Source: Bacteroidota bacterium (GTDB lineage Bacteria; Bacteroidota; Bacteroidia; Chitinophagales; LD1). From it: 64,000 nucleotides of DNA. The DNA lies in assembly GCA_018267385.1 (NCBI GenBank), contig JAFDYN010000010.1, forward strand, positions 62,001 to 126,000, in the 5' to 3' direction. Positions 1-64,000 of the stretch are shown here, piece by piece. Under the pieces are notes generated by a model, which worked only from the letters and a program-made list of their open reading frames with translations, searched no databases and was not told where the DNA came from. Position 1 is the stretch's first letter, and each line of letters starts with the position of its first letter. The position numbers were made by a program, and so were the translations under genes.

Positions 1-1496
1 ATAACATGATCAAGAACTGCGATTTTGCCAAGGATGCGGTGAAGCACCCCGTAGCATTCAAACCAATCAATCTGGGCAGCGGTGTCAATAGCCCCGAGGA
101 TGACCTGATGCCCGCACTGACGGCAGATGAGCACTGGCTTTACTTTACACGGCTGGAGCGCATAGGCCGGGCCCATGATGAGAATATCTTTGTATCGGAG
201 AACCGTAACGGGCAGTGGAGCGAGGCGGTACCGGTATCTGAGAGGGTCAATACATTAGAGTTTAACGAAGGCGCACATTGTATCTCTCCGAGCGGCAAAT
301 ATCTATTCTTTACCTCCTGCGACAGGCCAAACAGCATCGGAGGCTGTGATATTTATTTCTCCAAGAGGGATGGCAATGAATGGGAGCCGGGCAAAAACCT
401 GGGGCCGGTGATCAATACCCGCGCTAAAGAGACCCAGCCATATATCACAGGCGATGGCCGTACGCTGTACTTTGTCAGCGCCAGAAACGGTGGCTATGGC
501 GGCGGGGATATCTACTCCTCTACCCTGGGAGATGATGGCCGCTGGAGTGAGCCCAAAAACCTCGGTCCCGAGATCAATACCGATCAGGAGGAGGAGCGCC
601 CCTTCATACATCCTGATGGCTATACCCTGTATTTCACATCCCGTGGCCATGAAGGGATGGGGGGAGCAGACCTCTTTATGTCCCGTCGGCAGGCGGATGG
701 TACCTGGGGCAAGGCCATCAACCTGGGATACCCGATCAATACACCCGGCGATGAAATAGGCATATATGTCACTACAGACGGGCACTGGGCTTACTTTGCC
801 TCTGAGCAGCCCGACACCAGGGGCGGTATGGATATCTACAAGTTCGAAATGCCGGAAAACCTGAAGCCATATCCTGTGAGCTATGTCAAGGGTGTCGTGA
901 CCGATAAGGACAATGGCCGTCCGTTGGCCACTAAGATCCAATTCTTTGATCTCGCATCAGGTGTGATCTACTCCACGGCGTCATCAGACGGCAAAACAGG
1001 CGAATACCTGGCTACGCTGCCTACCGGCAAGAACTACGCCTGCCAGATATCCAAAGAGGGCTACCTTTTCTACTCTGCTAATTTCTCTCTGAAGGATGTA
1101 AAGCAAGGCGGAGCTTATATCATGGATATACAGCTGGAGAAGATCAAAGTGGGCAGCGCCGTGGTGCTGAATAATGTCTTCTTTGAGAGTAACAGCTATG
1201 AGCTGAAGAATGAATCGCGCACTGAGCTCAATACACTCATAGATCTGATGACCAAAAACCCGACGATGAAAATAGAAATAGGCGGTCATACAGATAACTC
1301 AGGCCTGGAGAAAGACAACGAGGCACTCTCTACCAATCGCGCAAAGTCAGTAAACGACTATCTCGTATCCAAAGGGATCTCGCAGGATCGACTGACCTAT
1401 AAAGGCTATGCAGCGACCAAGCCGATAGCAGATAATAAAACGGCGGAGGGTAAGGCTAAGAACAGAAGGACTGAGTTTATCGTGACAGGGATATAG
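1..1496 (+). CDS. PorE-like PD40/OmpA envelope protein (5' end outside window)
   Basis: Probably an outer-membrane-associated, peptidoglycan-anchored protein. The domain order resembles PorE of the type IX secretion apparatus. From the first ATG (position 6), residues 20-280 hold about five PD40/WD40-like blades with the recurring pattern D-G-x-x-L-Y-F-x-S. Residues about 290-380 look like a carboxypeptidase-regulatory-like beta domain. Residues 385-496 are an OmpA C-terminal peptidoglycan-binding domain, with GGHTDNSG, the NRAKSV helix and KNRRTEF. The frame is open to base 1, and no signal peptide or ribosome site precedes the first ATG, so the true start lies upstream, possibly with a TPR region as in PorE. 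The PorE assignment is inferred from domain order; many related OmpA/PD40 proteins exist. Confidence 0.85.
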   Translation, partial: NMIKNCDFAKDAVKHPVAFKPINLGSGVNSPEDDLMPALTADEHWLYFTRLERIGRAHDENIFVSENRNGQWSEAVPVSERVNTLEFNEGAHCISPSGKYLFFTSCDRPNSIGGCDIYFSKRDGNEWEPGKNLGPVINTRAKETQPYITGDGRTLYFVSARNGGYGGGDIYSSTLGDDGRWSEPKNLGPEINTDQEEERPFIHPDGYTLYFTSRGHEGMGGADLFMSRRQADGTWGKAINLGYPINTPGDEIGIYVTTDGHWAYFASEQPDTRGGMDIYKFEMPENLKPYPVSYVKGVVTDKDNGRPLATKIQFFDLASGVIYSTASSDGKTGEYLATLPTGKNYACQISKEGYLFYSANFSLKDVKQGGAYIMDIQLEKIKVGSAVVLNNVFFESNSYELKNESRTELNTLIDLMTKNPTMKIEIGGHTDNSGLEKDNEALSTNRAKSVNDYLVSKGISQDRLTYKGYAATKPIADNKTAEGKAKNRRTEFIVTGI

Positions 1497-3008
1497 TCAA
1501 TCCTGTTTGCCGCCCGATAGTATTGAGCCAAGAATCAGTACCGGTACAGCCTGTACGGCATAGATGATCGGCATGATGTAGCGGAAGTTATTGATAGGCG
1601 CAGCGATGGTACTGGCACCACAGAAAGCACCTACAAAAAGGCCCAATGCCGCTATCACCAGTTTCTGCTCCAGCGTCAGGTTTAGCCTGCGTATCATCAC
1701 CACCCCGGCTATAGCCGAGATAAAAAACAATACCCACAGGGTACTATCGCATACCTGGCGGATAGCGGTGAGCGGTTTGAATACATGCTTTTTGAAGCCA
1801 TAGCTATCGCGATCTGAGGTAAAGAGCTGTTTAAGATTAGCATCAGCGTGGAAAGTGTCCGTCTCTCCTATCGGATGTGCTTTGAAGATGAGCTTAAAGT
1901 TTGGCAGGATGTAATGTTTGATATACTCCCCGCGATAGTGCGACTGCAGGAAGTCGCCATATTTCTGCATCTCAGTGCCCATGATGGCCCAGGCCTGCAG
2001 GTAGGGAGTACGTGTCTGCTGTATGTACTGCGCCAGACAGGCTTTGCCGGGATAGGTACGCGTCCACATAAAGCTGGTAGCTATAATGGCATCTTCATTG
2101 AAGAATGAATCAGGAAACTGCCTTACGATCTGATGTATTGATTTGGTCATAGGATCAGTGATCAGAGCCGTGTCTACTTTCACGTAGGGAAGCACAGAGA
2201 CCCCGTTATTGGCCGCCTGCCAGCCACCAAATGAGGAGAATGTATCCACTCCCAGTTCCTCTTTCATCTGGTCTTTTGCCGATGAATAGTAGAAAAACAG
2301 CATCAATAGGGGTATGGCACCACCTACTATTGCCACCCAGCGGAAACGCCTCCATAGCGCCCATGCCATAGCTGCCCCGCTCAGCACCGGATAAAATAAG
2401 CCTATATACCTCGTATCCATACACCACCAAAGAACAATTATATGTGCGATACTAGCTGTATAGCTGCCATTGTAGATGATCCACAAGAGTGTAGTGAGGA
2501 AGAGTAACGTCAGGCTCACAAAAAGGCTGTCACTCATCAGGTAGGAATCCATGTAGATCACAGATGGATTGAGGATGGCCATGACGCTCAGTAGGTAGAA
2601 AGCCCAACGGGGTAGCTTTGGAAAAATGTACTTGACTGTAAACAGGAAAAATGATACCGAGAAAGCAGTCATGAACCACTGCCACGTGGACACAAATTTC
2701 ACATCGGAAGATATACCGGTGAAAAACTTTAAAAACCCCGAATAGCCATAAGGACGATAGCCATTTATTTTGCCTGTGATGGCAGATAGGATATAGTTTC
2801 CTGAGTCAGTCTCATAGCCGGGATAAGGATAGTATATTTTGAGAAAAATAAGGATCGCGAGCAGTAGGCCACCTATCAGGCCCCAGGCTGCCCATTGCTT
2901 GCGCGCTATCAGAAACTTCAGGAAGCCCGGGCCGGCTGGCTCCGCTTTCTGTTTTGCTTTCGCTTTAGGAATCTCTTTTGGCGCCGGTTTAGGTTGCTGT
3001 TTGGCCAT
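1497..3008 (-). CDS. Polytopic membrane protein, GT-C glycosyltransferase-like
   Basis: A 503-residue inner-membrane protein. The cytoplasmic N-terminus is rich in Lys, Pro and Ala (residues 1-30) and is followed by about ten hydrophobic segments. An acidic motif (ETDSGNY) sits in the first loop after the first membrane segment, where GT-C glycosyltransferases carry their catalytic acid, and a large soluble loop follows near residues 270-390. The architecture suggests a lipid-linked sugar transferase of the PMT/GT39 sort, but I do not recognise a specific family. It lies about 60 bp downstream of the PH-domain gene on the same strand, so the two may be co-transcribed. It converges with the PorE-like gene, the stops being adjacent. 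Confidence 0.75.
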   Translation of the reverse strand: MAKQQPKPAPKEIPKAKAKQKAEPAGPGFLKFLIARKQWAAWGLIGGLLLAILIFLKIYYPYPGYETDSGNYILSAITGKINGYRPYGYSGFLKFFTGISSDVKFVSTWQWFMTAFSVSFFLFTVKYIFPKLPRWAFYLLSVMAILNPSVIYMDSYLMSDSLFVSLTLLFLTTLLWIIYNGSYTASIAHIIVLWWCMDTRYIGLFYPVLSGAAMAWALWRRFRWVAIVGGAIPLLMLFFYYSSAKDQMKEELGVDTFSSFGGWQAANNGVSVLPYVKVDTALITDPMTKSIHQIVRQFPDSFFNEDAIIATSFMWTRTYPGKACLAQYIQQTRTPYLQAWAIMGTEMQKYGDFLQSHYRGEYIKHYILPNFKLIFKAHPIGETDTFHADANLKQLFTSDRDSYGFKKHVFKPLTAIRQVCDSTLWVLFFISAIAGVVMIRRLNLTLEQKLVIAALGLFVGAFCGASTIAAPINNFRYIMPIIYAVQAVPVLILGSILSGGKQD

Positions 3009-3069
3009 ATACTATCACTGATTTTATGGAGCAAAATAGAAAATAAATACCAATGGCGATCCCCGCCGG

Positions 3070-3441
3070 TCACATAGAAAGCTCCAGAAACTTCTTGCGA
3101 AACTCTACCGGATGTGCGATATTATTAAACACCTCATTAGTGCCGCCAGTACCCACTATCCGGATAGTACCGTAGCCCAGTATGCGGCCCAGGATACTCT
3201 GGTCCACATTTACTGTCTCTACCTTATTTAGGTTCATCTCCAGGGTATGGCGGCTGATGAGGCCTGTTTTAATGATAATACGATGATTGGTGATGGCAAA
3301 TTCATCAGACCAGCGCAGAAGTACGGGGCGGATGAAAAGTGTAAGGATAGACTTCCAGTGCAGAAATATGATCCAGTGATAGGTGGTCTCAAAAGCGACT
3401 GTTTCGCCCTTGATCAGATTGTTATTGACATAATTGCCCAT
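3070..3441 (-). CDS. PH domain-containing membrane protein (bPH2/YdbS-like)
   Basis: A small protein of about 123 residues with the bacterial PH-domain layout. There is a short hydrophilic N-terminus (residues 1-20), a hydrophobic hairpin around residues 25-45 (HWIIFLHWKSILTLFIRPVLL), then the conserved stretch W-x-x-E-F-A-I-T-N-x-R-I-I-x-K-x-G with LNKVETVNVDQS and ILGYGTIRIVGTGG. These are hallmarks of the YdbS/bPH2 family. I start it at the ATG at 3441; the frame runs to 3531, but the extra residues are Tyr/Asn-rich and unlike the family. The gene is divergent from the OmpA lipoprotein gene at 3600. The family's function is poorly known; it is membrane-associated. Confidence 0.82.
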   Translation of the reverse strand: MGNYVNNNLIKGETVAFETTYHWIIFLHWKSILTLFIRPVLLRWSDEFAITNHRIIIKTGLISRHTLEMNLNKVETVNVDQSILGRILGYGTIRIVGTGGTNEVFNNIAHPVEFRKKFLELSM

Positions 3442-3546
3442 ATAGTGCAAAGGTACTACTATAAAACCGCTTTGTGGTGTATATATTGGACGGCAATTAT
3501 ATGTGTTTTGTTTAGTTTTGTTAAGAAGCATTAAAAGTGGATATCT

Positions 3547-3580
3547 TTTGTTTTTTATAATATTTATGGTCTTAGTTTTG
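3547..3580 (+). promoter_or_regulatory. Bacteroidota-type promoter for the OmpA lipoprotein gene
   Basis: TTTG at 3547-3550 and TAGTTTTG at 3573-3580, 22 bp apart. The second box matches TAnnTTTG exactly. Transcription would begin about 10 bp before the GTG start at 3600, so the 5' leader would be very short. Confidence 0.6.
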
Positions 3581-3599
3581 CGTTGAGAAAGAAGAAATC

Positions 3600-4499
3600 G
3601 TGTCTACACCTACACATACATATCATCATATCCTGGCACCGGTCAAGGTGTTCTCCATTTCCGCCCTCATAGCGCTCAGCATGACAGCCTGCGTGACCAA
3701 AAAGAAATACGGTGCACTGGATGCACAGTATAAGCAGATGGAATTTGCCAAGACTGACTGCGACACCAAGCTGGCTGCCAGCAAGGAGGCCAATGACAAG
3801 CTCAATACTCAGAACGGCTATCTACAAACGCAAATAGACGACCTGAGGAAGCAGCTGGAAGATGCCCGCAAGAGCAATACACAGGTGCTGACCACGCTGC
3901 AGGATATGTCTGTACTGAGCAATAAACAGGCAGAGAGCGTAAAGCAGACGCTGCAGGCTATGGGCGAGAAGGATAACTATATACAGGGCCTGCAGTCTGC
4001 CATGGCACGCAAGGATAGCCTCAATATGTCGCTGGTAATGAACCTGAAGGGTGCGATAGGCGACCTGAATGATAAGGATATTAATATCAAAGTGGACAAG
4101 AGTGCCGTTTATATAGATATCTCTGACAAGATGCTTTTCACCAGTGGCAAGTCTACAGTGACTGAGAATGCCAAGATTGTACTCGGCAAGGTGGCCAAGG
4201 TGCTGAATGCACAGCCTGATGTAGAGTTTCTGGTAGAGGGGCATACAGACTCTGTATCTATCCATACAGACTGTGTGGAGGACAACTGGGACCTGAGCGT
4301 AAGGCGCGCGACGGCCATCGTACGGATACTCCAGAAGCAATATGGTATAGCCCCGTCACGCATGACTGCCGCCGGCCGCAGCCAGTACCTGCCGGTAGAT
4401 ACTAACGATACGGCTGAGGGCCGCGCACATAATAGAAGAACACGCATAGTCATCCTGCCGCAGCTGGACCAGTTTTTCAAGCTGCTGGTGAGGAAGTAA
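3600..4499 (+). CDS. OmpA-family lipoprotein, first of a tandem pair
   Basis: An outer-membrane lipoprotein that probably tethers the outer membrane to peptidoglycan. From a GTG start at 3600 there is a signal peptide with lipobox (LSMTAC, Cys 31), a coiled-coil rich in Lys, Gln and Asp (about residues 40-135), a short linker domain (NLKGAIGDLNDKDINIKVDKSAVYI in part) and a C-terminal OmpA domain (about 170-290) with EGHTDS, DNWDLSVRRA and NRRTRIVI. The promoter box at 3573-3580 lies just upstream and leaves no room for an earlier start. The next gene is a close paralogue, so this is a local tandem duplication. Both have the same CVTKKKY sequence after the lipid-anchor cysteine. Confidence 0.9.
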   Translation: MSTPTHTYHHILAPVKVFSISALIALSMTACVTKKKYGALDAQYKQMEFAKTDCDTKLAASKEANDKLNTQNGYLQTQIDDLRKQLEDARKSNTQVLTTLQDMSVLSNKQAESVKQTLQAMGEKDNYIQGLQSAMARKDSLNMSLVMNLKGAIGDLNDKDINIKVDKSAVYIDISDKMLFTSGKSTVTENAKIVLGKVAKVLNAQPDVEFLVEGHTDSVSIHTDCVEDNWDLSVRRATAIVRILQKQYGIAPSRMTAAGRSQYLPVDTNDTAEGRAHNRRTRIVILPQLDQFFKLLVRK

Positions 4500-4697
4500 A
4501 GATTTCATAAATTGGGTTTTAGGGACGGGTCTTGGCGAAAGTCAGGACCTGTTTCTATTTTATACTATCCCTTATCAATACTGCATACTATACTAGCCAT
4601 ACCTTGTAAGCACATGGGTATAAACTATTTCCGATATGTCAGCTTAACCCTATACGTTTACGGTGGTAAAAATCAACCCACTCAACCCAAGCATCAC

Positions 4698-5543
4698 ATG
4701 AGAATAACTCGACTCGCTATCATTCTGATCGGTATGGCTGCTACACTGAGCGCCTGCGTGACCAAGAAGAAGTACAATGAACTGGACCAGACCCTCAAAA
4801 TGGCCCAAAACAGCCAGACAGACTGCGAGGCCAAGCAAGCCAAGAGCGCGGTGGCGATCAAAAAACTCAATGACCAGGTAAAGGAACTGCAGAGCACTGT
4901 AGACAGTATGGTGACCGAAGCCAAGGCAATAGAAAAAGAAGCTAAGGGCGGTGGTCAGCTGGTCAATATGCTGAAAGATATGTCAGTGATCACGCCCGCA
5001 CAGGCCGAGACGGTAAACCAATCCCTGCAGCAGATCAGCGCGGCCGGCCTCTCTCCGGAATCTATGAAGGCTAATCTGATCAGCAACCTGAAAAGCTCTA
5101 TAGGTGGCGAAAGCGATACGGATATCACGGTATCATCTGACAAGGGTAACCTGTATATAGACCTGACAGATCATATGTTCTTCAATAGTGGCAGTGCGGA
5201 CCTGACTCCTCATGCCAAGGATGTAGTAGGCAAAGTGGCAAAGATACTGCTGGCATATCCTGATATGAACTTCATGATAGAGGGCCATACAGACAATAAG
5301 CCGATACACACTGCGACTATACAGGACAACTGGGACCTCAGTATCCGTCGCGCCAGCGCAGTAGTGCGCATACTGCAAAAGCAGTACGGCATCAAGCCGG
5401 AGCGTATGACCGCTGCCGGTCGCGGAGAGTATCAGCCTGCCGGCCCTAATGATACCCCTGCGCACCGTGCAGAAAACCGCCGTGTGACCATCGTGATCAT
5501 GCCTCAGCTGGATGACTACATGAAACTCCTGATCAAGAAATAA
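4698..5543 (+). CDS. OmpA-family lipoprotein, second of a tandem pair
   Basis: A 281-residue paralogue of the preceding gene. The start is placed at the ATG at 4698, which gives a clean lipoprotein signal (MAATLSAC, Cys 20); the frame is open to 4512, but that extension would bury the signal peptide. Next come a coiled-coil (about 30-85), a shorter middle region and an OmpA domain (about 165-280) with EGHTDNKP, DNWDLSIRRA and NRRVTIVI. It is nearly superposable on its neighbour from the DNWDLS motif to the C-terminus, including a shared RILQKQYGI stretch, while the coiled-coil and middle part differ. About 200 bp of non-coding sequence separates the two, so it may have its own promoter. A terminator follows at once. 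Confidence 0.9.
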   Translation: MRITRLAIILIGMAATLSACVTKKKYNELDQTLKMAQNSQTDCEAKQAKSAVAIKKLNDQVKELQSTVDSMVTEAKAIEKEAKGGGQLVNMLKDMSVITPAQAETVNQSLQQISAAGLSPESMKANLISNLKSSIGGESDTDITVSSDKGNLYIDLTDHMFFNSGSADLTPHAKDVVGKVAKILLAYPDMNFMIEGHTDNKPIHTATIQDNWDLSIRRASAVVRILQKQYGIKPERMTAAGRGEYQPAGPNDTPAHRAENRRVTIVIMPQLDDYMKLLIKK

Positions 5544-5563
5544 ATCAGTCAAACTCCTATAAC

Positions 5564-5588
5564 AAGCCCGCCCCGTGCGGGCTTTTTT
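5564..5588 (+). terminator. Rho-independent terminator after the OmpA pair
   Basis: An 8-bp perfect stem (AAGCCCGC / GCGGGCTT) with a 5-base loop, followed by six T. It ends the OmpA lipoprotein unit about 20 bp before the next gene's ATG. Confidence 0.9.
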
Positions 5589-5608
5589 GTTTCTTTGGTT
5601 CGGTTCAT

Positions 5609-7237
5609 ATGCGCATCCCATATTTCATAATAGCTGCAATAATCCTGGCCGTGTATGCAGTAGGCATGTGCGTAGATGTGATGGCCGTAGATGCAGCACA
5701 GTATGCCGAGATCAGCCTGGAGATGCTGCGCACCAAGAGCTTTCTGCAGGTGCATGCACTAGGACGCGACTACCTGGATAAGCCGCCCCTGCTTTTCTGG
5801 CTCAGCTCGCTGAGTTTCTGGTTGTTTGGTGCCGGCACGTTTTCTTACAAGCTCCCTTCCGTGCTTTTTACCCTGCTGGGTATCTACTCTACATATCGTT
5901 TTGCGCTGCTATATCATACCCGGCGGGTGGCACTGCTGGCTGCACTGATGCTGGCTACCACGCAGGCATTATTTCTCATCACCAATGATGTGCGGACAGA
6001 TACGCTGCTGATGGGAGCGGTCATCTTTGCCATCTGGCGGCTGGCGGCATGGACTGAGTCGGGCAGGCTCACGGACCTGCTGGCAGGCTGCATAGGCGTA
6101 GGCCTCGCCCTGCTATCCAAAGGACCCGTCGGACTGATAGCGGTAGGGGCAGCTATACTACCACATATACTCATGAGAGGGCAATGGCGACTGCTGTTGC
6201 GTCCTGCGCTGCTAGCTGGTATAGGCCTCATAGCAGTGATGCTCACACCTATGTGCATCGGCCTCTATGAGCAGTATGGCATGAAGGGCTTGCGCTTTTA
6301 TTTCTGGACGCAGAGCTTTGGCCGGATCACCGGAGAGAGCGAGTGGAATAATCATCCCGATACTTTCTTTCTGCTCCATAGCACGGCGTGGGCCTTTATG
6401 CCATGGACGCTGTTTCTGCTAGGCGGCTGGATCACCTCCCTGATCGCTATGGTCAGGGATCGGGCAGCGCTGCCAGAGTATATATCCGTCAGTGGTTTTA
6501 CGCTGGTGCTGATCGCATTGATGTGCTCGCACTATCAGCTGCCGCATTACAGCTTTGTGGTCTATCCGCTGGGAGCGGTGATGGCGGCACGGTTTTATGA
6601 GCAGCTGGACCGGAGGACGGTCTGGTTTAAAAGTCTGGTCATAATTCAGCTGATCATACTAGTGGCGATAGTTATAGTGGCGGGTTTACTCCAGTATTGT
6701 TTCAAAGGGGCAGATACTATCTCTTTGCTCAGCCTGGTGGCAGTGTTTCTGGCAGCGATCATAGGGGTATTTACTGTGCGCAGGCGAGACCTTATCATCC
6801 GCGTATCTGCTGCGACTATTCTGGCATTTAACCTACTGATGAGTGCGATCTATTTCCCGGCTATCATGCGCTACCAGCCGGGTGGTGATTTCGGCAGGTA
6901 TGCACGCCAGCATACCGATGGTGTGCACAGTGAGTATGTCACTTATCACTACCTCGCGGGCTATGAAGAGGTCTTCTACTCTCGGCGTACGCCGCCGCAG
7001 GATATATGGGATCGGACTATTTTCAAAAATAAACTGCAAGAGAAAAAACACCTCGTAGTGGCTACGACAGAATATGGCTGGTACGACTTACAGCAAGCCG
7101 GTATGCAGGTGAAAATGATAGAGGAGCGGCAGGCATACAGGGTATCCTCGCTCACCGGTACTTTTCTCAATCCTGCTACGCGCGATGGTGTCTGTGAGAA
7201 AGTCTATCTGCTGGAGGTAGTGAGCGAATCTCAGTAG
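5609..7237 (+). CDS. ArnT-like GT-C glycosyltransferase (GT39/GT83 type)
   Basis: An integral membrane transferase that would move a sugar from a polyprenyl-phosphate carrier to lipid A, protein or another envelope acceptor. The 542 residues begin with a membrane segment followed by the first-loop motif with D and E (VDAAQYAEISLEML), then YLDKPPLLFWL, the strongest signature of ArnT-like enzymes. About eleven more hydrophobic segments follow, then a periplasmic C-terminal domain from about residue 430. The STAWAFMPWTLFL segment is also typical. The ATG at 5609 lies just after a terminator, so the gene should have its own weak promoter or depend on read-through. The acceptor cannot be told from sequence. 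Confidence 0.87.
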   Translation: MRIPYFIIAAIILAVYAVGMCVDVMAVDAAQYAEISLEMLRTKSFLQVHALGRDYLDKPPLLFWLSSLSFWLFGAGTFSYKLPSVLFTLLGIYSTYRFALLYHTRRVALLAALMLATTQALFLITNDVRTDTLLMGAVIFAIWRLAAWTESGRLTDLLAGCIGVGLALLSKGPVGLIAVGAAILPHILMRGQWRLLLRPALLAGIGLIAVMLTPMCIGLYEQYGMKGLRFYFWTQSFGRITGESEWNNHPDTFFLLHSTAWAFMPWTLFLLGGWITSLIAMVRDRAALPEYISVSGFTLVLIALMCSHYQLPHYSFVVYPLGAVMAARFYEQLDRRTVWFKSLVIIQLIILVAIVIVAGLLQYCFKGADTISLLSLVAVFLAAIIGVFTVRRRDLIIRVSAATILAFNLLMSAIYFPAIMRYQPGGDFGRYARQHTDGVHSEYVTYHYLAGYEEVFYSRRTPPQDIWDRTIFKNKLQEKKHLVVATTEYGWYDLQQAGMQVKMIEERQAYRVSSLTGTFLNPATRDGVCEKVYLLEVVSESQ

Positions 7238-7312
7238 AAATCGTAGTCAGCACATTGAATACATTTCCGGCTGTGAGATAAAATCTGGTCATTTTACTGT
7301 AGATCATCGAGT

Positions 7313-8884
7313 ATGCGTCACCTTTATTGTATCATCTTTCTCCTTGCATCCTACTATCTGCCGGCGCAGGCTATCACGGGCTTTGTGGATATGCATGCAC
7401 ATCCGCGTGGTGACCTGGCGTATGGCAGGGAGCTTTTTTACGGCGCTCCATATGGCGATATCAGTGTAGCTCTGGGCGACTGCCGCCACGATCATAGCCG
7501 CAATCTCGTACGCAGCATCCTGGCCGCTCAGACCGAGCAGCAGAATAGCCCGACATGGCGGGACGGCAAAAAGGGGTATCCAGACTTCACCTCATGGCCT
7601 GCGTGGTGCTCTATCCTGCATCAGCAGATGTGGGTAGACTGGATCCGGCGCGCACACGAAGGCGGCCTCAATATAATGGTGGCGCTCGCTGTGAGCAGTC
7701 ATACGATAGCCTACGCTTCCAAAGGTCATGGCCCATATGACGACGAGCAGGTGCTGCTGGACTGCGTGCAGGGCATCAAGGACCTGGTGGCGCATTCAGA
7801 TTTCATGGAGGTGGCGTATACACCGGCAGATGCGCGACGTATAGTGGCCAGTGGCCGGCTGGCTGTGATCATCGGCAGCGAGATGGATAACATCGGCAAC
7901 TTCTACAACCCACAGGACCACTACAGCAGGGCGACCTTTACGTCAGAGCCTACAGAAGGACAAGTGCAGGCAGAACTGGATAAGCTGTATGCGCTAGGGG
8001 TGCGATATATTTTTCCGGTGCATCTGAATAATACGGTATTTGGAGGCACGGCGATATTTAACAAGACACTGAACGTGGCTAATAAATTTGCAACGGGTGC
8101 AGAGTGGAAAATTGAACAGGTTCGTACCGATACGAGCGGGATCACCTTTCACCTGGAGCATCCCGGCTCAGGACTGCCGGCTATCGCCAAGGCCTTCATG
8201 CCACTGCTGATGCCTAAGAACGTGAACCCTGCCAAAATGGTAAACTATACGATCTGGGATACGCTGGCCGGCTATGGGCACCGCAATGCACTGGGTCTGA
8301 CAGCGCGCGGTAGGTTTGCCATCAGCTATATGATGCAGAAGGGCTACATGATAGACATAGACCACATGAGCGAACGCATGACCGATGAGGTGCTCTCTAA
8401 GGCAGTGACCGCTGACTACCCCGTCAATAGCGGGCACAATGAGCCTCGCAGCTTCTCACACAATGAGAACGGCCGCACGTTGCTGCAATACGCACAGATC
8501 AAAAGGGTAGGAGGGATGATAGGTGTAGGTCATGGTGCCAATGCTTCTGACTTTGTGCATACCTATCACACTGTAGCGGGTATAGTGGGAGAGCCTCACA
8601 TGGCTATAGGGACAGATGTGGGGGGCTTCTCAGCACAGCCGCAGCGTGATACTACCATCAGGCTGATCTATGATGATACATTTACAAGGTGCAAGACTGG
8701 CAACCGAATCTGGGATATCAATACAGACGGTATGGCCCACTACGGCCTGCTGGCAGACTATGTGCGATCATGGCCGCTGGCCGGGATGAGCGGTGAGGAG
8801 ATGAAAGGCTTTATGAGTTCAGCTGAATATTTTGTGCAGATGTGGGAGAAGTGTGAGGCGAGGAAGGTATCTGTAAGGTACTAA
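7313..8884 (+). CDS. Secreted amidohydrolase, membrane dipeptidase (M19)-like
   Basis: A metal-dependent hydrolase of the amidohydrolase fold with a signal peptide (residues 1-20, ending PAQA). The metal-ligand motifs appear in M19 order: HAH near residue 29, a bridging Glu in IGSEMDNIGN (about 190), H in FPVHLNN, D-I-D-H-M-S (about 347), NSGHNEPRSFS (about 374) and GTDVGGF (about 436). At 523 residues it is longer than typical renal-dipeptidase homologues (about 350-400), with insertions around residues 60-130 and 250-320. It may cleave dipeptides or related amides in the periplasm. The substrate is not known, and no neighbour helps. Confidence 0.8.
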   Translation: MRHLYCIIFLLASYYLPAQAITGFVDMHAHPRGDLAYGRELFYGAPYGDISVALGDCRHDHSRNLVRSILAAQTEQQNSPTWRDGKKGYPDFTSWPAWCSILHQQMWVDWIRRAHEGGLNIMVALAVSSHTIAYASKGHGPYDDEQVLLDCVQGIKDLVAHSDFMEVAYTPADARRIVASGRLAVIIGSEMDNIGNFYNPQDHYSRATFTSEPTEGQVQAELDKLYALGVRYIFPVHLNNTVFGGTAIFNKTLNVANKFATGAEWKIEQVRTDTSGITFHLEHPGSGLPAIAKAFMPLLMPKNVNPAKMVNYTIWDTLAGYGHRNALGLTARGRFAISYMMQKGYMIDIDHMSERMTDEVLSKAVTADYPVNSGHNEPRSFSHNENGRTLLQYAQIKRVGGMIGVGHGANASDFVHTYHTVAGIVGEPHMAIGTDVGGFSAQPQRDTTIRLIYDDTFTRCKTGNRIWDINTDGMAHYGLLADYVRSWPLAGMSGEEMKGFMSSAEYFVQMWEKCEARKVSVRY

Positions 8885-8897
8885 TTGATTGATTTGA

Positions 8898-9341
8898 TTG
8901 AAAGCAAACTGTAATGGGGTGAGTGAGAATGAATTAGAAGATGAAGACGAGATACATGTACGTCACAAGGATTTTGAAGAAAATCTTGAGATGCAGGAAG
9001 CTCTGGCTCCGGTGGTATTGGAAAATCTACTGGACTTCGGCATGGAGGAGGGGCAGGAACTTCGCGTTGAGTATTTCTTTTATACAGATTCTTCAGGCAA
9101 AGCGAATGCCTTAGCTACGGAGTTAAAAAAGTTAGGCTATTATGTCTGGTCAGGGCATTCTTCTTATGACAAGACTCAATTTCTTATCAATGGTTGGACC
9201 ATCAAAATGAGCATGGATAATGAAACCATGAGCAATTGGGTCAACCGCATGTCAACTTTGGGATACGCTTATGATTGCAGATTTGATGGCTGGGGCACAT
9301 CAGAGCAGATGCAAGATGACCTGCCTGAACCGGAAAATTAG
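8898..9341 (+). CDS. RraB-family protein (putative RNase E regulator)
   Basis: Residues 50-147 match the RraB/DUF1260 pattern: a hydrophobic EYFFYTD strand, an ALATELKKLGYYVW helix and strand, WTIKMSM, and the closing YDCRFDGWGT. In gamma-proteobacteria RraB binds RNase E and inhibits it; whether it does so in Bacteroidota is unknown. The start is uncertain. The longest frame begins at TTG 8898, GTG 8919 is an alternative, and the first ATG (residue 32) would cut into the acidic N-terminal helix. It follows the amidohydrolase by only 13 bp, so it may share its transcript. Confidence 0.75.
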   Translation: MKANCNGVSENELEDEDEIHVRHKDFEENLEMQEALAPVVLENLLDFGMEEGQELRVEYFFYTDSSGKANALATELKKLGYYVWSGHSSYDKTQFLINGWTIKMSMDNETMSNWVNRMSTLGYAYDCRFDGWGTSEQMQDDLPEPEN

Positions 9342-9444
9342 AAGGACTTAGTGGCGTAGCAGCCTAAATGTCGCTTTTCCACTAAATAAGACACATTTAA
9401 CCTTATCTTCGCAATCCCGACCCTCCCAAGGTCCCTCAAAAGGC

Positions 9445-9473
9445 TGAAATCTGTCCAGATTTCAACTTTTTTT
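9445..9473 (+). terminator. Terminator between the RraB-family gene and rpsL
   Basis: A perfect 9-bp inverted repeat (TGAAATCTG / CAGATTTCA) with a 2-base gap, then AC and seven T. The stem is AT-rich for a terminator. It lies about 10 bp before the rpsL promoter and would insulate the ribosomal unit from read-through. Confidence 0.75.
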
Positions 9474-9482
9474 CACCATTCG

Positions 9483-9513
9483 TTGTGAACTTTAAGGAAT
9501 AAAAGTATTTTTG
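9483..9513 (+). promoter_or_regulatory. Promoter of the rpsL-rpsG-fusA unit
   Basis: TTG at 9483-9485 and TATTTTTG at 9506-9513, 20 bp apart, a full match to the Bacteroidota primary sigma-factor consensus. The ATG of rpsL is about 20 bp beyond the second box. A weaker candidate (TATCTTCG at 9404-9411) lies upstream of the terminator hairpin. Confidence 0.75.
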
Positions 9514-9533
9514 CCGTCCCAAAAATAGCGTTA

Positions 9534-9938
9534 ATGCCAACCATTCAACAGTTAGTACGCAAGTCAAGGACCATCATCCGTGCGAAATCTAAGAGCCGAG
9601 CGCTCGATAGCTGCCCTCAGCGTAGGGGCGTTTGTACCCGTGTATATACTACTACCCCTAAGAAGCCAAACTCGGCTCTTCGCAAGGTAGCTAAGGTACG
9701 TCTGACCAACTCTATAGAAGTGATCGCTTATATCCCGGGTGAGGGCCACAACCTCCAGGAGCACTCTATCGTGCTGATCCGTGGTGGTAGGGTGAAGGAC
9801 CTCCCAGGTGTACGTTACCATATCGTACGTGGCAGCCTCGATACTGCCGGCGTAGAAAACCGCAAAAAGAGCCGCTCTAAGTACGGTACCAAGCGTCCTA
9901 AGGCAGGTGCAGCAGCAGCTCCGGCCAAAAAGAAGTAA
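9534..9938 (+). CDS. rpsL: 30S ribosomal protein S12
   Basis: S12 sits at the decoding centre of the 30S subunit. All conserved blocks are present, including [25 protein letters not shown] in part and [12 protein letters not shown]. Lys 43 and Lys 88, whose mutation gives streptomycin resistance in other bacteria, are both Lys here, as in sensitive strains. Asp 89 is the position that RimO methylthiolates. The 134-residue length reflects an Ala/Lys-rich tail of about ten residues beyond the E. coli end. It is the first gene of the str unit, with its own promoter at 9483-9513. Confidence 0.98.
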
Positions 9939-9986
9939 TTGAGAATCAAGAGTCAAGAAAAGAGACAATAAGATCATTATAATACA

Positions 9987-10454
9987 ATGAGAAAAGCAAG
10001 AGCACCCAAAAGATTCCCTCAGCCGGATCCTAAATTCGGTGACACGATCGTGACACAGTTTGTAAACAACCTGATGTACGAGGGAAAGAAGTCCACTGCC
10101 TATACCGTATTCTACAATGCACTCGACCTGATAGAAGAGCGCACTAAGGAAAACCCTCTGGAGATCTGGAGGAAGGCGGTACAGAATGTATCTCCGGCCG
10201 TAGAGGTGAAGAGCCGCCGTATCGGTGGTGCTAACTTCCAGGTGCCTACAGAGGTACGTCCTGAGCGCAGGCAGTCTCTGGGTATCAAGTGGATCATCAA
10301 CTTTGCCCGCAGCCGCAACGGTAAGTCTATGGAAGACAAACTGGCAAACGAGCTGATAGCAGCGAGCAAGGGTGAAGGTGGCGCATTCAAGAAGCGTGAG
10401 GATGTGCACCGTATGGCTGAAGCCAACAAGGCTTTCGCCCACTTTAAGTTCTAA
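9987..10454 (+). CDS. rpsG: 30S ribosomal protein S7
   Basis: S7 nucleates assembly of the 30S head by binding the 3' domain of 16S rRNA. The 155-residue sequence carries the family blocks DPKFGD, FVNNLMYEGKKSTAY, NVSPAVEVKSRRIGGANFQVP and RPERRQSLGIKWI. It lies 48 bp after rpsL on the same strand in the standard str order. The spacer is short and A/G-rich, with no terminator. Confidence 0.98.
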   Translation: MRKARAPKRFPQPDPKFGDTIVTQFVNNLMYEGKKSTAYTVFYNALDLIEERTKENPLEIWRKAVQNVSPAVEVKSRRIGGANFQVPTEVRPERRQSLGIKWIINFARSRNGKSMEDKLANELIAASKGEGGAFKKREDVHRMAEANKAFAHFKF

Positions 10455-10476
10455 TAGCTAAAAGTAAATATCGCTG

Positions 10477-10521
10477 AAGCGCAAAAACGCAAAATTGATA
10501 AGATGATGCGGCTTTGCGCTT
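10477..10521 (+). other. Stem-loop in the rpsG-fusA spacer
   Basis: A 9-bp perfect inverted repeat (AAGCGCAAA at 10477-10485, TTTGCGCTT at 10513-10521) flanks a 27-base loop in the 140-bp gap before fusA. It has no T-run, so it is not a terminator. It could be a processing site or a leader structure that sets the rpsG:fusA ratio. Confidence 0.4.
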
Positions 10522-10594
10522 TCGTGATAAAATAGACAGGAAGAAATAAATAAAAAGCGCGGCAACGCCAATAAAAAAATAACAACGGGAAATC

Positions 10595-12718
10595 ATGGCA
10601 GGAAAAGACCTCACCCACACGAGAAACATCGGAATCGCGGCACACATCGATGCCGGCAAGACTACAACCACGGAGCGTATCCTGTACTACACAGGTGTGA
10701 GCCACAAGATAGGTGAGGTGCACGATGGTGCAGCTACTATGGACTGGATGGAGCAAGAGCAGGAGCGTGGTATCACGATCACATCTGCTGCTACCCGCTG
10801 CGCTTGGACATGGAAGGGTGAGAAGTATGACATCAACATCATCGATACTCCGGGCCACGTGGATTTCACCGTAGAGGTGAACCGCTCTCTGCGTGTACTG
10901 GAAGGTCTGGTATTCCTCTTCTCTGCTGTGGACGGTGTAGAGCCTCAGTCTGAGACTAACTGGCGTCTGGCTAACAACTACGGTGTAGCCCGTCTCGGTT
11001 TCGTAAACAAGATGGACCGCCAGGGTGCTGACTTCTTCAATGTGGTAACGCAAGTGAACACCATGCTGGGCTCTAACCCGCTGGTGATGCAGATACCTAT
11101 CGGCAATGAGGAAAACTTTAAGGGTGTGGTAGACCTCGTGACAAACGAAGCTATCATCTGGAATGAAGCTGACAAGGGCATGACCTACGAGGTAGTGCCT
11201 ATCCCGGCTGACCTGGAAGAAGACGTGAAGATGTACCGCGAGAAGCTCCTCGAGCAGGTAGCAGAGTTTGACGATACGCTGATGGAGAAATATTTCGCTG
11301 ATCCTAACTCTATCTCTGCAGAGGAGATCCGTGCGGCTGTGCGCCAGGCGGTGATCGCTGACAAGGTAGTACCTATGTTCTGCGGTTCTTCATTCAAGAA
11401 TAAGGGTGTGCAGGCCGTACTCGATGCGGTATGCGCGATACTCCCATCTCCTACAGACAGGAAGGAAGTACATGGTACTAATCCTGATACTGAGCAGCCT
11501 ATCGTACGCCAGGCTACTACAGATGGTCCGTTTGCAGCACTTGCATTCAAGATCGCTACTGACCCGTATGTAGGCCGTCTGTGCTACTTCAGAGTTTACT
11601 CTGGTGGCCTGGATGCCGGCTCATACGTATACAATACACGTACACAAAAGAACGAGCGTATCTCTCGTCTCTTCCAGATGCACGCCAATAAGCAGAACTC
11701 TGTACCTCGCGTAGAGGCTGGTGATATCGCTGCAGGTGTGGGCTTCAAGGATATCCGTACAGGTGATACCCTCTGCGATGAGAAGAACAAGATCGTACTC
11801 GAGTCCATGATATTCCCTGAGCCGGTGATCTCCATAGCTGTGGAGCCTAAGACTCAAAAGGATATGGACAAGATGGGTATGGCCCTCGGCAAGCTGGCTG
11901 AGGAGGATCCAACCTTCAAGGTGAGCTTTGATGAGGCTACCGGCCAGACCATCATAGCAGGTATGGGTGAGCTCCACCTGGAGATCATCGTAGACCGTAT
12001 GCGTCGTGAGTTCAACGTAGAACTCAACCAAGGTGCACCACAGGTGAACTATCGTGAGAAGCTGACCAAGAAGGTAGAGCACCGCGAGACATATAAGAAG
12101 CAATCAGGTGGTCGTGGTAAGTATGCCGATATCAAGATCGAGATCGGACCAACCGAGGAGACTGAAGACGCTAAACTGGGTCTTACTTTCATCAATGATA
12201 TTTTCGGTGGATCTATCCCGCGTGAGTTTATACCAGCTGTAGAAAAGGGCTTCAAGGAAGCAATGAAGACAGGTGTACTCGCAGGATACGAGATCGATGC
12301 GCTGACTGTGCGCCTTTTTGATGGTGGTTTCCACGCGGTGGATTCCGACGCCCTCTCATTTGAGCTCTGCGCCAAGATGGCATTCCGTAACGCTGCCCGC
12401 CAGGCTGGTCCGGTACTCCTCGAGCCGATCATGAAGCTCGAAGTGATCACTCCTGACGAAAACACCGGTAACGTGGTAGGTGACCTGAACCGTCGTCGTG
12501 GTATCGTAGAAGGCATGGAGGCGAAGATGAACGCACAGGTCGTAAAGGCTAAGGTGCCACTGAGCGAAATGTTTGGCTACGTGACACAACTCCGTACGCT
12601 GACATCAGGCCGTGCTACCTCTACCATGGAGTTTCACAGCTATGCACCGGCACCGGAAGGTGTGGCTAAGGCCGTGATCGCTAAGAACTCTGGTAAGATC
12701 AAGGAGGTAGAAGAGTAA
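10595..12718 (+). CDS. fusA: Elongation factor G
   Basis: The translational GTPase that drives tRNA and mRNA translocation and, with RRF, ribosome recycling. The G1 motif is AHIDAGKTT (about residues 17-25), G2 lies within [11 protein letters not shown]3 is DTPGHVDF and G4 is NKMD. Domains II-V follow, with the conserved [11 protein letters not shown] block of domain IV and the RGIVEGM region of domain V. The 707-residue length is usual for canonical EF-G1 rather than the paralogous EF-G2. It sits in the str unit directly after rpsG, which supports it as the housekeeping copy. tuf does not follow within this window. Confidence 0.98.
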
Positions 12719-12752
12719 TTAGTATCGAGTAGTTAGTAGTGAGTATTGAGAT
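12719..12752 (+). repeat. TAGTTAGTA-type intergenic element
   Basis: A low-complexity stretch just after the fusA stop, built of related words (TTAGTATCGAGTAGTTAGTAGTGAG in part, then TATTGAG). The same AGTAGTTAGT core recurs as the arm of the inverted repeat at 56972-57067. It is probably a fragment of a small dispersed intergenic repeat. No function is assigned. Confidence 0.4.
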
Positions 12753-12814
12753 AATGCGAACAGCCAACTACGACAGCAAAGTCAAAATTTAAACACAATA
12801 AACGTCCTTTAAAA

Positions 12815-13120
12815 ATGAGTCAAAGAATAAGGATCAAGCTCAAATCCTACGACCACAACCTGGTAGACAAGAGCGCAGAGAAAATCGTAAAGACTGTGAA
12901 AAACACAGGTGCAGTAGTGAGCGGTCCAGTGCCACTGCCTACGCACAAGAACATCTTCACTGTGCTGCGTTCACCGCATGCCAATGCTAACTCTAAGGAG
13001 CAGTTTCAACTCTGCACCTACAAGAGGCTCATCGACATCTACTCTTCATCGTCGAAGACTGTGGATGCGCTCATGAAGCTCGAGCTGCCAAGTGGCGTAG
13101 AGGTAGAGATCAAGGCGTAG
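12815..13120 (+). CDS. rpsJ: 30S ribosomal protein S10
   Basis: S10 of the 30S head, also a transcription antitermination partner (NusE). The 101 residues match the family throughout: [35 protein letters not shown], the [17 protein letters not shown] loop and the [18 protein letters not shown] end. It lies 96 bp after fusA, which links the str and S10 clusters as is common in Bacteroidota. Confidence 0.98.
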
Positions 13121-13306
13121 TAGCCATCTGTGTCCACGCCGCCGAGAGGAACGGTGTAGCAAACGTGCACTGGACAGAGTAAACATACAAATGCAGCAAA
13201 TGTGGGCTGCGACCCTATCTGAGAGGAAGGGAGAGGAGAGGTATTGAAATTATTTAATCATTTATGAGCCCCGGTGAGAGCCGCGGTTCCGCTAAAACAA
13301 AAAGCA

Positions 13307-13927
13307 ATGAAAGGTATCATCGGTAAGAAGGTCGGCATGACCAGCATTTTTGACAACGGCAAGTATGTCGGAGTAACTGTAATAGACGTGAAAGGTAACA
13401 CCGTGACTCAGGTGAAGACCAACGACACTGACGGCTACTCAGCAGTGCAGGTAGGTTTTGACGACAAGAGCGAGAAGGCTGCAAACAATGCAGAGAAAGG
13501 CCACGCTAAGAAGGCTAACACCGCTCCTAAGAGGAAGTATGTAGAGTTCCGCAATTTTGATTTTGAGAAAGCTGTAGGCGAGGCTATCGCTGCAGATATA
13601 TTCGCAGATGGCGAGAAAGTGACTGTAGTAGGTACATCTAAAGGCAAAGGTTTCCAGGGTGTAGTAAAGCGTCACGGATTCTCAGGTGTGGGTATGGGTT
13701 CTCACGGTCAGCACGATCGTATGCGTGCTCCGGGTTCCCTCGGTGCATCATCTGATCCTAGCCGCGTATGGAAAGGTCTCCGCATGGCAGGCCGCATGGG
13801 TGGCAACCGTATCAAGACTCAGAACGTGAAAGTGGTAAAGGTAATGGCTGATCAAAGCCTGATCCTCCTCGGCGGTTCTGTACCGGGCGCTATCGGCTCA
13901 TACGTAGTACTCGAGAAGACCAAGTAA
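13307..13927 (+). CDS. rplC: 50S ribosomal protein L3
   Basis: L3 is an early-assembly 50S protein near the peptidyl-transferase centre. I start it at ATG 13307 (MKGIIGKKVGMTSIF), the usual N-terminus; the frame is open to 13274, but those residues are not L3-like. Conserved blocks are KGKGFQGVVKRHGF, GSHGQHDRMRAPGS and GSVPGAIGSYV, where the Gln in GSHGQHD is in the region methylated by PrmB in E. coli. The 206-residue length is normal. A 186-bp spacer separates it from rpsJ. It is followed not by rplD but by a terminator and unrelated genes on the other strand, so the S10 cluster is broken here. Confidence 0.98.
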   Translation: MKGIIGKKVGMTSIFDNGKYVGVTVIDVKGNTVTQVKTNDTDGYSAVQVGFDDKSEKAANNAEKGHAKKANTAPKRKYVEFRNFDFEKAVGEAIAADIFADGEKVTVVGTSKGKGFQGVVKRHGFSGVGMGSHGQHDRMRAPGSLGASSDPSRVWKGLRMAGRMGGNRIKTQNVKVVKVMADQSLILLGGSVPGAIGSYVVLEKTK

Positions 13928-13953
13928 ATCTCTCAAAAAGCATATTTTTTTTG

Positions 13954-13982
13954 CCCCTTCACTCCAGTGGAGGGGTTTTTTA
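13954..13982 (+). terminator. Terminator after rplC
   Basis: The stem CCCCTTCACT / AGTGGAGGGG (one G-T pair) has a 2-base loop and is followed by six T. It ends the rpsL-to-rplC unit. Confidence 0.92.
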
Positions 13983-14040
13983 TTTCCCCTTTACTGAGGT
14001 GGTGATGAGCGCCTGCACCAAAGTATCCTGTCTGAGGTAA

Positions 14041-14071
14041 ATAAAAAAGCCATCCCCATAGAGGATGGCTT
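14041..14071 (-). terminator. Terminator of the first M43 protease gene
   Basis: The stem AAGCCATCC / GGATGGCTT at 14047-14071 has a 7-base loop and, read on the minus strand, is followed by a run of T (the A-run at 14043-14048). It lies just downstream of the stop at 14092. Confidence 0.9.
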
Positions 14072-14091
14072 TCTATTAATACGTTTATGCT

Positions 14092-16227
14092 TTACATTTT
14101 TACAAATCTGCGCTGCATAGAGGTTTTGCCATCTGACACGCGCACCAGGTAGATACCGCTGGAGATACCTTGTGTATCAAAAGTGATATTGCGTTCACCG
14201 GCTGGTAGCTGGCCTGTATAGATGGTGCTGACGGTACGGCCTGTCATATCTACCAGATCTATGCTAGCATTATTGGCTTTACTGCTCATGATTGAAATCG
14301 TTGCTACCCCCTGAGCCGGATTCGGCTGTATGGTCAGGTCGCTCACAGCAGAACTGATGTGCGAGATGCCCGTGGTGGATTGGCCTATGTTGATGTTATC
14401 TATATAGAGTTGATTGGCCTGACGCACACTGCGCGCCACGATCTTAAAATTAACTGACTGAAATTGATTGTACGCCGAAGGGATCGTAGCAGTCACAGTT
14501 TTCCAGTATTCATCGGTTTGACCGGGGGTATAGGGTCCTGATCCCACAGTACCCGCATTAAACAGATTATAACCTCCTTCATTCAGATAAAGCCTGTTCC
14601 AGGTCACACCGCAGTCCTTAGATATATATACCGACAGGGCTGCGATAGAATCGCTCATATGACTGCCATCATATGTGGCAAATGAATATTCAAACGAGAA
14701 GGTCAGCTGTGAGGGGTCTATAGACGTCATGTCTATGGGTGGAGATATCAGCTCATCTATGTCTCCATCTAGCCTGCTATTATACAGGTTGAGCATGCTG
14801 CTGGCATTACTGTAGTGTCCTGCACCCGTCACGCGGCGGAAGTAGGTATTATTATTATCATAGTTATTAGAGATCCAAAGTGAGCTGAGGCTGTCATTTT
14901 CAAAACCTTCAAAATATGGTCCCGGTACAGCGTTCCCGTCATTTACATAGACCATGGATTTCACTTTTGTAGAGGTACCATTGTTATTTGTCACAGAGAG
15001 TGTGACCTCTTTCCAGCCCGGAGTCGTGAAGGAAACGACAGGTGACAGGTCTGTGGTAGTAGAGGAGCCCAGGTCAGCATCAGCAGGGAATATCCACTGC
15101 CTGCTTTGCACGTCAGCATTCCATGATACATCAGTGAATTTTACACTCTGTCCCAGGCACGCATAGCGTATGCTGGCTGCAAAATCAGCTACCGGCACGG
15201 CGCAGGATTGTGGATTAGGATAGGTGAGTGGCTGATCTGTGCCCGTAGCCAGCAGATTAGTCTGCGACCAGATATTATTTCTGCCTGAGATCGGAGAGTT
15301 CAGTGCAGCCTGGGCCCTGACTACCTGTCCCTTGGTAAACATGTAGTGACAGCTGGAGTAGTTCATTATATTCTGCACATTCTCTATGATGGGCGGTGTG
15401 CAGTAAGCTTCACTGAGTGGACAGGTACCGTAGTCGCCCCTTGTGATCGGAGTGTCATCTACATCATCATCGCCACATGCCACGCCAGGGTCATTGGTAT
15501 TGCCCCAGGTGTGCTGCAGGTTCATCCAGTGGCCACTTTCGTGAGCTACCGTAGGGCGCTCATATGGGTCATTAGAACCTACCCCCTCAGACATCACGAG
15601 GATACCATCTATGATATCATTATTCACATAGGTAGATACGGAGCTCGGGTAGTACGCGTAGGCCAGAGCAGAATTGTTGGCTTTGCTCATCGTCTTTATG
15701 ACCCATACATTCAGATATTTATCCCTTGGCCATGGATGCTGCTTGTTATTATCATCGCCATCATAGGTGGTAGAGGAGTAGATGCGCTCGATACCATTTG
15801 TACAATTGCCATCGGGGTCTTTCTGGGCCAGGCGGAACTCTACATTCATATTACCGATCAGGGTATCAAAGGCGGGTACGACATTAGGCAGCTCCGGATT
15901 GGTAGCACTGCAATATTGGTTCCAGTGTGCCATTTCATTGAAGATAGTAGCATCGGAAAGATCTTCCACTCCAGCATCATGGATGATGTGGAATACTACG
16001 GGTACTATATATGGTCCGGTACGCTGACCTGAGTTAGCCCTGTTCTCACGGATAAAAGCACGGGTAAAGGAATCCAGAACCTGCTGGGATACGAGGCGCT
16101 CCGGATGCAGGTCATATTGGCGCTGGCTCATTTCGCCGGCCAGACAGCCTATAGGATGGCTCTGAGACTGCGCAAAGGCTCCTATAGATACCAGACACGC
16201 CAGTGCAAGAGTATAAAGGTGTTTCAT
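14092..16227 (-). CDS. T9SS-secreted M43 metalloprotease with PKD domain
   Basis: An extracellular zinc protease of the cytophagalysin/pappalysin family. A signal peptide (residues 1-19, ending GAFAQ) leads to a catalytic domain with HESGHWMNLQH (the HExxHxxGxxH zinc motif) and a downstream MNYSSCHYMFT Met-turn region. A PKD domain (around 350-430), a jelly-roll/MAM-like region (about 435-620) and a T9SS type A sorting domain (last 80 residues, ending YLVRVSDGKTSMQRRFVKM) complete the 711 residues. It should leave the cell through the type IX system and be released or attached to surface polysaccharide. A second M43 protease lies at 16842-18386. The substrate is unknown. Confidence 0.92.
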   Translation of the reverse strand: MKHLYTLALACLVSIGAFAQSQSHPIGCLAGEMSQRQYDLHPERLVSQQVLDSFTRAFIRENRANSGQRTGPYIVPVVFHIIHDAGVEDLSDATIFNEMAHWNQYCSATNPELPNVVPAFDTLIGNMNVEFRLAQKDPDGNCTNGIERIYSSTTYDGDDNNKQHPWPRDKYLNVWVIKTMSKANNSALAYAYYPSSVSTYVNNDIIDGILVMSEGVGSNDPYERPTVAHESGHWMNLQHTWGNTNDPGVACGDDDVDDTPITRGDYGTCPLSEAYCTPPIIENVQNIMNYSSCHYMFTKGQVVRAQAALNSPISGRNNIWSQTNLLATGTDQPLTYPNPQSCAVPVADFAASIRYACLGQSVKFTDVSWNADVQSRQWIFPADADLGSSTTTDLSPVVSFTTPGWKEVTLSVTNNNGTSTKVKSMVYVNDGNAVPGPYFEGFENDSLSSLWISNNYDNNNTYFRRVTGAGHYSNASSMLNLYNSRLDGDIDELISPPIDMTSIDPSQLTFSFEYSFATYDGSHMSDSIAALSVYISKDCGVTWNRLYLNEGGYNLFNAGTVGSGPYTPGQTDEYWKTVTATIPSAYNQFQSVNFKIVARSVRQANQLYIDNINIGQSTTGISHISSAVSDLTIQPNPAQGVATISIMSSKANNASIDLVDMTGRTVSTIYTGQLPAGERNITFDTQGISSGIYLVRVSDGKTSMQRRFVKM

Positions 16228-16345
16228 TAGTTATTTTTATAAAGCTAAAGTAGGCCAAAATATGGCAAACACGCAATACTCAGCACGTTAAATGACAAAA
16301 GATTGACAGAATTGTGACTATTCTATATGTGAAGCTGCTCCGGTA

Positions 16346-16822
16346 TCACAGGCCGCCTTCGCTCACATCTACGAAGAGCATTTTAAGCGCCAGCATCATG
16401 CCATAAGCTACCACCATGTAGAATGTAGTAGTAATGAGAATGATCCTTACCTCCCACGAGTTTGAGAAGTATTTGCCGGTCATGAGGTAGACGATACCGT
16501 ACATGATGACGGCTATCACAGCATAAAACAGAAATGAAGCTATCAGGTATTTTTTATTGTCAGTTGCCAGAAGGCAAAGCCAGGGATTGAACATGACATA
16601 AAATACTACCCCAAAACAGCCGGCATACATGACCAGATCGTCAGAGTGCAGCGCATATTTGGCTACTATGAGCAGGAGGATACCCAGTATGGTGATAAAT
16701 GTAAATTGCTTCACCGGAGTGGCTCCCTTCAGCGCAGATGCGGTAAACATCTCTCCGGGTTTGCGCAGGCTATCGTCAGCAGTCATGGTATATTTTGAAG
16801 GCAAAGATAAAGTATTCTCCAT
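16346..16822 (-). CDS. Four-helix membrane protein of unknown function
   Basis: A 158-residue protein with a hydrophilic N-terminus of about 38 residues and four hydrophobic segments (about 41-57, 64-86, 93-113, 126-150). I do not recognise the family. It lies between two M43 metalloprotease genes, only 19 bp downstream of the second one on the same strand, so it is probably co-transcribed with that protease. No catalytic motif is visible. Confidence 0.7.
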   Translation of the reverse strand: MENTLSLPSKYTMTADDSLRKPGEMFTASALKGATPVKQFTFITILGILLLIVAKYALHSDDLVMYAGCFGVVFYVMFNPWLCLLATDNKKYLIASFLFYAVIAVIMYGIVYLMTGKYFSNSWEVRIILITTTFYMVVAYGMMLALKMLFVDVSEGGL

Positions 16823-16841
16823 TCTAGCTTGGGAACATTTA

Positions 16842-18386
16842 TCACTGAACCATCACTTTGCGCACCTCCGTGTGGATGCCATCGCTGATCGAAACATTGT
16901 AGATGCCAGTGGCGACACCGGTCATATCTATCTGATAGGAGTACAAGCCATTGATGTGCGTGAAGGCCTCCTCATGCACTATATTTCCTAGTACATCAGA
17001 GATGCGCACTGATACCTGCTCTACGCGGTCAGCGGCTGCTATCATTAGCTGAAACTTGCCATGGGTTGGGTTAGGGTAGATCGTATACTCTATCTGCACC
17101 CCTGCATCAGTGAGGCCTGTAGCAGTACCCTCAGTGGTAAACGAGCGGATAGCGGAATAGGCACTGCTGCCTGTAGGGCACACAGCGCTCACATGATATT
17201 GATACGTAGTACCGGGCACCAGCCCTGTCAGGTATTTGGCAGGAGTGCTGGCAGTGGCATTGGCCCACTGGGCTGCGGCGGACGGTTTATACTCCAGTAT
17301 GTATGATGTGGCTCCCGATACGGCAGACCACTGGATGGTGTCGGTAGGCGAGGCGACCGTGCCCGATGTCAGCGCAGCAGGTGTACCGCAGGCTCCGGAG
17401 GCAGAGGCGGGCGGCACACATCCGGCAGAGCTGGCTATCGATGCGCGGGCGCCACCTGTGACGAAAAGCGACTGAACCCTTAATGCCTGTCCGGCTGTGA
17501 ACATGGTCATGCAAGCATCATCTGTATAGTCCATAAAGTTCATGAACATATCACCATTTGGCGCATTGGTACAGGACACATGCGGAAATGCAGGACAGCC
17601 AAAATTCTCAGAATATTGAGGCGGAGTATCGTCTACATAGTCAGTCCCGCTGCAGTCACCGCTCGTATTGCCCCAGATATGGTAGAGGTTCATCCAGTGG
17701 CCTATCTCATGCGTAGCGGTTCGGCCCTTGTCATATGGTGCCAGAGCCGTTCCCATGCTGCCAAAGGCAGTATAGTTGATCACTACACCGTCGGTCTCAG
17801 ATGCTCCTCCAGGAAACTGTCCGTAGCCCAACAGTGCATTTCCCAGATTGCAAACCCAGAGATTCAGGTAGCTGGCAGCAGGCCAGGCATCGTCGCCACC
17901 CTGTGCGGTATATTTTACGGAGTTGCTGGTAGAGAAAATTGTAGCCGAAGTTTGGGTTCTCACTATGCCCGTAGTAGCATTGCCCTCGGGATCACGTTTG
18001 GCCAGGCAGAATTGTATGCCCGTACTGCCACTCACCGGCTGAAAGACCGCCGGCGTAGAAGACCAGTTGACATTAGATCGGCTATAGTCAGCATTGAGAA
18101 TGTCTATCTGTGATTGTATCTGCGCATCACTGATATTTTGAGCAGAGGTGCTATATACCACATGGACCACTACTGGTATGGTGATCGTAGATCGTGAAGA
18201 TATCCCCGTAGGATGCAGGGAGATAAACCTTGCTGTCTGGGTCTCTATATCCTGCCGTGTGGTAGCGATGGCCGGATTATCGCGCAGCATCTGGTCCAGG
18301 GCCTCCATAGAGCCACACTGACGGTGCTGGCCATAGCTGGCCGCTGTCAGACAGAAGAGGAGCAGTAAGCTGAAAAAACCTTTCAT
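16842..18386 (-). CDS. T9SS-secreted M43 metalloprotease with fibronectin type III domain
   Basis: The second cytophagalysin-like zinc protease. It has a signal peptide (residues 1-19, ending ASYGQ), a catalytic domain with HEIGHWMNLYH and the following DYVDDTPPQ and MNFMDYTDDACMTMFT segments, a fibronectin type III domain (about 335-420) and a T9SS type A sorting domain (about 435-514, ending NVSISDGIHTEVRKVMVQ). At 514 residues it lacks the PKD and jelly-roll regions of its relative at 14092. The catalytic domains of the two share the NPE/DPEGN, WGNT and DDTP landmarks and probably arose by duplication with domain exchange. The start is the ATG at 18386, which gives a clean signal peptide. 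Confidence 0.92.
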   Translation of the reverse strand: MKGFFSLLLLFCLTAASYGQHRQCGSMEALDQMLRDNPAIATTRQDIETQTARFISLHPTGISSRSTITIPVVVHVVYSTSAQNISDAQIQSQIDILNADYSRSNVNWSSTPAVFQPVSGSTGIQFCLAKRDPEGNATTGIVRTQTSATIFSTSNSVKYTAQGGDDAWPAASYLNLWVCNLGNALLGYGQFPGGASETDGVVINYTAFGSMGTALAPYDKGRTATHEIGHWMNLYHIWGNTSGDCSGTDYVDDTPPQYSENFGCPAFPHVSCTNAPNGDMFMNFMDYTDDACMTMFTAGQALRVQSLFVTGGARASIASSAGCVPPASASGACGTPAALTSGTVASPTDTIQWSAVSGATSYILEYKPSAAAQWANATASTPAKYLTGLVPGTTYQYHVSAVCPTGSSAYSAIRSFTTEGTATGLTDAGVQIEYTIYPNPTHGKFQLMIAAADRVEQVSVRISDVLGNIVHEEAFTHINGLYSYQIDMTGVATGIYNVSISDGIHTEVRKVMVQ

Positions 18387-18439
18387 CAGGGGTCGGCTTT
18401 CCTATAATATAGTATACGGAAGCGCCGCGCGCAAGTGAC

Positions 18440-18465
18440 ATTATACAAAGATTCATTTGTATAAT
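18440..18465. promoter_or_regulatory. Perfect palindrome in the divergent M43/CrtC-GGPPS spacer
   Basis: Ten-base arms, ATTATACAAA and TTTGTATAAT, around GATTCA. The site lies in the 260-bp divergent region between the second M43 protease and the lipocalin-prenyltransferase fusion. There is no T-run, so it is not a terminator. The symmetry suits an operator for a dimeric regulator, which is an inference. Confidence 0.45.
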
Positions 18466-18567
18466 GGATTTCAGGATTTCCTCCCCCGGTTTTGGACCCC
18501 TGACGTTTGGGGATAGTTAATTTTCTATTTCCCAAAGGGTTATCATGATCTTAATCACCGATTTCTA

Positions 18568-18598
18568 TTGCAGCCTATGTGTACATTGGCTATATTTA
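18568..18598 (+). promoter_or_regulatory. Promoter of the CrtC-lipocalin/GGPPS fusion gene
   Basis: TTG at 18568-18570 and TATATTTA at 18591-18598 (one base off TAnnTTTG), 20 bp apart. Transcription would start near 18606, which rules out an ATG at 18545 and supports the start at 18647. Confidence 0.55.
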
Positions 18599-18646
18599 TC
18601 GCACCACCTTATTTTTTTGCTGACCCTCAAACAATCTACCGCCACA

Positions 18647-20914
18647 ATGGCTAAAAAGACCGTTGCCGCTCCTGCTCCTGCATTTTTCCCTGCTGACTGG
18701 CCTGCTGATGGCCCTATAGACCTAAAGGTCCATGACCTGCCACACCTTTCGTCCAGTACGGAATGGTGGTATATGCATAGTCATATCAAGGCCGGCAAAA
18801 GGAATCTCTCATTGTTTGCTTCTTTCTTTTTGACCGTAGTAGGCTATGATAAGAAAGCTAAGAAGCCTGACTACGGATACTCGGTGATATGGGGCATCTC
18901 CGACCTGGACAATAAAAAGTACCATACGGTATCTCTGGTAGACAAGCGTGCACCCGAGCTGGGCATACAGCGTATCAAAAAGGGGCAGCTAGTCAAAGAC
19001 CCACACCTGAAGCGTGCAGCGCTGGAGATGCTGGACAAAGGTGTCGTGCCATATCCCGATGAGCTGCTCACACGCGATGTGGTAATAGCAAAGGATAAAC
19101 TGTCACTGGACTATGATGGTAATACTTTTAAAAAGAAGAAAGATGGCAGCTATATGCTGCACCTGGCGCACAAGGAGCTGAACATAAGTGTCGATATCGA
19201 GTTCTCTCCGCAAAAGCCGCCTACCCGTCATGGCGATAATGGTGTAGTACGTGGTGTCTCTGCAGAGGATATGTTTTACTACTTCATCCCGCGCAATAAA
19301 GTAACCGGCAAGATCAATCTGAAAGGAGAGAAGCTCGCCATCACCTCCGCCTCCGGCTGGTATGATCATGAGTTTGGCGCGCATCCGGAGAAGAAGAATG
19401 AAAGCGATGAGGCGAAGAAGGATGTATCGTGGAACTGGATCGCCGTACAGCTGGACAATAAATGTGAGCTATCCGCTTATGACCTCGTAGACCTCAAGAC
19501 GGGTGAAGACTGCGGCTCCTTTATCATACTGATAGATGAGAAAGGCAACAGGCATCACTCGCGCAATTATTCCTTCAAGCCATTTGGTGAGGAGTGGACC
19601 AGCACGCGCACTTTCAATACCTATCCTACCGCCTGGAAACTTGTCGCGCCGGATTTCAAACTAGACCTCGTCATAGAGGCGGCATTTCCCAATCAGGAAT
19701 TTGCCACGGTGATTTCTAAGCCTGCCTTCTGGGAGGGACGGATGAATGTGAGAGGTAAGATGCGTGGCAAAGCAGTAGCGGGCCCGGCATATATCGAGCG
19801 CCATGGTTTCGTCAATAGCTCCGATCTTAAATCCTTCCTCAAGGCGGTCTCAAAGCAAACACTGCGCTCGGTGAATAAGATCATCCCCCTGTCTTTCGGC
19901 CAGCAGAAATTTGAAGAACTGGTATCAAAGCGTGGCAACTACCACCTCACAGAAAACCTGGACAAAGAAGCATACATCGATACATTCCTCCGACCTATAC
20001 GTGAGATCACAGACCGTAGCGGCAAGTCGTGGCGCTCCTACGCGACCATCGCCTGCTGCGATGTAGTAGGTGGCAACTCACAGGTGGCTATAGACTGGCT
20101 CGCGCTGCCTGAGCTGATGCACGTAGGCTCCCTCATGGTAGATGATGTGCAAGATAAATCTCACGTGCGTCGTGGCGGCCCTGCGGCCCATACGGTGCAT
20201 GGTGAGGCTACAGCTATCAACTCTGGTACTGCGGCCTACTTCCTCGGGCAGATATGTATCTACGAGGCGGATATGCACTATGAGGAGAAGGTGCAGGTGT
20301 ACAACTGGTACTTTGAGGCTATGCGTGCCTCTCACAGCGGCCAGGCTATGGATATCAAAGGCCTGGACTACATGATGCCCGCCGCGCTGAAAGATGATAA
20401 GGTGGCAAAGCTCCTCGCCAAGCGCGTACTCGCCACACACCGGCTCAAGTCTGCCGCACCCGCCAGCTACCTGGCCCAGATCGGAGCGCTGATAGGTGGC
20501 GCTTCTCAGGAGCAGATCGCTGCACTGGGAGACTACTATGAGAAGCTAGGTATCGCTTTCCAGATCATAGATGACACTCTTAATCTGAAAGGATTTAAAG
20601 ATAACCTCAAGACCAAAGCTGAGGACATCACGGCGGGCAAGATCACCTACCCCATAGCGGTAGGTATGGCGATGCTGGATCAGAATGACCGCAAGAAGCT
20701 CTGGAGGATAGTCAGCGCAAAGACCAGTGATGTAGACCAGCTCGCACAGGCTATAGCCCTGCTGGATAAACATAAAGTGATAGAAAAATGTGAGCGTGAA
20801 GCACGTACCATGCTGGAGAAAGCCTGGTGGCGCCTCGAGCCGCTGCTGCGCGACTCTATGGTGAAGCTAAACATGCGCGCTTTCGGCTGGTTTGTACTGG
20901 ACAGGACGTACTGA
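18647..20914 (+). CDS. Fusion: CrtC/AttH-like lipocalin domain + geranylgeranyl-diphosphate-synthase-like domain
   Basis: A two-domain cytosolic protein of about 755 residues. Residues about 15-385 are a CrtC/AttH double lipocalin, with SSTEWWYMHSH near the start and a central W-Y-D-H-E motif (Trp 238, Asp 240, Glu 242) followed by SWNWIAVQLDN. In carotenoid 1,2-hydratases the Asp of this region is the proposed proton donor (from memory). Residues about 440-755 are an isoprenyl diphosphate synthase: Lys 460 and Arg 463 (SGKSWRS), first Asp-rich motif DDVQD (499-503), Arg 508-Arg 509-Gly, and second motif DDTLN (642-646). The SLMVDDVQDKSxxRRG and DDxLNL forms resemble eukaryotic (type III) GGPP synthases, and the Asp-rich motifs are intact. 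It probably makes a C15-C20 diphosphate; the lipocalin part might hydrate or cyclise the product. No terpene cyclase lies nearby. The frame extends to 18545, but the promoter favours 18647. Confidence 0.85.
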   Translation: MAKKTVAAPAPAFFPADWPADGPIDLKVHDLPHLSSSTEWWYMHSHIKAGKRNLSLFASFFLTVVGYDKKAKKPDYGYSVIWGISDLDNKKYHTVSLVDKRAPELGIQRIKKGQLVKDPHLKRAALEMLDKGVVPYPDELLTRDVVIAKDKLSLDYDGNTFKKKKDGSYMLHLAHKELNISVDIEFSPQKPPTRHGDNGVVRGVSAEDMFYYFIPRNKVTGKINLKGEKLAITSASGWYDHEFGAHPEKKNESDEAKKDVSWNWIAVQLDNKCELSAYDLVDLKTGEDCGSFIILIDEKGNRHHSRNYSFKPFGEEWTSTRTFNTYPTAWKLVAPDFKLDLVIEAAFPNQEFATVISKPAFWEGRMNVRGKMRGKAVAGPAYIERHGFVNSSDLKSFLKAVSKQTLRSVNKIIPLSFGQQKFEELVSKRGNYHLTENLDKEAYIDTFLRPIREITDRSGKSWRSYATIACCDVVGGNSQVAIDWLALPELMHVGSLMVDDVQDKSHVRRGGPAAHTVHGEATAINSGTAAYFLGQICIYEADMHYEEKVQVYNWYFEAMRASHSGQAMDIKGLDYMMPAALKDDKVAKLLAKRVLATHRLKSAAPASYLAQIGALIGGASQEQIAALGDYYEKLGIAFQIIDDTLNLKGFKDNLKTKAEDITAGKITYPIAVGMAMLDQNDRKKLWRIVSAKTSDVDQLAQAIALLDKHKVIEKCEREARTMLEKAWWRLEPLLRDSMVKLNMRAFGWFVLDRTY

Positions 20915-20979
20915 TCTATGTAATATAACGACGGGGCACGGGCATCTTCCATGCCGTTTCGTTATTCCGTCTACATTTC

Positions 20980-20987
20980 TATCTTTG
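20980..20987 (+). promoter_or_regulatory. tRNA-Val promoter box
   Basis: TATCTTTG, an exact TAnnTTTG box, lies 17 bp before the mature 5' end of the tRNA. No clear TTG upstream box was found at the usual distance; TTTCG lies roughly there. Confidence 0.5.
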
Positions 20988-21004
20988 TCGTCCCCGATAC
21001 TAGA

Positions 21005-21079
21005 GGGCTGTTAGCTCAGTTGGTTCAGAGCACCACGTCGACAACGTGGGGGTCATAGGTTCGAGCCCTATACAGCCCA
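21005..21079 (+). tRNA. tRNA-Val (anticodon GAC)
   Basis: A 75-nt cloverleaf. The acceptor stem is GGGCTGT / ACAGCCC with discriminator A. The D arm is GCTC/GAGC with a GG-containing loop, the anticodon stem is CCACG/CGTGG with loop TCGACAA, the variable loop has 5 bases, and the T arm is ATAGG-TTCGAGC-CCTAT. The anticodon GAC is at 21040-21042. The 3' CCA is not encoded. Position 33 is C rather than the nearly universal U. Confidence 0.93.
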
Positions 21080-21101
21080 CTTTTCTCTTTCTCCCGGCAA
21101 T

Positions 21102-21758
21102 ATGAAAACGACTTCACTCATTTTGTTTCTGCTGGTTTGCCTTTCGGGGCTTGCGCAGGGTCGTAAGGGTGCTACAGTGAAGGATGATGTCTATAGCGAT
21201 CCCGATTTGCCTAAGTATACAGGCTGGACGCAAGGTTATGTAGTCATGCAGAAAAACGGAGATACCATCCGCGGACTTCTCAACACACCGTTGTCCTCTA
21301 AATTCTGGCTATATGATCCGGCTGCTATCAGAATGCATAGAGCAGGAGTCAAGGATAAGCGATACAAAGCAGACGATGTCGCATTCTATGAGTATCAGGA
21401 CAGCAGCGGCTTATGGATACGTTATATACCCTACCAACCTATGGGGGATGGTAGCAAGGTCTTTGTCAGACGCTACATAGACGGCAGATGCAAAGCCTAC
21501 TATCTACCCAAACTCAATACGGTGGCTACAGCGCTGGGGGGCACAGTGGGTGCTCTGCTGGCGGGCCCGGATACTTTGTTTTTGATTCAGAAGGGAACAA
21601 GTAGCTTGTGGCCTGTGCCCCGGGCGGGATTCCGCAAGGATATGATGGAGTTCTTTCAAAAATGTCCGGAGATGGTGGCCATGATCAAAGCAGGAACTTT
21701 TACCTATGAGACATTTGAGCGCATGGTTCATTACTACAATGAACATGGCTGTAGGTGA
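21102..21758 (+). CDS. Secreted protein of unknown function
   Basis: A 218-residue protein with a signal peptide (residues 1-20, ending LAQG). The mature part contains GYVVMQKNGDTIRGLLNTP, a beta-rich motif (roughly VxxxGDTIxG) common at the start of uncharacterised Bacteroidota secreted proteins, then a hydrophobic glycine/alanine stretch (TVATALGGTVGALLAG, about 143-158) and an acidic-aromatic helical end. I do not recognise a named family. It starts 23 bp after the tRNA-Val 3' end with no terminator between, so it could be carried on the tRNA transcript. Confidence 0.7.
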   Translation: MKTTSLILFLLVCLSGLAQGRKGATVKDDVYSDPDLPKYTGWTQGYVVMQKNGDTIRGLLNTPLSSKFWLYDPAAIRMHRAGVKDKRYKADDVAFYEYQDSSGLWIRYIPYQPMGDGSKVFVRRYIDGRCKAYYLPKLNTVATALGGTVGALLAGPDTLFLIQKGTSSLWPVPRAGFRKDMMEFFQKCPEMVAMIKAGTFTYETFERMVHYYNEHGCR

Positions 21759-21765
21759 GTATTTT

Positions 21766-22683
21766 CTACTTCAGGTTTCTCGTTTTATCCAGTTCTTCGG
21801 GATTACTGAGTACCCGTGTGGCATTTACACTTTTGAGCGTAGTGGATAGGCTAGGAGTCGTGGGGAGTGCTGTGCCGGTAGTATGCACAGCGTCATAGCA
21901 GTCTGATACTATCAGGCGCAGGTGGCTATTAGTAGCACGTATCATGCGCTCACCAGTGTAGTGCGGATCTATGGTGCCTGATGACAGCACATCACAAAAC
22001 ATATAATCATCGTCCAGTTGCGTCACAGTGATCAGGCTATCTATATAGCTGTCCAGTATCACGTAGTCCTTGGTCCAGTATGCCTGATTCTTATTTTCTA
22101 TGGTTTTGGTGGCGAGCACTACCCGCCCTTCACTGACTATGGTGACAAACTGGTCGTTCTCCGTTCCTTTATCCGTTTCATTACTAAAGGCATCCAGCGG
22201 CTGGATCTTCAGCCGCCTTATCCCGGCGTGCCATCTGCGGTAGCCTGCTGTCTGCCTGATCAGGTCTAAGGCGGGTATGGTGTCAGACTGGCGTATATAC
22301 CGGTGGTAGAGACTATCACTGTATAGGTAGTACATATGTAGTACGGCGCCAGTGCTGTTGCGCTGCTGGCAGTACCAGCGCATCAGGTCCCAGTGCTGTG
22401 CGTAGGCATTAGGTGCGAGTTTGACGCCATTCTCTTTATTGGCTATGGCGCCATTCAGGTCGCCCTTTGCAGATGCTACATCGCCCAGTCCAAAGTAGGC
22501 CTCGGCACAGATCGGGTCTTTGGCCAGTGCCATACGAAATGAGCGTGCTGCTTTATCAGGATTTTTAGCGAGTTTCTGCCTGCCGGCAGTGACCAACTGT
22601 TGTGCGTTCTTGCAGCTGGCCAGACAGCATACCAGAGACAGCGCTGTTGTGATAGAGAGCAGGGGTAGATAAGGTCGCTTCAT
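21766..22683 (-). CDS. TPR-repeat lipoprotein of unknown function
   Basis: A 305-residue lipoprotein. The signal peptide ends in a lipobox (CCLASC, Cys about 24). Residues 30-100 contain two TPR-like repeats (DKAARSFRMALAKDPICAEAYFGLGDVASAKGD in part), and the C-terminal two thirds is a beta-rich domain with no family I know. It converges with the gene ending at 21758, the stops being 7 bp apart. It is probably periplasmic or outer-membrane-anchored. It lies 43 bp downstream of the fadJ-like gene on the same strand and could share its transcript. Confidence 0.72.
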   Translation of the reverse strand: MKRPYLPLLSITTALSLVCCLASCKNAQQLVTAGRQKLAKNPDKAARSFRMALAKDPICAEAYFGLGDVASAKGDLNGAIANKENGVKLAPNAYAQHWDLMRWYCQQRNSTGAVLHMYYLYSDSLYHRYIRQSDTIPALDLIRQTAGYRRWHAGIRRLKIQPLDAFSNETDKGTENDQFVTIVSEGRVVLATKTIENKNQAYWTKDYVILDSYIDSLITVTQLDDDYMFCDVLSSGTIDPHYTGERMIRATNSHLRLIVSDCYDAVHTTGTALPTTPSLSTTLKSVNATRVLSNPEELDKTRNLK

Positions 22684-22726
22684 CGGATTTACATTTCATC
22701 TGCCGCGAAAACGGAAACTGCAGTCG

Positions 22727-24853
22727 TTAAAACTCCTTTCCTTCCTTTGTCATCTGCTCCAGCAGGGCAGGCACCGCGAAGCGATCTCCATAGGCAGCCT
22801 GCAATTCCCTGGCGCGTGATACAAAGGCAGGGAAGCCGTAATCATTGATATATTGCAGTGTACCTCCCTTGAATGGGGCAAAGCCCCAGCCAAAGATAGA
22901 GCCGATATTGCCATCAGCCACAGAGGTGAGCACACCCTCCTCCATGCAGCGCACGGTCTCCAGGCACTGGATGAACATCATCCGCTCGATCATTGTCTTC
23001 TGATCATCATCTGTAGTATGTGGGAATGCCTCTGCCAGTCCCGGCCAGAGAAACTTCTTACCATCCTTCGGGTATTCATAGAATCCTCCGCCGGCAGCCT
23101 TGCCTATGCGCTTGTAGTCATTGACCATCTTGTCTACTACCTCGTAGGCACGATGTACGGGTGGTGTTTTGCCTTCGGCTTTCAGGTCCTCTTCTGTCTG
23201 CGTGCGGATGTGCGCTATCAGGCCCAGGCTCACCTCATCAGTGAGCGCCAGTGGTCCTACCGGCATACCTGCCTGCAGGCCCGCAGCCTCTATAGCTCGT
23301 GGGTTATTACCCTCTGCCAATAATGCGATACCTTCCAATACATAGGTAGCAAACACACGGGATGTATAGAAGCCACGCGAGTCATTGACCACGATCGGCG
23401 TCTTCTTGATCTGCTTCACAAAGTCAAATGCACGTGCTAATGTTTCTTCTGAAGTCTCCTTGCCTACGATGATCTCTACCAGCGGCATGCGGTCTGCGGG
23501 AGAGAAGAAGTGGAGCCCTACAAATTGTTTTGGGCGCGATGACTTCTCTGCCAGTCCGGTGATAGGCAGTGTAGAAGTATTAGATGCAAATACGCCTGTA
23601 GCATCCATCTGTGCCTCGGCTTCGGCAGTCACTATTGCTTTGATCTTCCTGTTTTCTGTCACCGCCTCTATGATCAGGTCGCAACCGGCGAGATCGGCGG
23701 GATCTGCAGAGGCCTTGATGCGATTGAGTATCTCTTCTGCTTTTTCGTTAGTTGCCTTGCCTTTGCTTACGCGTTTTTTTAGCAGGTCAGCAGAGTAGGA
23801 TTTACCCTTGTCCGCTACTTCCTGGTTTACATCTTTCAGCACGACCTCCAGGCCGCTCATAGCGCAGGCGTATGCTATGCCGCTGCCCATCATGCCTGCA
23901 CCGAGGATGCCCACCTTCTTAAAGCTGAACTTCTCCTTGATAGCCGGGCGTGATTTGCCCGCATTGAGCGCATTGAGCTGTTTCCAGAATACGTTGATCA
24001 TATTCTTGGCTACCTGCCCTGTGGCGAGCTGCGCGAAGTAGCGCGACTCGATACGCGTAGCCGTCTCGATATCTACCATAGCACCCTCTACGGCTGCTGC
24101 CATGATAGCGAGCGGGGCAGGATAGTTGTTGTGTGTCTTCTTAGCCAGCATGGCAGGCGCTATAGGCAGCATCTGAGCTACCTTTGGTGTGAGTGGAGAT
24201 CCCCCCGGTATCTTATAGCCATCCTGATCCCAGGGTTGCTTCACCGATTTATTAGCGAGGATATAGTCCGTGGCTTTCTTGAGCAGGTCCTCTTTGTCAG
24301 TGGCGAGCGCGTGTATGAGGCCATCACTCAGCGCAGTCTTAGGATTTACTTTTTTGCCCTCTGTCAGGTAGAGGAATGCAGGCTGCAGGCCTATCAGGCG
24401 CACCATACGTGTCACGCCACCACCACCAGGCAGCAGGCCCAGGGTGACCTCAGGCAGGCCCAGCTCTACTTTTGGCTTGTCCCACACTACGCGGTAGTGG
24501 CAGGCTAGTGCCAGCTCAAATCCCGCACCGAGAGCTGTGCCATTGATGGCTGCTACCACAGGCTTGCCCTGAGTTTCCAGCCAGCGGAAACCCGCTTTGA
24601 GCTCCTGCGCGCGGTCAAAGAAATCTTTCGCATCACTCGTAGCAAACATTTCATCAATATCCGCACCGGCCAAAAAGGTCTCCTTGGCAGAGGTGATGAT
24701 CACACCACGCAGGTCGGCTTCTGCCTGGAGCTTGGCCAGGGCCTCGCGAAAAGATGCTCCGAAAGCGAGGTTGATCACATTAGCCGAGCGGCCCTCCAGG
24801 TCCATGGTCAGGGTCACGATATTGTTTTCGTCTTTGCTGTACTTGAATGACAT
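22727..24853 (-). CDS. FadJ/FadB-like enoyl-CoA hydratase/3-hydroxyacyl-CoA dehydrogenase
   Basis: A bifunctional beta-oxidation alpha subunit. Residues about 5-190 are a crotonase domain with oxyanion-hole glycines (AGADIDEM, NGTALGAGFELALACHYR) and the LGLPEVTLGLLPGGGG helix. Residues about 310-490 are an NAD-binding 3-hydroxyacyl-CoA dehydrogenase domain with GAGMMGSGIA and the HFFSPADRMPLVEII signature. C-terminal dehydrogenase domains (about 495-700) complete the 708 residues, the usual family length. It would convert enoyl-CoA to 3-ketoacyl-CoA. No thiolase or acyl-CoA dehydrogenase gene is adjacent, so its partners lie elsewhere. fadJ and fadB cannot be separated with confidence, so I give no symbol. 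Confidence 0.93.
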   Translation of the reverse strand: MSFKYSKDENNIVTLTMDLEGRSANVINLAFGASFREALAKLQAEADLRGVIITSAKETFLAGADIDEMFATSDAKDFFDRAQELKAGFRWLETQGKPVVAAINGTALGAGFELALACHYRVVWDKPKVELGLPEVTLGLLPGGGGVTRMVRLIGLQPAFLYLTEGKKVNPKTALSDGLIHALATDKEDLLKKATDYILANKSVKQPWDQDGYKIPGGSPLTPKVAQMLPIAPAMLAKKTHNNYPAPLAIMAAAVEGAMVDIETATRIESRYFAQLATGQVAKNMINVFWKQLNALNAGKSRPAIKEKFSFKKVGILGAGMMGSGIAYACAMSGLEVVLKDVNQEVADKGKSYSADLLKKRVSKGKATNEKAEEILNRIKASADPADLAGCDLIIEAVTENRKIKAIVTAEAEAQMDATGVFASNTSTLPITGLAEKSSRPKQFVGLHFFSPADRMPLVEIIVGKETSEETLARAFDFVKQIKKTPIVVNDSRGFYTSRVFATYVLEGIALLAEGNNPRAIEAAGLQAGMPVGPLALTDEVSLGLIAHIRTQTEEDLKAEGKTPPVHRAYEVVDKMVNDYKRIGKAAGGGFYEYPKDGKKFLWPGLAEAFPHTTDDDQKTMIERMMFIQCLETVRCMEEGVLTSVADGNIGSIFGWGFAPFKGGTLQYINDYGFPAFVSRARELQAAYGDRFAVPALLEQMTKEGKEF

Positions 24854-24931
24854 GTGCTATGTTCTTTTATTGCTGCGCTAATGTGACAATAATCTGTCAA
24901 AAAGCAAGGCTGGCAGCGCGTTTTTAAACAT

Positions 24932-24959
24932 AAAAAAGGCCGGTGCTTTAGCACCGGCC
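24932..24959 (-). terminator. Terminator of the S74/T9SS gene
   Basis: Perfect 9-bp stem GGCCGGTGC/GCACCGGCC with a TTTA loop. On the minus strand it is followed by six T (A-run 24932-24937). Confidence 0.93.
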
Positions 24960-24981
24960 GTCATACGTTTCAAAGGTGAAG

Positions 24982-27063
24982 TTATTTGGATGCAGAGATC
25001 ACCATGATCTTGGTGTCTACCACTTGCCCATCTACATACATAGAGTAGGTGTAGGTACCAGCGCTCAGTTCAGATGCATTGAGTGTCACAGCGCCTTTGC
25101 CTTTACTAGTTAGCTCGAGGTGTTTGAGCAGCTTGCCATCTAGAGAGTTGATATCCATGTAGGCTGCAGTGCCTGTGTTGAGCACATAGCTGATGGTAGT
25201 CTGGCCGGAGAATGGATTAGGTACATTCTGGAGCAGTACGTTTGCTGTAGTGACATCAGATATAGTGCCACGCAGGGAGGCACAGCCACCATTGCAGATA
25301 TCATTCAGTTGGCTTTGCAGCGCAGCTACTTTATCGGCCAATACTTTATTCTCGGTAGTCTTGGCGTCGAGTTCCTGTACGGCCTCTACGAGGTATGGTA
25401 TCAGGCCTGTATAGTTTACTGCTTTGTAAGAAATTGAAGATGGATTTTTGCCCTCGTCTGTCGTTACAAATTTTGAATCTCTCACAAGGTCCGGAAGTAC
25501 CTTTTCCAACTCTTGAGCTATGAATCCTTGTTGCTTCTCATTAGGAAAGTTAATGTGTTTATAACTTTCATGATCGAAAAAGTATTCTTTGGGGCTGAGC
25601 AATTTTATCTTGTCTAGCGCTCCCGAAATGTTTGTGACGTTCTTCTTAAATTTTTGATCTGAGACGATCCAAGGGCTACTCGTAGCACTCAGGTATCCAT
25701 TGACCTGGACATCGCCTACAAAAAGACCTGCAAGATTAGTAGAACCAGCTGGTCCGGATGCCTGTGCTTCTACTCCTATATTGCTCGTTCCGCCTCCGCC
25801 TACTAAATAGCCTCCTAATGTGTAATTACCAGTGCTGGTGACACTAGCGACGGAGAGTAAACCTACATTGTTGGTAGCATTGGAAGAAGATATACGCAGG
25901 CCTGTATTGTTCTGATTAACATTGTCTACATAGATATCACATCCAAAAGAAGCGTTTGACATTGGAGTATTAGTCACGTCATGATTTGTGATCTTCAGTG
26001 CCACCGGTTCTATATCATCTCCTACTTGTGGCCTATAGATGTCTAGCTTGGCTCCGGGAGTACATACACCTATACCTACTCGTCCCTGCGGACCGCCTGT
26101 AGGTATCGTAGCTGGTCCATCAGGGAATAGCAAATTATGATTGTTCAATGGTACAAACCTGTCCGATGTCAGTGCTGCAGGATTGCCAGTTGTAGTGCAG
26201 GCATCTTGTCCCAGTTGTACTCTATTGCTGGCATCGAGAGACGTACCGTTTAGCGCGCCTACCACTACAGATCCCGATGACTTCTTTACATTATTACTCG
26301 CATCCAGCACCAGATAGCTGCTCGGTGTAGCGGTGCCCAGATTATCAAAGCGGATATTGCTCGATAGTGCATCTACATGCAGACGCACGGCAGGGCTGGC
26401 CGTGCCGATGCCGACGTTGTCTATAGTAGATACACGCCCCAGTACGATCGAGTTGCTGGTATTAACAGTAGCCCATGCTCCTATGGCAGTAGCATACTGC
26501 AGATTGCCACTACCTACATCGCCCTGATATCCCAGTATTGTATTAAGGGCTCCAGTCGTATTATGTGATCCGGTTTTTGTCCCGATAAAGGTATTTTGAT
26601 AGCCTGTAGTGGTCAGACCGCCTGTTGTGACACCCAGAAAGGCGTTGTCATATCCGGTTGTACAGTTTGCGCCGGCTACATTACCTATATATGTATTAGT
26701 CCCGCCAGTGGTCAGAGAGAGGCCAGCCTGTGATCCAAAGAGTGAGTTTTGACTCCCCGTATTAAGCGTTCCTGTTTTATACCCGAAAAAGACGTTATCG
26801 GAACTGTTATTACTCGTGCCTGACAGTGAACCGAAAAAGCAATTGAATTTGTTGGCATTGGCATTGCCTGCTTTTTGTCCAAAGAAGCTATTGTCTGAAC
26901 CACCAGTGCCAGCAGCCGCACCCACGGAGGTGATGTCAGATGCGACATTATTTACACTGACTGTACTAGGACTAGTGCTAAATTTGATTGATACGCCTTG
27001 GCCAAAGATCATATTGGTGGCGAGTGCTAGGGCTGTGAAAAGCGTAATCTTTAATGGTTTCAT
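24982..27063 (-). CDS. Tail-fibre-like surface protein with S74 self-cleaving chaperone and T9SS sorting domain
   Basis: A 693-residue exported protein. The signal peptide (residues 1-22, ending IFGQ) is followed by about six imperfect repeats of the form N-S/T-F-x-G-x-x-A/T-G (about 55-185), a left-handed beta-roll of the kind found in trimeric adhesins. A beta-rich shaft with VGIGT motifs (about 210-470) leads to a peptidase S74/endosialidase chaperone domain (about 472-600) with SDQKFKKN, GFIAQELEKVLPD and YTGLIPYLVEAVQEL. A coiled-coil (about 565-590) and a T9SS type A sorting domain (last 80 residues) close it. The Ser and the Lys five residues later match the S74 dyad as I recall it. 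S74 domains normally end the protein, so a T9SS tail after one is notable. Confidence 0.88.
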   Translation of the reverse strand: MKPLKITLFTALALATNMIFGQGVSIKFSTSPSTVSVNNVASDITSVGAAAGTGGSDNSFFGQKAGNANANKFNCFFGSLSGTSNNSSDNVFFGYKTGTLNTGSQNSLFGSQAGLSLTTGGTNTYIGNVAGANCTTGYDNAFLGVTTGGLTTTGYQNTFIGTKTGSHNTTGALNTILGYQGDVGSGNLQYATAIGAWATVNTSNSIVLGRVSTIDNVGIGTASPAVRLHVDALSSNIRFDNLGTATPSSYLVLDASNNVKKSSGSVVVGALNGTSLDASNRVQLGQDACTTTGNPAALTSDRFVPLNNHNLLFPDGPATIPTGGPQGRVGIGVCTPGAKLDIYRPQVGDDIEPVALKITNHDVTNTPMSNASFGCDIYVDNVNQNNTGLRISSSNATNNVGLLSVASVTSTGNYTLGGYLVGGGGTSNIGVEAQASGPAGSTNLAGLFVGDVQVNGYLSATSSPWIVSDQKFKKNVTNISGALDKIKLLSPKEYFFDHESYKHINFPNEKQQGFIAQELEKVLPDLVRDSKFVTTDEGKNPSSISYKAVNYTGLIPYLVEAVQELDAKTTENKVLADKVAALQSQLNDICNGGCASLRGTISDVTTANVLLQNVPNPFSGQTTISYVLNTGTAAYMDINSLDGKLLKHLELTSKGKGAVTLNASELSAGTYTYSMYVDGQVVDTKIMVISASK

Positions 27064-27081
27064 GTTTTATAATTTATGACG

Positions 27082-27115
27082 CCTACTTTGTAAGAAATGG
27101 GTGTTCGGCTAGTCC
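27082..27115. repeat. Direct repeat copy 1, upstream of the S74 gene
   Basis: A 34-base unit beginning CCTACTTTGTAA and containing GGTGTTCGG then AGTCC. It is nearly identical to the unit at 27319-27350, with a 2-base length difference. It lies 19 bp upstream of the S74 gene's ATG (minus strand). A third copy was not seen before the neighbouring gene at 29627. Confidence 0.75.
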
Positions 27116-27318
27116 CATAGATGTACATAGCGATGCTACGCAGCATGACTGTCAGGATGTGAAAGTGAAAAGAGGGAGGGAGGTTTACGGTCTGTGGGGA
27201 TACGTCATCAATAGTCAAAGTCAGATCGGTGATCATGGATCAGCCTGTACGATGGGGTAGGCGGAGGCTGCGGCTACTCAGTTGGGGATAAATAGATTCA
27301 TGTCATAGTGTTTCAGTA

Positions 27319-27350
27319 CCTACTTTGTAATAAAGGTGTTCGGTGAGTCC
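27319..27350. repeat. Direct repeat copy 2, upstream of the S74 gene
   Basis: The second, 32-base copy of the unit at 27082-27115, in the same orientation and about 237 bp away. The stretch between the copies (27116-27318) has no gene and no hairpin that I can support. The 434-bp spacer 27064-27497 otherwise holds only the terminator at its far end. Confidence 0.75.
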
Positions 27351-27446
27351 TTGTTATGCTTCATCAAGATAAGCATCTTATATGATGAAAACGTTTCATA
27401 AAGTAAAAATAATGGCTCGCTGCGCAACCTATTTGCGCGCAGAAAT

Positions 27447-27471
27447 AAAAAAGGCCGGTATTAGACCGGCC
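27447..27471 (-). terminator. Terminator of the glycine-rich adhesin gene
   Basis: A 7-bp stem GGCCGGT/ACCGGCC with an ATTAG loop. On the minus strand it is followed by six T (A-run 27447-27452). It lies 27 bp after the stop. Confidence 0.9.
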
Positions 27472-27497
27472 TTGATATGAGGTTAATGTCATTCCTA

Positions 27498-29627
27498 TTA
27501 TGGGCAGGTAGGATTTACTCCGACTGGAGGTGTACCTGAGTAAACATAGGTGAAACCATTTGCTTTCACGCCGCACCCAGCTGCACCACCGTTGCCGGGG
27601 CCACATGCACCTGTACCACCTATAGGTCCACGTGCTGAGCCGCCAGCATTGCCTGGCTGACCCAATGCGCCACCATCGCCGCCTACACCGGCCCAGTAGT
27701 AGCTACCAAAGCTAAGGAAACAAGGGCCCTGCTGGCAATGAGGACCACCGGTACCTGGCGCGGCGAGCGTACCCGCTGTACCGGCTGAGCATGGATAGGC
27801 GCCACCGCCATTGCTTCCACCGTTGCCACCTACCGCGCCGGCACCGCCGCCGCCGCCGGTGCCTGGCCTGATATCTACAGTGCAGAGTGTGATGGATAGG
27901 TCTTCACCTGCGCCACCGCCGCCGCCGCCGCCGCCGAGCACACCATTATTGCGTATCGTCACGCCGTTGGTCACGATGTTGATCGCGTTACCACCGGGAT
28001 AGCCATCACCTATACCGGTACAGCTACCTAGATAGTTGCCATAGTTTGTTTTGTCTCCACCATCACCTCCACGTCCGGCAATAGTACCATTGTTAATAAT
28101 GACGATCTGAGAACCCGCTGTAAAATTACCCGTGGTCATGGAAGGTTGTGCTACGCCGCTATTCACTACGTTACTACCTACGACTACTCCCGCATCTACG
28201 ATGAAGGTATCTACCACGGGGCATGTAGGCTGGCCGGCTAGTACAAACAGATTTACGTTATTAGTGTTAGCGGAGATGTGGATGGCTTGAGGCCCATTGA
28301 TGATAAGCGTATAGGTAGCAGTAGATATGCTTACACCCACTTGTGAGGTCACTATGATCTGATAGGTACCTTGCAGTGCACAGCTGGAGCTTATATCCAT
28401 GGTAGTAGAGCCGGGTACCTGGGGATTTGGATTACCAAAACTCACAGAAAGCCCCGGATTACTAGGTGTGACTTGATAGCTCAATATAGCGTTGCCTGCA
28501 TTGACTGCGCAGGCACTAGGGTTGCCTATGGTCACTGTAGCCGATGCTACTACACCGCCGCCCTGTGCTGTAGCGAGACTGATGGTGCTTGTATTAGGCG
28601 TCAGAGTCACAGCAAAGTCAAATACTGTCAAGGTATAAGTCAAGGTCCTAACTGTAGAGCCTGAAGTAGCCAGGATGGTAATCGTGTAGGTGCCGTTAGC
28701 TGCACTAGGGAGTGCCGTCATGGTCATGATCGAGGTGCCTGTAGGTAGAAGGTAATTATTAGAGAAGTTGACCAGTACACCCGCTGGTACGCCGGCAGCG
28801 GAGAGCACCACCGGTGAGGCGGTACCCGTCACGAGGCTCACTGTGAGCGTATCTGCTACGCTACCAAAGTTAGATTTGAAGAGACAATCAGAGGTATGAC
28901 TTTGTGAAACGGAATAGTCAAAAGCACAAACTGTCTGGCCCACATTGGCCCAGCAGGTACCATTCCAGAATTGATGCACGTTGATCGTACTATTGTATAC
29001 CATCAGTCCGGCAGGAGGCGAGGTGATAGCTGCTATCTGTACATCTGTGAGGGCTGGTACGAGTATACCCTTGGTAGTACTCTGTATATCCAGTATCGCA
29101 TGTGAGTCAGGTGTAGGCTGGTTGATACCTACAGCACCTGCGGTAGTCGCGCGGATCACCTCCGTATTGTTTGATTTCATCACAAAGTCCTGCGCATCGG
29201 TAGTACCTGCAAAATTTGTTCCTGCGGTAGTACCTGAGTTGCCATTGGTGAGCCATGCTGCCTGCGTACTGGTCAATATGTGATTGCCATCGCTATCTAC
29301 TACTGTCACATAGCCACCTGGCGTGAAGTAGACAGTATTATTATATGCAGAGGCATGCACAGGGATATTTGGATTGCAAAGGTTGCTCCATGAGGTGCCG
29401 TTGTAGAGCACATAGCAGTTTGTATCTGTATCGTAGATCACGAGGCCTGTGGCAGGCGAAGAAATAAGACCGACTTTAGTCCTCGGCACGAGGAAGCCCT
29501 TGTCAGTCGCCGTCAGGTCGAGCACGGCACTCGGATCGGGGTTGGGATTGCCGATGCCGACATTGCCCTGTCCGTACGCATTAGATATTAAACAAATAAG
29601 AGATAAAACGAATAAAAACTTCTTCAT
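27498..29627 (-). CDS. Glycine-rich, phage-tail-tip-like surface adhesin
   Basis: A 709-residue exported protein with a signal peptide (residues 1-19, ending AYGQ). Residues 20-230 contain GNVGIG, VLDL and PRT/PALTDVQ motifs twice (about 32-60 and 168-200), the start of many Bacteroidota tail-fibre-like proteins. Residues about 235-450 are beta-sandwich repeats. Residues about 530-690 are extremely Gly-rich: INNGTIAGRGGDGG, then runs of up to eight Gly with N-N-G-V spacers. This resembles the polyglycine type II domain of phage tail-tip adhesins such as T-even Gp38. It has no T9SS sorting tail and no S74 domain, so its export or anchoring route is unclear. Its neighbour at 24982 carries both. 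A receptor-binding role is inferred. Confidence 0.8.
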   Translation of the reverse strand: MKKFLFVLSLICLISNAYGQGNVGIGNPNPDPSAVLDLTATDKGFLVPRTKVGLISSPATGLVIYDTDTNCYVLYNGTSWSNLCNPNIPVHASAYNNTVYFTPGGYVTVVDSDGNHILTSTQAAWLTNGNSGTTAGTNFAGTTDAQDFVMKSNNTEVIRATTAGAVGINQPTPDSHAILDIQSTTKGILVPALTDVQIAAITSPPAGLMVYNSTINVHQFWNGTCWANVGQTVCAFDYSVSQSHTSDCLFKSNFGSVADTLTVSLVTGTASPVVLSAAGVPAGVLVNFSNNYLLPTGTSIMTMTALPSAANGTYTITILATSGSTVRTLTYTLTVFDFAVTLTPNTSTISLATAQGGGVVASATVTIGNPSACAVNAGNAILSYQVTPSNPGLSVSFGNPNPQVPGSTTMDISSSCALQGTYQIIVTSQVGVSISTATYTLIINGPQAIHISANTNNVNLFVLAGQPTCPVVDTFIVDAGVVVGSNVVNSGVAQPSMTTGNFTAGSQIVIINNGTIAGRGGDGGDKTNYGNYLGSCTGIGDGYPGGNAINIVTNGVTIRNNGVLGGGGGGGGAGEDLSITLCTVDIRPGTGGGGGAGAVGGNGGSNGGGAYPCSAGTAGTLAAPGTGGPHCQQGPCFLSFGSYYWAGVGGDGGALGQPGNAGGSARGPIGGTGACGPGNGGAAGCGVKANGFTYVYSGTPPVGVNPTCP

Positions 29628-29767
29628 ACCGGGTTATTGTTTATCTGATGAAATTAAAGTTTTTGGTGGTTTTTCCAACCGTTTGGTAGAAAAAGTGCCC
29701 ATTTTTCACCAAAAAGTGCTCAAAAACCGAAAATCCACTTTGGCTGAAAATATGACGAAGCTGCGCC

Positions 29768-30550
29768 TCAGATGGTTGTTTCCCCGCTAAAGACTTGCTC
29801 AGCAGGCCCTGTAAGCCAGACATTTATGAATTGCGGGCCGTGCAGGTCAAAGCGCACTTTCAGGTCTCCTCCCAGCGTTTTTACCTGTATGTCAGTCAGT
29901 CCGGTGTCCTTCTCATAGAAATATGAAATGGCCGAAGCCACTACACCGGTGCCACAGCTATAGGTCTCATCCTCCACACCGCGCTCATAAGTACGCACAA
30001 AGATGTGGCCACGGGAAAGTTCTTCTACAAAGTTTACGTTGATACCTTCCGCTCGGTAGGTATCTGAGTAGCGGATAGATCTGCCCCTATCTGCGACCGG
30101 GAAAGTCGAAATGCCGTCTACAAACTGCACATAATGTGGTGAACCCGTATCCAGCACGTAGTGGTCGCCACGGTGCGATGCATTCGTCACGTCTTTCATC
30201 TGGATGGATACGATACCGTCAGGCAGTATGCGCCCTACGTGAGGGCCGTCTATGGCTAGAAATGAGAACTCTTCTTTGCCCAGACCCAGATCATGAGCGA
30301 ATTTTACGATGCACCTGCCACCATTGCCGCACATGGTACTCTCGCGTCCATCACTATTATAGTACACCATCTCAAAATCATAGCCCTCGCGCTGCTGCAA
30401 ATAGATGAGCCCGTCTGCGCCGATACCAAAGCGGCGGTCACAGAGCTGGCGGATATGCGTGACGTCTTCACGTTTTAGCCCGAGGCTGCGATTGTCTATG
30501 ATTACAAAATCGTTGCCTGTGCCCTGGTACTTGTAGAAAGAAAGCTTCAT
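29768..30550 (-). CDS. dapF: Diaminopimelate epimerase
   Basis: Converts LL- to meso-diaminopimelate for peptidoglycan and lysine synthesis. The two catalytic Cys are Cys 74 in MCGNGGRC and Cys 199 in YSCGTGVVA. Other marks are YQGTGNDFVIID at the N-terminus and a late GxLxVxF-like strand (LGGDLKVRF). The 260-residue length is usual. It has a good minus-strand promoter (30558-30589) and stands alone between surface-protein genes. mpl, which also handles meso-diaminopimelate peptides, is at 41815. Confidence 0.96.
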   Translation of the reverse strand: MKLSFYKYQGTGNDFVIIDNRSLGLKREDVTHIRQLCDRRFGIGADGLIYLQQREGYDFEMVYYNSDGRESTMCGNGGRCIVKFAHDLGLGKEEFSFLAIDGPHVGRILPDGIVSIQMKDVTNASHRGDHYVLDTGSPHYVQFVDGISTFPVADRGRSIRYSDTYRAEGINVNFVEELSRGHIFVRTYERGVEDETYSCGTGVVASAISYFYEKDTGLTDIQVKTLGGDLKVRFDLHGPQFINVWLTGPAEQVFSGETTI

Positions 30551-30557
30551 GATAGCG

Positions 30558-30589
30558 CAAAGGAAAGCAGAATGCAGCAGAATTTACAA
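30558..30589 (-). promoter_or_regulatory. dapF promoter
   Basis: On the minus strand, TTG (30587-30589) and TTCCTTTG (30558-30565), about 21 bp apart. The second box differs from TAnnTTTG at one base. The ATG of dapF is 7 bp further, so the leader would be extremely short or absent. Confidence 0.5.
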
Positions 30590-30610
30590 GCGGAGGAAAT
30601 GTCAGGTAAT

Positions 30611-30639
30611 AAAAAAGGGACGGGCATAGGACCCGTCCC
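30611..30639 (-). terminator. Terminator of the DUF1800-DUF1501 unit
   Basis: Perfect 8-bp stem GGGACGGG/CCCGTCCC with a 7-base loop. The minus-strand T-run is the A-run 30611-30616. Confidence 0.92.
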
Positions 30640-30778
30640 CACACCGCTTTCGTGTTAAGGCGTATAATGAGGATTACCCTCAGCGCAAAGTTAAGGAGCC
30701 CCTTGAAAAAATAAAAGGACTTTTTTGCTTCATTCCATTTCTCAGAAGCAATGCAGGCAAATCAAATTTCCCGGGATC

Positions 30779-32374
30779 TTAGCGTGCCAGTACCATAGCA
30801 CATACCTGTTGCACTACTCCATTCTGGAAGCGGGCATAGTACACACCGGTAGCGTAGTTTTCTGATGCGAAGGACACCGTGTGATCCCCTGCCGGCATAT
30901 CCTGATCTACCAGGGTGCGGAGCAAGTGCCCGCTACCGTCAAATACCTGTACGAGTGTATGTCCGCCGCCGGTGGTGAAAGTAATATTGGTGGAAGCGGT
31001 AAAGGGGTTAGGCGTATTTGAGATCAGGGTGACACCGGCTTTGCTATTGATCTCATGTATGGCAGTAGTACAGTCGGTGGCATCTACCAGCGGCAGTGAC
31101 TGGAAGTTTTGCAGCAGGATCGTACTATCTATATCTGGTTTAGGCACACAAAACCAATCCTGCAACAAAGAAGCATATACTGACCTGAAATCATACTGCA
31201 TCGGCACATTGTCGTTCACCCCGGCAGAGGCCGGTATCTGAGGATTAGTACCTAGTATGCCAGACTGTACCTTATTGCCAAAGATAAACATGGGTGCTGC
31301 GGCGCCGTGGTCTGTGCCCACACTGGCATTGGATATGATGCGCCTGCCAAACTCCGAGAAGGTCATGCCCACTACACGGTCAGCATTAGACGAAGCCCGG
31401 AGGTCATCATGAAAGGCTTTGACGCAATCAGAAAGATTTTGTAAAAGGTCAGCATGTGTGCCCGTGGCGGTAGCGCCATTTACTACCTGCGCATGGTGTG
31501 TATCAAAGCTGCCGTCATTGGAGGTGCTCACCATGTAAACTTTTGTCTTGAGTCCGCCGGATATCAGCTTGGCTACTGCCTGCAGTGAGGCGCCTAGTTT
31601 GCTGCCCGACGGATAGAGTGATGCCGAGGTAGTACCTGCATTGTATGCAGTAGCCAATACTCCGGCATATTGATTGGTCTGCTGCGATACCTGTCTGATA
31701 TAGGTCAGCTCGGTACCTGCCGGGGTAGAGGGCGCGGTACTCTGTATGCCATTGGCCAGGTTGTAGATAGACGATGGATCTGTCACTGCCATAGCCATAC
31801 CTGCAGCCGGCCCCTGAAAGACAGGCGAAAGCGAGGTGCCGATCTCTATGGCCAGTGGATCTGTTGTAGTACTATTAGGATAGCCCGTAGGGAAGCCAGG
31901 ATACTCATAGTCCAGGTAGCGACCCATCCAGCCTGTAGCCAGGTTTTGACCCGAGTCCTCTGCAGTGATCCAGATATCTGTAGCCTGAAAGTGAGAGAAG
32001 CTCGGATTGGGATATCCGACTGCCTGTACGATCTTCAGATAGCCGTTATTATACATCTGCTGCATGCCGGTCATGGATGGGTGCAGGCCGGTAGCGGTGG
32101 TGCCATTCAGCGGGAGCACCTGCGCAGATGGTATCAGGATATTATTTCGTGCAGTAGAGAGGGCGCTATACTGATCCAGCGGGATCACGGTATTGAGGCC
32201 ATCATTGCCGCCTACTATCTGTATGATCACCAGTACGTGGTCATTGACCGCTGCAGAGGCGGCCAGCGCAGAGAGCAGGGGGGAGGCTGCCAGAGATCTC
32301 ATGCTGATACCTGAGAGGACCACGGGCAGTGCCGCGAGCGGTACAGATTTTATAAAGTCTCTTCTTTTCATCAT
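30779..32374 (-). CDS. DUF1501 protein with Tat-like signal and T9SS sorting domain
   Basis: A 531-residue exported protein of the DUF1501 family (sulfatase-like fold). The N-terminus has MMKRRDFIKSVPLAALP, a twin-arginine signal. VIIQIVGGNDGLNTVIPL (about 50-70), FSEFGRRI and TDHGAAAPMFIFG follow, all typical of the family. The last 80 residues are a T9SS type A sorting domain ending YYARFQNGVVQQVCAMVLAR. The DUF1800 gene lies 27 bp upstream on the same strand, a conserved pair in Bacteroidota and Planctomycetota. The biochemical role is not established. Confidence 0.92.
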   Translation of the reverse strand: MMKRRDFIKSVPLAALPVVLSGISMRSLAASPLLSALAASAAVNDHVLVIIQIVGGNDGLNTVIPLDQYSALSTARNNILIPSAQVLPLNGTTATGLHPSMTGMQQMYNNGYLKIVQAVGYPNPSFSHFQATDIWITAEDSGQNLATGWMGRYLDYEYPGFPTGYPNSTTTDPLAIEIGTSLSPVFQGPAAGMAMAVTDPSSIYNLANGIQSTAPSTPAGTELTYIRQVSQQTNQYAGVLATAYNAGTTSASLYPSGSKLGASLQAVAKLISGGLKTKVYMVSTSNDGSFDTHHAQVVNGATATGTHADLLQNLSDCVKAFHDDLRASSNADRVVGMTFSEFGRRIISNASVGTDHGAAAPMFIFGNKVQSGILGTNPQIPASAGVNDNVPMQYDFRSVYASLLQDWFCVPKPDIDSTILLQNFQSLPLVDATDCTTAIHEINSKAGVTLISNTPNPFTASTNITFTTGGGHTLVQVFDGSGHLLRTLVDQDMPAGDHTVSFASENYATGVYYARFQNGVVQQVCAMVLAR

Positions 32375-32401
32375 ACTGATTTTAGATGGGTTTAATGAAA
32401 C

Positions 32402-34048
32402 TTATTGCAGCTGGTACTCCGGCAGATCCATGATATACTGGTAGAATGGCTTGAGGCGCGATGTGACCGTGGTCTGATAGCCGGTATTGGTCGGGTTGTT
32501 GATATAGTTGCTCCAGGCGGTGGTCCAATAGGCATTGGTAGATTGACCGGACAGGAGGATGCTCTTCAGGTAGTCTTTTACAGTCTGGTCTACCTCCAGG
32601 CTGAGTAGCAGCGCCAGTGTGTCATCTACCAGTGCTACAGGGTCATCCGGAGTGGGCATGGAGGCCGTGAGCGCCAGCGTGTCTATGATGATCTTCTGGC
32701 CGGCACGTGTATATCCTGTGTATAGCATCAGATCTGCAAAGGCAGTACGATTGGGCAGCGTATTCGAGTTGATCCATAGCTCATGATACTCCGGCTCCTG
32801 GTAGAAAGCCGGCCATCCAGCCACATTGGGTGGATTCAGGATATCCTGCGCACACAGTGCACTCCAGCCCTCCAGGTAGCCCCACATATAATATTGTGTA
32901 GCGAGATCAGTATTATCAGGGAATGTCACACCCATCTGACGCATCATGCCTACGAAATAATCTACCGGCGGCTTGATAAAGCACCCCTGATTCAGTACGT
33001 CAAAGAAATGCTCGCTTTTGAAAAGGAGTGCCAGCGCAGGCTTGATATCATAGTTATTGCTCCGCAGCATCGCCGCCATAGGCGTGATGATATTGGTCTC
33101 GATAGTACTGTCTATATCGTAGTAGACAAAGAAACGATAAAGCCGCCTGCAGAGGTACATAGCACACTCATTAGTAGCCAGTATCATAGTGATGAGGTCA
33201 TCCAGCTCGTCAGCGCCGCTATTGCCGGTATTATTGATCACCGTATTATTATAAAATGCCGAGAACTGCTTTGGATTAGTATCGTGCTTAGTGGCGTCAA
33301 AGTAAGAAGTCATGGAACTACTGGTGATGCGGTACCCGGTCAGTACTCGTGCAGCAGCCTCCACATCTGACTGAGTATAGAGAGAGTTTGGCCCCTTGCC
33401 TACCGTGAAGAGCTCCTGCAGTTCACGGCCATAGTTTTCATCCGGAGCATTTTTAGTGTTTACGTAGCCATTCAGATAGACCAGCATTGCGGGATCCTTT
33501 GAGATAGCCGTCACCAGAGTCCGAAAATTGCCTAGTGCATTAGTACGAATTGTTTCAATGTACTTGTAGCCTGCCCTTGCATCTCCATAGCTATTTAGCT
33601 CTGTGGCAAAGTGATTGTGCCAGAAAAGAGTCATTTTTTGCTCCAGGCTTATTGTCTGTCCCAGCATATTACAGATCCACCACTCCTGCAGAGATTTTTT
33701 CCGGCCCGCATTCATAGTGGTCGTGTATGTATCATTGATCCATGTAGTGCCGAAAGGAACATTGGGATCAGGGCTACTTTGCGAGGAGTAGTTATTGAGT
33801 GGGGGACTGGGAGTACCGGCGGTATTATTTAAGAGGGCATTAACGGCTTGATCTGTGGTCAAGGCCAGTAGCTGATTTATGTCAGTTCTGGTCGGGCCAA
33901 ACATAGTTCGGCGGAGGAGATGAGCCGCCTCTACATATGTCCAAGGCCCCGAATAAGGAGCGAGAGTGCTAGTTACGCTTCTCGCTGATCGATGTGTCTG
34001 ATCTATAGCTGTCACGCGGGCTGCTGACAGAGGTAGATTGTTACTCAT
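32402..34048 (-). CDS. DUF1800 family protein
   Basis: A 548-residue protein with the DUF1800 landmarks: HLLRRTMFGPTRTDI (about 44-58), WWICNMLGQTISLEQKMTLFWHNHFAT, ENYGRELQELFTVGK, FKSEHFF, PVDYFVGMMRQMG and PPNVAGWPAFYQEPEYHELWINSNT in part. It has no obvious signal peptide. It is the upstream partner of DUF1501, with a 27-bp gap, and the two are a co-conserved unit of unknown function, probably at the cell surface or periplasm. Confidence 0.92.
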   Translation of the reverse strand: MSNNLPLSAARVTAIDQTHRSARSVTSTLAPYSGPWTYVEAAHLLRRTMFGPTRTDINQLLALTTDQAVNALLNNTAGTPSPPLNNYSSQSSPDPNVPFGTTWINDTYTTTMNAGRKKSLQEWWICNMLGQTISLEQKMTLFWHNHFATELNSYGDARAGYKYIETIRTNALGNFRTLVTAISKDPAMLVYLNGYVNTKNAPDENYGRELQELFTVGKGPNSLYTQSDVEAAARVLTGYRITSSSMTSYFDATKHDTNPKQFSAFYNNTVINNTGNSGADELDDLITMILATNECAMYLCRRLYRFFVYYDIDSTIETNIITPMAAMLRSNNYDIKPALALLFKSEHFFDVLNQGCFIKPPVDYFVGMMRQMGVTFPDNTDLATQYYMWGYLEGWSALCAQDILNPPNVAGWPAFYQEPEYHELWINSNTLPNRTAFADLMLYTGYTRAGQKIIIDTLALTASMPTPDDPVALVDDTLALLLSLEVDQTVKDYLKSILLSGQSTNAYWTTAWSNYINNPTNTGYQTTVTSRLKPFYQYIMDLPEYQLQ

Positions 34049-34115
34049 AAAAAGGATTTATATTATAGATACCTGTACCATCAAAAGGTTTAACCCTTCG
34101 GTCGCGCTGATCGTC

Positions 34116-36251
34116 CTATTTATTTATGATCACCTTACACCGGGTATTATGCCCCACCTGTTCAGCCTGCAATATATATGTACCCGCAGTTAATGTATTT
34201 ATATTCAGATCAGCCGTAGTAGGGCCTGTCATTTGTATAGACGGCTGGCCCAGAAGGCTATAAATCGTATAATTTACTTCCCCTTCATAGTTAGACAAAG
34301 TAACATGCATATGATCATTGTCTGTCTGATACCACTTTAATATACCTCCATCTGTGGTGACACTCTGGATACCCTCTATCGCACATCTGCCCGTAAAGTC
34401 GATACCCTGATCTGTCACGAGCATAGTGGAAGTATTATATCCAGTACCTGATTGAGTGAAAAGATTCGCGCGGCTGTAGCCTATCTCATACCCACCATAG
34501 TATGGATAGGTAGCGGTATCATAGGTGAAAGTATTGGTATTATAAGGGTCATAAAGGCATATGCCGTGATGCGCGGTGCCCATCACCAGGGAGCCATAAT
34601 TGTAGCAGGCCGGCGTACTGGTAATATAGTAGATAGAATCATCCAGCAGTTGTGTAGCAGTACTGTATTGCGTGTAGCCCCCATTTCTTCGCATTTTGAT
34701 AAGTCCACTACCCATTGTAGAAATCCAGATCGATGTGTCAGGATTCATGTAGTAGTATACTGTCGAAAGTATATCAGTCACATATAGTGAGGCTACCGGT
34801 ATTACAGATGTATCATATCTAGTCCATTGCCCACCGGTGTAAAGTGCAAAACCTTTATCAGTCCCTATCCACAATTCTGGTTGATGAGTGTCCGGGGATA
34901 AATCATAGGTAATCGAAGTAATTTTATTCGACGGTAATAACGAATTGCTCGTATCATACACTATATAAAAGAGCTGATCTGTGACGCAAAGCCCCTTGTC
35001 AGTTCCAATTATAAAAGATCCATTGTTGTTATAAATACAATTGATGATCGTGTCTGGTAGAGACGTATTGTTGATAGTTGTTTGACTGCCATTGCGTGTT
35101 TGCACACCGTGCCGGGTACCTACTACCGGATAGTAGGGATATGTAGGTGGCGTGCCTGTCATAAAGCAGGTCACGTCATTTGCATACGGGATTTCAGAAC
35201 TATCGATAAAACTTGTAGGAATAATATTATTTAAATAATAGTAATTGTCATTGTACTGGAAGATACCCTGATCAGTGGCTATCATACCAGCAGTCACAGC
35301 TTTGATATTCTGATATGGCATATTGCCAAAATATGCTGTTTCACCCTGTCCTCTGTTTATCATATTAACGGAATCATTGACAACTACGGCCACGGTACCA
35401 TTTAGATCTACAGCTAGATTGTTGATCCTGTTATAGGATATATTGTAAAATCCACTTCCCTGATCCACAAAGAGGTTGCCATTTGAGGTGGAAGCAAAAA
35501 TACCTCCATGTCTATCCGTTACTACATGTGTTATTGTTTCAGAGTTGCCGAGTTGTCCATTTATGGGATATGTAATGCTGGCGCCATTTGTGGAAGGTAT
35601 GCGCATTAGATTCTGGTCGGCTATGATCCATACATTGAGTGCAGAATCTACTACCCACTCACTCAATTGTATATTTGCTGCAAAAGTATGGATAGTATCA
35701 GATAGCCCACCAGAGGGGCTATAGCTTCTTATTTCACGTTCATCACATAGGTAAACCAACGTGTCATTTACTGCGAATGCCCGATCCGGATTAAAGGTGC
35801 CCCCTAGTGTATAGGTGGTCCAGCCGGCACCATTGTATTTGAAGACCTGATTGAATGTCCCCAGTGCCCAGAGGCTGCTATTCGCCCCTGAAATATTTCC
35901 TATGACGGAGGATGGGGCCGGGGGAAGAGGTGTCATACTATCCTGCTGATTAAAGTATTGGTATAGTCTACCTTGCTTTAACACGATTAGGGATGAAGAG
36001 GGGCCGGCACATAGCTGTGAGGCACCATAAAATCTATCCCAAAGGTATCTTGTAACATGTGGCCTACGCAAACTTAGTGCTTCCACACCTTGATATCGGA
36101 TCAGAAAAAAAGTGGAATCTACAATGCAGGGCGATGTAGAAACTACACTTCCTGGGTAATCCACCTCGTGAAAAAACTGACCTTGCATGTATTGTGCCGG
36201 CAAAGTCGCTACGATAAAGCATAGAATAGCTGAGAGTAATGTTTTTTTCAT
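34116..36251 (-). CDS. T9SS-exported beta-propeller protein
   Basis: About 711 residues. I prefer the second ATG (36251, MKKTLLSAILC); a first ATG is at 36257. A signal peptide of about 20 residues (ending LPAQ) leads to a long series of beta-blade repeats with W-x-I-x-D or LW-x-G-T-D-K-G motifs. These include ITHVVTDRHGGIFAST, FIIGTDKGLCV, ELWIGTDKGFALY and SIWISTMGSGLIKM, and they resemble the two-component-regulator propeller (Reg_prop). A T9SS type A sorting domain forms the last 75 residues, ending TRCKVIINK. There is no kinase part, so it is a secreted propeller, probably carbohydrate- or protein-binding. Its promoter box is at 36268-36275. Confidence 0.82.
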   Translation of the reverse strand: MKKTLLSAILCFIVATLPAQYMQGQFFHEVDYPGSVVSTSPCIVDSTFFLIRYQGVEALSLRRPHVTRYLWDRFYGASQLCAGPSSSLIVLKQGRLYQYFNQQDSMTPLPPAPSSVIGNISGANSSLWALGTFNQVFKYNGAGWTTYTLGGTFNPDRAFAVNDTLVYLCDEREIRSYSPSGGLSDTIHTFAANIQLSEWVVDSALNVWIIADQNLMRIPSTNGASITYPINGQLGNSETITHVVTDRHGGIFASTSNGNLFVDQGSGFYNISYNRINNLAVDLNGTVAVVVNDSVNMINRGQGETAYFGNMPYQNIKAVTAGMIATDQGIFQYNDNYYYLNNIIPTSFIDSSEIPYANDVTCFMTGTPPTYPYYPVVGTRHGVQTRNGSQTTINNTSLPDTIINCIYNNNGSFIIGTDKGLCVTDQLFYIVYDTSNSLLPSNKITSITYDLSPDTHQPELWIGTDKGFALYTGGQWTRYDTSVIPVASLYVTDILSTVYYYMNPDTSIWISTMGSGLIKMRRNGGYTQYSTATQLLDDSIYYITSTPACYNYGSLVMGTAHHGICLYDPYNTNTFTYDTATYPYYGGYEIGYSRANLFTQSGTGYNTSTMLVTDQGIDFTGRCAIEGIQSVTTDGGILKWYQTDNDHMHVTLSNYEGEVNYTIYSLLGQPSIQMTGPTTADLNINTLTAGTYILQAEQVGHNTRCKVIINK

Positions 36252-36267
36252 AGTCATTATTTTGTCA

Positions 36268-36275
36268 CAAAGCTA
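36268..36275 (-). promoter_or_regulatory. Promoter box of the beta-propeller gene
   Basis: On the minus strand TAGCTTTG, an exact TAnnTTTG box. Transcription would start near 36262, so the leader would be about 10 bases, favouring the ATG at 36251. Confidence 0.55.
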
Positions 36276-36333
36276 CAAGGGCTATAATCCCTATTGTCAC
36301 AGTTTTGTAATTTAAAAATGACAGATTGTCAAC

Positions 36334-36363
36334 AAAAAAGGGTGAGACAAAGTCGTCTCACCC
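36334..36363 (-). terminator. Terminator of the DUF885 gene
   Basis: Perfect 9-bp stem GGGTGAGAC/GTCTCACCC with a 6-base loop, followed on the minus strand by six T (A-run 36334-36339). Confidence 0.93.
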
Positions 36364-36389
36364 TTTACTGTTAGTTCATAAACTATTAC

Positions 36390-38237
36390 CTAGCTTTTCT
36401 TTTCTCCCTTGGTCTTCTCGATATACTTATTCACCAGCTCCTCCAGCACGGTGAGTGGCACAGCGCCATTCATGAGTACCACATCATGAAACTGGCGGAT
36501 GTCAAATTTATCTCCCAGCTCTGACTCTGCTTTCTTGCGCAGCTCCATGATCTTAAGCATGCCTACCTTGTAGCCCGTAGCCTGGCCCGGCCAGATGAAG
36601 TAGCGCTCTATTTCGCTCTTGCAGTCAGCCTCGGTGTTAGCGGTATTGGTCAGGAAGTAGTTGATGGCCTGCTCGCGTGTCCAGTGCTTGCTGTGGATGC
36701 CGGCATCTACCACCAGGCGCGCTGCGCGGAATATCTCCATGCTCAAGCGGCCAAAGTCGGAGTATGGATCCTGATACAAGCCCATCTGCTTAGGCACGAA
36801 CTCAGAGTAGAGCGCCCAGCCCTCTACATAGGCAGTATTGCCACCATACCGGCGAAACTTAGGTATGCTGCGCAGCTCCTGTGCCAGCGCTATCTGCATG
36901 TGGTGGCCCGGTATACCCTCATGGTAGCAGAGCGCCTCCAGCTGGTAGCGGGCAGTAGCCTGCACATCGTGCAGGTTTACGTAGAAACGGCCCGGACGTG
37001 AGCCATCCTCTGATGGCTGCTCATAGAATGCACCCGCCACAGATGCCTCGCGGAACTTCTCCACCGCCTTTACTACGATAGGAGACTTAGGCTTGTGCAG
37101 GAAAAGTTTGTCCAGGTACTGATCACGTACGGTATTGATATATTTCTCCGCATCGGCCAGTATCTGCTTGCGGCCATTGTCATTATTCTCGTATTTGAAC
37201 TTAGGATCTTTGCGCAGATAGCTAAAGAACTCCTGCAGTGAGTCACTCTTAAAGTTGACCTGCTTCATGATCTTGCGCATCTCATCGTGTATACGTGCCA
37301 CCTCTTTGGTACCGGTATCAAAGATCTGATCGGCGGTCATGTCAGTAGTAGTATTGCTGCGCAGGCAGTAGGCATAGTATGCTCCGCCATCAGGTAGCGC
37401 CCAGGCACCATTGCTTTCGCTGGTCTTCTTGTCCAGCTCTGTCCAGTAGCCTAGCAGCTTTTCGTAAGCCGGCTTTACCACTTTAGTGATAGCTGTTTTT
37501 GCTTCGTTTTTCAGTTTTTTCTTTTCAGCATCTGCTATCTTCAGCGCGTCTACCTTCGTTGAAAAATCACTTAGCAGTACATTGGAGGCATCTGTCTTAT
37601 CACAGCCGGCTATGAAGTTCTTGATATCCTTGGTCACATAGTCGAAAGTAAACTTGGGAGGTATGACTTTCATCTCTTCGCGCTTGTGCAGCTGATCGAG
37701 CACCTGGTCAAACACGCCCCCCAGCTTTTGCAGGCGGCTGATGTAGGCCTGTGCATCTGTGATCGTATCTATACGGTGCACATTGACGAGGAAGGCAGGG
37801 ATATCTGTGTGCTCACCACCCATCTGCGAGATCCAGTAGCCGTGAAACCGCCACTTGAAGCCATCTTCGCTGCGCTTGAGGTCTTCCTCGGCCAGGCGTA
37901 CGCTTAGTTTGGTCTGCTCGTCCAGCGCATCCAGCTTAAACTTTTTCAGCGAGTCTATATTCGCACGCTGGATATCCATTTCTTTTTTGAAGTGCTCATC
38001 GCTGCGGTCATTCCAGTCGCCATAGTGAGACTTGAGACCGAGCGTGGAGGCAAACTCCGGTGAGCGGTCTACCGCTTCATCAAATTTGCGGTCCAGAAAG
38101 TCATTTACTTTTTTGGACTGGTCGGCTATCTCAGCCTCAGTGTATTTGGGGCCGCCGCTCATGGCGTTGCTGCCATTGTTATTATTGCAGGAGGCCAGGG
38201 AGAGGCCTGCCAGTGCGAGGTAGATGAGTTTTTTCAT
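36390..38237 (-). CDS. DUF885 lipoprotein, putative metallopeptidase
   Basis: A 615-residue outer-envelope lipoprotein. I start it at ATG 38237 (MKKLIYLALAGLSLASC, lipobox LASC); the frame runs to 38333, but that would put 32 residues before the signal. The DUF885 signature is clear: CYHEGIPGHHMQIA (putative zinc-binding HExxH-like), YVEGWALYSE, the helical VVDAGIHSKHWTREQAINYF segment and QATGYKVGMLKI. Family members are listed as M-type peptidases with few characterised examples, so activity is inferred. A low-complexity Asn/Gly stretch (residues 18-28) follows the anchor Cys, perhaps a surface-export or linker sequence. Confidence 0.9.
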   Translation of the reverse strand: MKKLIYLALAGLSLASCNNNNGSNAMSGGPKYTEAEIADQSKKVNDFLDRKFDEAVDRSPEFASTLGLKSHYGDWNDRSDEHFKKEMDIQRANIDSLKKFKLDALDEQTKLSVRLAEEDLKRSEDGFKWRFHGYWISQMGGEHTDIPAFLVNVHRIDTITDAQAYISRLQKLGGVFDQVLDQLHKREEMKVIPPKFTFDYVTKDIKNFIAGCDKTDASNVLLSDFSTKVDALKIADAEKKKLKNEAKTAITKVVKPAYEKLLGYWTELDKKTSESNGAWALPDGGAYYAYCLRSNTTTDMTADQIFDTGTKEVARIHDEMRKIMKQVNFKSDSLQEFFSYLRKDPKFKYENNDNGRKQILADAEKYINTVRDQYLDKLFLHKPKSPIVVKAVEKFREASVAGAFYEQPSEDGSRPGRFYVNLHDVQATARYQLEALCYHEGIPGHHMQIALAQELRSIPKFRRYGGNTAYVEGWALYSEFVPKQMGLYQDPYSDFGRLSMEIFRAARLVVDAGIHSKHWTREQAINYFLTNTANTEADCKSEIERYFIWPGQATGYKVGMLKIMELRKKAESELGDKFDIRQFHDVVLMNGAVPLTVLEELVNKYIEKTKGEKKS

Positions 38238-38339
38238 ATACGGATTTAGATTAGTAGGTTGAAATAATGCAAAAATGCAAACCGGGCGAAAAATACTTAT
38301 TCCCATGCTGTGCAGCATATGCGGATCAGGCAAAAAGCA

Positions 38340-38840
38340 TCAGACCATCTTTACGCCTTTCATCTTGCATAGGTATGCATAGTTGCCTATATGCGTACCC
38401 TCGTGGCGGATAGCGTGCATGACCATCATACGTACCGACTTATCTCCATCGCCAAAGGCCATACCCATAGTGTTTTCTGCCGCCAGCTGATCATCTGTCA
38501 GTGAGCGCAGGTGCGTCAGGGCTTTCTCATGCACCTCCTTCATGGTATCGAGCAGCGCCTTATAGTCGCCGTGGCCCTCATGCAGCGTGCCATCGCCGCC
38601 TATATGGTAGTGCTGTATCCACCGGGGGGCTACTGATCCTCCACCGGAGCTACGCACTATCAGGTTATCCTCAGCCCATACCAGGTGGGCAGTGAGCCAG
38701 TAGATACTATTGAAGGTCAGCCCGCCGAATTCTATCGGCTGGTAGGGGTCCTGCGCTTTGAGGCCGGAGATATAGTAGCGGATCAGCTGGCGCGTTTTAT
38801 CCATCGTATCTGCCAGTGTGTATGCTTCGGTAGCTGCCAT
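38340..38840 (-). CDS. DinB-family protein
   Basis: A 166-residue four-helix-bundle protein of the DinB/YfiT type, whose members bind a metal through three His and act as thiol transferases or hydrolases (some with bacillithiol). The His ligands are probably in WLTAHLVWAE (about 54) and HAIRHEGTHIGNYAYL (about 140-155). The bacillithiol-linked YtxJ gene is in the same window at 41226. It lies 102 bp upstream of the DUF885 gene on the same strand. The substrate is unknown. Confidence 0.82.
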   Translation of the reverse strand: MAATEAYTLADTMDKTRQLIRYYISGLKAQDPYQPIEFGGLTFNSIYWLTAHLVWAEDNLIVRSSGGGSVAPRWIQHYHIGGDGTLHEGHGDYKALLDTMKEVHEKALTHLRSLTDDQLAAENTMGMAFGDGDKSVRMMVMHAIRHEGTHIGNYAYLCKMKGVKMV

Positions 38841-38895
38841 AGTAAAAGGGTTTAGAATGGTAATAAACGAAAACTAATCTGATCTGCGAAATGGG

Positions 38896-39651
38896 TTATT
38901 TGCCGTGGAGGCTATCCAGAAACTGCATCTCAGTAGAGGCTATAAACTCTATGATCGCTTTTTTAGTCTGCTCGTCATATGGCTCCAGCAGGGTATAGCC
39001 GCGGTCCATCAGATCCAGCCCCAGGCCTATGGCCGCGATCTGGTCTTTGGTGTATACTTTTGGCTTGGCCTCCATGCGGCGTATCACGTCCTTCATGATC
39101 AGGATGGTCTTGGAGAGGAGGGTGGTATCAGATATCACGCTGAAAAGCACCGAGGTCTCTCCGATAAACTTATTGAGGCTCTGTTTTGGGATAGCTTTGA
39201 GGCATTCCAGAAACTGTGCGTCTGTAAGTGGCGCTTTGAATCCCTTGTCCAGTGCCGCCTGCAGCAATTGCGCCTCAAAGCCCGTAGCAGCAGTAAAAGC
39301 CTCCAGAGATTTCAGCCCCGCCCGGATCGCTGCCGGGAGCTGAGCCCCAAACTGAAAGATGGCTACAGGCAGGCTGCCCAGCAGCCCCCATACCAGCTGC
39401 GGGTTATGCACGAAGTTGCCCAGCTCGGCAAAGGCAGCATCCAGTTTATGGCGCTGCACAGACTCAGGGTATACGTGCGTGAGGAAGAAATCTTTCATCT
39501 CCTGCGCCACCTCGGGCTCCAGGTCTATGCCCGTATCTTCTATGTGGGCTATCACATCTTCATACCGGCCTGATATGAGTGCACGGTATTTGTCTATGAG
39601 GTGGTACTTCAGGTCGCTCTGCGCCGGGGATAGGGCATTTTTGGTCATCAC
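38896..39651 (-). CDS. Conserved-looking alpha-helical protein of unknown function
   Basis: A 251-residue, apparently soluble, mostly helical protein. I recognise no family. There is no signal peptide; a mildly hydrophobic central stretch (QLVWGLLGSLPVAIFQFGAQLP, about 83-104) could be a buried helix or membrane contact. The last third is acidic and helical. It lies 11 bp downstream of the AbiEii toxin gene on the same strand, so it may be part of that operon, but no antitoxin motif is visible. Confidence 0.68.
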   Translation of the reverse strand: MMTKNALSPAQSDLKYHLIDKYRALISGRYEDVIAHIEDTGIDLEPEVAQEMKDFFLTHVYPESVQRHKLDAAFAELGNFVHNPQLVWGLLGSLPVAIFQFGAQLPAAIRAGLKSLEAFTAATGFEAQLLQAALDKGFKAPLTDAQFLECLKAIPKQSLNKFIGETSVLFSVISDTTLLSKTILIMKDVIRRMEAKPKVYTKDQIAAIGLGLDLMDRGYTLLEPYDEQTKKAIIEFIASTEMQFLDSLHGK

Positions 39652-39662
39652 AAATGGAATAA

Positions 39663-40289
39663 TTAACGAAGGTAATCACTTACTTTTTTACTGATGTGGT
39701 CTTTGACGCTCTCCCAGGTCTGGCCTTTCAGGCTCACGGGGTCTTCGGATTCTTCTGCATCCACATAATATGTGATGGCCATGGGTATGGACACAGCTAC
39801 CCGGTGATTAGGATATTTTTCAAAATAGGCATCAATGAGGTCTTGTACAGAGTAATGGTCCAGCAACTCTGCAATATCCCAAAAGTCCTTTTTTTGTCCT
39901 CTTTTCAATGCTGCAAACACTTTCATGGCCATGATATCGCGATCCCCATACATCCTGATCGTGTCTGAGATTTCGGGTTTCGATATTTGAATAAAATAGT
40001 GGTGCTTGATTAAATCAATTTTAGTTGATTCGATGTTGCCAAAAATTCCAATTGGGCTATTGGTATCTCTATAAGAGAACCCGGTAAATCGTTTCTCGAG
40101 AGCCGCGATGATCTGTGGTATATCAAAATCTACCGTAGAAAAAAGATCAAGATCTACTGAGAGTCTATGTCCATACCGAAGGGACAGGCAAGTACCCCCC
40201 ACAAGGAAAAAATCCTTTAGCTCCGGCATAGCCATGAGCGATTTTAGTATATCCAATGTTCCGGAGTCGACTGTGCGGTAGTGAAGCAT
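39663..40289 (-). CDS. AbiEii-type nucleotidyltransferase toxin
   Basis: The toxin of an AbiE-type (type IV) toxin-antitoxin and abortive-infection system. Residues 29-50 give LVGGTCLSLRYGHRLSVDLDLF, with the GG and D-x-D (Asp 46, Asp 48) of the nucleotidyltransferase core, and the later KRGQKKDFWDIAELL motif is typical. The start MLHYRTVDSGTLDILK matches the family and overlaps the upstream DUF6922 gene by 46 bp, which suggests translational coupling. At 208 residues it is shorter than the best-studied AbiEii (about 300). The biochemical target is not known from sequence. Confidence 0.9.
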   Translation of the reverse strand: MLHYRTVDSGTLDILKSLMAMPELKDFFLVGGTCLSLRYGHRLSVDLDLFSTVDFDIPQIIAALEKRFTGFSYRDTNSPIGIFGNIESTKIDLIKHHYFIQISKPEISDTIRMYGDRDIMAMKVFAALKRGQKKDFWDIAELLDHYSVQDLIDAYFEKYPNHRVAVSIPMAITYYVDAEESEDPVSLKGQTWESVKDHISKKVSDYLR

Positions 40290-40543
40290 CTATAATCTTC
40301 AGGTTTATTATCCAGAATAGCAGCGGCAAAATAAACTGTTCTCAAAGAAAGCCACTTTGCCATAGTAAGAGCTTCCGCTACTTTCTTATCTCCATAGTAC
40401 CTTCTGCATTGCCGTATATCTGCTACATCACCACGCTCAAATACACGCTCTATCACCCAGTTTGCCTTGGTATCATAGTCGATCTTCTCAGGGTTTACAT
40501 CCCAAAAGATTCTCTTGTCAAATATGGGTTTGGCTAACGACAT
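40244..40543 (-). CDS. DUF6922 protein, probable partner of AbiEii
   Basis: A 99-residue soluble protein beginning MSLAKPIFDKRIFWDVNPEKIDY, the DUF6922 pattern of small proteins encoded just before AbiEii-type toxins in Bacteroidota. The W-V-I-E-R-V-F-E-R-G segment and the helical remainder suit a DNA-binding antitoxin, which would fit the usual AbiEi role. That is inferred from position and size. It ends inside the AbiEii start region and shares 46 bp with it. Confidence 0.82.
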   Translation of the reverse strand: MSLAKPIFDKRIFWDVNPEKIDYDTKANWVIERVFERGDVADIRQCRRYYGDKKVAEALTMAKWLSLRTVYFAAAILDNKPEDYRCFTTAQSTPEHWIY

Positions 40544-40558
40544 ATCTCAAATATACCA

Positions 40559-40966
40559 TCATTTAAACAAAGCCTTGTCAATGCTAAACCTACCCGGCCC
40601 AGCCAGGAGCAATGTGGTGTAAATGACCAAAAACACAGTAGCCGGTTCTCCTTTGCCCAGGAAATCGCCATCATGCGCTACGAGTACAGCTACTGCCATA
40701 GTGACGAGCAGAGGCATGACGGCGAGTCTGCTCAGGAGTCCCACTAGTAGTAGTATAGAGCAAAAGAACTCCGCAAAGATGGCTAGGCATAGAGAGATAG
40801 ATCCGCTAAACCCCAGGAAACTAATGAACTTCTCCTGCATCTCAGGAAAGTGCTGGATCTTCATATAGCCGTGATGGATCATAAAAATGCTGGCACCTAC
40901 GCGCAAAACAAGAATGCCCAGATCCACGGGTATTCCGGCAGGAGTGATCGAGAGGATTTTTTTCAT
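40559..40966 (-). CDS. DoxX-family membrane protein
   Basis: A 135-residue protein with four membrane segments, starting at ATG 40966 (MKKILSITPAG). The frame extends to 41077, but the earlier residues overlap the 3' end of the preceding gene and look non-coding. Conserved DoxX features are the LGILVLRVGASIFMIHHGYMKIQHF first helix, FFCSILLLVGLLSRLA and the Gly/Ala-rich final helix. The family includes the DoxX subunit of thiosulfate:quinone oxidoreductase, but most members are uncharacterised. It sits 2 bp after the small gene at 40969. Confidence 0.88.
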   Translation of the reverse strand: MKKILSITPAGIPVDLGILVLRVGASIFMIHHGYMKIQHFPEMQEKFISFLGFSGSISLCLAIFAEFFCSILLLVGLLSRLAVMPLLVTMAVAVLVAHDGDFLGKGEPATVFLVIYTTLLLAGPGRFSIDKALFK

Positions 40967-40968
40967 GC

Positions 40969-41166
40969 TTATTTGTTTTCGACGGGAATTTGGAGAACAA
41001 GTTCTCTTACTTTGGCAATAAGAAAGTTTGTTTCGGCGGAGTGATGCTTTTCCAGTGCCCTGTACTTTTCTTCCCAAGTGAGACCTTCTTCCTCTTTAAA
41101 GGATTTGACCTTGATCCATTTATAGGAATGTAAAATCTCTTCCTTTTCTTCCGCAGTCATTATCAT
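40969..41166 (-). CDS. Small conserved-looking helical protein
   Basis: A 65-residue protein (MIMTAEEKEEILHSYKWIKV, continuing to LIAKVRELVLQIP). The pattern E-E-E-G-L-T-W-E-E-K-Y-R-A-L-E-x-H-H followed by E-T-x-F-L-I-x-K-V-R-E-L is one I have seen in short uncharacterised Bacteroidota proteins, but I cannot name it. It is soluble and strongly charged. ATGs at 41166 and 41160 are both possible starts. It ends 2 bp before the DoxX start, so the two are in one operon. Confidence 0.65.
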   Translation of the reverse strand: MIMTAEEKEEILHSYKWIKVKSFKEEEGLTWEEKYRALEKHHSAETNFLIAKVRELVLQIPVENK

Positions 41167-41225
41167 GAATTTACTGAAGGAAAATAGCAAAAAGTCAACA
41201 ATGTATTGTCTCAAGAAAACACAGA

Positions 41226-41558
41226 TCAGGCCACCCGCATCATATCAGCCACATCTATCTCTGAGTGGGAGGCATGATAGGCCACTTTGCCTTCTTTTAT
41301 CAATAGCATCTGAGGAGACTCATGTATGACCTCAAAACGGCGCGCTATTTCATTGGATATAGGCCTGAAGGCTATTAGATCCAGGTAGTATACGGGCAGA
41401 GTATCTGCACTGGCAGTCCAGTCGCGCTCTAATGCGCGCTTGACCATAGCGCTGATGGAGCAGCGCGTGCTATGCTTGAAAATAGCTACCGGCATCCGTG
41501 CTGAGTCGCGGATGATCTCGTCTAGTTGCCCTATATCAGTGAGGGCTATCCAGTTCAT
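41226..41558 (-). CDS. ytxJ: Bacillithiol-system protein YtxJ
   Basis: A 110-residue thioredoxin-fold protein that acts with bacillithiol. FKHSTRCSISAMV carries the single active-site Cys (33), followed by VYYLDLIAFRPISNEIARRF and SPQMLLIKEGKVAYHASHSEI with its cis-Pro-like turn. It implies a bacillithiol thiol pool in this organism; no bshA/B/C genes are present in the window. It follows the small lipoprotein at 41566 by 7 bp. Confidence 0.9.
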   Translation of the reverse strand: MNWIALTDIGQLDEIIRDSARMPVAIFKHSTRCSISAMVKRALERDWTASADTLPVYYLDLIAFRPISNEIARRFEVIHESPQMLLIKEGKVAYHASHSEIDVADMMRVA

Positions 41559-41565
41559 GATGGTA

Positions 41566-41703
41566 TTATCCCCTGTTTTCTACAGATGTCTCTGTAGTCT
41601 TAGAGTAGGTGGGGCAGGTATGGCGATCGCAAGAGGCCAGTGCCACACACATAAAAGCGAAAGCGAGGATAGCTATCGTGATGTTCTTTTTTGTGGCTGT
41701 CAT
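41566..41703 (-). CDS. Small lipoprotein upstream of ytxJ
   Basis: A 45-residue protein read on the minus strand from ATG 41703. It has a basic start (MTATKKN), a hydrophobic stretch and a lipobox (ALASC, Cys 25), then a mature part of only about 20 residues with CPTYSK and a Thr/Glu tail. The Cys-Pro-x-Tyr pattern occurs in other tiny Bacteroidota lipoproteins that I recall but cannot name. It lies 7 bp upstream of ytxJ, so it is probably the first gene of that operon. Confidence 0.7.
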   Translation of the reverse strand: MTATKKNITIAILAFAFMCVALASCDRHTCPTYSKTTETSVENRG

Positions 41704-41814
41704 TGTTGTGTTTTATTTTATAACGCTAAGATATGTGTTTTATTTTAGATTAAACACTTGCCTCGTAATGGATTGTGGATAAGAATGTAGCGATATTAGT
41801 GCAAATTTGGTGCC

Positions 41815-43176
41815 ATGCGCATACACTTCATAGCCATCGGAGGAGCCATCATGCACAGTCTGGCCATAGCCCTCAGCCGGCAGGGCCACACCGTGACCGG
41901 CTCTGATGACAAAATAGCTGATCCCGCCCGCACAAATCTTAAAAATCAGGGCATTTTGCCTGATTCTGAGGGGTTTTATCCCGAGAAGATTACCGCAGAT
42001 ATAGATGCTATCATTCTCGGCATGCACGCACGGATTGACAATCCTGAACTGCTAAAGGCGCAGGAGCTGGGCATCCGCATTGATTCCTTTCCACGCTTCA
42101 TTTATGAGGTGTCAAAAGACAAGAAGCGCATCGTCATAGCCGGCAGCCACGGCAAGACCACTATCACCTCTATGGTCATGCACGCACTGCATCACAATGG
42201 CATAGAGATAGACTATATGGTAGGCGCCAGGGTGAAGGGCTTTGACACGGGTGTCCGGCTCAGCACGACTGCGCCGGTCATCGTCATAGAAGGCGATGAA
42301 TATCTCGCTTCTCCGCTGGAGCGTGAGTCCAAGTTCATGTTCTATCATCCGCATATCGCACTCATCACTGGTGTGGCCTGGGATCATATCAATGTCTTTC
42401 CTGTATATGAGGGCTATGTAGACCAGTTCCGCAAGTTTGCCAATAGTGTGGAGCCACGCGGGGCTATCACGTGGTACGAGGGCGATGCCGAGCTACAGCA
42501 GATATTTGCCACTTATTCTGGTCCTGCGCGTGCGTTTCCGTATGATACCTCCCGCTACGAAGTGCGAGATAACAAGTGCTATGTAAAAACAGACACGGCT
42601 GAGTACCCGATGATCATCTTTGGCGCACATAACATGCAAAACCTGGAGGGAGCCCGCCGTGTCTGCGCCGAGATGGGCTTGACGGATCAGCAGTTCTATA
42701 CTGCTATGGGTAGCTTTGAGGGGGCGGCAAATAGACTGGAGAAACTAGGAGAGAGTATGGAGACGGTAGTCTACAAGGACTTCGCACACTCACCCTCCAA
42801 GCTGAAAGCTACCGTCAACGCCATGAAGGAACAATACCCTCAGCGCCGCCTCGCAGCTGTGATGGAGCTGCACACCTTTAGCAGTCTCAATAAAGACTTC
42901 CTCAGCGAGTATGCGGGTGCCATGGACCGCGCAGATGTAGCGGTCGTCTTCCTGGATGATGACGCGATGAGGCTAAAACAAATGCCACCACTGGATCACG
43001 AGCTGGTGCGAACTTCATTCGGCAGAGGAGACCTGCGAATATTTACTTCTAAGGATGAGTTGCGATCCTATCTGCTATCACAAAAATGGCCGCAAAGCAA
43101 TCTCCTGCTTATGACGAGCGGTCAGTTTGGAGGAATGGATGTGAAAACGCTGACTAAAGAGGTGCTTGGCGCGTAA
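41815..43176 (+). CDS. mpl: UDP-MurNAc:L-Ala-gamma-D-Glu-meso-Dap ligase
   Basis: A peptidoglycan-recycling ligase that joins the tripeptide L-Ala-gamma-D-Glu-meso-Dap to UDP-MurNAc. The Mur-ligase P-loop is AGSHGKTT (about 106-113). The N-terminus is MRIHFIAIGGAIMHSLAIAL, the Mpl form rather than MurC's GIGGxGM. WDHINVF and the late AHSPSKLKAT and MELHTFSSLNKDFL blocks match Mpl. The 453-residue length is typical. dapF is about 11 kb away in the window. The gene is divergent from the ytxJ operon. Confidence 0.93.
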   Translation: MRIHFIAIGGAIMHSLAIALSRQGHTVTGSDDKIADPARTNLKNQGILPDSEGFYPEKITADIDAIILGMHARIDNPELLKAQELGIRIDSFPRFIYEVSKDKKRIVIAGSHGKTTITSMVMHALHHNGIEIDYMVGARVKGFDTGVRLSTTAPVIVIEGDEYLASPLERESKFMFYHPHIALITGVAWDHINVFPVYEGYVDQFRKFANSVEPRGAITWYEGDAELQQIFATYSGPARAFPYDTSRYEVRDNKCYVKTDTAEYPMIIFGAHNMQNLEGARRVCAEMGLTDQQFYTAMGSFEGAANRLEKLGESMETVVYKDFAHSPSKLKATVNAMKEQYPQRRLAAVMELHTFSSLNKDFLSEYAGAMDRADVAVVFLDDDAMRLKQMPPLDHELVRTSFGRGDLRIFTSKDELRSYLLSQKWPQSNLLLMTSGQFGGMDVKTLTKEVLGA

Positions 43177-43178
43177 AA

Positions 43179-44150
43179 TTACTTAGACAGACTGCCACTA
43201 GCCTCTACATGCGGCGCATGCTGCTTCGCAGAGAGATAGCGCTCCGTCTCCAGTGCTGCCATACAGCCTGTACCCGCTGCAGTCACCGCCTGGCGGTATA
43301 CCTTGTCCTGCAGGTCACCGCAGGCGAAGACACCCTCTACATTGGTCTCTGTGCTACCCGGCACAGTGATCACATAGCCCTGGTCATCCGTATGGATAAA
43401 TTCTTTGAAGACATCTGAGTTTGGCTTGTGGCCTATCGCTACGAAGAATCCCTTGACAGATATCTCAGTCTTCTCGTGCGTATCGCAGTTCTTGATGCGT
43501 ACAGCCTCTACCACATGCTCACCGAGTATCTCATCGGTCTGGCTATTCCAGTAGACTTTGATATTAGGTGTAGAGAGTACGCGCTCCTGCATCACCTTAG
43601 AGGCTCGCATCACATCGCGGCGCACGATCATGTGTACCGTAGAGCAGATCTTAGACAGGTAGAGCGCCTCCTCGGCAGCAGTATCACCTGCACCGACTAT
43701 CGCTACTTCCTGGTTTTTGTAGAAGAAACCATCGCACACCGCACACGCACTCACGCCTGATCCGTTCAGTCGCTTCTCAGACTCCAGCCCCAGCCACTTA
43801 GCCTCGGCGCCGGTAGCCAGTATCACGGCATCAGCCTCCAGCTCTACCGTCTCGTCTATCCATACCTTATGCGGAGGATGCTGGTTAAACTGCACCCTGG
43901 TAGCCATACCGAAGCGGATATCCGTACCAAAGCGCTCCGCCTGCTCCTTAAAGTCATTCATCATCTCAGGACCGAGGATACCCTTAGGGTAGCCCGGATA
44001 GTTTTCTACGTCGGTTGTATTCATGAGCTGGCCACCCTGCTGCAGGCCGGTGTACATGATAGGCTTCAGCCCTGCGCGGGCAGCATAGATGGCAGCAGTA
44101 TATCCGGCAGGACCGGAACCGATGATAAGGCAGTGGATCTTTTCGCTCAT
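43179..44150 (-). CDS. trxB: Thioredoxin reductase
   Basis: An FAD/NADPH enzyme that reduces thioredoxin. FAD-binding motif GSGPAGYTAAIYAARAG (about 11-27), the redox pair CAVCDG (about 137-140), NADP-binding GAGDTAAEEALYL and the closing GVFACGDLQDKVYRQAVTAAGTGCMAA block in part. The 323-residue length is usual. It converges with mpl, the stops being 2 bp apart. The HCPH/HRRD-type NADPH residues (IVRRD, about 180) are present, so it is the NADPH-dependent form. Confidence 0.96.
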   Translation of the reverse strand: MSEKIHCLIIGSGPAGYTAAIYAARAGLKPIMYTGLQQGGQLMNTTDVENYPGYPKGILGPEMMNDFKEQAERFGTDIRFGMATRVQFNQHPPHKVWIDETVELEADAVILATGAEAKWLGLESEKRLNGSGVSACAVCDGFFYKNQEVAIVGAGDTAAEEALYLSKICSTVHMIVRRDVMRASKVMQERVLSTPNIKVYWNSQTDEILGEHVVEAVRIKNCDTHEKTEISVKGFFVAIGHKPNSDVFKEFIHTDDQGYVITVPGSTETNVEGVFACGDLQDKVYRQAVTAAGTGCMAALETERYLSAKQHAPHVEASGSLSK

Positions 44151-44309
44151 AAACTATTAATTGTGACTATGCTTAGTCGTCTGTTGTCTTAAAAACTTAC
44201 GTGGGGTCAAATATGGCGCAGAATTTTCACTCCGCTGATAGATTTTATCTAACGTGTAGAAGCTGTGGAAAAATCGGAGGCACTGATAGATATCACCCTC
44301 CCTACGATA

Positions 44310-45218
44310 TCACACTGCTACCTCTGCAGCGATAGTAGGATGCGGATCATAGTTCAGCAGCTCAAAGTCCTCGTATTTAAAGTCAAAGATGCTTCTTACC
44401 GCTGGATTGAGTCTCATTTGCGGCAGCGGACGAGGCTCGCGGGTCAGTTGCAGCTTGGCCTGATCCACGTGATTGCTGTATAAGTGCACATCACCGAAGG
44501 TATGGACAAAGTCTCCCAGGTCCAGATCGCAGACCTGTGCGATCATCATGGTCAGCAGGGCATAGGAAGCAATGTTGAAAGGCACACCCAGGAAAACATC
44601 TGCACTGCGCTGATAGAGCTGGCAGCTCAGCTTGCCTTTTGTTTCTCCTTTTGCCTTGTCAGGCGGCGCGACATAAAACTGAAACATCGTATGGCAAGGT
44701 GGTAGCGCCATCTGGTCTATGTAGGGTACATTCCAGGCACTGATGATGTGCCTGCGCGAATCCGGATTTTCCCTGATCTGCTCGATCAGCTGTGATATCT
44801 GGTCTATGGTCTTGCCATTGCCGGCAGGCCAGGAGCGCCACTGCACGCCGTATACAGGGCCCAGCTCACCCCACTTTGCGGCAAAGGATTCATCCGCTGC
44901 GATCTTTGCTGCAAATTCCTTGATCGTCTCTCCGGCAAAATCTGAACTTGCTTTGTATTTCGCATATGGCCAGTCATCCCAGATCCGCACGCCATGCTGG
45001 CAGAGGTAGCGGATGTTTGATTCGCCTTTGAGGAACCATAGCAGCTCATGTATCACAGCTTTGGTGAAGATCTTCTTGGTCGTCACCAGCGGGAAGCCCG
45101 CTGCCAGGTCAAAGCGTATCTGATCTCCAAAACAACTATAGGTGCCTGTACCTGTACGGTCTGACTTGTAGGCACCCTTGTCCATGATACGGCGGAGGAG
45201 ATCGAGATACTGCTGCAC
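44310..45218 (-). CDS. thyA: Thymidylate synthase
   Basis: Methylates dUMP to dTMP with methylenetetrahydrofolate. The [12 protein letters not shown] start, [12 protein letters not shown] with the catalytic Cys, the [17 protein letters not shown] loop and the [15 protein letters not shown] block are all present. I use GTG at 45218 as the start (family N-terminus [13 protein letters not shown]); the frame is open to 45398 with non-family sequence. At 302 residues it has the longer insert (about 85-125) seen in the Lactobacillus-type enzyme. dihydrofolate reductase is not adjacent. Confidence 0.95.
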
Positions 45219-45419
45219 GACTATTGATTTTAGGCCAAAGTACCCAAAACGGATACGTCGTGCTACAAAAATAATACACATCCCTGTAAAAGTCCTGGCA
45301 CCATCAGATTGGCGCAGTTTGTTATAGATTTGGCATTCAAAATTGCTCATAGCAATTAATGATAGCTTTAGCCGTCTTAGGGTATACATTAAATACATTC
45401 TATCAGCCGCGTATCACAT

Positions 45420-46526
45420 ATCCTGCTCTGGCCTTTTGCCCGGATATTTCAGCTTATCACTGATATCCGAAACTATCTATATGATAGCAAGATCATAAAG
45501 TCTGCCTCCTTTGACCTGCCGGTGATCTCCGTAGGCAATCTGTCTGTGGGAGGCACCGGTAAATCACCGCATATAGAATACCTGATCCAGCTTTTGAAGT
45601 ACAACTATCAGATAGGTACACTCAGCCGGGGCTATGGCAGAAAGTCGCACGGTTTTCAGGTGGCCGATCAGTCCGCCACTGCCGCCACGGTGGGCGATGA
45701 GCCGATGCTTTTTCATGTCAAGCATCCGGAAGTCCTCGTAGCTGTAGCAGAGGAGCGTGTCATAGGCATACCCAGGATGGTCTCTATGCACCCCGCCCTG
45801 GATGTGGTCCTGCTGGATGATGCATATCAGCATCGCACTATCAGGCCTGGCCTGTCTATCCTCCTCACAGAGTATGATGCACCTTTCTGGCGGGATCATC
45901 CATTGCCGCAGGGCTGGCTGCGGGAGGCACGAAAACACTACCACCGCGCAGATATCATTATTGTGACCAAATGCCCGGTGGATCTCTCGGAGGCCGAGAG
46001 GCAGCATATTTTGTCAGAGATCCGACCCTACCCTTATCAGCACGTCTATTTCTCTCACATAGAATACGGGCCGCTTTATCCGCTGTTTCGCACAGAGCAG
46101 CCTCAGCCAGCCGTGGATATCCGCAATAGTGATATTCTCCTGGTGACAGGCATAGCCAGTCATGAGAAACTCAGGAAGCACCTGGAGCACACTGCCAGCA
46201 ATGTCTACCTGAATACCTTTAAAGATCATCACAACTATGATATCTATGATCTCGAGCGCATCCGCGATACCTATCACAATATGACCGGAGGGCACAAGAT
46301 CTTAGTCACTACGGAGAAAGACGCTGTGCGGCTATGGCCCTTCCGTTCTTGGTTTTTGGAAAATAATATCCCAATATTTGTGCAGCCCATACGGGTAGCT
46401 TTTGCCGGAGGTGATGGTCCGCGGTTTGATGCAGATATCATCAGGTACATAGAGGTCACCCGAGGCAGAAACATAGATCAAGAAATAAAATCACAGAATA
46501 GAATAGATGAGCGATCTGATCAGTAA
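45420..46526 (+). CDS. lpxK: Tetraacyldisaccharide 4'-kinase (lipid A); start codon unsettled
   Basis: Adds the 4'-phosphate of lipid A at the inner membrane. The Walker A is VGNLSVGGTGKSPH, followed by LSRGYGR, VGDEPMLF, LDDAYQH and VTKCP, all LpxK marks. The frame's first ATG, GTG or TTG is GTG 45522, directly before ISVGNLS, but family-like sequence continues upstream in frame (ILLWPFARIFQLITDIRNYLYD, then KSASFDLPV). That stretch is the usual N-terminal membrane anchor of about 35 residues. The frame is open back to a stop at 45390-45392. So the protein probably begins near 45420 at a rare start such as ATC or CTG; GTG 45522 would remove the anchor. punA overlaps the 3' end by 20 bp. Confidence 0.88.
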   Translation: MLLWPFARIFQLITDIRNYLYDSKIIKSASFDLPVISVGNLSVGGTGKSPHIEYLIQLLKYNYQIGTLSRGYGRKSHGFQVADQSATAATVGDEPMLFHVKHPEVLVAVAEERVIGIPRMVSMHPALDVVLLDDAYQHRTIRPGLSILLTEYDAPFWRDHPLPQGWLREARKHYHRADIIIVTKCPVDLSEAERQHILSEIRPYPYQHVYFSHIEYGPLYPLFRTEQPQPAVDIRNSDILLVTGIASHEKLRKHLEHTASNVYLNTFKDHHNYDIYDLERIRDTYHNMTGGHKILVTTEKDAVRLWPFRSWFLENNIPIFVQPIRVAFAGGDGPRFDADIIRYIEVTRGRNIDQEIKSQNRIDERSDQ

Positions 46527-47331
46527 GATTAAAGCAAGTGCAGACTATCTCAAGTCTAAAGTGGAAGGTGAATACGGATATGGTGTGATACTGGGCAGCG
46601 GCCTGGGCAATCTCACCGCGCAGATGGAGGTACATCACCAGATACCATACGGAGATATACCGGGATTTCCGGTTTCTACAGTAGAGGGGCACAAGGGGAG
46701 CCTTATTTTCGGTACGCTGGGCGGCAAAAATATAGTCTGTATGAGTGGGCGCTTTCATTACTATGAGGGTTACTCTATGCAGGAGGTCACTTTCCCGGTA
46801 CGGGTCATGAAGTTCATAGGCGTACACACCCTTCTGATATCAAATGCCTCTGGCGGCGTGAATGGCAACTTTGAAGTAGGTGACCTGATGATCCTCCGCG
46901 ATCATATCTACCTCCAGCCGGAGCATCCGCTGCGCGGCAGGAATGATGAAAAGCTCGGACCGCGGTTCCCTAATATGAATGATGCCTATGATCCGGCGCT
47001 GGTAGAGATGGGTATGGCTATCGCAAAGGGAAACAACATCACCTGCCATACGGGTGTATATGTAGGGGTCCAGGGACCTACATTTGAGACGCCATCGGAG
47101 TATAAGTATTTCGCTTTGATAGGGGGAGATGCCGTAGGGATGAGCACTACGCCTGAGGTAGTGGTAGCGCGCCATATGGATATGAGGTGCTTTGCCATAT
47201 CTGTGATCAGTGATATAGGCTATCCCTTTGACAAGGCTGACCACGTATCGCATGCCTTTGTATTGGAGAAAGCCTCCGCTGCGGAGCCAAAGATGACGAA
47301 GGTGATCGTAGAGCTTCTCAAAAAAATATAA
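46507..47331 (+). CDS. punA: Purine-nucleoside phosphorylase
   Basis: Cleaves purine nucleosides with phosphate to free base and ribose-1-phosphate. The 274-residue trimeric-type PNP has ILGSGLGNL (about 28), GRFHYYEGY (about 81-89), the ISNASGGVN region, GVYVGVQGPTFETPSEYKYF and GMSTTPEVVVARH. The start ATG 46507 lies within the end of lpxK (20-bp overlap), pointing to translational coupling. It is followed 3 bp later by a RidA-family gene. Confidence 0.96.
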   Translation: MSDLISKIKASADYLKSKVEGEYGYGVILGSGLGNLTAQMEVHHQIPYGDIPGFPVSTVEGHKGSLIFGTLGGKNIVCMSGRFHYYEGYSMQEVTFPVRVMKFIGVHTLLISNASGGVNGNFEVGDLMILRDHIYLQPEHPLRGRNDEKLGPRFPNMNDAYDPALVEMGMAIAKGNNITCHTGVYVGVQGPTFETPSEYKYFALIGGDAVGMSTTPEVVVARHMDMRCFAISVISDIGYPFDKADHVSHAFVLEKASAAEPKMTKVIVELLKKI

Positions 47332-47334
47332 AAA

Positions 47335-47718
47335 ATGAGACGCCACATCTCATCCGGTGCTGTGTGGGAGGAGCGTTTCGGCTACTCGCGGGCAGTCCGT
47401 GCAGGCAATATTATAGAGGTGGCCGGTACCACTGCCGTAGATGGTGAGACCGTCATCGGCGAGGGCAATATTTACGAGCAAACGAAGTTTATATTCCGCA
47501 AAATAGAAAGAGCGCTGGAGGAGGCCGGTGGCACGATGGCTGATGTGGTACGCACGCGTATGTATGTGACAGATATCTCTCAGTCGGAGGCTGTAGGCCG
47601 CGCCCACGCAGAGTTTTTCGCAGCTATCAGGCCCGCAGCGTCTATGATCGAGGTCAGGGGCTTCATCGATCCGCGCCTGCTCGTAGAGATAGAGGTCACA
47701 GCAGTGCTCAGCCTATAG
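47335..47718 (+). CDS. RidA-family protein
   Basis: A 127-residue protein of the RidA/YjgF family, trimeric deaminases that remove reactive enamine/imine intermediates. VAGTTAVDG, the RTRMYVTDIS strand with its Arg, and the closing RGFIDPRLLVEIEVTA block are characteristic, with the substrate-binding Arg and Glu in their usual places. It lies 3 bp after punA, so it is co-transcribed. The exact subfamily is not clear. Confidence 0.9.
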   Translation: MRRHISSGAVWEERFGYSRAVRAGNIIEVAGTTAVDGETVIGEGNIYEQTKFIFRKIERALEEAGGTMADVVRTRMYVTDISQSEAVGRAHAEFFAAIRPAASMIEVRGFIDPRLLVEIEVTAVLSL

Positions 47719-47729
47719 ATGACATTTGC

Positions 47730-47737
47730 TACATTCG
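47730..47737 (+). promoter_or_regulatory. Candidate promoter box of the putative porin gene
   Basis: TACATTCG, one base off TAnnTTTG, 25 bp before the TTG start. The words CTACATTCGTAC here and CTATATTCGTAC at 51063-51074 are nearly the same, suggesting a local TAnnTTCG promoter variant. No good TTG box was found upstream. Confidence 0.35.
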
Positions 47738-47762
47738 TACCCAGCCAAACGGTGACAGTTTT

Positions 47763-49919
47763 TTGAATCCACGCCTTTCCCATATCGCTTTTATACTGTG
47801 TCTGATAGCATCGCTATGGGCGGGTGGTACATATGCCCAGGGCATAGCCGATAGCACCCGGCCCGTAGTAGATACGCTGCCATACCGCAACTTTGTGGTA
47901 CCGGCTTATAATCCCGACCATCACGATACGACCATCGCTCATATAGATAGCAGCCGCGCCAAACACAGCCGGTCTGTGCTGGATACCGTAGTAGTATCTC
48001 CACATAGGGCTGCTGTGGCATCTGATACTAGTACCGGCCGGAGGCGCAGGTCTACGCTGAATGATACCTGGTACTATGGCCATGAGCCGGAAAGGCACTT
48101 CCTGATAGATTCTTCCATCTTCCAGATGCATAGATTCGATGTGGTCCGGAGGGACGGAGCGGAGTATTTTAACCTGGGTAATATGGGTACTGAGGCCTAC
48201 CCGCTCGTATTCAGCCCCTCACCGTCTGTAGGGTTCAATATGGGTTTTCACCAGTTTGATGCTTACAAATACAGCAAGGATTCCATTCACTACTACCAGG
48301 TCATACGCCCTTACGCCGAGATATTCTATTCTCTGGGGATCAATAAGGATCAACTCTTCAAAGGCCGCTTTGCCAATAGTCACAAAAACGGGCTGATGTA
48401 CGGCGTAGAGTTCCGTCGGATCAATTCGCCCGGTCAGTATACGAGGCAAAGGGCCATTGACAATGGATTCTCTCTATATGGCATCTACAATTCCAAAGAC
48501 CACCAATGGGGACTGGAGAGTGATCTGGTATACAACTCCTATCTGGTGCAGGAAAACGGAGGATTGGCGCGCGATATTATTTTCAAGGATTCTGCACTTT
48601 TTCAGAAAAGTCTCGCCCCTGTCAACCTGCAATATGCGGGTCTCCAGTATCGTGAGATCAGCTGGTACCTCAAGGGGACCTATGCCATAGGCAAAAAGTA
48701 TAATGAACGGATAGACGATACCACGGTGCGTAGGGTGGTGCTCCCTGTTTTCAAAGTTTCCTACCAGTTTAATCTGGACTATAACCACTATCAGTATTTT
48801 GACCTCAAGGGAGACTCCTCCTACTACCCATACCTGACTATGGGCGATACTATGCGGTATACCAGCGGCTATCTCAAAGCCGCAAATCGTTTTGGACTCG
48901 ACTATACGGCAAAGAAGCTAACCTCAGACTCTACCTACAAAGAGCTCAACTTTATCATCGGGGCCTCGGCCAACCTTGATTACTTTGTCATGCGGGAGTT
49001 TGGGCAGAAGCCTAAATTCACCAATCTCTATGTAGACGGCTACATAAAAAGCAACCCGGCAGTCAATTCACGCCTGCTGTACAAGGCCAGTGTGACCTAC
49101 TATATGGCCGGGTACAATCAGAATGACCTCACCGCCAATGGAGAAGTAGGGGTAGACTTTCGGCAGTTTGGCCGCATCACGGCAGGGGCGGGATACCAGC
49201 TCAGGCATGCAGACTGGATCTACCATAGCCTGCGCTCAGATACGATCACAGGGATACATACTACTCAGTCAAACGGCCTGCCGCTCAATGCCAATCTCGA
49301 CAATCTGAATTATCAGTACTTCTACAACCTGCCACGTATGAGCATCTTCCGGTTTGGCGGAGACTATACAGTAGATAAGATCGGCATACGGGTTTCAGCT
49401 TATAACTATGTCCTGAAAAACTACTTCTACTTTTCTGGCCCGGTCACCCCCGCCTACGAGAGCCGCGCTATGAATATGCTTGTATTGTCTTTCTCAAATC
49501 GCTTTGGCATCAAAGGTTTTCACTTTGATAATGATGTATGGTTTCAGAAGTCCGCCGGCAGTGATGTGATCCGACTGCCTCTGGTCACCACCAAGACGAG
49601 TGTATACTATGAGCGCTATGTTTTCAAGAAGGCACTACTCTTTGCCATTGGCGTGGATCTGCGCTATTATACGCCATTCAAAGGAAATGCGTATAACCCG
49701 CTCACAGGGCAGTTTTACCTGCAGAATGACTGGGAGCTGAAGTTTTACCCGGTCATGGATGTCTTCCTGAATGTCAAGATCAAGACCGTACGGATCTACC
49801 TGATGGGCACCAACCTGTCCAGCTTTTTTGGCAAGCAAAAGGGATATTATACCTCGCCGCTCTACCCAGCAGCTGACGCCACTTTCAAATTTGGCGGAGC
49901 ATGGCGGTTTTTTGAATAA
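47763..49919 (+). CDS. 'Putative porin' family outer-membrane beta-barrel
   Basis: A 718-residue outer-membrane protein. A signal peptide (residues 1-26, ending TYAQG) follows a TTG start at 47763; no in-frame ATG precedes a comparable signal. Residues 30-100 are a Ser/Thr/Arg-rich linker. The remainder is a barrel with many aromatic-alternating strands. It begins with WYYGHEPERHFLIDSSIFQMHRFD, typical of this Bacteroidota family, and contains LGNMGTEAYPLVF and the GFNMGFHQFD turn, with Phe as the final strand's aromatic (GAWRFFE). The substrate is not known. It follows the RidA gene by 44 bp. Confidence 0.85.
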   Translation: MNPRLSHIAFILCLIASLWAGGTYAQGIADSTRPVVDTLPYRNFVVPAYNPDHHDTTIAHIDSSRAKHSRSVLDTVVVSPHRAAVASDTSTGRRRRSTLNDTWYYGHEPERHFLIDSSIFQMHRFDVVRRDGAEYFNLGNMGTEAYPLVFSPSPSVGFNMGFHQFDAYKYSKDSIHYYQVIRPYAEIFYSLGINKDQLFKGRFANSHKNGLMYGVEFRRINSPGQYTRQRAIDNGFSLYGIYNSKDHQWGLESDLVYNSYLVQENGGLARDIIFKDSALFQKSLAPVNLQYAGLQYREISWYLKGTYAIGKKYNERIDDTTVRRVVLPVFKVSYQFNLDYNHYQYFDLKGDSSYYPYLTMGDTMRYTSGYLKAANRFGLDYTAKKLTSDSTYKELNFIIGASANLDYFVMREFGQKPKFTNLYVDGYIKSNPAVNSRLLYKASVTYYMAGYNQNDLTANGEVGVDFRQFGRITAGAGYQLRHADWIYHSLRSDTITGIHTTQSNGLPLNANLDNLNYQYFYNLPRMSIFRFGGDYTVDKIGIRVSAYNYVLKNYFYFSGPVTPAYESRAMNMLVLSFSNRFGIKGFHFDNDVWFQKSAGSDVIRLPLVTTKTSVYYERYVFKKALLFAIGVDLRYYTPFKGNAYNPLTGQFYLQNDWELKFYPVMDVFLNVKIKTVRIYLMGTNLSSFFGKQKGYYTSPLYPAADATFKFGGAWRFFE

Positions 49920-49924
49920 CCCTA

Positions 49925-50380
49925 TTACTGTCCGCTCTTAAAACCCGTATCCTCCAGCCACGGGCCAAAGTCTGCCGCCCGTGTGGCCAGTACATCGCAG
50001 CGCTCATTGTAGTGATGGTTATTGTGACCCTTGATCCAGGTAAACCGCACATGATGCCGGCGGTACGCTTTGAGGAAGCGCTGCCAGAGGTCCGGATTTT
50101 TTTTATCCTTAAAGTTCTTTTGCTCCCAGCCGAAGACCCATTTCTTCTCTACAGCCTCCACTACATACTTGGAGTCACTGTAGATCATCACATTCAGGCC
50201 ATCGCGCGTCAGGGTTTCCAGTGCTACGATGGTAGCCAGCAGCTCCATGCGGTTATTGGTAGTGAGGTGGTAGCCCTGAGATAGCTCGCGCTCATGCTGG
50301 CCGTATTTCAGGATTGCTCCATAGCCGCCGGGGCCGGGATTGCCCCGGGCAGAGCCATCTGTATAGATCTCCACTGTCAT
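49925..50380 (-). CDS. rnhA: Ribonuclease HI
   Basis: Degrades RNA in RNA-DNA hybrids. I start it at ATG 50380 (MTVEIYTDGSARGNPGPGGYG); the frame extends to 50455 with non-family sequence. Active-site acids are Asp 8 (YTDGSARGNPG), Glu in NNRMELLA, Asp in YSDSKYVV and Asp in NERCDVLA, the full D-E-D-D set. The basic protrusion (KKWVFGWEQKNFKDKKN in part) is present. 151 residues, normal length. It converges with the porin gene. Confidence 0.95.
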   Translation of the reverse strand: MTVEIYTDGSARGNPGPGGYGAILKYGQHERELSQGYHLTTNNRMELLATIVALETLTRDGLNVMIYSDSKYVVEAVEKKWVFGWEQKNFKDKKNPDLWQRFLKAYRRHHVRFTWIKGHNNHHYNERCDVLATRAADFGPWLEDTGFKSGQ

Positions 50381-50502
50381 CGCGGGCAAATATATGTTTT
50401 GCGGCAGTCCTCTCTCCTGATATTTATTCACTTGTCTCTGAGTGAGGCTGATCATGCCGGCCTTATTTCCCTATGTCACATTTATACCCTTATTTTGGTG
50501 AA

Positions 50503-51048
50503 ATGATACAAACTGAGACCTCTACTGTAGCCACGCGGCTCAATGCTGCCATACGCGATGTACCTGATTTTCCCAAGCCCGGTATTTTATTCAAAGATAT
50601 TACACCTGTGTTTCTAGACTGGCAGCTATGCGACGACATAGCTACCGATATCATCAGCCAGCTCAAGGCTAAACCGGATGCTGTATGTGTAGTAGAGAGC
50701 CGGGGTTTTTTCATAGGCATGCTACTGGCCAATAAGCTGCAGATACCACTGGTGCCTGTGCGCAAAAAGGGCAAGCTGCCTGCCAGGACCAGATCATACA
50801 CATATACGCTGGAGTATGGTTCTGCTACACTGGAGATCCATGAGGGCGTGATACAGCCCGGATGGAATGTGCTCATACACGATGACGTGCTCGCCACAGG
50901 GGGTACAGCCATGGCCGCTGCCGAGCTGGTCAAAGCCGAGGGCGGCACTGTAGCCGGATTTGCATTTATCGTCGAGCTTGGTTTTCTGTCAGGGCTCGGT
51001 AAAATTTCAGCGTACACACAGGATATCGTATCCATCATTACATACTGA
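50503..51048 (+). CDS. apt: Adenine phosphoribosyltransferase
   Basis: Salvages adenine to AMP with PRPP. I start it at ATG 50503 (MIQTETSTVATRLNAAIRDVPDFP); the frame runs to 50473. The N-terminal FPKPGILFKDITP, ESRGFF and the PRPP loop IHDDVLATGGTAMAA (about 125-139) are conserved. A 181-residue length is typical. With punA about 4 kb upstream it forms part of a purine-salvage neighbourhood. Confidence 0.95.
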   Translation: MIQTETSTVATRLNAAIRDVPDFPKPGILFKDITPVFLDWQLCDDIATDIISQLKAKPDAVCVVESRGFFIGMLLANKLQIPLVPVRKKGKLPARTRSYTYTLEYGSATLEIHEGVIQPGWNVLIHDDVLATGGTAMAAAELVKAEGGTVAGFAFIVELGFLSGLGKISAYTQDIVSIITY

Positions 51049-51063
51049 AAAACCAATCTGCGC

Positions 51064-51071
51064 TATATTCG
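51064..51071 (+). promoter_or_regulatory. Candidate promoter box of the ceramidase-like gene
   Basis: TATATTCG, one base off TAnnTTTG, 24 bp before the ATG at 51096. It shares its context with the box at 47730-47737. Confidence 0.35.
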
Positions 51072-51095
51072 TACACTCAAACAAAGAGTGATATT

Positions 51096-52016
51096 ATGAG
51101 ACTATATAGCGCTGAGAGGGCAGAGATACTTCGCGACCGCCTGTACCTGGAGTCCCTGCGGAGAAGGGCCTTTCGCCTGCCCGCTATGATATTCCTGTTT
51201 ACTACACTGGTACTGATGCTGGCCTATCACGCCTACCGTCATACTGACGTCTGGGGCCATATGGCTATAGCCGGTGGCAATGCTTTTCACTTCTGCGAGG
51301 CCAATCATATGGACGAGGCCATCCGCCAGCCTGCCAATACCTGGTCTAACCTGGCCTATCTCGCTGTGGGCCTCTTTGCGCTCACGCTGGGTGTGCACGA
51401 TTACAAAAATGAAAACCGCACGGATTCAGCCAATTTTCTGGTGCGCTATCCGCTGTTTTCCATTATGTATGGTCTTTCCTGTATTTATCTTTTTATAGGC
51501 AGCTTCTTTTATCATGCCTCTCTGACTGCTGTGTTTCAAAAGCTGGATCAGACCGGCCTCTATTCGGTCATAGCTATGATCCTAGTGCTGAATCTTTATA
51601 AGATATTTCCCTATTTCAATCATCGTGGTACCACACGTGACTCTCACAAGTGGGCCAAGGTGCTGGTACTGCTTCTGAATATCGCCTTTTTCAACTGGCT
51701 CTGGCGTATCAATATCAATGCACTCGTACCGGGACTGCTGCTTATGATCATCATCACCGGTATGTACTACACGCTGGCCGTCAATCGTACAGGCTTCTTT
51801 ACGAAATATATGTATGCCGCTTTCCTCATCATGTTTGCCGCTGGCAGCGTGTGGGTGCTGGACCGCGAGCGCATGGCTTGCCAGCCTGATAGCTTCCTGC
51901 AGGGCCATGCCCTCTGGCACATCCTCACTGCCGTGAGCATTTTTTTTATCTACCTCTACTACCGCTCGGGTAGCCTGGATACCGAGGAGGAGGACGAGAT
52001 GCAGATCGCAGAGTAA
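51096..52016 (+). CDS. Ceramidase-like (CREST family) membrane protein
   Basis: A 306-residue integral membrane protein of the CREST/alkaline-ceramidase superfamily, zinc-dependent membrane hydrolases. Landmarks in order: CEANHMDEAIRQPANTWSNLAYL (about 65-87), the GSFFYHASL segment with Ser and His, an Asp in QKLDQTG, and the closing DRERMACQPDSFLQGHALWHILTA with its paired His. Seven or so membrane segments. Bacteroidota make sphingolipids, so ceramide turnover is plausible, but related bacterial proteins may act on other acyl amides. No sphingolipid-synthesis gene is in the window. Confidence 0.85.
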   Translation: MRLYSAERAEILRDRLYLESLRRRAFRLPAMIFLFTTLVLMLAYHAYRHTDVWGHMAIAGGNAFHFCEANHMDEAIRQPANTWSNLAYLAVGLFALTLGVHDYKNENRTDSANFLVRYPLFSIMYGLSCIYLFIGSFFYHASLTAVFQKLDQTGLYSVIAMILVLNLYKIFPYFNHRGTTRDSHKWAKVLVLLLNIAFFNWLWRININALVPGLLLMIIITGMYYTLAVNRTGFFTKYMYAAFLIMFAAGSVWVLDRERMACQPDSFLQGHALWHILTAVSIFFIYLYYRSGSLDTEEEDEMQIAE

Positions 52017-52050
52017 CCCCTCCTCAGGTGAATAATTTTTCGCCGGTCAT

Positions 52051-52079
52051 GGCCTGCCAAATCGCTATTTTAGCAGGCC
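52051..52079 (+). other. Hairpin just before the DnaQ-GIY-YIG start
   Basis: A perfect 7-bp inverted repeat (GGCCTGC/GCAGGCC) with a 15-base loop that contains TATTTTAG, one base off a TAnnTTTG box. It ends 3 bp before ATG 52083. It could be an operator over the promoter box or a structure that limits ribosome access. Confidence 0.4.
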
Positions 52080-52082
52080 GCA

Positions 52083-53459
52083 ATGCTATATGCCATAGTA
52101 GATATCGAGACCACGGGAGGCCATGCCTCTGCCAATGGTATCACCGAGGTAGCCATATACATACATGATGGCCAGCGGGTCACAGACAGCTATCAGACCC
52201 TGATCGATCCCGGTCAGGACATTCCCTACTATATCACCGGTCTCACAGGCATCAGCAATGCTATGGTCAAAGGGGCCCCTCAGTTTTGGGAGGTGGCAGA
52301 CAAGATATACGATATGCTGTATGGCAAAGTCTTCATAGCACACAATGTCAATTTCGATTATTCCTTTCTCAAGAGTGAACTGGCAGCCTGCGGCTATGAT
52401 CTGACGTCTAATAAGCTCTGCACCGTACGTCTGGCGCGAAAGATATTTCCGGGGCTTGACTCCTATGGTCTGGGTAAAATATGCGGCTACCTGGATATCA
52501 AGATAGAAAACCGCCACCGTGCTGATGGCGATGCTGCTGCTACAGTGAAATTGTTTGAACTACTGCTGGCCAATGATAAGGAAGAACTCATCACCAAAGC
52601 ACTAAAGCGCAACTCCAAGGAGCAGGCACTCCCGCCTAATGTGCCCCGGGAGCATTTTGACAAGCTGCCTGATCTGCCGGGTATCTATTACTTCCATGAT
52701 CAGAAGGGCAAGGTAGTATACGTAGGCAAGGCAAAGCGCATACGCAAACGCGTCAGTAGCCATTTCTCCAATAATTCTACCTCGCGGCAGAAGCAGGACT
52801 TCATGCGGTCTATTTTCTCTATCACCTATGAGCTGTGTGGCAATGAACTGATGGCCCTGCTATTGGAGTCTCACGAGATCAAGCGGCTCTGGCCCAGGTT
52901 TAACCGCTCTCAGAAAGTGTATGAGCCACGCTTTGGCATATTGGCCTACCAGGATCAGCGCGGTGTGACCCGCATGGGTATAGAGAAACTCAAGAAGGGT
53001 GCCACTGCCCTGGCATTCTTCAACAATATAACAGAATGCCTCAGCTATCTCAAGGCACTGGCAGGGGAGTATGAGCTGTGTCCGCGCCTGATGAGCATCG
53101 CTACGCATGAGGATACCTGCCAGAGTGATAAATGCCCCTGCCGGTCGGGAGATAAGCGCCACATCACCAGCTACAATAAGCGAACAGCTATCGCTATCAC
53201 TGCCATGGCAGAGCAGGAGTCCTTTGTGATCATAGACGAGGGGAGGACCTCAGAGGAGTCTGCTTTTATCGTAGTAGAAAAGGGCCACTTTGCCGGTATG
53301 GGCTACAAGCCTACCACTGAGCTGCCACGTGATAAGCCTACGCTGGAGCACTTTCGCGAGTTATCGCCCTATCGCGAGAACTTTAATATACGCGGGATGC
53401 TTTCCCGGTTTATCCTGGAGAATCCGCACAAAGTGATGCACCTTTCTTCTCTTTCTTAA
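52083..53459 (+). CDS. DnaQ-type exonuclease fused to a GIY-YIG (UvrC/Cho-like) nuclease
   Basis: A 458-residue two-nuclease protein. Residues 1-165 are a DEDDh exonuclease: DIETTG (Asp 7, Glu 9), AHNVNFDYSFL and HRADGDAAAT. Residues about 200-280 are a GIY-YIG domain: PGIYYFHD, VVYVGKAKRIRKRV and the ELMALLLESHEIKRLWPRFN block with the catalytic Glu, as in UvrC/Cho. The C-terminal part (about 290-458) contains four Cys in CPRLMSIATHEDTCQSDKCPC, possibly a metal-binding cluster. This fusion is known in Bacteroidota and other phyla and probably acts in DNA repair. Its last 4 bp overlap the convergent gene at 53456. Confidence 0.9.
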   Translation: MLYAIVDIETTGGHASANGITEVAIYIHDGQRVTDSYQTLIDPGQDIPYYITGLTGISNAMVKGAPQFWEVADKIYDMLYGKVFIAHNVNFDYSFLKSELAACGYDLTSNKLCTVRLARKIFPGLDSYGLGKICGYLDIKIENRHRADGDAAATVKLFELLLANDKEELITKALKRNSKEQALPPNVPREHFDKLPDLPGIYYFHDQKGKVVYVGKAKRIRKRVSSHFSNNSTSRQKQDFMRSIFSITYELCGNELMALLLESHEIKRLWPRFNRSQKVYEPRFGILAYQDQRGVTRMGIEKLKKGATALAFFNNITECLSYLKALAGEYELCPRLMSIATHEDTCQSDKCPCRSGDKRHITSYNKRTAIAITAMAEQESFVIIDEGRTSEESAFIVVEKGHFAGMGYKPTTELPRDKPTLEHFRELSPYRENFNIRGMLSRFILENPHKVMHLSSLS

Positions 53460-54415
53460 AAGCCGAGGCCAAACTTGAGGCCCGGAGTGAGCAGGGTTAG
53501 GCTATTGCCGCTTCTCCATGTCATACCGTTGCCGCTGGCTATGTCATAGCCGGGCACATAGCGCACATTTTGAAAGTCTGCATTGAGCGACAGATTGAAG
53601 TTGACTCTGTGCTTTGAGAAAAATTTCACGCCAAAGCCTACACCACCCATAGCGCCGCTCTGGCGATAGTCATTATTGTAATATGGGTAGTAGGCCGGAT
53701 AGGCTACAGGTCCCCCGCTATTGAAGCGGACTGCATACCCCATATCTATGCTGTAAAATGGAGTGATGCGTTTGCGCAGGATGTCTCCGGAGTAATGCAG
53801 GAATACCGGGAGGTACGTGCCTGCATATGGAGCGCTGTTTCCTCCAAAGTTGTATTTGCCTACCGGTGCAAAGCCTACGAGATCAGCTCCTACACCTATA
53901 CCCAGATAGCCAAACTGGCTGAACTTATAGCCGTTGATGATCCGGCCCCCGCCCTGGCCCATCTCGGCGAGAAGCTGTGCCTCAAAGAAGTACCCTTTCT
54001 TGCGATAGTGGAACCCTCTGCCTTTGTCCCTCTCTGCAGAGTCAAACTTATAATAGCGCTGAAAATTATTGTGATGAAAAAAACGTGGACCGTGGTCATT
54101 CATATCCGGCTGCCTGCCCTCCGGACCATGCATAGGAGGCTCTCCCGGCATACCACCCATGGCCGGGCCATTGTCCGGCATTACTTTCTTTTCCTTTGTG
54201 ATCTTGGTGATATCGCTGATCTGTACGGTGAAGACATTGCCTCCCAGAGTTTCTACTTTCAGGGTCTGTCCCGGTACCTGCTCTACTATCATACCTCGAT
54301 AGATGTTGCCGTTTTTGAGGTATACCACATCCTCCCTGTCATCCTGTGCGGAGAGCGTGAACGATGAAAAAACACATAGGAAGAAAAAGGCGAAGAGAAT
54401 TTTTGAAGATTTCAT
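53456..54415 (-). CDS. Outer-membrane beta-barrel protein with Sm-like N-domain
   Basis: A 319-residue exported protein. The signal peptide (residues 1-23, ending LSAQ) is followed by a small beta-barrel-like motif (DVVYLKNGNIYRGMIVE, then LETLGGNVFTVQISDITKI), common in Bacteroidota envelope proteins. A flexible Met/Pro/Gly/His-rich linker (about 80-115) leads to a C-terminal beta-barrel (about 140-319) with the terminal Phe of outer-membrane proteins (LKFGLGF). I do not recognise a named family. His/Met clusters in the linker might bind metal, which is speculation. Confidence 0.75.
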   Translation of the reverse strand: MKSSKILFAFFFLCVFSSFTLSAQDDREDVVYLKNGNIYRGMIVEQVPGQTLKVETLGGNVFTVQISDITKITKEKKVMPDNGPAMGGMPGEPPMHGPEGRQPDMNDHGPRFFHHNNFQRYYKFDSAERDKGRGFHYRKKGYFFEAQLLAEMGQGGGRIINGYKFSQFGYLGIGVGADLVGFAPVGKYNFGGNSAPYAGTYLPVFLHYSGDILRKRITPFYSIDMGYAVRFNSGGPVAYPAYYPYYNNDYRQSGAMGGVGFGVKFFSKHRVNFNLSLNADFQNVRYVPGYDIASGNGMTWRSGNSLTLLTPGLKFGLGF

Positions 54416-54525
54416 GATCTGAAGATTGTGTTACAAAACGCTACCTCTAAGGTAATATTATCCCGTCACAAGGATATTTACGAATAGTTGATAGGGATCA
54501 GTTTTAACAATCTTATAGAGAGCTT

Positions 54526-55044
54526 CTATTGATCGAAACCATTCTCATAGCCCGCTATCTTGATCTCACGGATGGAGTTTTCTACCTTTTCCCGCAGCTG
54601 ATCTTTGAATGTCACGAGTTTGGCGGCTATAGCTTTATCTGATGTACCGAGTATTTGTGCGGCGAGTATACCTGCATTCTTCGCACCGTTCAGCGCTACA
54701 GTAGCTACCGGCACTCCGGATGGCATCTGGAGGATGGATAGCACTGAGTCCCATCCGTCTATAGAGTTGCTGGATTTGATTGGCACCCCTATCACCGGCA
54801 GTGTGGTAAAAGAAGCTACCATGCCCGGCAGGTGTGCTGCACCACCGGCTCCGGCTATGATCACTTTGATACCACGCTCGGCGGCGGTGGTCGCGTAGTC
54901 ACGCATACGGTCTGGTGTGCGGTGAGCACTGACTATGGTCAGTTCAAATGGAGCGCCGAGTTCTCTCAGTACTTCGGCGGCCTCGTTCATCACCTTCAGG
55001 TCGCTCTCGCTGCCCATGATGATGCCTATCTGTGGAGATGCCAT
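54526..55044 (-). CDS. purE: N5-carboxyaminoimidazole ribonucleotide mutase
   Basis: Rearranges N5-CAIR to CAIR in purine synthesis. The class I PurE signature is complete: [22 protein letters not shown] with the catalytic His, and [21 protein letters not shown] and [23 protein letters not shown] in part. 172 residues. The partner purK is nearby at 55823-56956 on the same strand but separated by a LysM gene on the other strand, so the two are not one operon. Confidence 0.96.
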
Positions 55045-55067
55045 GTGCGGTAGACGTATTTATGTGA

Positions 55068-55099
55068 TAAAAGTAGCAAGATTTGAAACAATGGCGCAA
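55068..55099 (-). promoter_or_regulatory. Candidate purE promoter
   Basis: On the minus strand, TTG (55097-55099) and TACTTTTA (55068-55075), 21 bp apart. The second box differs from TAnnTTTG at one base. The leader would be about 17 bp. Confidence 0.45.
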
Positions 55100-55133
55100 C
55101 AAAGCCCGTACTAGGCGGTATAACGCATAAAAG

Positions 55134-55817
55134 ATGAAGCAGATATTACTCTTTGCATCATTATTCGCTACGGTGGCAGCTTTTGCCGCCAAAGACGCAG
55201 GTATGGTCAGTCACAAGATACAGTCGCACGAGACGCTGTTTCGCATATCTCTGATGTACAATAGCACTGTAAGCGATATAGAAAAGGCCAATCCCGGTGT
55301 AGATGCCAGGCGCATCCACGAGGGCGCAGTGATCAAAGTGCCAAGGAATACCAAGATGCGCGACCCTGAGTTTGTAGCGTCTTTCCTCAACAGCAATCAT
55401 TATAATGAGGCACCAGTAGAGCAGGTAGCATCGAGGATTACTACTACTACAGAAAAGTCACAACCGGCAGAGCGGCCAAGACAAGTCTCTATGCCCGTAG
55501 CCAAGCTTAACAAACCTGCTGTAAATGAGGAGCAACCAACTATGACAGTAAAAGCTGCTGAACCAAAATCAGCCATAGAGCAGCAGCCTGTAGCCGAGAA
55601 GACAGAGACAAAACCTGTGGCATCGGCTAATTTCTCAGGAGATGAAAATCCATTCATTACCCCGTCAGATCCTAAACCTAATGTAGCAGTAGAAGGCGAA
55701 CAAGTAAAGGCAAATGAGGCTGCGGCAAGAGAGGAGACAGAAGACGAAAACCCTTTTGTGACACCGAAGGGAAAGGCAGATGACAATGATGCCGGAAAAA
55801 CTTCTTCTAACGAATAA
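55134..55817 (+). CDS. LysM-domain secreted protein
   Basis: A 227-residue exported protein. The signal peptide (residues 1-18, ending AAFAA) leads to one LysM domain (about 26-71: HKIQSHETLFRISLMYNSTVSDIEKANPG in part) that should bind peptidoglycan. The rest is a low-complexity, Glu/Lys/Pro/Thr-rich, probably disordered tail in which DENPFITP and DENPFVTP recur (about 172 and 204). No catalytic domain. It splits purE from purK on the opposite strand. Confidence 0.85.
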   Translation: MKQILLFASLFATVAAFAAKDAGMVSHKIQSHETLFRISLMYNSTVSDIEKANPGVDARRIHEGAVIKVPRNTKMRDPEFVASFLNSNHYNEAPVEQVASRITTTTEKSQPAERPRQVSMPVAKLNKPAVNEEQPTMTVKAAEPKSAIEQQPVAEKTETKPVASANFSGDENPFITPSDPKPNVAVEGEQVKANEAAAREETEDENPFVTPKGKADDNDAGKTSSNE

Positions 55818-55822
55818 TTACT

Positions 55823-56956
55823 TTACTCATAGCTCACCACTTTGAGCAAAGACTTTAATGACCTGGCTTTTGCGAGCAGGTCATTTTTGTTTTCGCCCAG
55901 TATGGTCACATGGCCCATCTTGCGGCCTGGCTTTGTCTCATGCTTGCCATAGAGATGGATATACACGCCTTTGATCTGCAGCGCCTCGTCCAAGCCCTGA
56001 TATCTGACCGGGCCGGAGTGGCCTTCTTCGCCTATCAGGTTTAGCATGAGTGATGGCAGGATGGTGCCGGTGCTGCCCAGAGGGAGCTGCTGCAGCACAC
56101 GCATCTGCATATCATACTGCGAGCTATAATTGCCCTCTATGCTCTGATGACCGCTATTGTGCGCGCGAGGAGCTGTCTCATTTACGAGTACATTACCAGC
56201 CTTGTCTATGAACATTTCCACCGCAAACACACCCTCCGATCCCAGCGCATCTATCACTTGCTTAGCCACTCGCTGTACCTCTGCTGTCTGCGCTGCGGAG
56301 ATATCAGCAGGAGAGACCAGCATATCTACGAGGTTATACTTTGGGTCAAAGACCATCTCTACAGGTGGATATACAGCTATACTACCTTTGCGGTCCCGAG
56401 CTACCATCACAGCTATCTCCTTATCTATGTCTACTAGTTTCTCTAGTACAGATGGTTCTTTGAATGCCTTATCCATGTCTGCCGCAGACTTCAATATACT
56501 TACACCTTTGCCATCGTAGCCCCCGGTACGTAGTTTATGCGCAGCAGGCAGATACTCTGTTTTCAGCTTTGCGTCTTCCTCATTTTCCGTCAGGATAAAA
56601 TCTGACGTAGGGATACCATGATCTACATAAAATTGCTTTTGCAATCCTTTATCCTTGATCGTTTGCAGTACAGCAGGTTTGGGTACGACCCTCACGCCCT
56701 CGGCTTCCAGCTTGAAGAGTGCATCTACATTCACATTCTCTATTTCTATGGTGAGCACATCTACCTTTTTGCCAAAGGTATAAACGGTGTCAAAGTCTCT
56801 GATATCACCCTCTACAAAGTGATGGCATAATGAAGACGCAGGAGGATTATTGCCGCTCTCCAGCACATAAGTTTCTACGTGATAGTTGGCTGCTGACTGT
56901 AGCAGCATCCTGCCTAGCTGCCCCCCGCCGAGGATACCGATTTTGAGTGGTTTCAA
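55823..56956 (-). CDS. purK: 5-(carboxyamino)imidazole ribonucleotide synthase
   Basis: Makes N5-CAIR from AIR, bicarbonate and ATP. The ATP-grasp enzyme begins KIGILGGGQLGRMLLQSAA, with TIEIENV, TGGYDGKGV (the ATP-binding loop), FAVEMFID, NETAPRAHNSGHQSIEG and LGSTGTILPSLMLNLIGE. 377 residues, usual length. Supplies the substrate of PurE, encoded about 0.8 kb away. It converges with the LysM gene. Confidence 0.96.
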   Translation of the reverse strand: MKPLKIGILGGGQLGRMLLQSAANYHVETYVLESGNNPPASSLCHHFVEGDIRDFDTVYTFGKKVDVLTIEIENVNVDALFKLEAEGVRVVPKPAVLQTIKDKGLQKQFYVDHGIPTSDFILTENEEDAKLKTEYLPAAHKLRTGGYDGKGVSILKSAADMDKAFKEPSVLEKLVDIDKEIAVMVARDRKGSIAVYPPVEMVFDPKYNLVDMLVSPADISAAQTAEVQRVAKQVIDALGSEGVFAVEMFIDKAGNVLVNETAPRAHNSGHQSIEGNYSSQYDMQMRVLQQLPLGSTGTILPSLMLNLIGEEGHSGPVRYQGLDEALQIKGVYIHLYGKHETKPGRKMGHVTILGENKNDLLAKARSLKSLLKVVSYE

Positions 56957-56971
56957 GTGAGTTGTAAGTAT

Positions 56972-57067
56972 TAGTAGTTAGTGTTTAGAAAATGCAAAAT
57001 CCAAGTAGACTCAAAGTTATCATTGTTGGTTTTTCAGTAGCTGTATTTAGTCAAATACTAACTACTA
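56972..57067. repeat. Inverted-repeat intergenic element before purK
   Basis: Perfect 11-base arms (TAGTAGTTAGT at 56972-56982, ACTAACTACTA at 57057-57067) around 74 bases. The arm core recurs at 12719-12752. It fills the coaE-purK spacer. It could be a small dispersed REP-like element. Confidence 0.6.
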
Positions 57068-57073
57068 AATACG

Positions 57074-57670
57074 TTAATTGATATTCGTCAGATCCAGATG
57101 GATCTTAGTCACCTGTGGCACCAGCTCCATGATCGTATCATTGTAAATAATGTAGTCTGCGTATTTCACCTTCTGCTCCTCCGGCATCTGGGCTTTGATA
57201 CGCGCTACTACCTGCTCCCGGGTAGCCTGGTCACGCTCCATCACGCGCTTGATGCGGTCCTCCTCAGGGGCAGATACCACGATCAGCTTATCCAGTGTCA
57301 GGTAGGAGCCTGTCTCTACCAGCAGGGCCGCTTCTTTCAGCGTGTAGGGATATCCTTTCTTAGCCAGCACTTCATTCCAGGACTGATTGTCTTTAAATAC
57401 TGCCGGGTGCACCAGACTATTCAGTTTGACCAGCAGCTCTTCATTGTTAAACACGATCTCGGCCAGCTTCTTGCGCTGCAGTTTACCCTCTGCATCATAC
57501 ACATCATCACCAAACTCTTTGCGGATATCGGCTACGAGCTGTTTATCGTCTTCCATTAGCTCTTTGGCGCGCTGGTCCGCATAGTAGACGGGTACCCCCA
57601 GCCTCTCAAATATCTGGCAGACCGTCGTCTTGCCGCTGCCTATCCCTCCCGTGATACCTACTTTCAGCAT
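57074..57670 (-). CDS. coaE: Dephospho-CoA kinase
   Basis: The last step of coenzyme A synthesis. P-loop GITGGIGSGKTTV (about 6-18), the substrate-lid DQRAKELM and the HPAVF motif near residue 88 are conserved. The later ATREQVVARI block (about 153) and YADYIIYND (about 175) are also typical. 198 residues, normal. It lies downstream of the DegP-like gene with a terminator between, so it is a separate unit. Confidence 0.95.
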   Translation of the reverse strand: MLKVGITGGIGSGKTTVCQIFERLGVPVYYADQRAKELMEDDKQLVADIRKEFGDDVYDAEGKLQRKKLAEIVFNNEELLVKLNSLVHPAVFKDNQSWNEVLAKKGYPYTLKEAALLVETGSYLTLDKLIVVSAPEEDRIKRVMERDQATREQVVARIKAQMPEEQKVKYADYIIYNDTIMELVPQVTKIHLDLTNIN

Positions 57671-57696
57671 GATGGCGCAAATCTATACCAAAAAAC

Positions 57697-57725
57697 AAAA
57701 CCCTCAGCACTGTGCCGAGGGTTTT
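57697..57725 (-). terminator. Terminator of the DegP/HtrA-like gene
   Basis: An imperfect stem (AAAACCCTCAGCAC / GTGCCGAGGGTTTT) with one mismatch. On the minus strand the T-rich GGGTTTTGTTTTTT follows. It lies between the protease and coaE. Confidence 0.85.
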
Positions 57726-57750
57726 GATCTATAAACAGAAATTCTTGCTC

Positions 57751-59253
57751 TTACATACGGAAAGCATACAGGTAGCTCTCCTGCTTATTAGGGTAGACGC
57801 CCTCTATCAGCACCTTGCCGGATTTCTCCTTCATGATATTGAGGAAGTCCTGCACACTGCCCACCGGCTGGTCATCTATCTGCGTGATCACAAAGCCCTT
57901 GTGCATATTGGTCAGGTCAGATAGCTTGCCATCCTTCAGGTCAGTCACACGTACCCCGCTGGATATACCGAGCTGCGCCTTTTCCTGATTAGAGAGATTG
58001 CTCACCGATACGCCGAGCTGCTCCAGTATATCGCTGGTATTGTCTACTGTGGCTACGGTATTATACTTATTCTTGAGCTGCACAGAGGTGGTCTGTATCT
58101 TGCCATCGCGCAGGTACTCTACTGAGATCTTATCGCCGGGGCGGTACTTGGCTACCTGCTCTTGCAGCTCGGGTGAGCTGGCTACCGGAAATCCGTTGAT
58201 CTTCAGGATCACATCTTTGCTCTTCAGGCCACCGGCCTCGCCGGCAGAACCCTTGTTGACACCATCTACATAGACACCCTGCGGTCCATCCATGCCGAGG
58301 TTCTTGGCAGTCTCATCATCCAGCGTGCGGATAGTCACACCCAGGAAGCCGCGCTGCGCCGTACCAAACTTCTCCAGGTCATAGATCACTTTGTGTACGA
58401 TATTGGCAGGCACTGCAAAGGAATAACCCGCGTAGCTGCCGGTAGGAGAGGCAATGGCCGTATTGATACCCACCAGCTGGCCATTAGCATTGACCAGTGC
58501 ACCGCCGCTATTGCCCGGATTCACCGCCGCGTCTGTCTGGATAAATGACTCGATAGCAGTATTGGCGCGTGCATCTCCACCATCGCCCATCATATTCAGG
58601 TTGCGGCCCTTGGCGCTCACGATACCTGCGGTCACGGTAGAGGCCAGGTTAAATGGATTACCTACCGCCAGCACCCATTCGCCCACCAGGACCGAGTCAG
58701 AGTTAGCAAACTGTATCGCAGGCAGATTGTCGCCTTCTATCTTCAGTAGTGCGATGTCTGTATCGGGGTCGCGGCCTACTATCTTGGCTTTATATGACTT
58801 GTTATTTTGCAACACGACCTGCACATTGGTGGCATTTTCTACCACGTGGTTATTGGTCACGATGTAGCCGTCATTGGATACGATCACACCTGAGCCGGTA
58901 GCCATCTGCTCGCGCGGCGCACGCTGGTAGGGGTTAGGACCCTGGAAGAACTGGAAAAAGTCATCTCCGAAGAGATCCTGAGGCCTGCCGCCGCGCATCG
59001 CTACGGGCTCAGCCTTGAAAGTAGATTTGACGTGCACCACGCATGGCGTAGATGCCGCCGCCGCATAGCGGAAATCGATCGGCTGGGATGAACTGGTATT
59101 CATCATGGCAGCCATAGCAGTACGGTGTACCGGGATATTATTGTCAATGTAAGTGATGCGCTCAGGGGCAAGGTAATGCTGATAAGCCATCACAGAGCCC
59201 AGGGCACATACCACAGAGGCTACTACGGTGAAAAATGATCTTTTGAAATTCAT
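57751..59253 (-). CDS. DegP/HtrA-type periplasmic serine protease
   Basis: Envelope quality-control protease of the Do family. An N-terminal membrane or signal segment (about 5-23) precedes a trypsin-like domain with His 136 (TNNHVVEN), Asp 166 (DPDTDIALLKI) and Ser 249 (NPGNSGGAL). Two PDZ domains follow (about 300-390, 420-490), the first containing RGFLGVTIRTLD and GGLKSKDVILKINGFPV. The 500-residue length is usual for the family. It should refold or degrade damaged periplasmic proteins. Its own terminator follows. Confidence 0.94.
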   Translation of the reverse strand: MNFKRSFFTVVASVVCALGSVMAYQHYLAPERITYIDNNIPVHRTAMAAMMNTSSSQPIDFRYAAAASTPCVVHVKSTFKAEPVAMRGGRPQDLFGDDFFQFFQGPNPYQRAPREQMATGSGVIVSNDGYIVTNNHVVENATNVQVVLQNNKSYKAKIVGRDPDTDIALLKIEGDNLPAIQFANSDSVLVGEWVLAVGNPFNLASTVTAGIVSAKGRNLNMMGDGGDARANTAIESFIQTDAAVNPGNSGGALVNANGQLVGINTAIASPTGSYAGYSFAVPANIVHKVIYDLEKFGTAQRGFLGVTIRTLDDETAKNLGMDGPQGVYVDGVNKGSAGEAGGLKSKDVILKINGFPVASSPELQEQVAKYRPGDKISVEYLRDGKIQTTSVQLKNKYNTVATVDNTSDILEQLGVSVSNLSNQEKAQLGISSGVRVTDLKDGKLSDLTNMHKGFVITQIDDQPVGSVQDFLNIMKEKSGKVLIEGVYPNKQESYLYAFRM

Positions 59254-59407
59254 GGCTAGTCTGTTTTGTTGTTTTCTTGTTGAACGATCTCAAACACAAA
59301 ATTATTTCAGCCGGATGAGGAAATCAAGGTTTCGCTACCCCTGCTTAACGCTGTTTAACAGCCACATTTTAAGGAACGTTAAAACCCGCAATGTGTTGTA
59401 AGAATAA

Positions 59408-59426
59408 AACGGGATACCTACCCGTT
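59408..59426 (-). terminator. Weak terminator candidate after dnaG
   Basis: A 6-bp stem (AACGGG/CCCGTT) with a 7-base loop. Read on the minus strand it is followed by TTTTATT. It lies 26 bp after the dnaG stop. The stem is short. Confidence 0.5.
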
Positions 59427-59451
59427 AGTAACAAAAAATATGCTTGAGAGT

Positions 59452-61401
59452 TTACTTACGCTTGTATACCACTATGCCGGTAGCCTTGGCAAACTCCTTC
59501 TTTTGATCAGACAGTACCTTGTAGAGCTGTATCAGCTCATCTATCTGCTCCGGGGTCTCAGCCGTGCGCATGCGCTCCTCTACCTCGTAGAGTGTAGCCA
59601 GGTTTTTCATCTGCTTCATACGCATGGTAGATGAGATGATATCCTGTATATAGATTGCCTTCTTATCAGGCACGATCACCTCATACTTCTCCCACCAGCC
59701 CGGGCTGAGCTGGTCCTGCGCAGAGGCAGTGACCAGGTCTATGGCCAGCCTGCTGATCTCCGGGTCGGTATGCTGTGTGTAGAAGGTCTCAGGGTGGATG
59801 CGCCCTGCGTCATACTCAGACCGTATATAGTCGTAGGCAAATTTATACTTAGACTCAAACAGGATACCCTCCAGCGTATCAAAGATAAACTGCGTAGCAG
59901 TCTCCGGCTCTCCGCCATCTACGGGTACCTCCCAGGTGCCGTACTCCATCAGAGCGCGTACGATGTCGCGCTCTATCGGCTCCGGATTGTGTGTAGAGGC
60001 CAGGAGCTGCTCCTGGTGTACCTCTGCGCTGGCAGCTATGTCCTGTATCTCTATGTGCGGGGCTACATCTTCTTTGGTCTTTTCTTTGGCGCGGGAGTTG
60101 CGCATCTTATTGACCTCGGCTACCAGTATCTGCTCAGACATCTGCATGCTGTGCGCACACTGCTGTATGTATACCGAGCGCTGTATCATATCCGGTATGC
60201 GGGATATAGACTGCACGATATCGCGGATCATATCCGCCTTCTTCACAGGATCATTCTTGGCCTCGGTGGCGTATAGATCTGTTTTAAAGAGTATGAGGTC
60301 CTTCTTATTCTCCCTTACAAATTCACCAAATGCCGTAGCGCCTACTCTGCGCACATAGCTGTCAGGGTCCTCCTGGTCCGGCAGGATCAAGATGCGCACG
60401 TTCATGCCCTCCTCCAGCACCATGTCGGTACCGCGCAGCGCCGCCTTGATACCCGCAGCGTCACCATCATAGAGGATCGTCACATTATGCGTAAAGCGCT
60501 TGATGAGGCGTATCTGGTCGGTAGTGAGGGCCGTGCCGCTGCTGGCTACCACGTTGTCTATACCTGCCTGCACGAGTGATATCACGTCTGTATAGCCCTC
60601 TACCAGCAGGCACTCATCCTGCTTGCGTATATCGCCTTTGGCCTGGTAGATGCCGTAGAGGATCTTGCTCTTGACATAGACTTCACTCTCACCTGTATTC
60701 ACATACTTAGGTGACTTTTCATCCTTCACCATGATACGCCCGCCAAAGGCGATCACTTTACCTACCAGGTTATGCACGGGAAACATCACCCTATTACGGA
60801 AGAAATCATATTTCGATCCTTCCTTGGGCGAGGTGAGACCCGCTTTTTTCAGTATGTCTAGCTGATACCCAGCCTTTAGCGCTGTCTCTGTAAACTCAGT
60901 ACCGCTCTCAGGTGCAAAACCCAGTTGAAATTTCTCTATCGTCTGTGTGCTGAAACCACGCTCTTTGAAATAGGAAAGGCCTACCGCTCCCTTCTCATTG
61001 TGCAGCAGATACTCTGTGAAAAACCGTTGCCCGTAGGCATTGGCTATCAGCACACTCTCCGTCAGTGATTGCTTTTCGTCTTCTTCTTTTTTCTGCTCCT
61101 CGCTGCGGTACTCCTCTACTACCTCGATGTTATATTTCTTAGCCAGGTATTTCAGCGCCTCTACATAGGTCATCTGCTGGCTCTCCATGAGGAATGTCAC
61201 TGAGTTGCCCGCCTTGCCACAGCCAAAACACTTGTAGATGCCCCTCGATACGGAAACATTAAAAGACGGTGTCTTTTCATTGTGGAACGGGCAATTGCCG
61301 ATCAGGCTGGAGCCGCGCTTCTTCAGGGTCACAAACTCCCCCACGACCTCGTCTATACGGGCCTCCTCCATGATGCGCGCTATGGTAAACTTTGGGATCA
61401 C
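59452..61401 (-). CDS. dnaG: DNA primase
   Basis: Lays RNA primers at the replication fork. The N-terminal CHC2 zinc finger (about 39-67: CPFHNEKTPSF and YKCFGCGKAGNS) is intact. The TOPRIM core (about 260-345) has VEGYTDVISL with its Glu and DGDAAGIKAALRG with its Asp pair. A helicase-interacting C-terminal part (about 430-649) follows. 649 residues, typical. rpsU and rpoD, its partners in the E. coli macromolecular operon, are not adjacent. Confidence 0.97.
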   Translation of the reverse strand: MIPKFTIARIMEEARIDEVVGEFVTLKKRGSSLIGNCPFHNEKTPSFNVSVSRGIYKCFGCGKAGNSVTFLMESQQMTYVEALKYLAKKYNIEVVEEYRSEEQKKEEDEKQSLTESVLIANAYGQRFFTEYLLHNEKGAVGLSYFKERGFSTQTIEKFQLGFAPESGTEFTETALKAGYQLDILKKAGLTSPKEGSKYDFFRNRVMFPVHNLVGKVIAFGGRIMVKDEKSPKYVNTGESEVYVKSKILYGIYQAKGDIRKQDECLLVEGYTDVISLVQAGIDNVVASSGTALTTDQIRLIKRFTHNVTILYDGDAAGIKAALRGTDMVLEEGMNVRILILPDQEDPDSYVRRVGATAFGEFVRENKKDLILFKTDLYATEAKNDPVKKADMIRDIVQSISRIPDMIQRSVYIQQCAHSMQMSEQILVAEVNKMRNSRAKEKTKEDVAPHIEIQDIAASAEVHQEQLLASTHNPEPIERDIVRALMEYGTWEVPVDGGEPETATQFIFDTLEGILFESKYKFAYDYIRSEYDAGRIHPETFYTQHTDPEISRLAIDLVTASAQDQLSPGWWEKYEVIVPDKKAIYIQDIISSTMRMKQMKNLATLYEVEERMRTAETPEQIDELIQLYKVLSDQKKEFAKATGIVVYKRK

Positions 61402-61578
61402 CTTTGACCGGATTTGGGATGCCGAAGGTAATGAAAATCTGCCACCCGCATGGCTATGGCCGGGGAGGCTGATGGCATATTGGCCAACAGGGTTTTTTAC
61501 TTGTTTTAACAGTAAAGAAATGCCATTTCAGACGTCAGATACGTTAGAGATATAGAAGATATCTGATAGCACGTTTCG

Positions 61579-61640
61579 TAGTTTTGTTTATAGGTTTGGG
61601 TTTGGGCCCTCCCGCCGTAACGGGAGGGCCTTTCTTTTTT
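61579..61640 (+). ncRNA. Candidate short untranslated transcript (promoter box plus terminator)
   Basis: TAGTTTTG (61579-61586), an exact TAnnTTTG box, is followed by the strong hairpin at 61605-61630 and its T-run. No plus-strand gene lies upstream or downstream within range, since dnaG and the next gene are both on the minus strand. If the box is active it would give a transcript of only about 45-50 bases. No good TTG box was found at the usual distance, so this is weak. The 291-bp spacer 61402-61692 holds no gene that I can support. Confidence 0.25.
61605..61640 (+). terminator. Plus-strand terminator with no plus-strand gene
   Basis: A perfect 10-bp GC-rich stem (GGCCCTCCCG/CGGGAGGGCC) with a 6-base loop, then TTTCTTTTTT. 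Its T-run is on the plus strand, but both neighbouring genes are on the minus strand. Confidence 0.85.
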
Positions 61641-61642
61641 GC

Positions 61643-61673
61643 AAAAAAACCGGCAGGTATCTCTCCGGCCGGT
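61643..61673 (-). terminator. Terminator of the 63550-61693 gene group
   Basis: Stem ACCGGC/GCCGGT (61649-61654 and 61668-61673) with a 13-base loop. On the minus strand it is followed by a T-run (A-run at 61643-61649). It lies 20 bp after the stop at 61693. Confidence 0.8.
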
Positions 61674-61692
61674 TGCTTGCTATTATAAATGT

Positions 61693-61944
61693 TCACAACT
61701 TCTCGTCTTGTACTTTTTCCTTGAGATCCTCTGTAGCCTGCTCATGATCTGAGGCATACCTTTTCATGATATCCAGTAGATTGTTATAGTAGTCGGTCAG
61801 TATCCTGGCATTGATCTCAGGGTGCTCTTTATCCGGGTTGGTCACCGGCATCTCGCCTATGTACTTACTCATTTCAGGGTATTTCTCCCTGATCTCCAGC
61901 GTGAGGCGTGATATCGCTTCTGTCATTTCTTTTTCGGTCAGCAT
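61693..61944 (-). CDS. Small helical protein of unknown function
   Basis: An 83-residue, charged and mostly helical protein (MLTEKEMTEAISRLTLEIRE, and later NARILTDYYNNLLDIMKRY). The ATG at 61944 is preceded by CAGGAA, a good ribosome site, whereas the longer frame to 62010 overlaps the next gene. I do not recognise a family. It ends the group that begins with the lipoprotein at 63550. Confidence 0.65.
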   Translation of the reverse strand: MLTEKEMTEAISRLTLEIREKYPEMSKYIGEMPVTNPDKEHPEINARILTDYYNNLLDIMKRYASDHEQATEDLKEKVQDEKL

Positions 61945-61975
61945 GATTTCCTGTTTTATATGGTGATGAATGATG

Positions 61976-63352
61976 CTATCTCGGTCCGTGGCCCGGGCCA
62001 CCTCCACCATGATTCATGGGAGGTGCCTGCATCGGCTGCCTCATGGGCTGCGGTGGTGGTGCCTGATGCATCGGCTCTTGCCTCATAGGCTGCGATGGAG
62101 GCACAGCACGGGGCTGCTCCATACGTGGCTGTGGCGCAGGTGCTTGTCGTGGCTGCTCCATGCGTGGCTGAGGGATAGGTGCCTGGCGTATCGGCTCTGA
62201 CTGCCTGGGCATAGGGGCCTGCCTGATAGGCTCAGCCTGATGGGGCATCGGTGCCTGACGGATAGGCTCGGTGCGCTGCGGCATGCTATGCTGTGCCGGC
62301 TGCTGCCTCATAGGCTGCTGCTGTGGCCTGGATGGCGTGGCAGGACGCTGCGCCGGCTCAGCGCGCGGCGCGGTGAGTGTATGCTGCTGCGGAGCCTGGT
62401 GCTGTGCAGGCTTCGCGTTGTCTCTATTCATTTCTGTAGGTCTGCTGGCCGGCGTAGATTTCCCGTTTACGGGATTTGCCTGCCGGGCCGGGGCCTTGGG
62501 ATTGGCCATAGGCCTGGCCGCAGGCTGGCCTGCACTGCGCTGCTGCACAGGTTTGATATCTTTCATGTCAGCTACTTTGGTAGGTGCAGGTTTTTGTCCG
62601 ACAGGTGCGGCAGTATGCTCTACACGCGGGCGGTAAACTTCTACAGCGTTGCCACTGGCAGTAGTTTTCCCGGCTTTGGGTGCGTCATGTATCGCTACGG
62701 TATTGACAGTCCTGCCGGTAGCGCGCTGCACATCATTGGGTGGTGGCCCGGCGGCATACCTGTCATTGGTAGAGTGATTTATTACGGTATTATTGACAAC
62801 CGTAGTATGGTTGATGATCGTATTATTCTGTGTGCGGTTTACCACATGGTTCACTATGTTAGGCTGCCCAAAGTCGCGCTCGTGCACGAAGCACCAGTGG
62901 TCTGCAGGGATATTATACCCGCCGCTCAGGTACACGTCTACGCCTATACCCGGCGCCATTGGTGCCCACCCCCAGTAGCCGTCTGCATGCCTCCAGGTCA
63001 CCCATGCCGGTCCCCACTCGGTGCCTGGCACCCACATGGCACCATACACGGGGTCTATGTACCAGCGCCCGTAGTGGAAGGGTGCCCAGCCCCAGTCATA
63101 ATCAGAGACCCAGGTCCAGCCATACTCGGTATAGACCCAGTGGCCACCGGTCTCGTATGGCACAAAGCCCGGCCCCGCATTGGGTATCCATACGTAGCCG
63201 TATGTGGGATTATTTACCCAGGTGCCGTATGGACTGAGGTCATCATAAAATACCTGAAAGCTCACTGATACCTGCGCTTTGGCGCGGGTAGGGCAGAGGA
63301 GAGTGGCTCCTGCCACCAGCAGCGTGATCAGGATGGTGCTGATACTTTTCAT
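61976..63352 (-). CDS. DUF6600-type exported protein with Pro/Gln-rich repeats
   Basis: A 458-residue exported protein. The signal peptide (residues 1-26, ending AKAQ) leads to an aromatic domain (about 30-175) of repeating Y-G-x-x-W or W-x-P elements (SPYGTWVNNPTYGYVW, GHWVYTEYGWTWVSDYDWGWAPFHYGRW in part), the DUF6600 pattern. From about residue 185 it is Asn/Thr-rich, then Pro/Gln/Arg/Ala-rich with tandem units around EPIRQAPMP (about 360-400) and a Gly/His end (GGGGPGHGPR). It may coat or bind a surface polymer. It lies 24 bp downstream of a small lipoprotein gene. Confidence 0.82.
   Translation of the reverse strand: MKSISTILITLLVAGATLLCPTRAKAQVSVSFQVFYDDLSPYGTWVNNPTYGYVWIPNAGPGFVPYETGGHWVYTEYGWTWVSDYDWGWAPFHYGRWYIDPVYGAMWVPGTEWGPAWVTWRHADGYWGWAPMAPGIGVDVYLSGGYNIPADHWCFVHERDFGQPNIVNHVVNRTQNNTIINHTTVVNNTVINHSTNDRYAAGPPPNDVQRATGRTVNTVAIHDAPKAGKTTASGNAVEVYRPRVEHTAAPVGQKPAPTKVADMKDIKPVQQRSAGQPAARPMANPKAPARQANPVNGKSTPASRPTEMNRDNAKPAQHQAPQQHTLTAPRAEPAQRPATPSRPQQQPMRQQPAQHSMPQRTEPIRQAPMPHQAEPIRQAPMPRQSEPIRQAPIPQPRMEQPRQAPAPQPRMEQPRAVPPSQPMRQEPMHQAPPPQPMRQPMQAPPMNHGGGGPGHGPR
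62170..62275 (-). repeat. Tandem 11-residue repeats in the DUF6600 protein
   Basis: Three near-perfect units of EPIRQAPMPxQ or EPIRQAPIPQP, followed by two MEQPRQAPAPQPR-like units. They lie in the Pro/Gln-rich tail and are probably prone to copy-number change. Confidence 0.65.
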
Positions 63353-63376
63353 GAGATGGTTGTTTCGTGATTTGGA

Positions 63377-63550
63377 TTATTGTTTCGTACCCATGTGTCT
63401 CGTAGTGTCCTGATCCTTTGCTGGCTCGGGATAGTGGGTTTTGTTTGGTTTCGATAGATCTGATACTACCACGTGTCTGTTGCATCCCGAGGTCAGGCCT
63501 GCGCTGAGCACCAGGATCAGTAGGAGCGTCTTATATGTTTGCCTTTTCAT
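63377..63550 (-). CDS. Small lipoprotein
   Basis: A 57-residue lipoprotein starting at ATG 63550 (MKRQTYKTLLLILVLSAG), with a lipobox (LTSGC, Cys 23) and a short hydrophilic mature part (NRHVVVSDLSKP, then KDQDTTRHM). The frame extends to 63628, but those residues precede the signal peptide. It lies 24 bp before the DUF6600 gene and probably leads that unit. No family recognised. Confidence 0.65.
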   Translation of the reverse strand: MKRQTYKTLLLILVLSAGLTSGCNRHVVVSDLSKPNKTHYPEPAKDQDTTRHMGTKQ

Positions 63551-63635
63551 TGCGTTTGGTTTTACAGTGTATGTTTTTCCAAAGCCGTGCCAACCTTTCA
63601 CATTTTTTCGCATGAGGGGTTTAAACACTTTGGTC

Positions 63636-63643
63636 TATCTTTG
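63636..63643 (+). promoter_or_regulatory. Promoter box of the gene at 63678
   Basis: TATCTTTG, an exact TAnnTTTG box, 34 bp before the ATG. No TTG was seen at the usual upstream distance. Confidence 0.45.
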
Positions 63644-63677
63644 GTCATACGCCCTACACACCAGGACAATAGCTATT

Positions 63678-64000
63678 ATGAGATACCTGATCATGACCAT
63701 AGCCATCGCTGCCGCACTACAGGCTGATGCGGGCTGCGAAAACTCGACCATGGAGGTCCACACCTCCCTGCGCCGCCCTATCAAAGTCTACGTAGATGGC
63801 CACACAGGCAGCAATCCGCCTACTGTAGGTGTGATCATCAATAATATCCCGCCCGGCATGCACAAAATACAGGTGGTAGAAGTGCATACTAACCGCTACG
63901 GCGAGCAAACGCACACTACTGTCTATAATGGGAATATAGATGTAAAGCCCTCTGTCTACATGGACGCACGGGTAGATGAGTACCGGGGTATCTCTATACA
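63678..64000 (+). CDS. Secreted protein with PEGA/DUF4476-like N-terminus (cut by window end)
   Basis: The first 107 residues of a protein whose 3' end is outside the window. A signal peptide (about 1-19, ending ADAG) leads to a beta domain with IKVYVDGHTGSNP, then INNIPPGMHKIQVVEV and YNGNIDVKPSVYMDARVDEY. That resembles the PEGA-like start of Bacteroidota DUF4476 proteins. The family assignment rests on this part only. It is divergent from the small lipoprotein gene. Confidence 0.7.
   Translation, partial: MRYLIMTIAIAAALQADAGCENSTMEVHTSLRRPIKVYVDGHTGSNPPTVGVIINNIPPGMHKIQVVEVHTNRYGEQTHTTVYNGNIDVKPSVYMDARVDEYRGISI

Follow-up and report, generated by a model that had tools for sequence, protein, structure and literature searches.

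The carotenoid 1,2-hydratase CrtC of Rubrivivax gelatinosus (RgCrtC) is a stand-alone, membrane-linked enzyme that acts on carotenoids, where it hydrates the terminal isopropylidene group (PMC4717167, PMC12402844). Kievitone hydratase of Nectria haematococca (7a0q/7a0t), a secreted and unfused fungal enzyme with isoflavonoid substrates, hydrates the same kind of group (PMC5805349), and a 25-phosphosteroid lyase with the same fold acts on the same tertiary carbon (PMC11061730). In RgCrtC, D268 is essential, as are W110, W283, and W285 (PMC12402844) and H239, W241, and Y266 (PMC4717167); W110 stabilizes the cation (PMC12402844). AttH NE1406 of Nitrosomonas europaea (2ich) is an unfused protein without assigned function. 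The known geranylgeranyl diphosphate (GGPP) synthases are monofunctional. In the fungal bifunctional enzymes PvCPS (copalyl diphosphate) and PaFS (fusicoccadiene), a prenyltransferase half is fused behind a terpene-converting half with a terpene synthase fold. We found no published account of a fusion between a CrtC/AttH domain and a prenyl diphosphate synthase (PPS) in the CC-licensed PMC literature, in line with what the initial annotation had stated.

Here we describe such a fusion. The window, by which we mean the whole 64,000-nucleotide stretch analyzed (contig JAFDYN010000010.1 of a Chitinophagales genome), carries an open frame at 18545-20914 on the + strand. The start that fits the homologues is the ATG at 18647, which gives a predicted bifunctional CrtC/AttH-PPS protein of 755 amino acids (18647..20914, +, stop codon counted in) with zero internal stops. 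The single frame of about 755 codons first proposed for this gene is intact. An AttH/CrtC double lipocalin (residues 15-392) is joined to a complete trans-prenyl diphosphate synthase (residues 394-755; 19826..20911, +). The N-terminal barrel, also evident in the predicted fold, matches PF07143 CrtC at residues 38-244 (18758..19378, +; Pfam, 8e-17), the second barrel matches PF17186 Lipocalin_9 at residues 257-385 (19415..19801, +; Pfam, 2.5e-19), and the synthase matches PF00348 polyprenyl_synt at residues 447-705 (Pfam, 1e-45; 156 bits versus a gathering score of 27). All three matches exceed their gathering scores. The window's genome has two further prenyl synthases (23 to 27% identity) and, on a search of the whole genome, no CrtC gene besides the fusion. 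The flanks of the gene in the window encode ribosomal L3/EF-G, M43 proteases, tRNA-Val, TPR, and fatty-acid oxidation functions, and no terpene genes were found in this neighborhood.

A full-length AlphaFold2 model, built on an alignment of 47 window and locus sequences, had a pLDDT of 89.4 and a pTM of 0.88 across the 755 residues. Compared by VIA-align, residues 15-390 of the model matched AttH 2ich (Z, 35.6; 3.0 Å; 309 aligned), residues 20-392 matched kievitone hydratase (Z, 32), and the C-terminal half matched the archaeal GGPP synthase 1wy0 of P. horikoshii over the whole domain (Z, 37.2; 2.2 Å; 326 aligned). AttH was the top match of the N-terminal half both by sequence (131 bits) and by fold, and kievitone hydratase was its closest fold relative of known activity (300 residues; 3.0 Å; 19% identity). 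When the lipocalin half was modeled alone (pLDDT, 86.5), the fold Z was 35 for AttH and 32 for kievitone hydratase, followed by the fungal pericyclases CghA, Fsa2, and Phm7 (24 to 26) and 25-phosphosteroid lyase (23), with the next matches below 9. The double-lipocalin fold, together with CrtC and Lipocalin_9 matches above the gathering score, places this half in the AttH/CrtC superfamily, whose catalytic Asp and WxW pair it keeps; in correction of the original CrtC-type label, the half is nearest to AttH and kievitone hydratase. Likewise, the PF00348 match and the isoprenoid synthase fold place the C-terminal half among the trans-isoprenyl diphosphate synthases. The fusion is genuine, and both halves are complete and confidently folded in the model, with their active sites intact. 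A partner of terpene synthase fold, as in the fungal bifunctional prenyltransferase-cyclases, was ruled out, the partner being a double lipocalin.

Rather than being unique, the fusion belongs to an old, widespread family. The gene occurs in 24 of the 30 genomes of the window's own family (a few copies being cut by contig ends) and in 1 of 31 genomes sampled from other families of the same order. A contig scan retained 80 loci, mostly full-length and with 41 to 96% identity, from Chitinophagales/Saprospiraceae, Spirosoma, Telluribacter, Flavobacterium, many Myxococcota, the cyanobacterium Iningainema tapete, a Verrucomicrobium, and a Thermoplasmata MAG. Frequencies among sampled genomes were 30/237 for Myxococcota, 3/395 for Bacteroidota (the window's own counted, and one member divergent), 1/292 for Cyanobacteria, and 1/241 for Verrucomicrobiota, the single carrier in each of the last two being the starting genome itself. 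Tolypothrix (33% identity) and Streptomyces canus (26.5%) carry more distant full-length fusions on plasmids, and public records annotate both as "polyprenyl synthetase family protein." No viral relatives were found in viral_contigs, and none of the control genomes searched for PF07143 carries it. One locus (L073) comes from a 3.5-Mb bin titled Klebsiella pneumoniae; its fusion groups with Myxococcota, and the title looks wrong.

Both halves are under purifying selection, with dN/dS against the nearest relatives of 0.029 to 0.040 for the CrtC half and 0.012 to 0.042 for the PPS half. Because the same two halves share one frame in many other genomes and dN/dS is low in both, the fusion lies far beyond chance. 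A pseudogene was ruled out by the dN/dS of ∼0.03, and a chimeric frame or assembly error was ruled out because the fusion recurs across many genomes and phyla. A tree of the PPS halves set the fused enzymes, together with one stand-alone Streptomyces relative, apart from five housekeeping synthases (SH-aLRT, 99), although its long deep branches leave the details of transfer unsure. The stand-alone relative, encoded on a plasmid of Streptomyces sp. NBC_01431 (L116:7989-9014), is a prenyl synthase of the fusion clade without the CrtC half, has a pair of ABC transporter genes next to it like the S. canus gene, and probably represents either loss of the CrtC half or a prefusion form. On a conjugative plasmid of Nitrosomonas stercoris (L115:7449-10954), the N-terminal half of a relative no longer matches CrtC, and a flavin monooxygenase-like gene follows directly.

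We then compared the active site of the lipocalin half with those of its relatives. Its profile aligns WYDHE (residues 238-242; 19358..19372, +) and WNW (residues 262-264; 19430..19438, +) with W-L-D-R-E and W-D-W of AttH and with W-Y-D-R-Q and W-T-W of kievitone hydratase, and the spacing from D to the two W residues in AttH (15 and 17) is the same as in RgCrtC. By this alignment, D240, W262, and W264 are the counterparts of the RgCrtC catalytic residues D268, W283, and W285 (PMC4717167, PMC12402844), with D240 the proposed proton donor. EWWY (residues 39-42; 18761..18772, +) aligns with EWWY of AttH, and its W41 is the probable counterpart of RgCrtC W110. Among 50 aligned relatives, D240 and W262 are each kept in 49 and W264 and W41 in all 50. 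A second alignment covered 28 CrtC halves, three more divergent members included; there, the sole change at position 240 was Glu in S. canus. The fusion shares with RgCrtC the PF07143 domain, counterparts of the catalytic Asp and WxW, and the proposed protonation of a terminal isopropylidene group; unlike the fusion, RgCrtC has no PPS domain, and its H239, W241, and Y266 are seemingly not kept: judged by spacing alone, they would correspond to Y211, F213, and W238, and they have no clear counterpart here.

The synthase half keeps a complete set of prenyltransferase residues. The first Asp-rich motif (FARM), DDVQD (residues 499-503; 20141..20155, +), is preceded by small residues, and the second (SARM) is DDTLN (residues 642-646; 20570..20584, +); these motifs and WYDHE sit where they had been placed initially. 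All 50 relatives keep D499, D500, D503, R508, R509, R463, H492, K601, Q639, D642, and D643, while K460 is found in 48/50 and the last SARM position is N in 48/50. Both Asp-rich motifs, the RR after the FARM, the IPP-binding K/R, and the pre-SARM K/Q are therefore present, as in trans-isoprenyl diphosphate synthases. No named NCBIfam equivalog reached its cutoff on this half. The best matches of segment 489-575 were the prenyltransferase of PvCPS (4.6e-11) and human GGPP synthase (1.1e-10), versus 6.8e-5 for the best prokaryotic match, and the FARM/floor segment resembles human and yeast type III GGPP synthases; over the whole domain, the profile gave 161 bits for archaeal 1wy0 versus 123 to 130 for type III enzymes. 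The "eukaryotic type III" label fits only the FARM and the chain-length floor; the domain as a whole is closest to the P. horikoshii enzyme. Judged by sequence, the PPS half is type III-like in part and not a type III member.

In type III enzymes such as yeast GGPP synthase, a Tyr-Phe/His set closes the pocket at C20. The proposed floor set of the fusion is invariant or nearly so: Y531 (50/50) and F532 (49/50), aligned to the YF pair of human GGPP synthase (20237..20242, +), and H563 (50/50; 20333..20335, +). Unlike in GGPP synthases, the residue at -5 from the FARM is Gly (G494). Because the FARM/floor segment is type III-like and Y531, F532, and H563 are conserved, C20 is the expected product length, and the half most likely makes GGPP.

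The suggestion that one protein makes a prenyl diphosphate and then hydrates or cyclizes it is still the best reading of the fold and the conserved residues, for an activity that we infer. Of the possible reactions we lean toward hydration, to which we give a little less than an even chance: a bifunctional terpenoid synthase would build the chain in its PPS half and then convert it, through D240, to a tertiary omega-alcohol. The C-terminal half would condense IPP with allylic diphosphates into an all-trans chain, most likely GGPP, whose omega isopropylidene end would be taken up, perhaps by direct hand-over, between the two barrels of the AttH/CrtC half. D240 would protonate the omega double bond, W40/W41, W262, and W264 would hold the tertiary cation, and water would quench it to the alcohol. 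This is the simplest reading since the nearest characterized fold relatives act at a terminal isopropylidene group or tertiary carbon and RgCrtC accepts C12-C20 terpenes with many different head groups, which it hydrates with full regioselectivity. Against it, geranylgeraniol is a poor substrate of RgCrtC (4% conversion), and no diphosphate is listed among the substrates reported for that enzyme (PMC12402844). We also count against hydration the Glu-240 of the Streptomyces member, the loss of the CrtC match in the Nitrosomonas plasmid member, the apparent replacement of RgCrtC H239, W241, and Y266, and the window neighborhood without terpene genes.

The gene neighborhoods of other carriers bear on what the product might be. 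Most of the 80 loci share the fusion alone, and no neighbor common to most carriers was found. In Spirosoma and Telluribacter, the fusion lies in a tight operon with genes for a GT28-type glycosyltransferase, a lipase-maturation-factor-like membrane protein, an FkbM methyltransferase, and two P450s, in varying order; this Spirosomataceae operon is probably an unstudied terpenoid cluster in cultured strains. The copy in Telluribacter humicola (L071:6794-16178), which encodes the LMF1-like membrane protein, has its genes on the same strand and is conserved (also in L065, L070, and L102). Two P450s, a methyltransferase, and a glycosyltransferase are typical tailoring for a cyclized terpenoid, and the CrtC half could be a proton-initiated class II-type cyclase. 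D240 would then donate a proton to the distal end of GGPP, and an internal double bond would trap the cation to give a cyclic diphosphate or alcohol. This would imply a new cyclase fold, with a mode of action like that of the fungal fusions of copalyl diphosphate synthase and prenyltransferase. The protonation chemistry, the residues, and the aromatic cation-stabilizing site would be the same, the best match of the FARM segment is the prenyltransferase domain of PvCPS, the bifunctional P. verruculosum enzyme, and pericyclases also belong to the fold. However, the closest characterized fold relative is a hydratase, the fungal pericyclases are clearly further away (Z, 24 to 26 versus 32 to 35), and we know of no characterized terpene cyclase with the double-lipocalin AttH/CrtC fold. 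On balance, cyclization seems unlikely, though it is the chief alternative to hydration.

Glycosyltransferases recur elsewhere. A GT28-type enzyme also adjoins the fusion in Iningainema and in the Verrucomicrobium, where an HMG-CoA synthase then follows. In Tolypothrix PCC 7601 (plasmid; L113:9622-14151) and a myxococcote (genome G870; L118:5075-9604), proteins of 1,509 amino acids combine sulfotransferase, glycosyltransferase, CrtC, Lipocalin_9, and polyprenyl_synt domains; their glycosyltransferase differs from the adjacent GT28 type, so the two linkages are separate. An alcohol product of hydration would be glycosylated or sulfated, which would explain both associations, and gene linkage suggests that in some lineages the alcohol may then also be exported. 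Genes for a DevC-type permease, an ABC ATPase, and an HlyD-type membrane fusion protein lie beside the 1,509-aa gene in Tolypothrix, and ABC transporter genes adjoin the fusion in S. canus as well. Since AttH-family genes associate with LolD-like ABC transporters (PMC2954199), the lipocalin half might be a lipid carrier that takes up the hydrophobic PPS product and delivers it to the membrane, to a glycosyltransferase, or to an ABC exporter. We find this improbable, as the conserved residues are the catalytic Asp and Trp set and an ABC ATPase lies near few loci (9/80, generic ones included).

The family name, and the two SQS_PSY genes in the window's genome, which has no other CrtC, would fit a carotenoid or squalene-type hydratase whose fused GGPP synthase feeds the same pathway. 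The neighborhoods of the fusion showed no crt genes, however, and 5 of 22 carriers (genomes of unstated completeness) have no SQS_PSY gene, including the 5.8-Mb Verrucomicrobium and the Myxococcota genome with the sulfotransferase-glycosyltransferase version. With phytoene/squalene synthase missing from these five, carotenoids are not required for the family; the co-occurrence with carotenoid synthesis that would mark CrtC proper does not hold throughout, so we do not class the family as a carotenoid hydratase, a role that we regard as very improbable.

Both halves come from known families, and the fusion is therefore a new bifunctional architecture on known parts: as in PvCPS and PaFS, the prenyltransferase half follows a half that would convert its product, and unlike in those enzymes, the converting half is a lipocalin. 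The family probably has a new product class. Because several distantly related bacterial phyla conserve this two-in-one protein, its product is probably a terpene alcohol of a new kind. We judge it somewhat probable that this widespread bacterial family consists of one-chain terpenoid synthases whose lipocalin-fold domain adds a proton to the far end of fresh GGPP and hydrates or cyclizes it, a class beside the known class I, class II, and UbiA-type enzymes, with assembly-line versions bearing glycosyltransferase and sulfotransferase domains on the same chain. If active as proposed, the enzyme would combine chain building with protonation at the omega end in a single protein, open a natural path to C20 alcohols hydrated at their terminus, and supply a defined native substrate for the AttH/CrtC fold, which is poorly understood; the terpenoid class would probably have been missed by genome mining, because public annotation says merely polyprenyl synthetase. 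Cultured carriers (Flavobacterium hydatis, F. defluvii, Spirosoma panaciterrae, and Telluribacter humicola) make the family directly testable.

Two further observations concern neighboring genes. At six loci, in Myxococcota and kin, a protein of 200 to 240 amino acids without a Pfam match is encoded directly 3' of the fusion (for example, L064:10281-10886, L068:10217-10927, and L093:10552-11223) and is possibly its partner. In the window itself, two large proteins are encoded at 24982-29627 on the - strand: one combines a Peptidase_S74 chaperone with a Por secretion tail, and the other has a weak GP38 phage-adhesin match.
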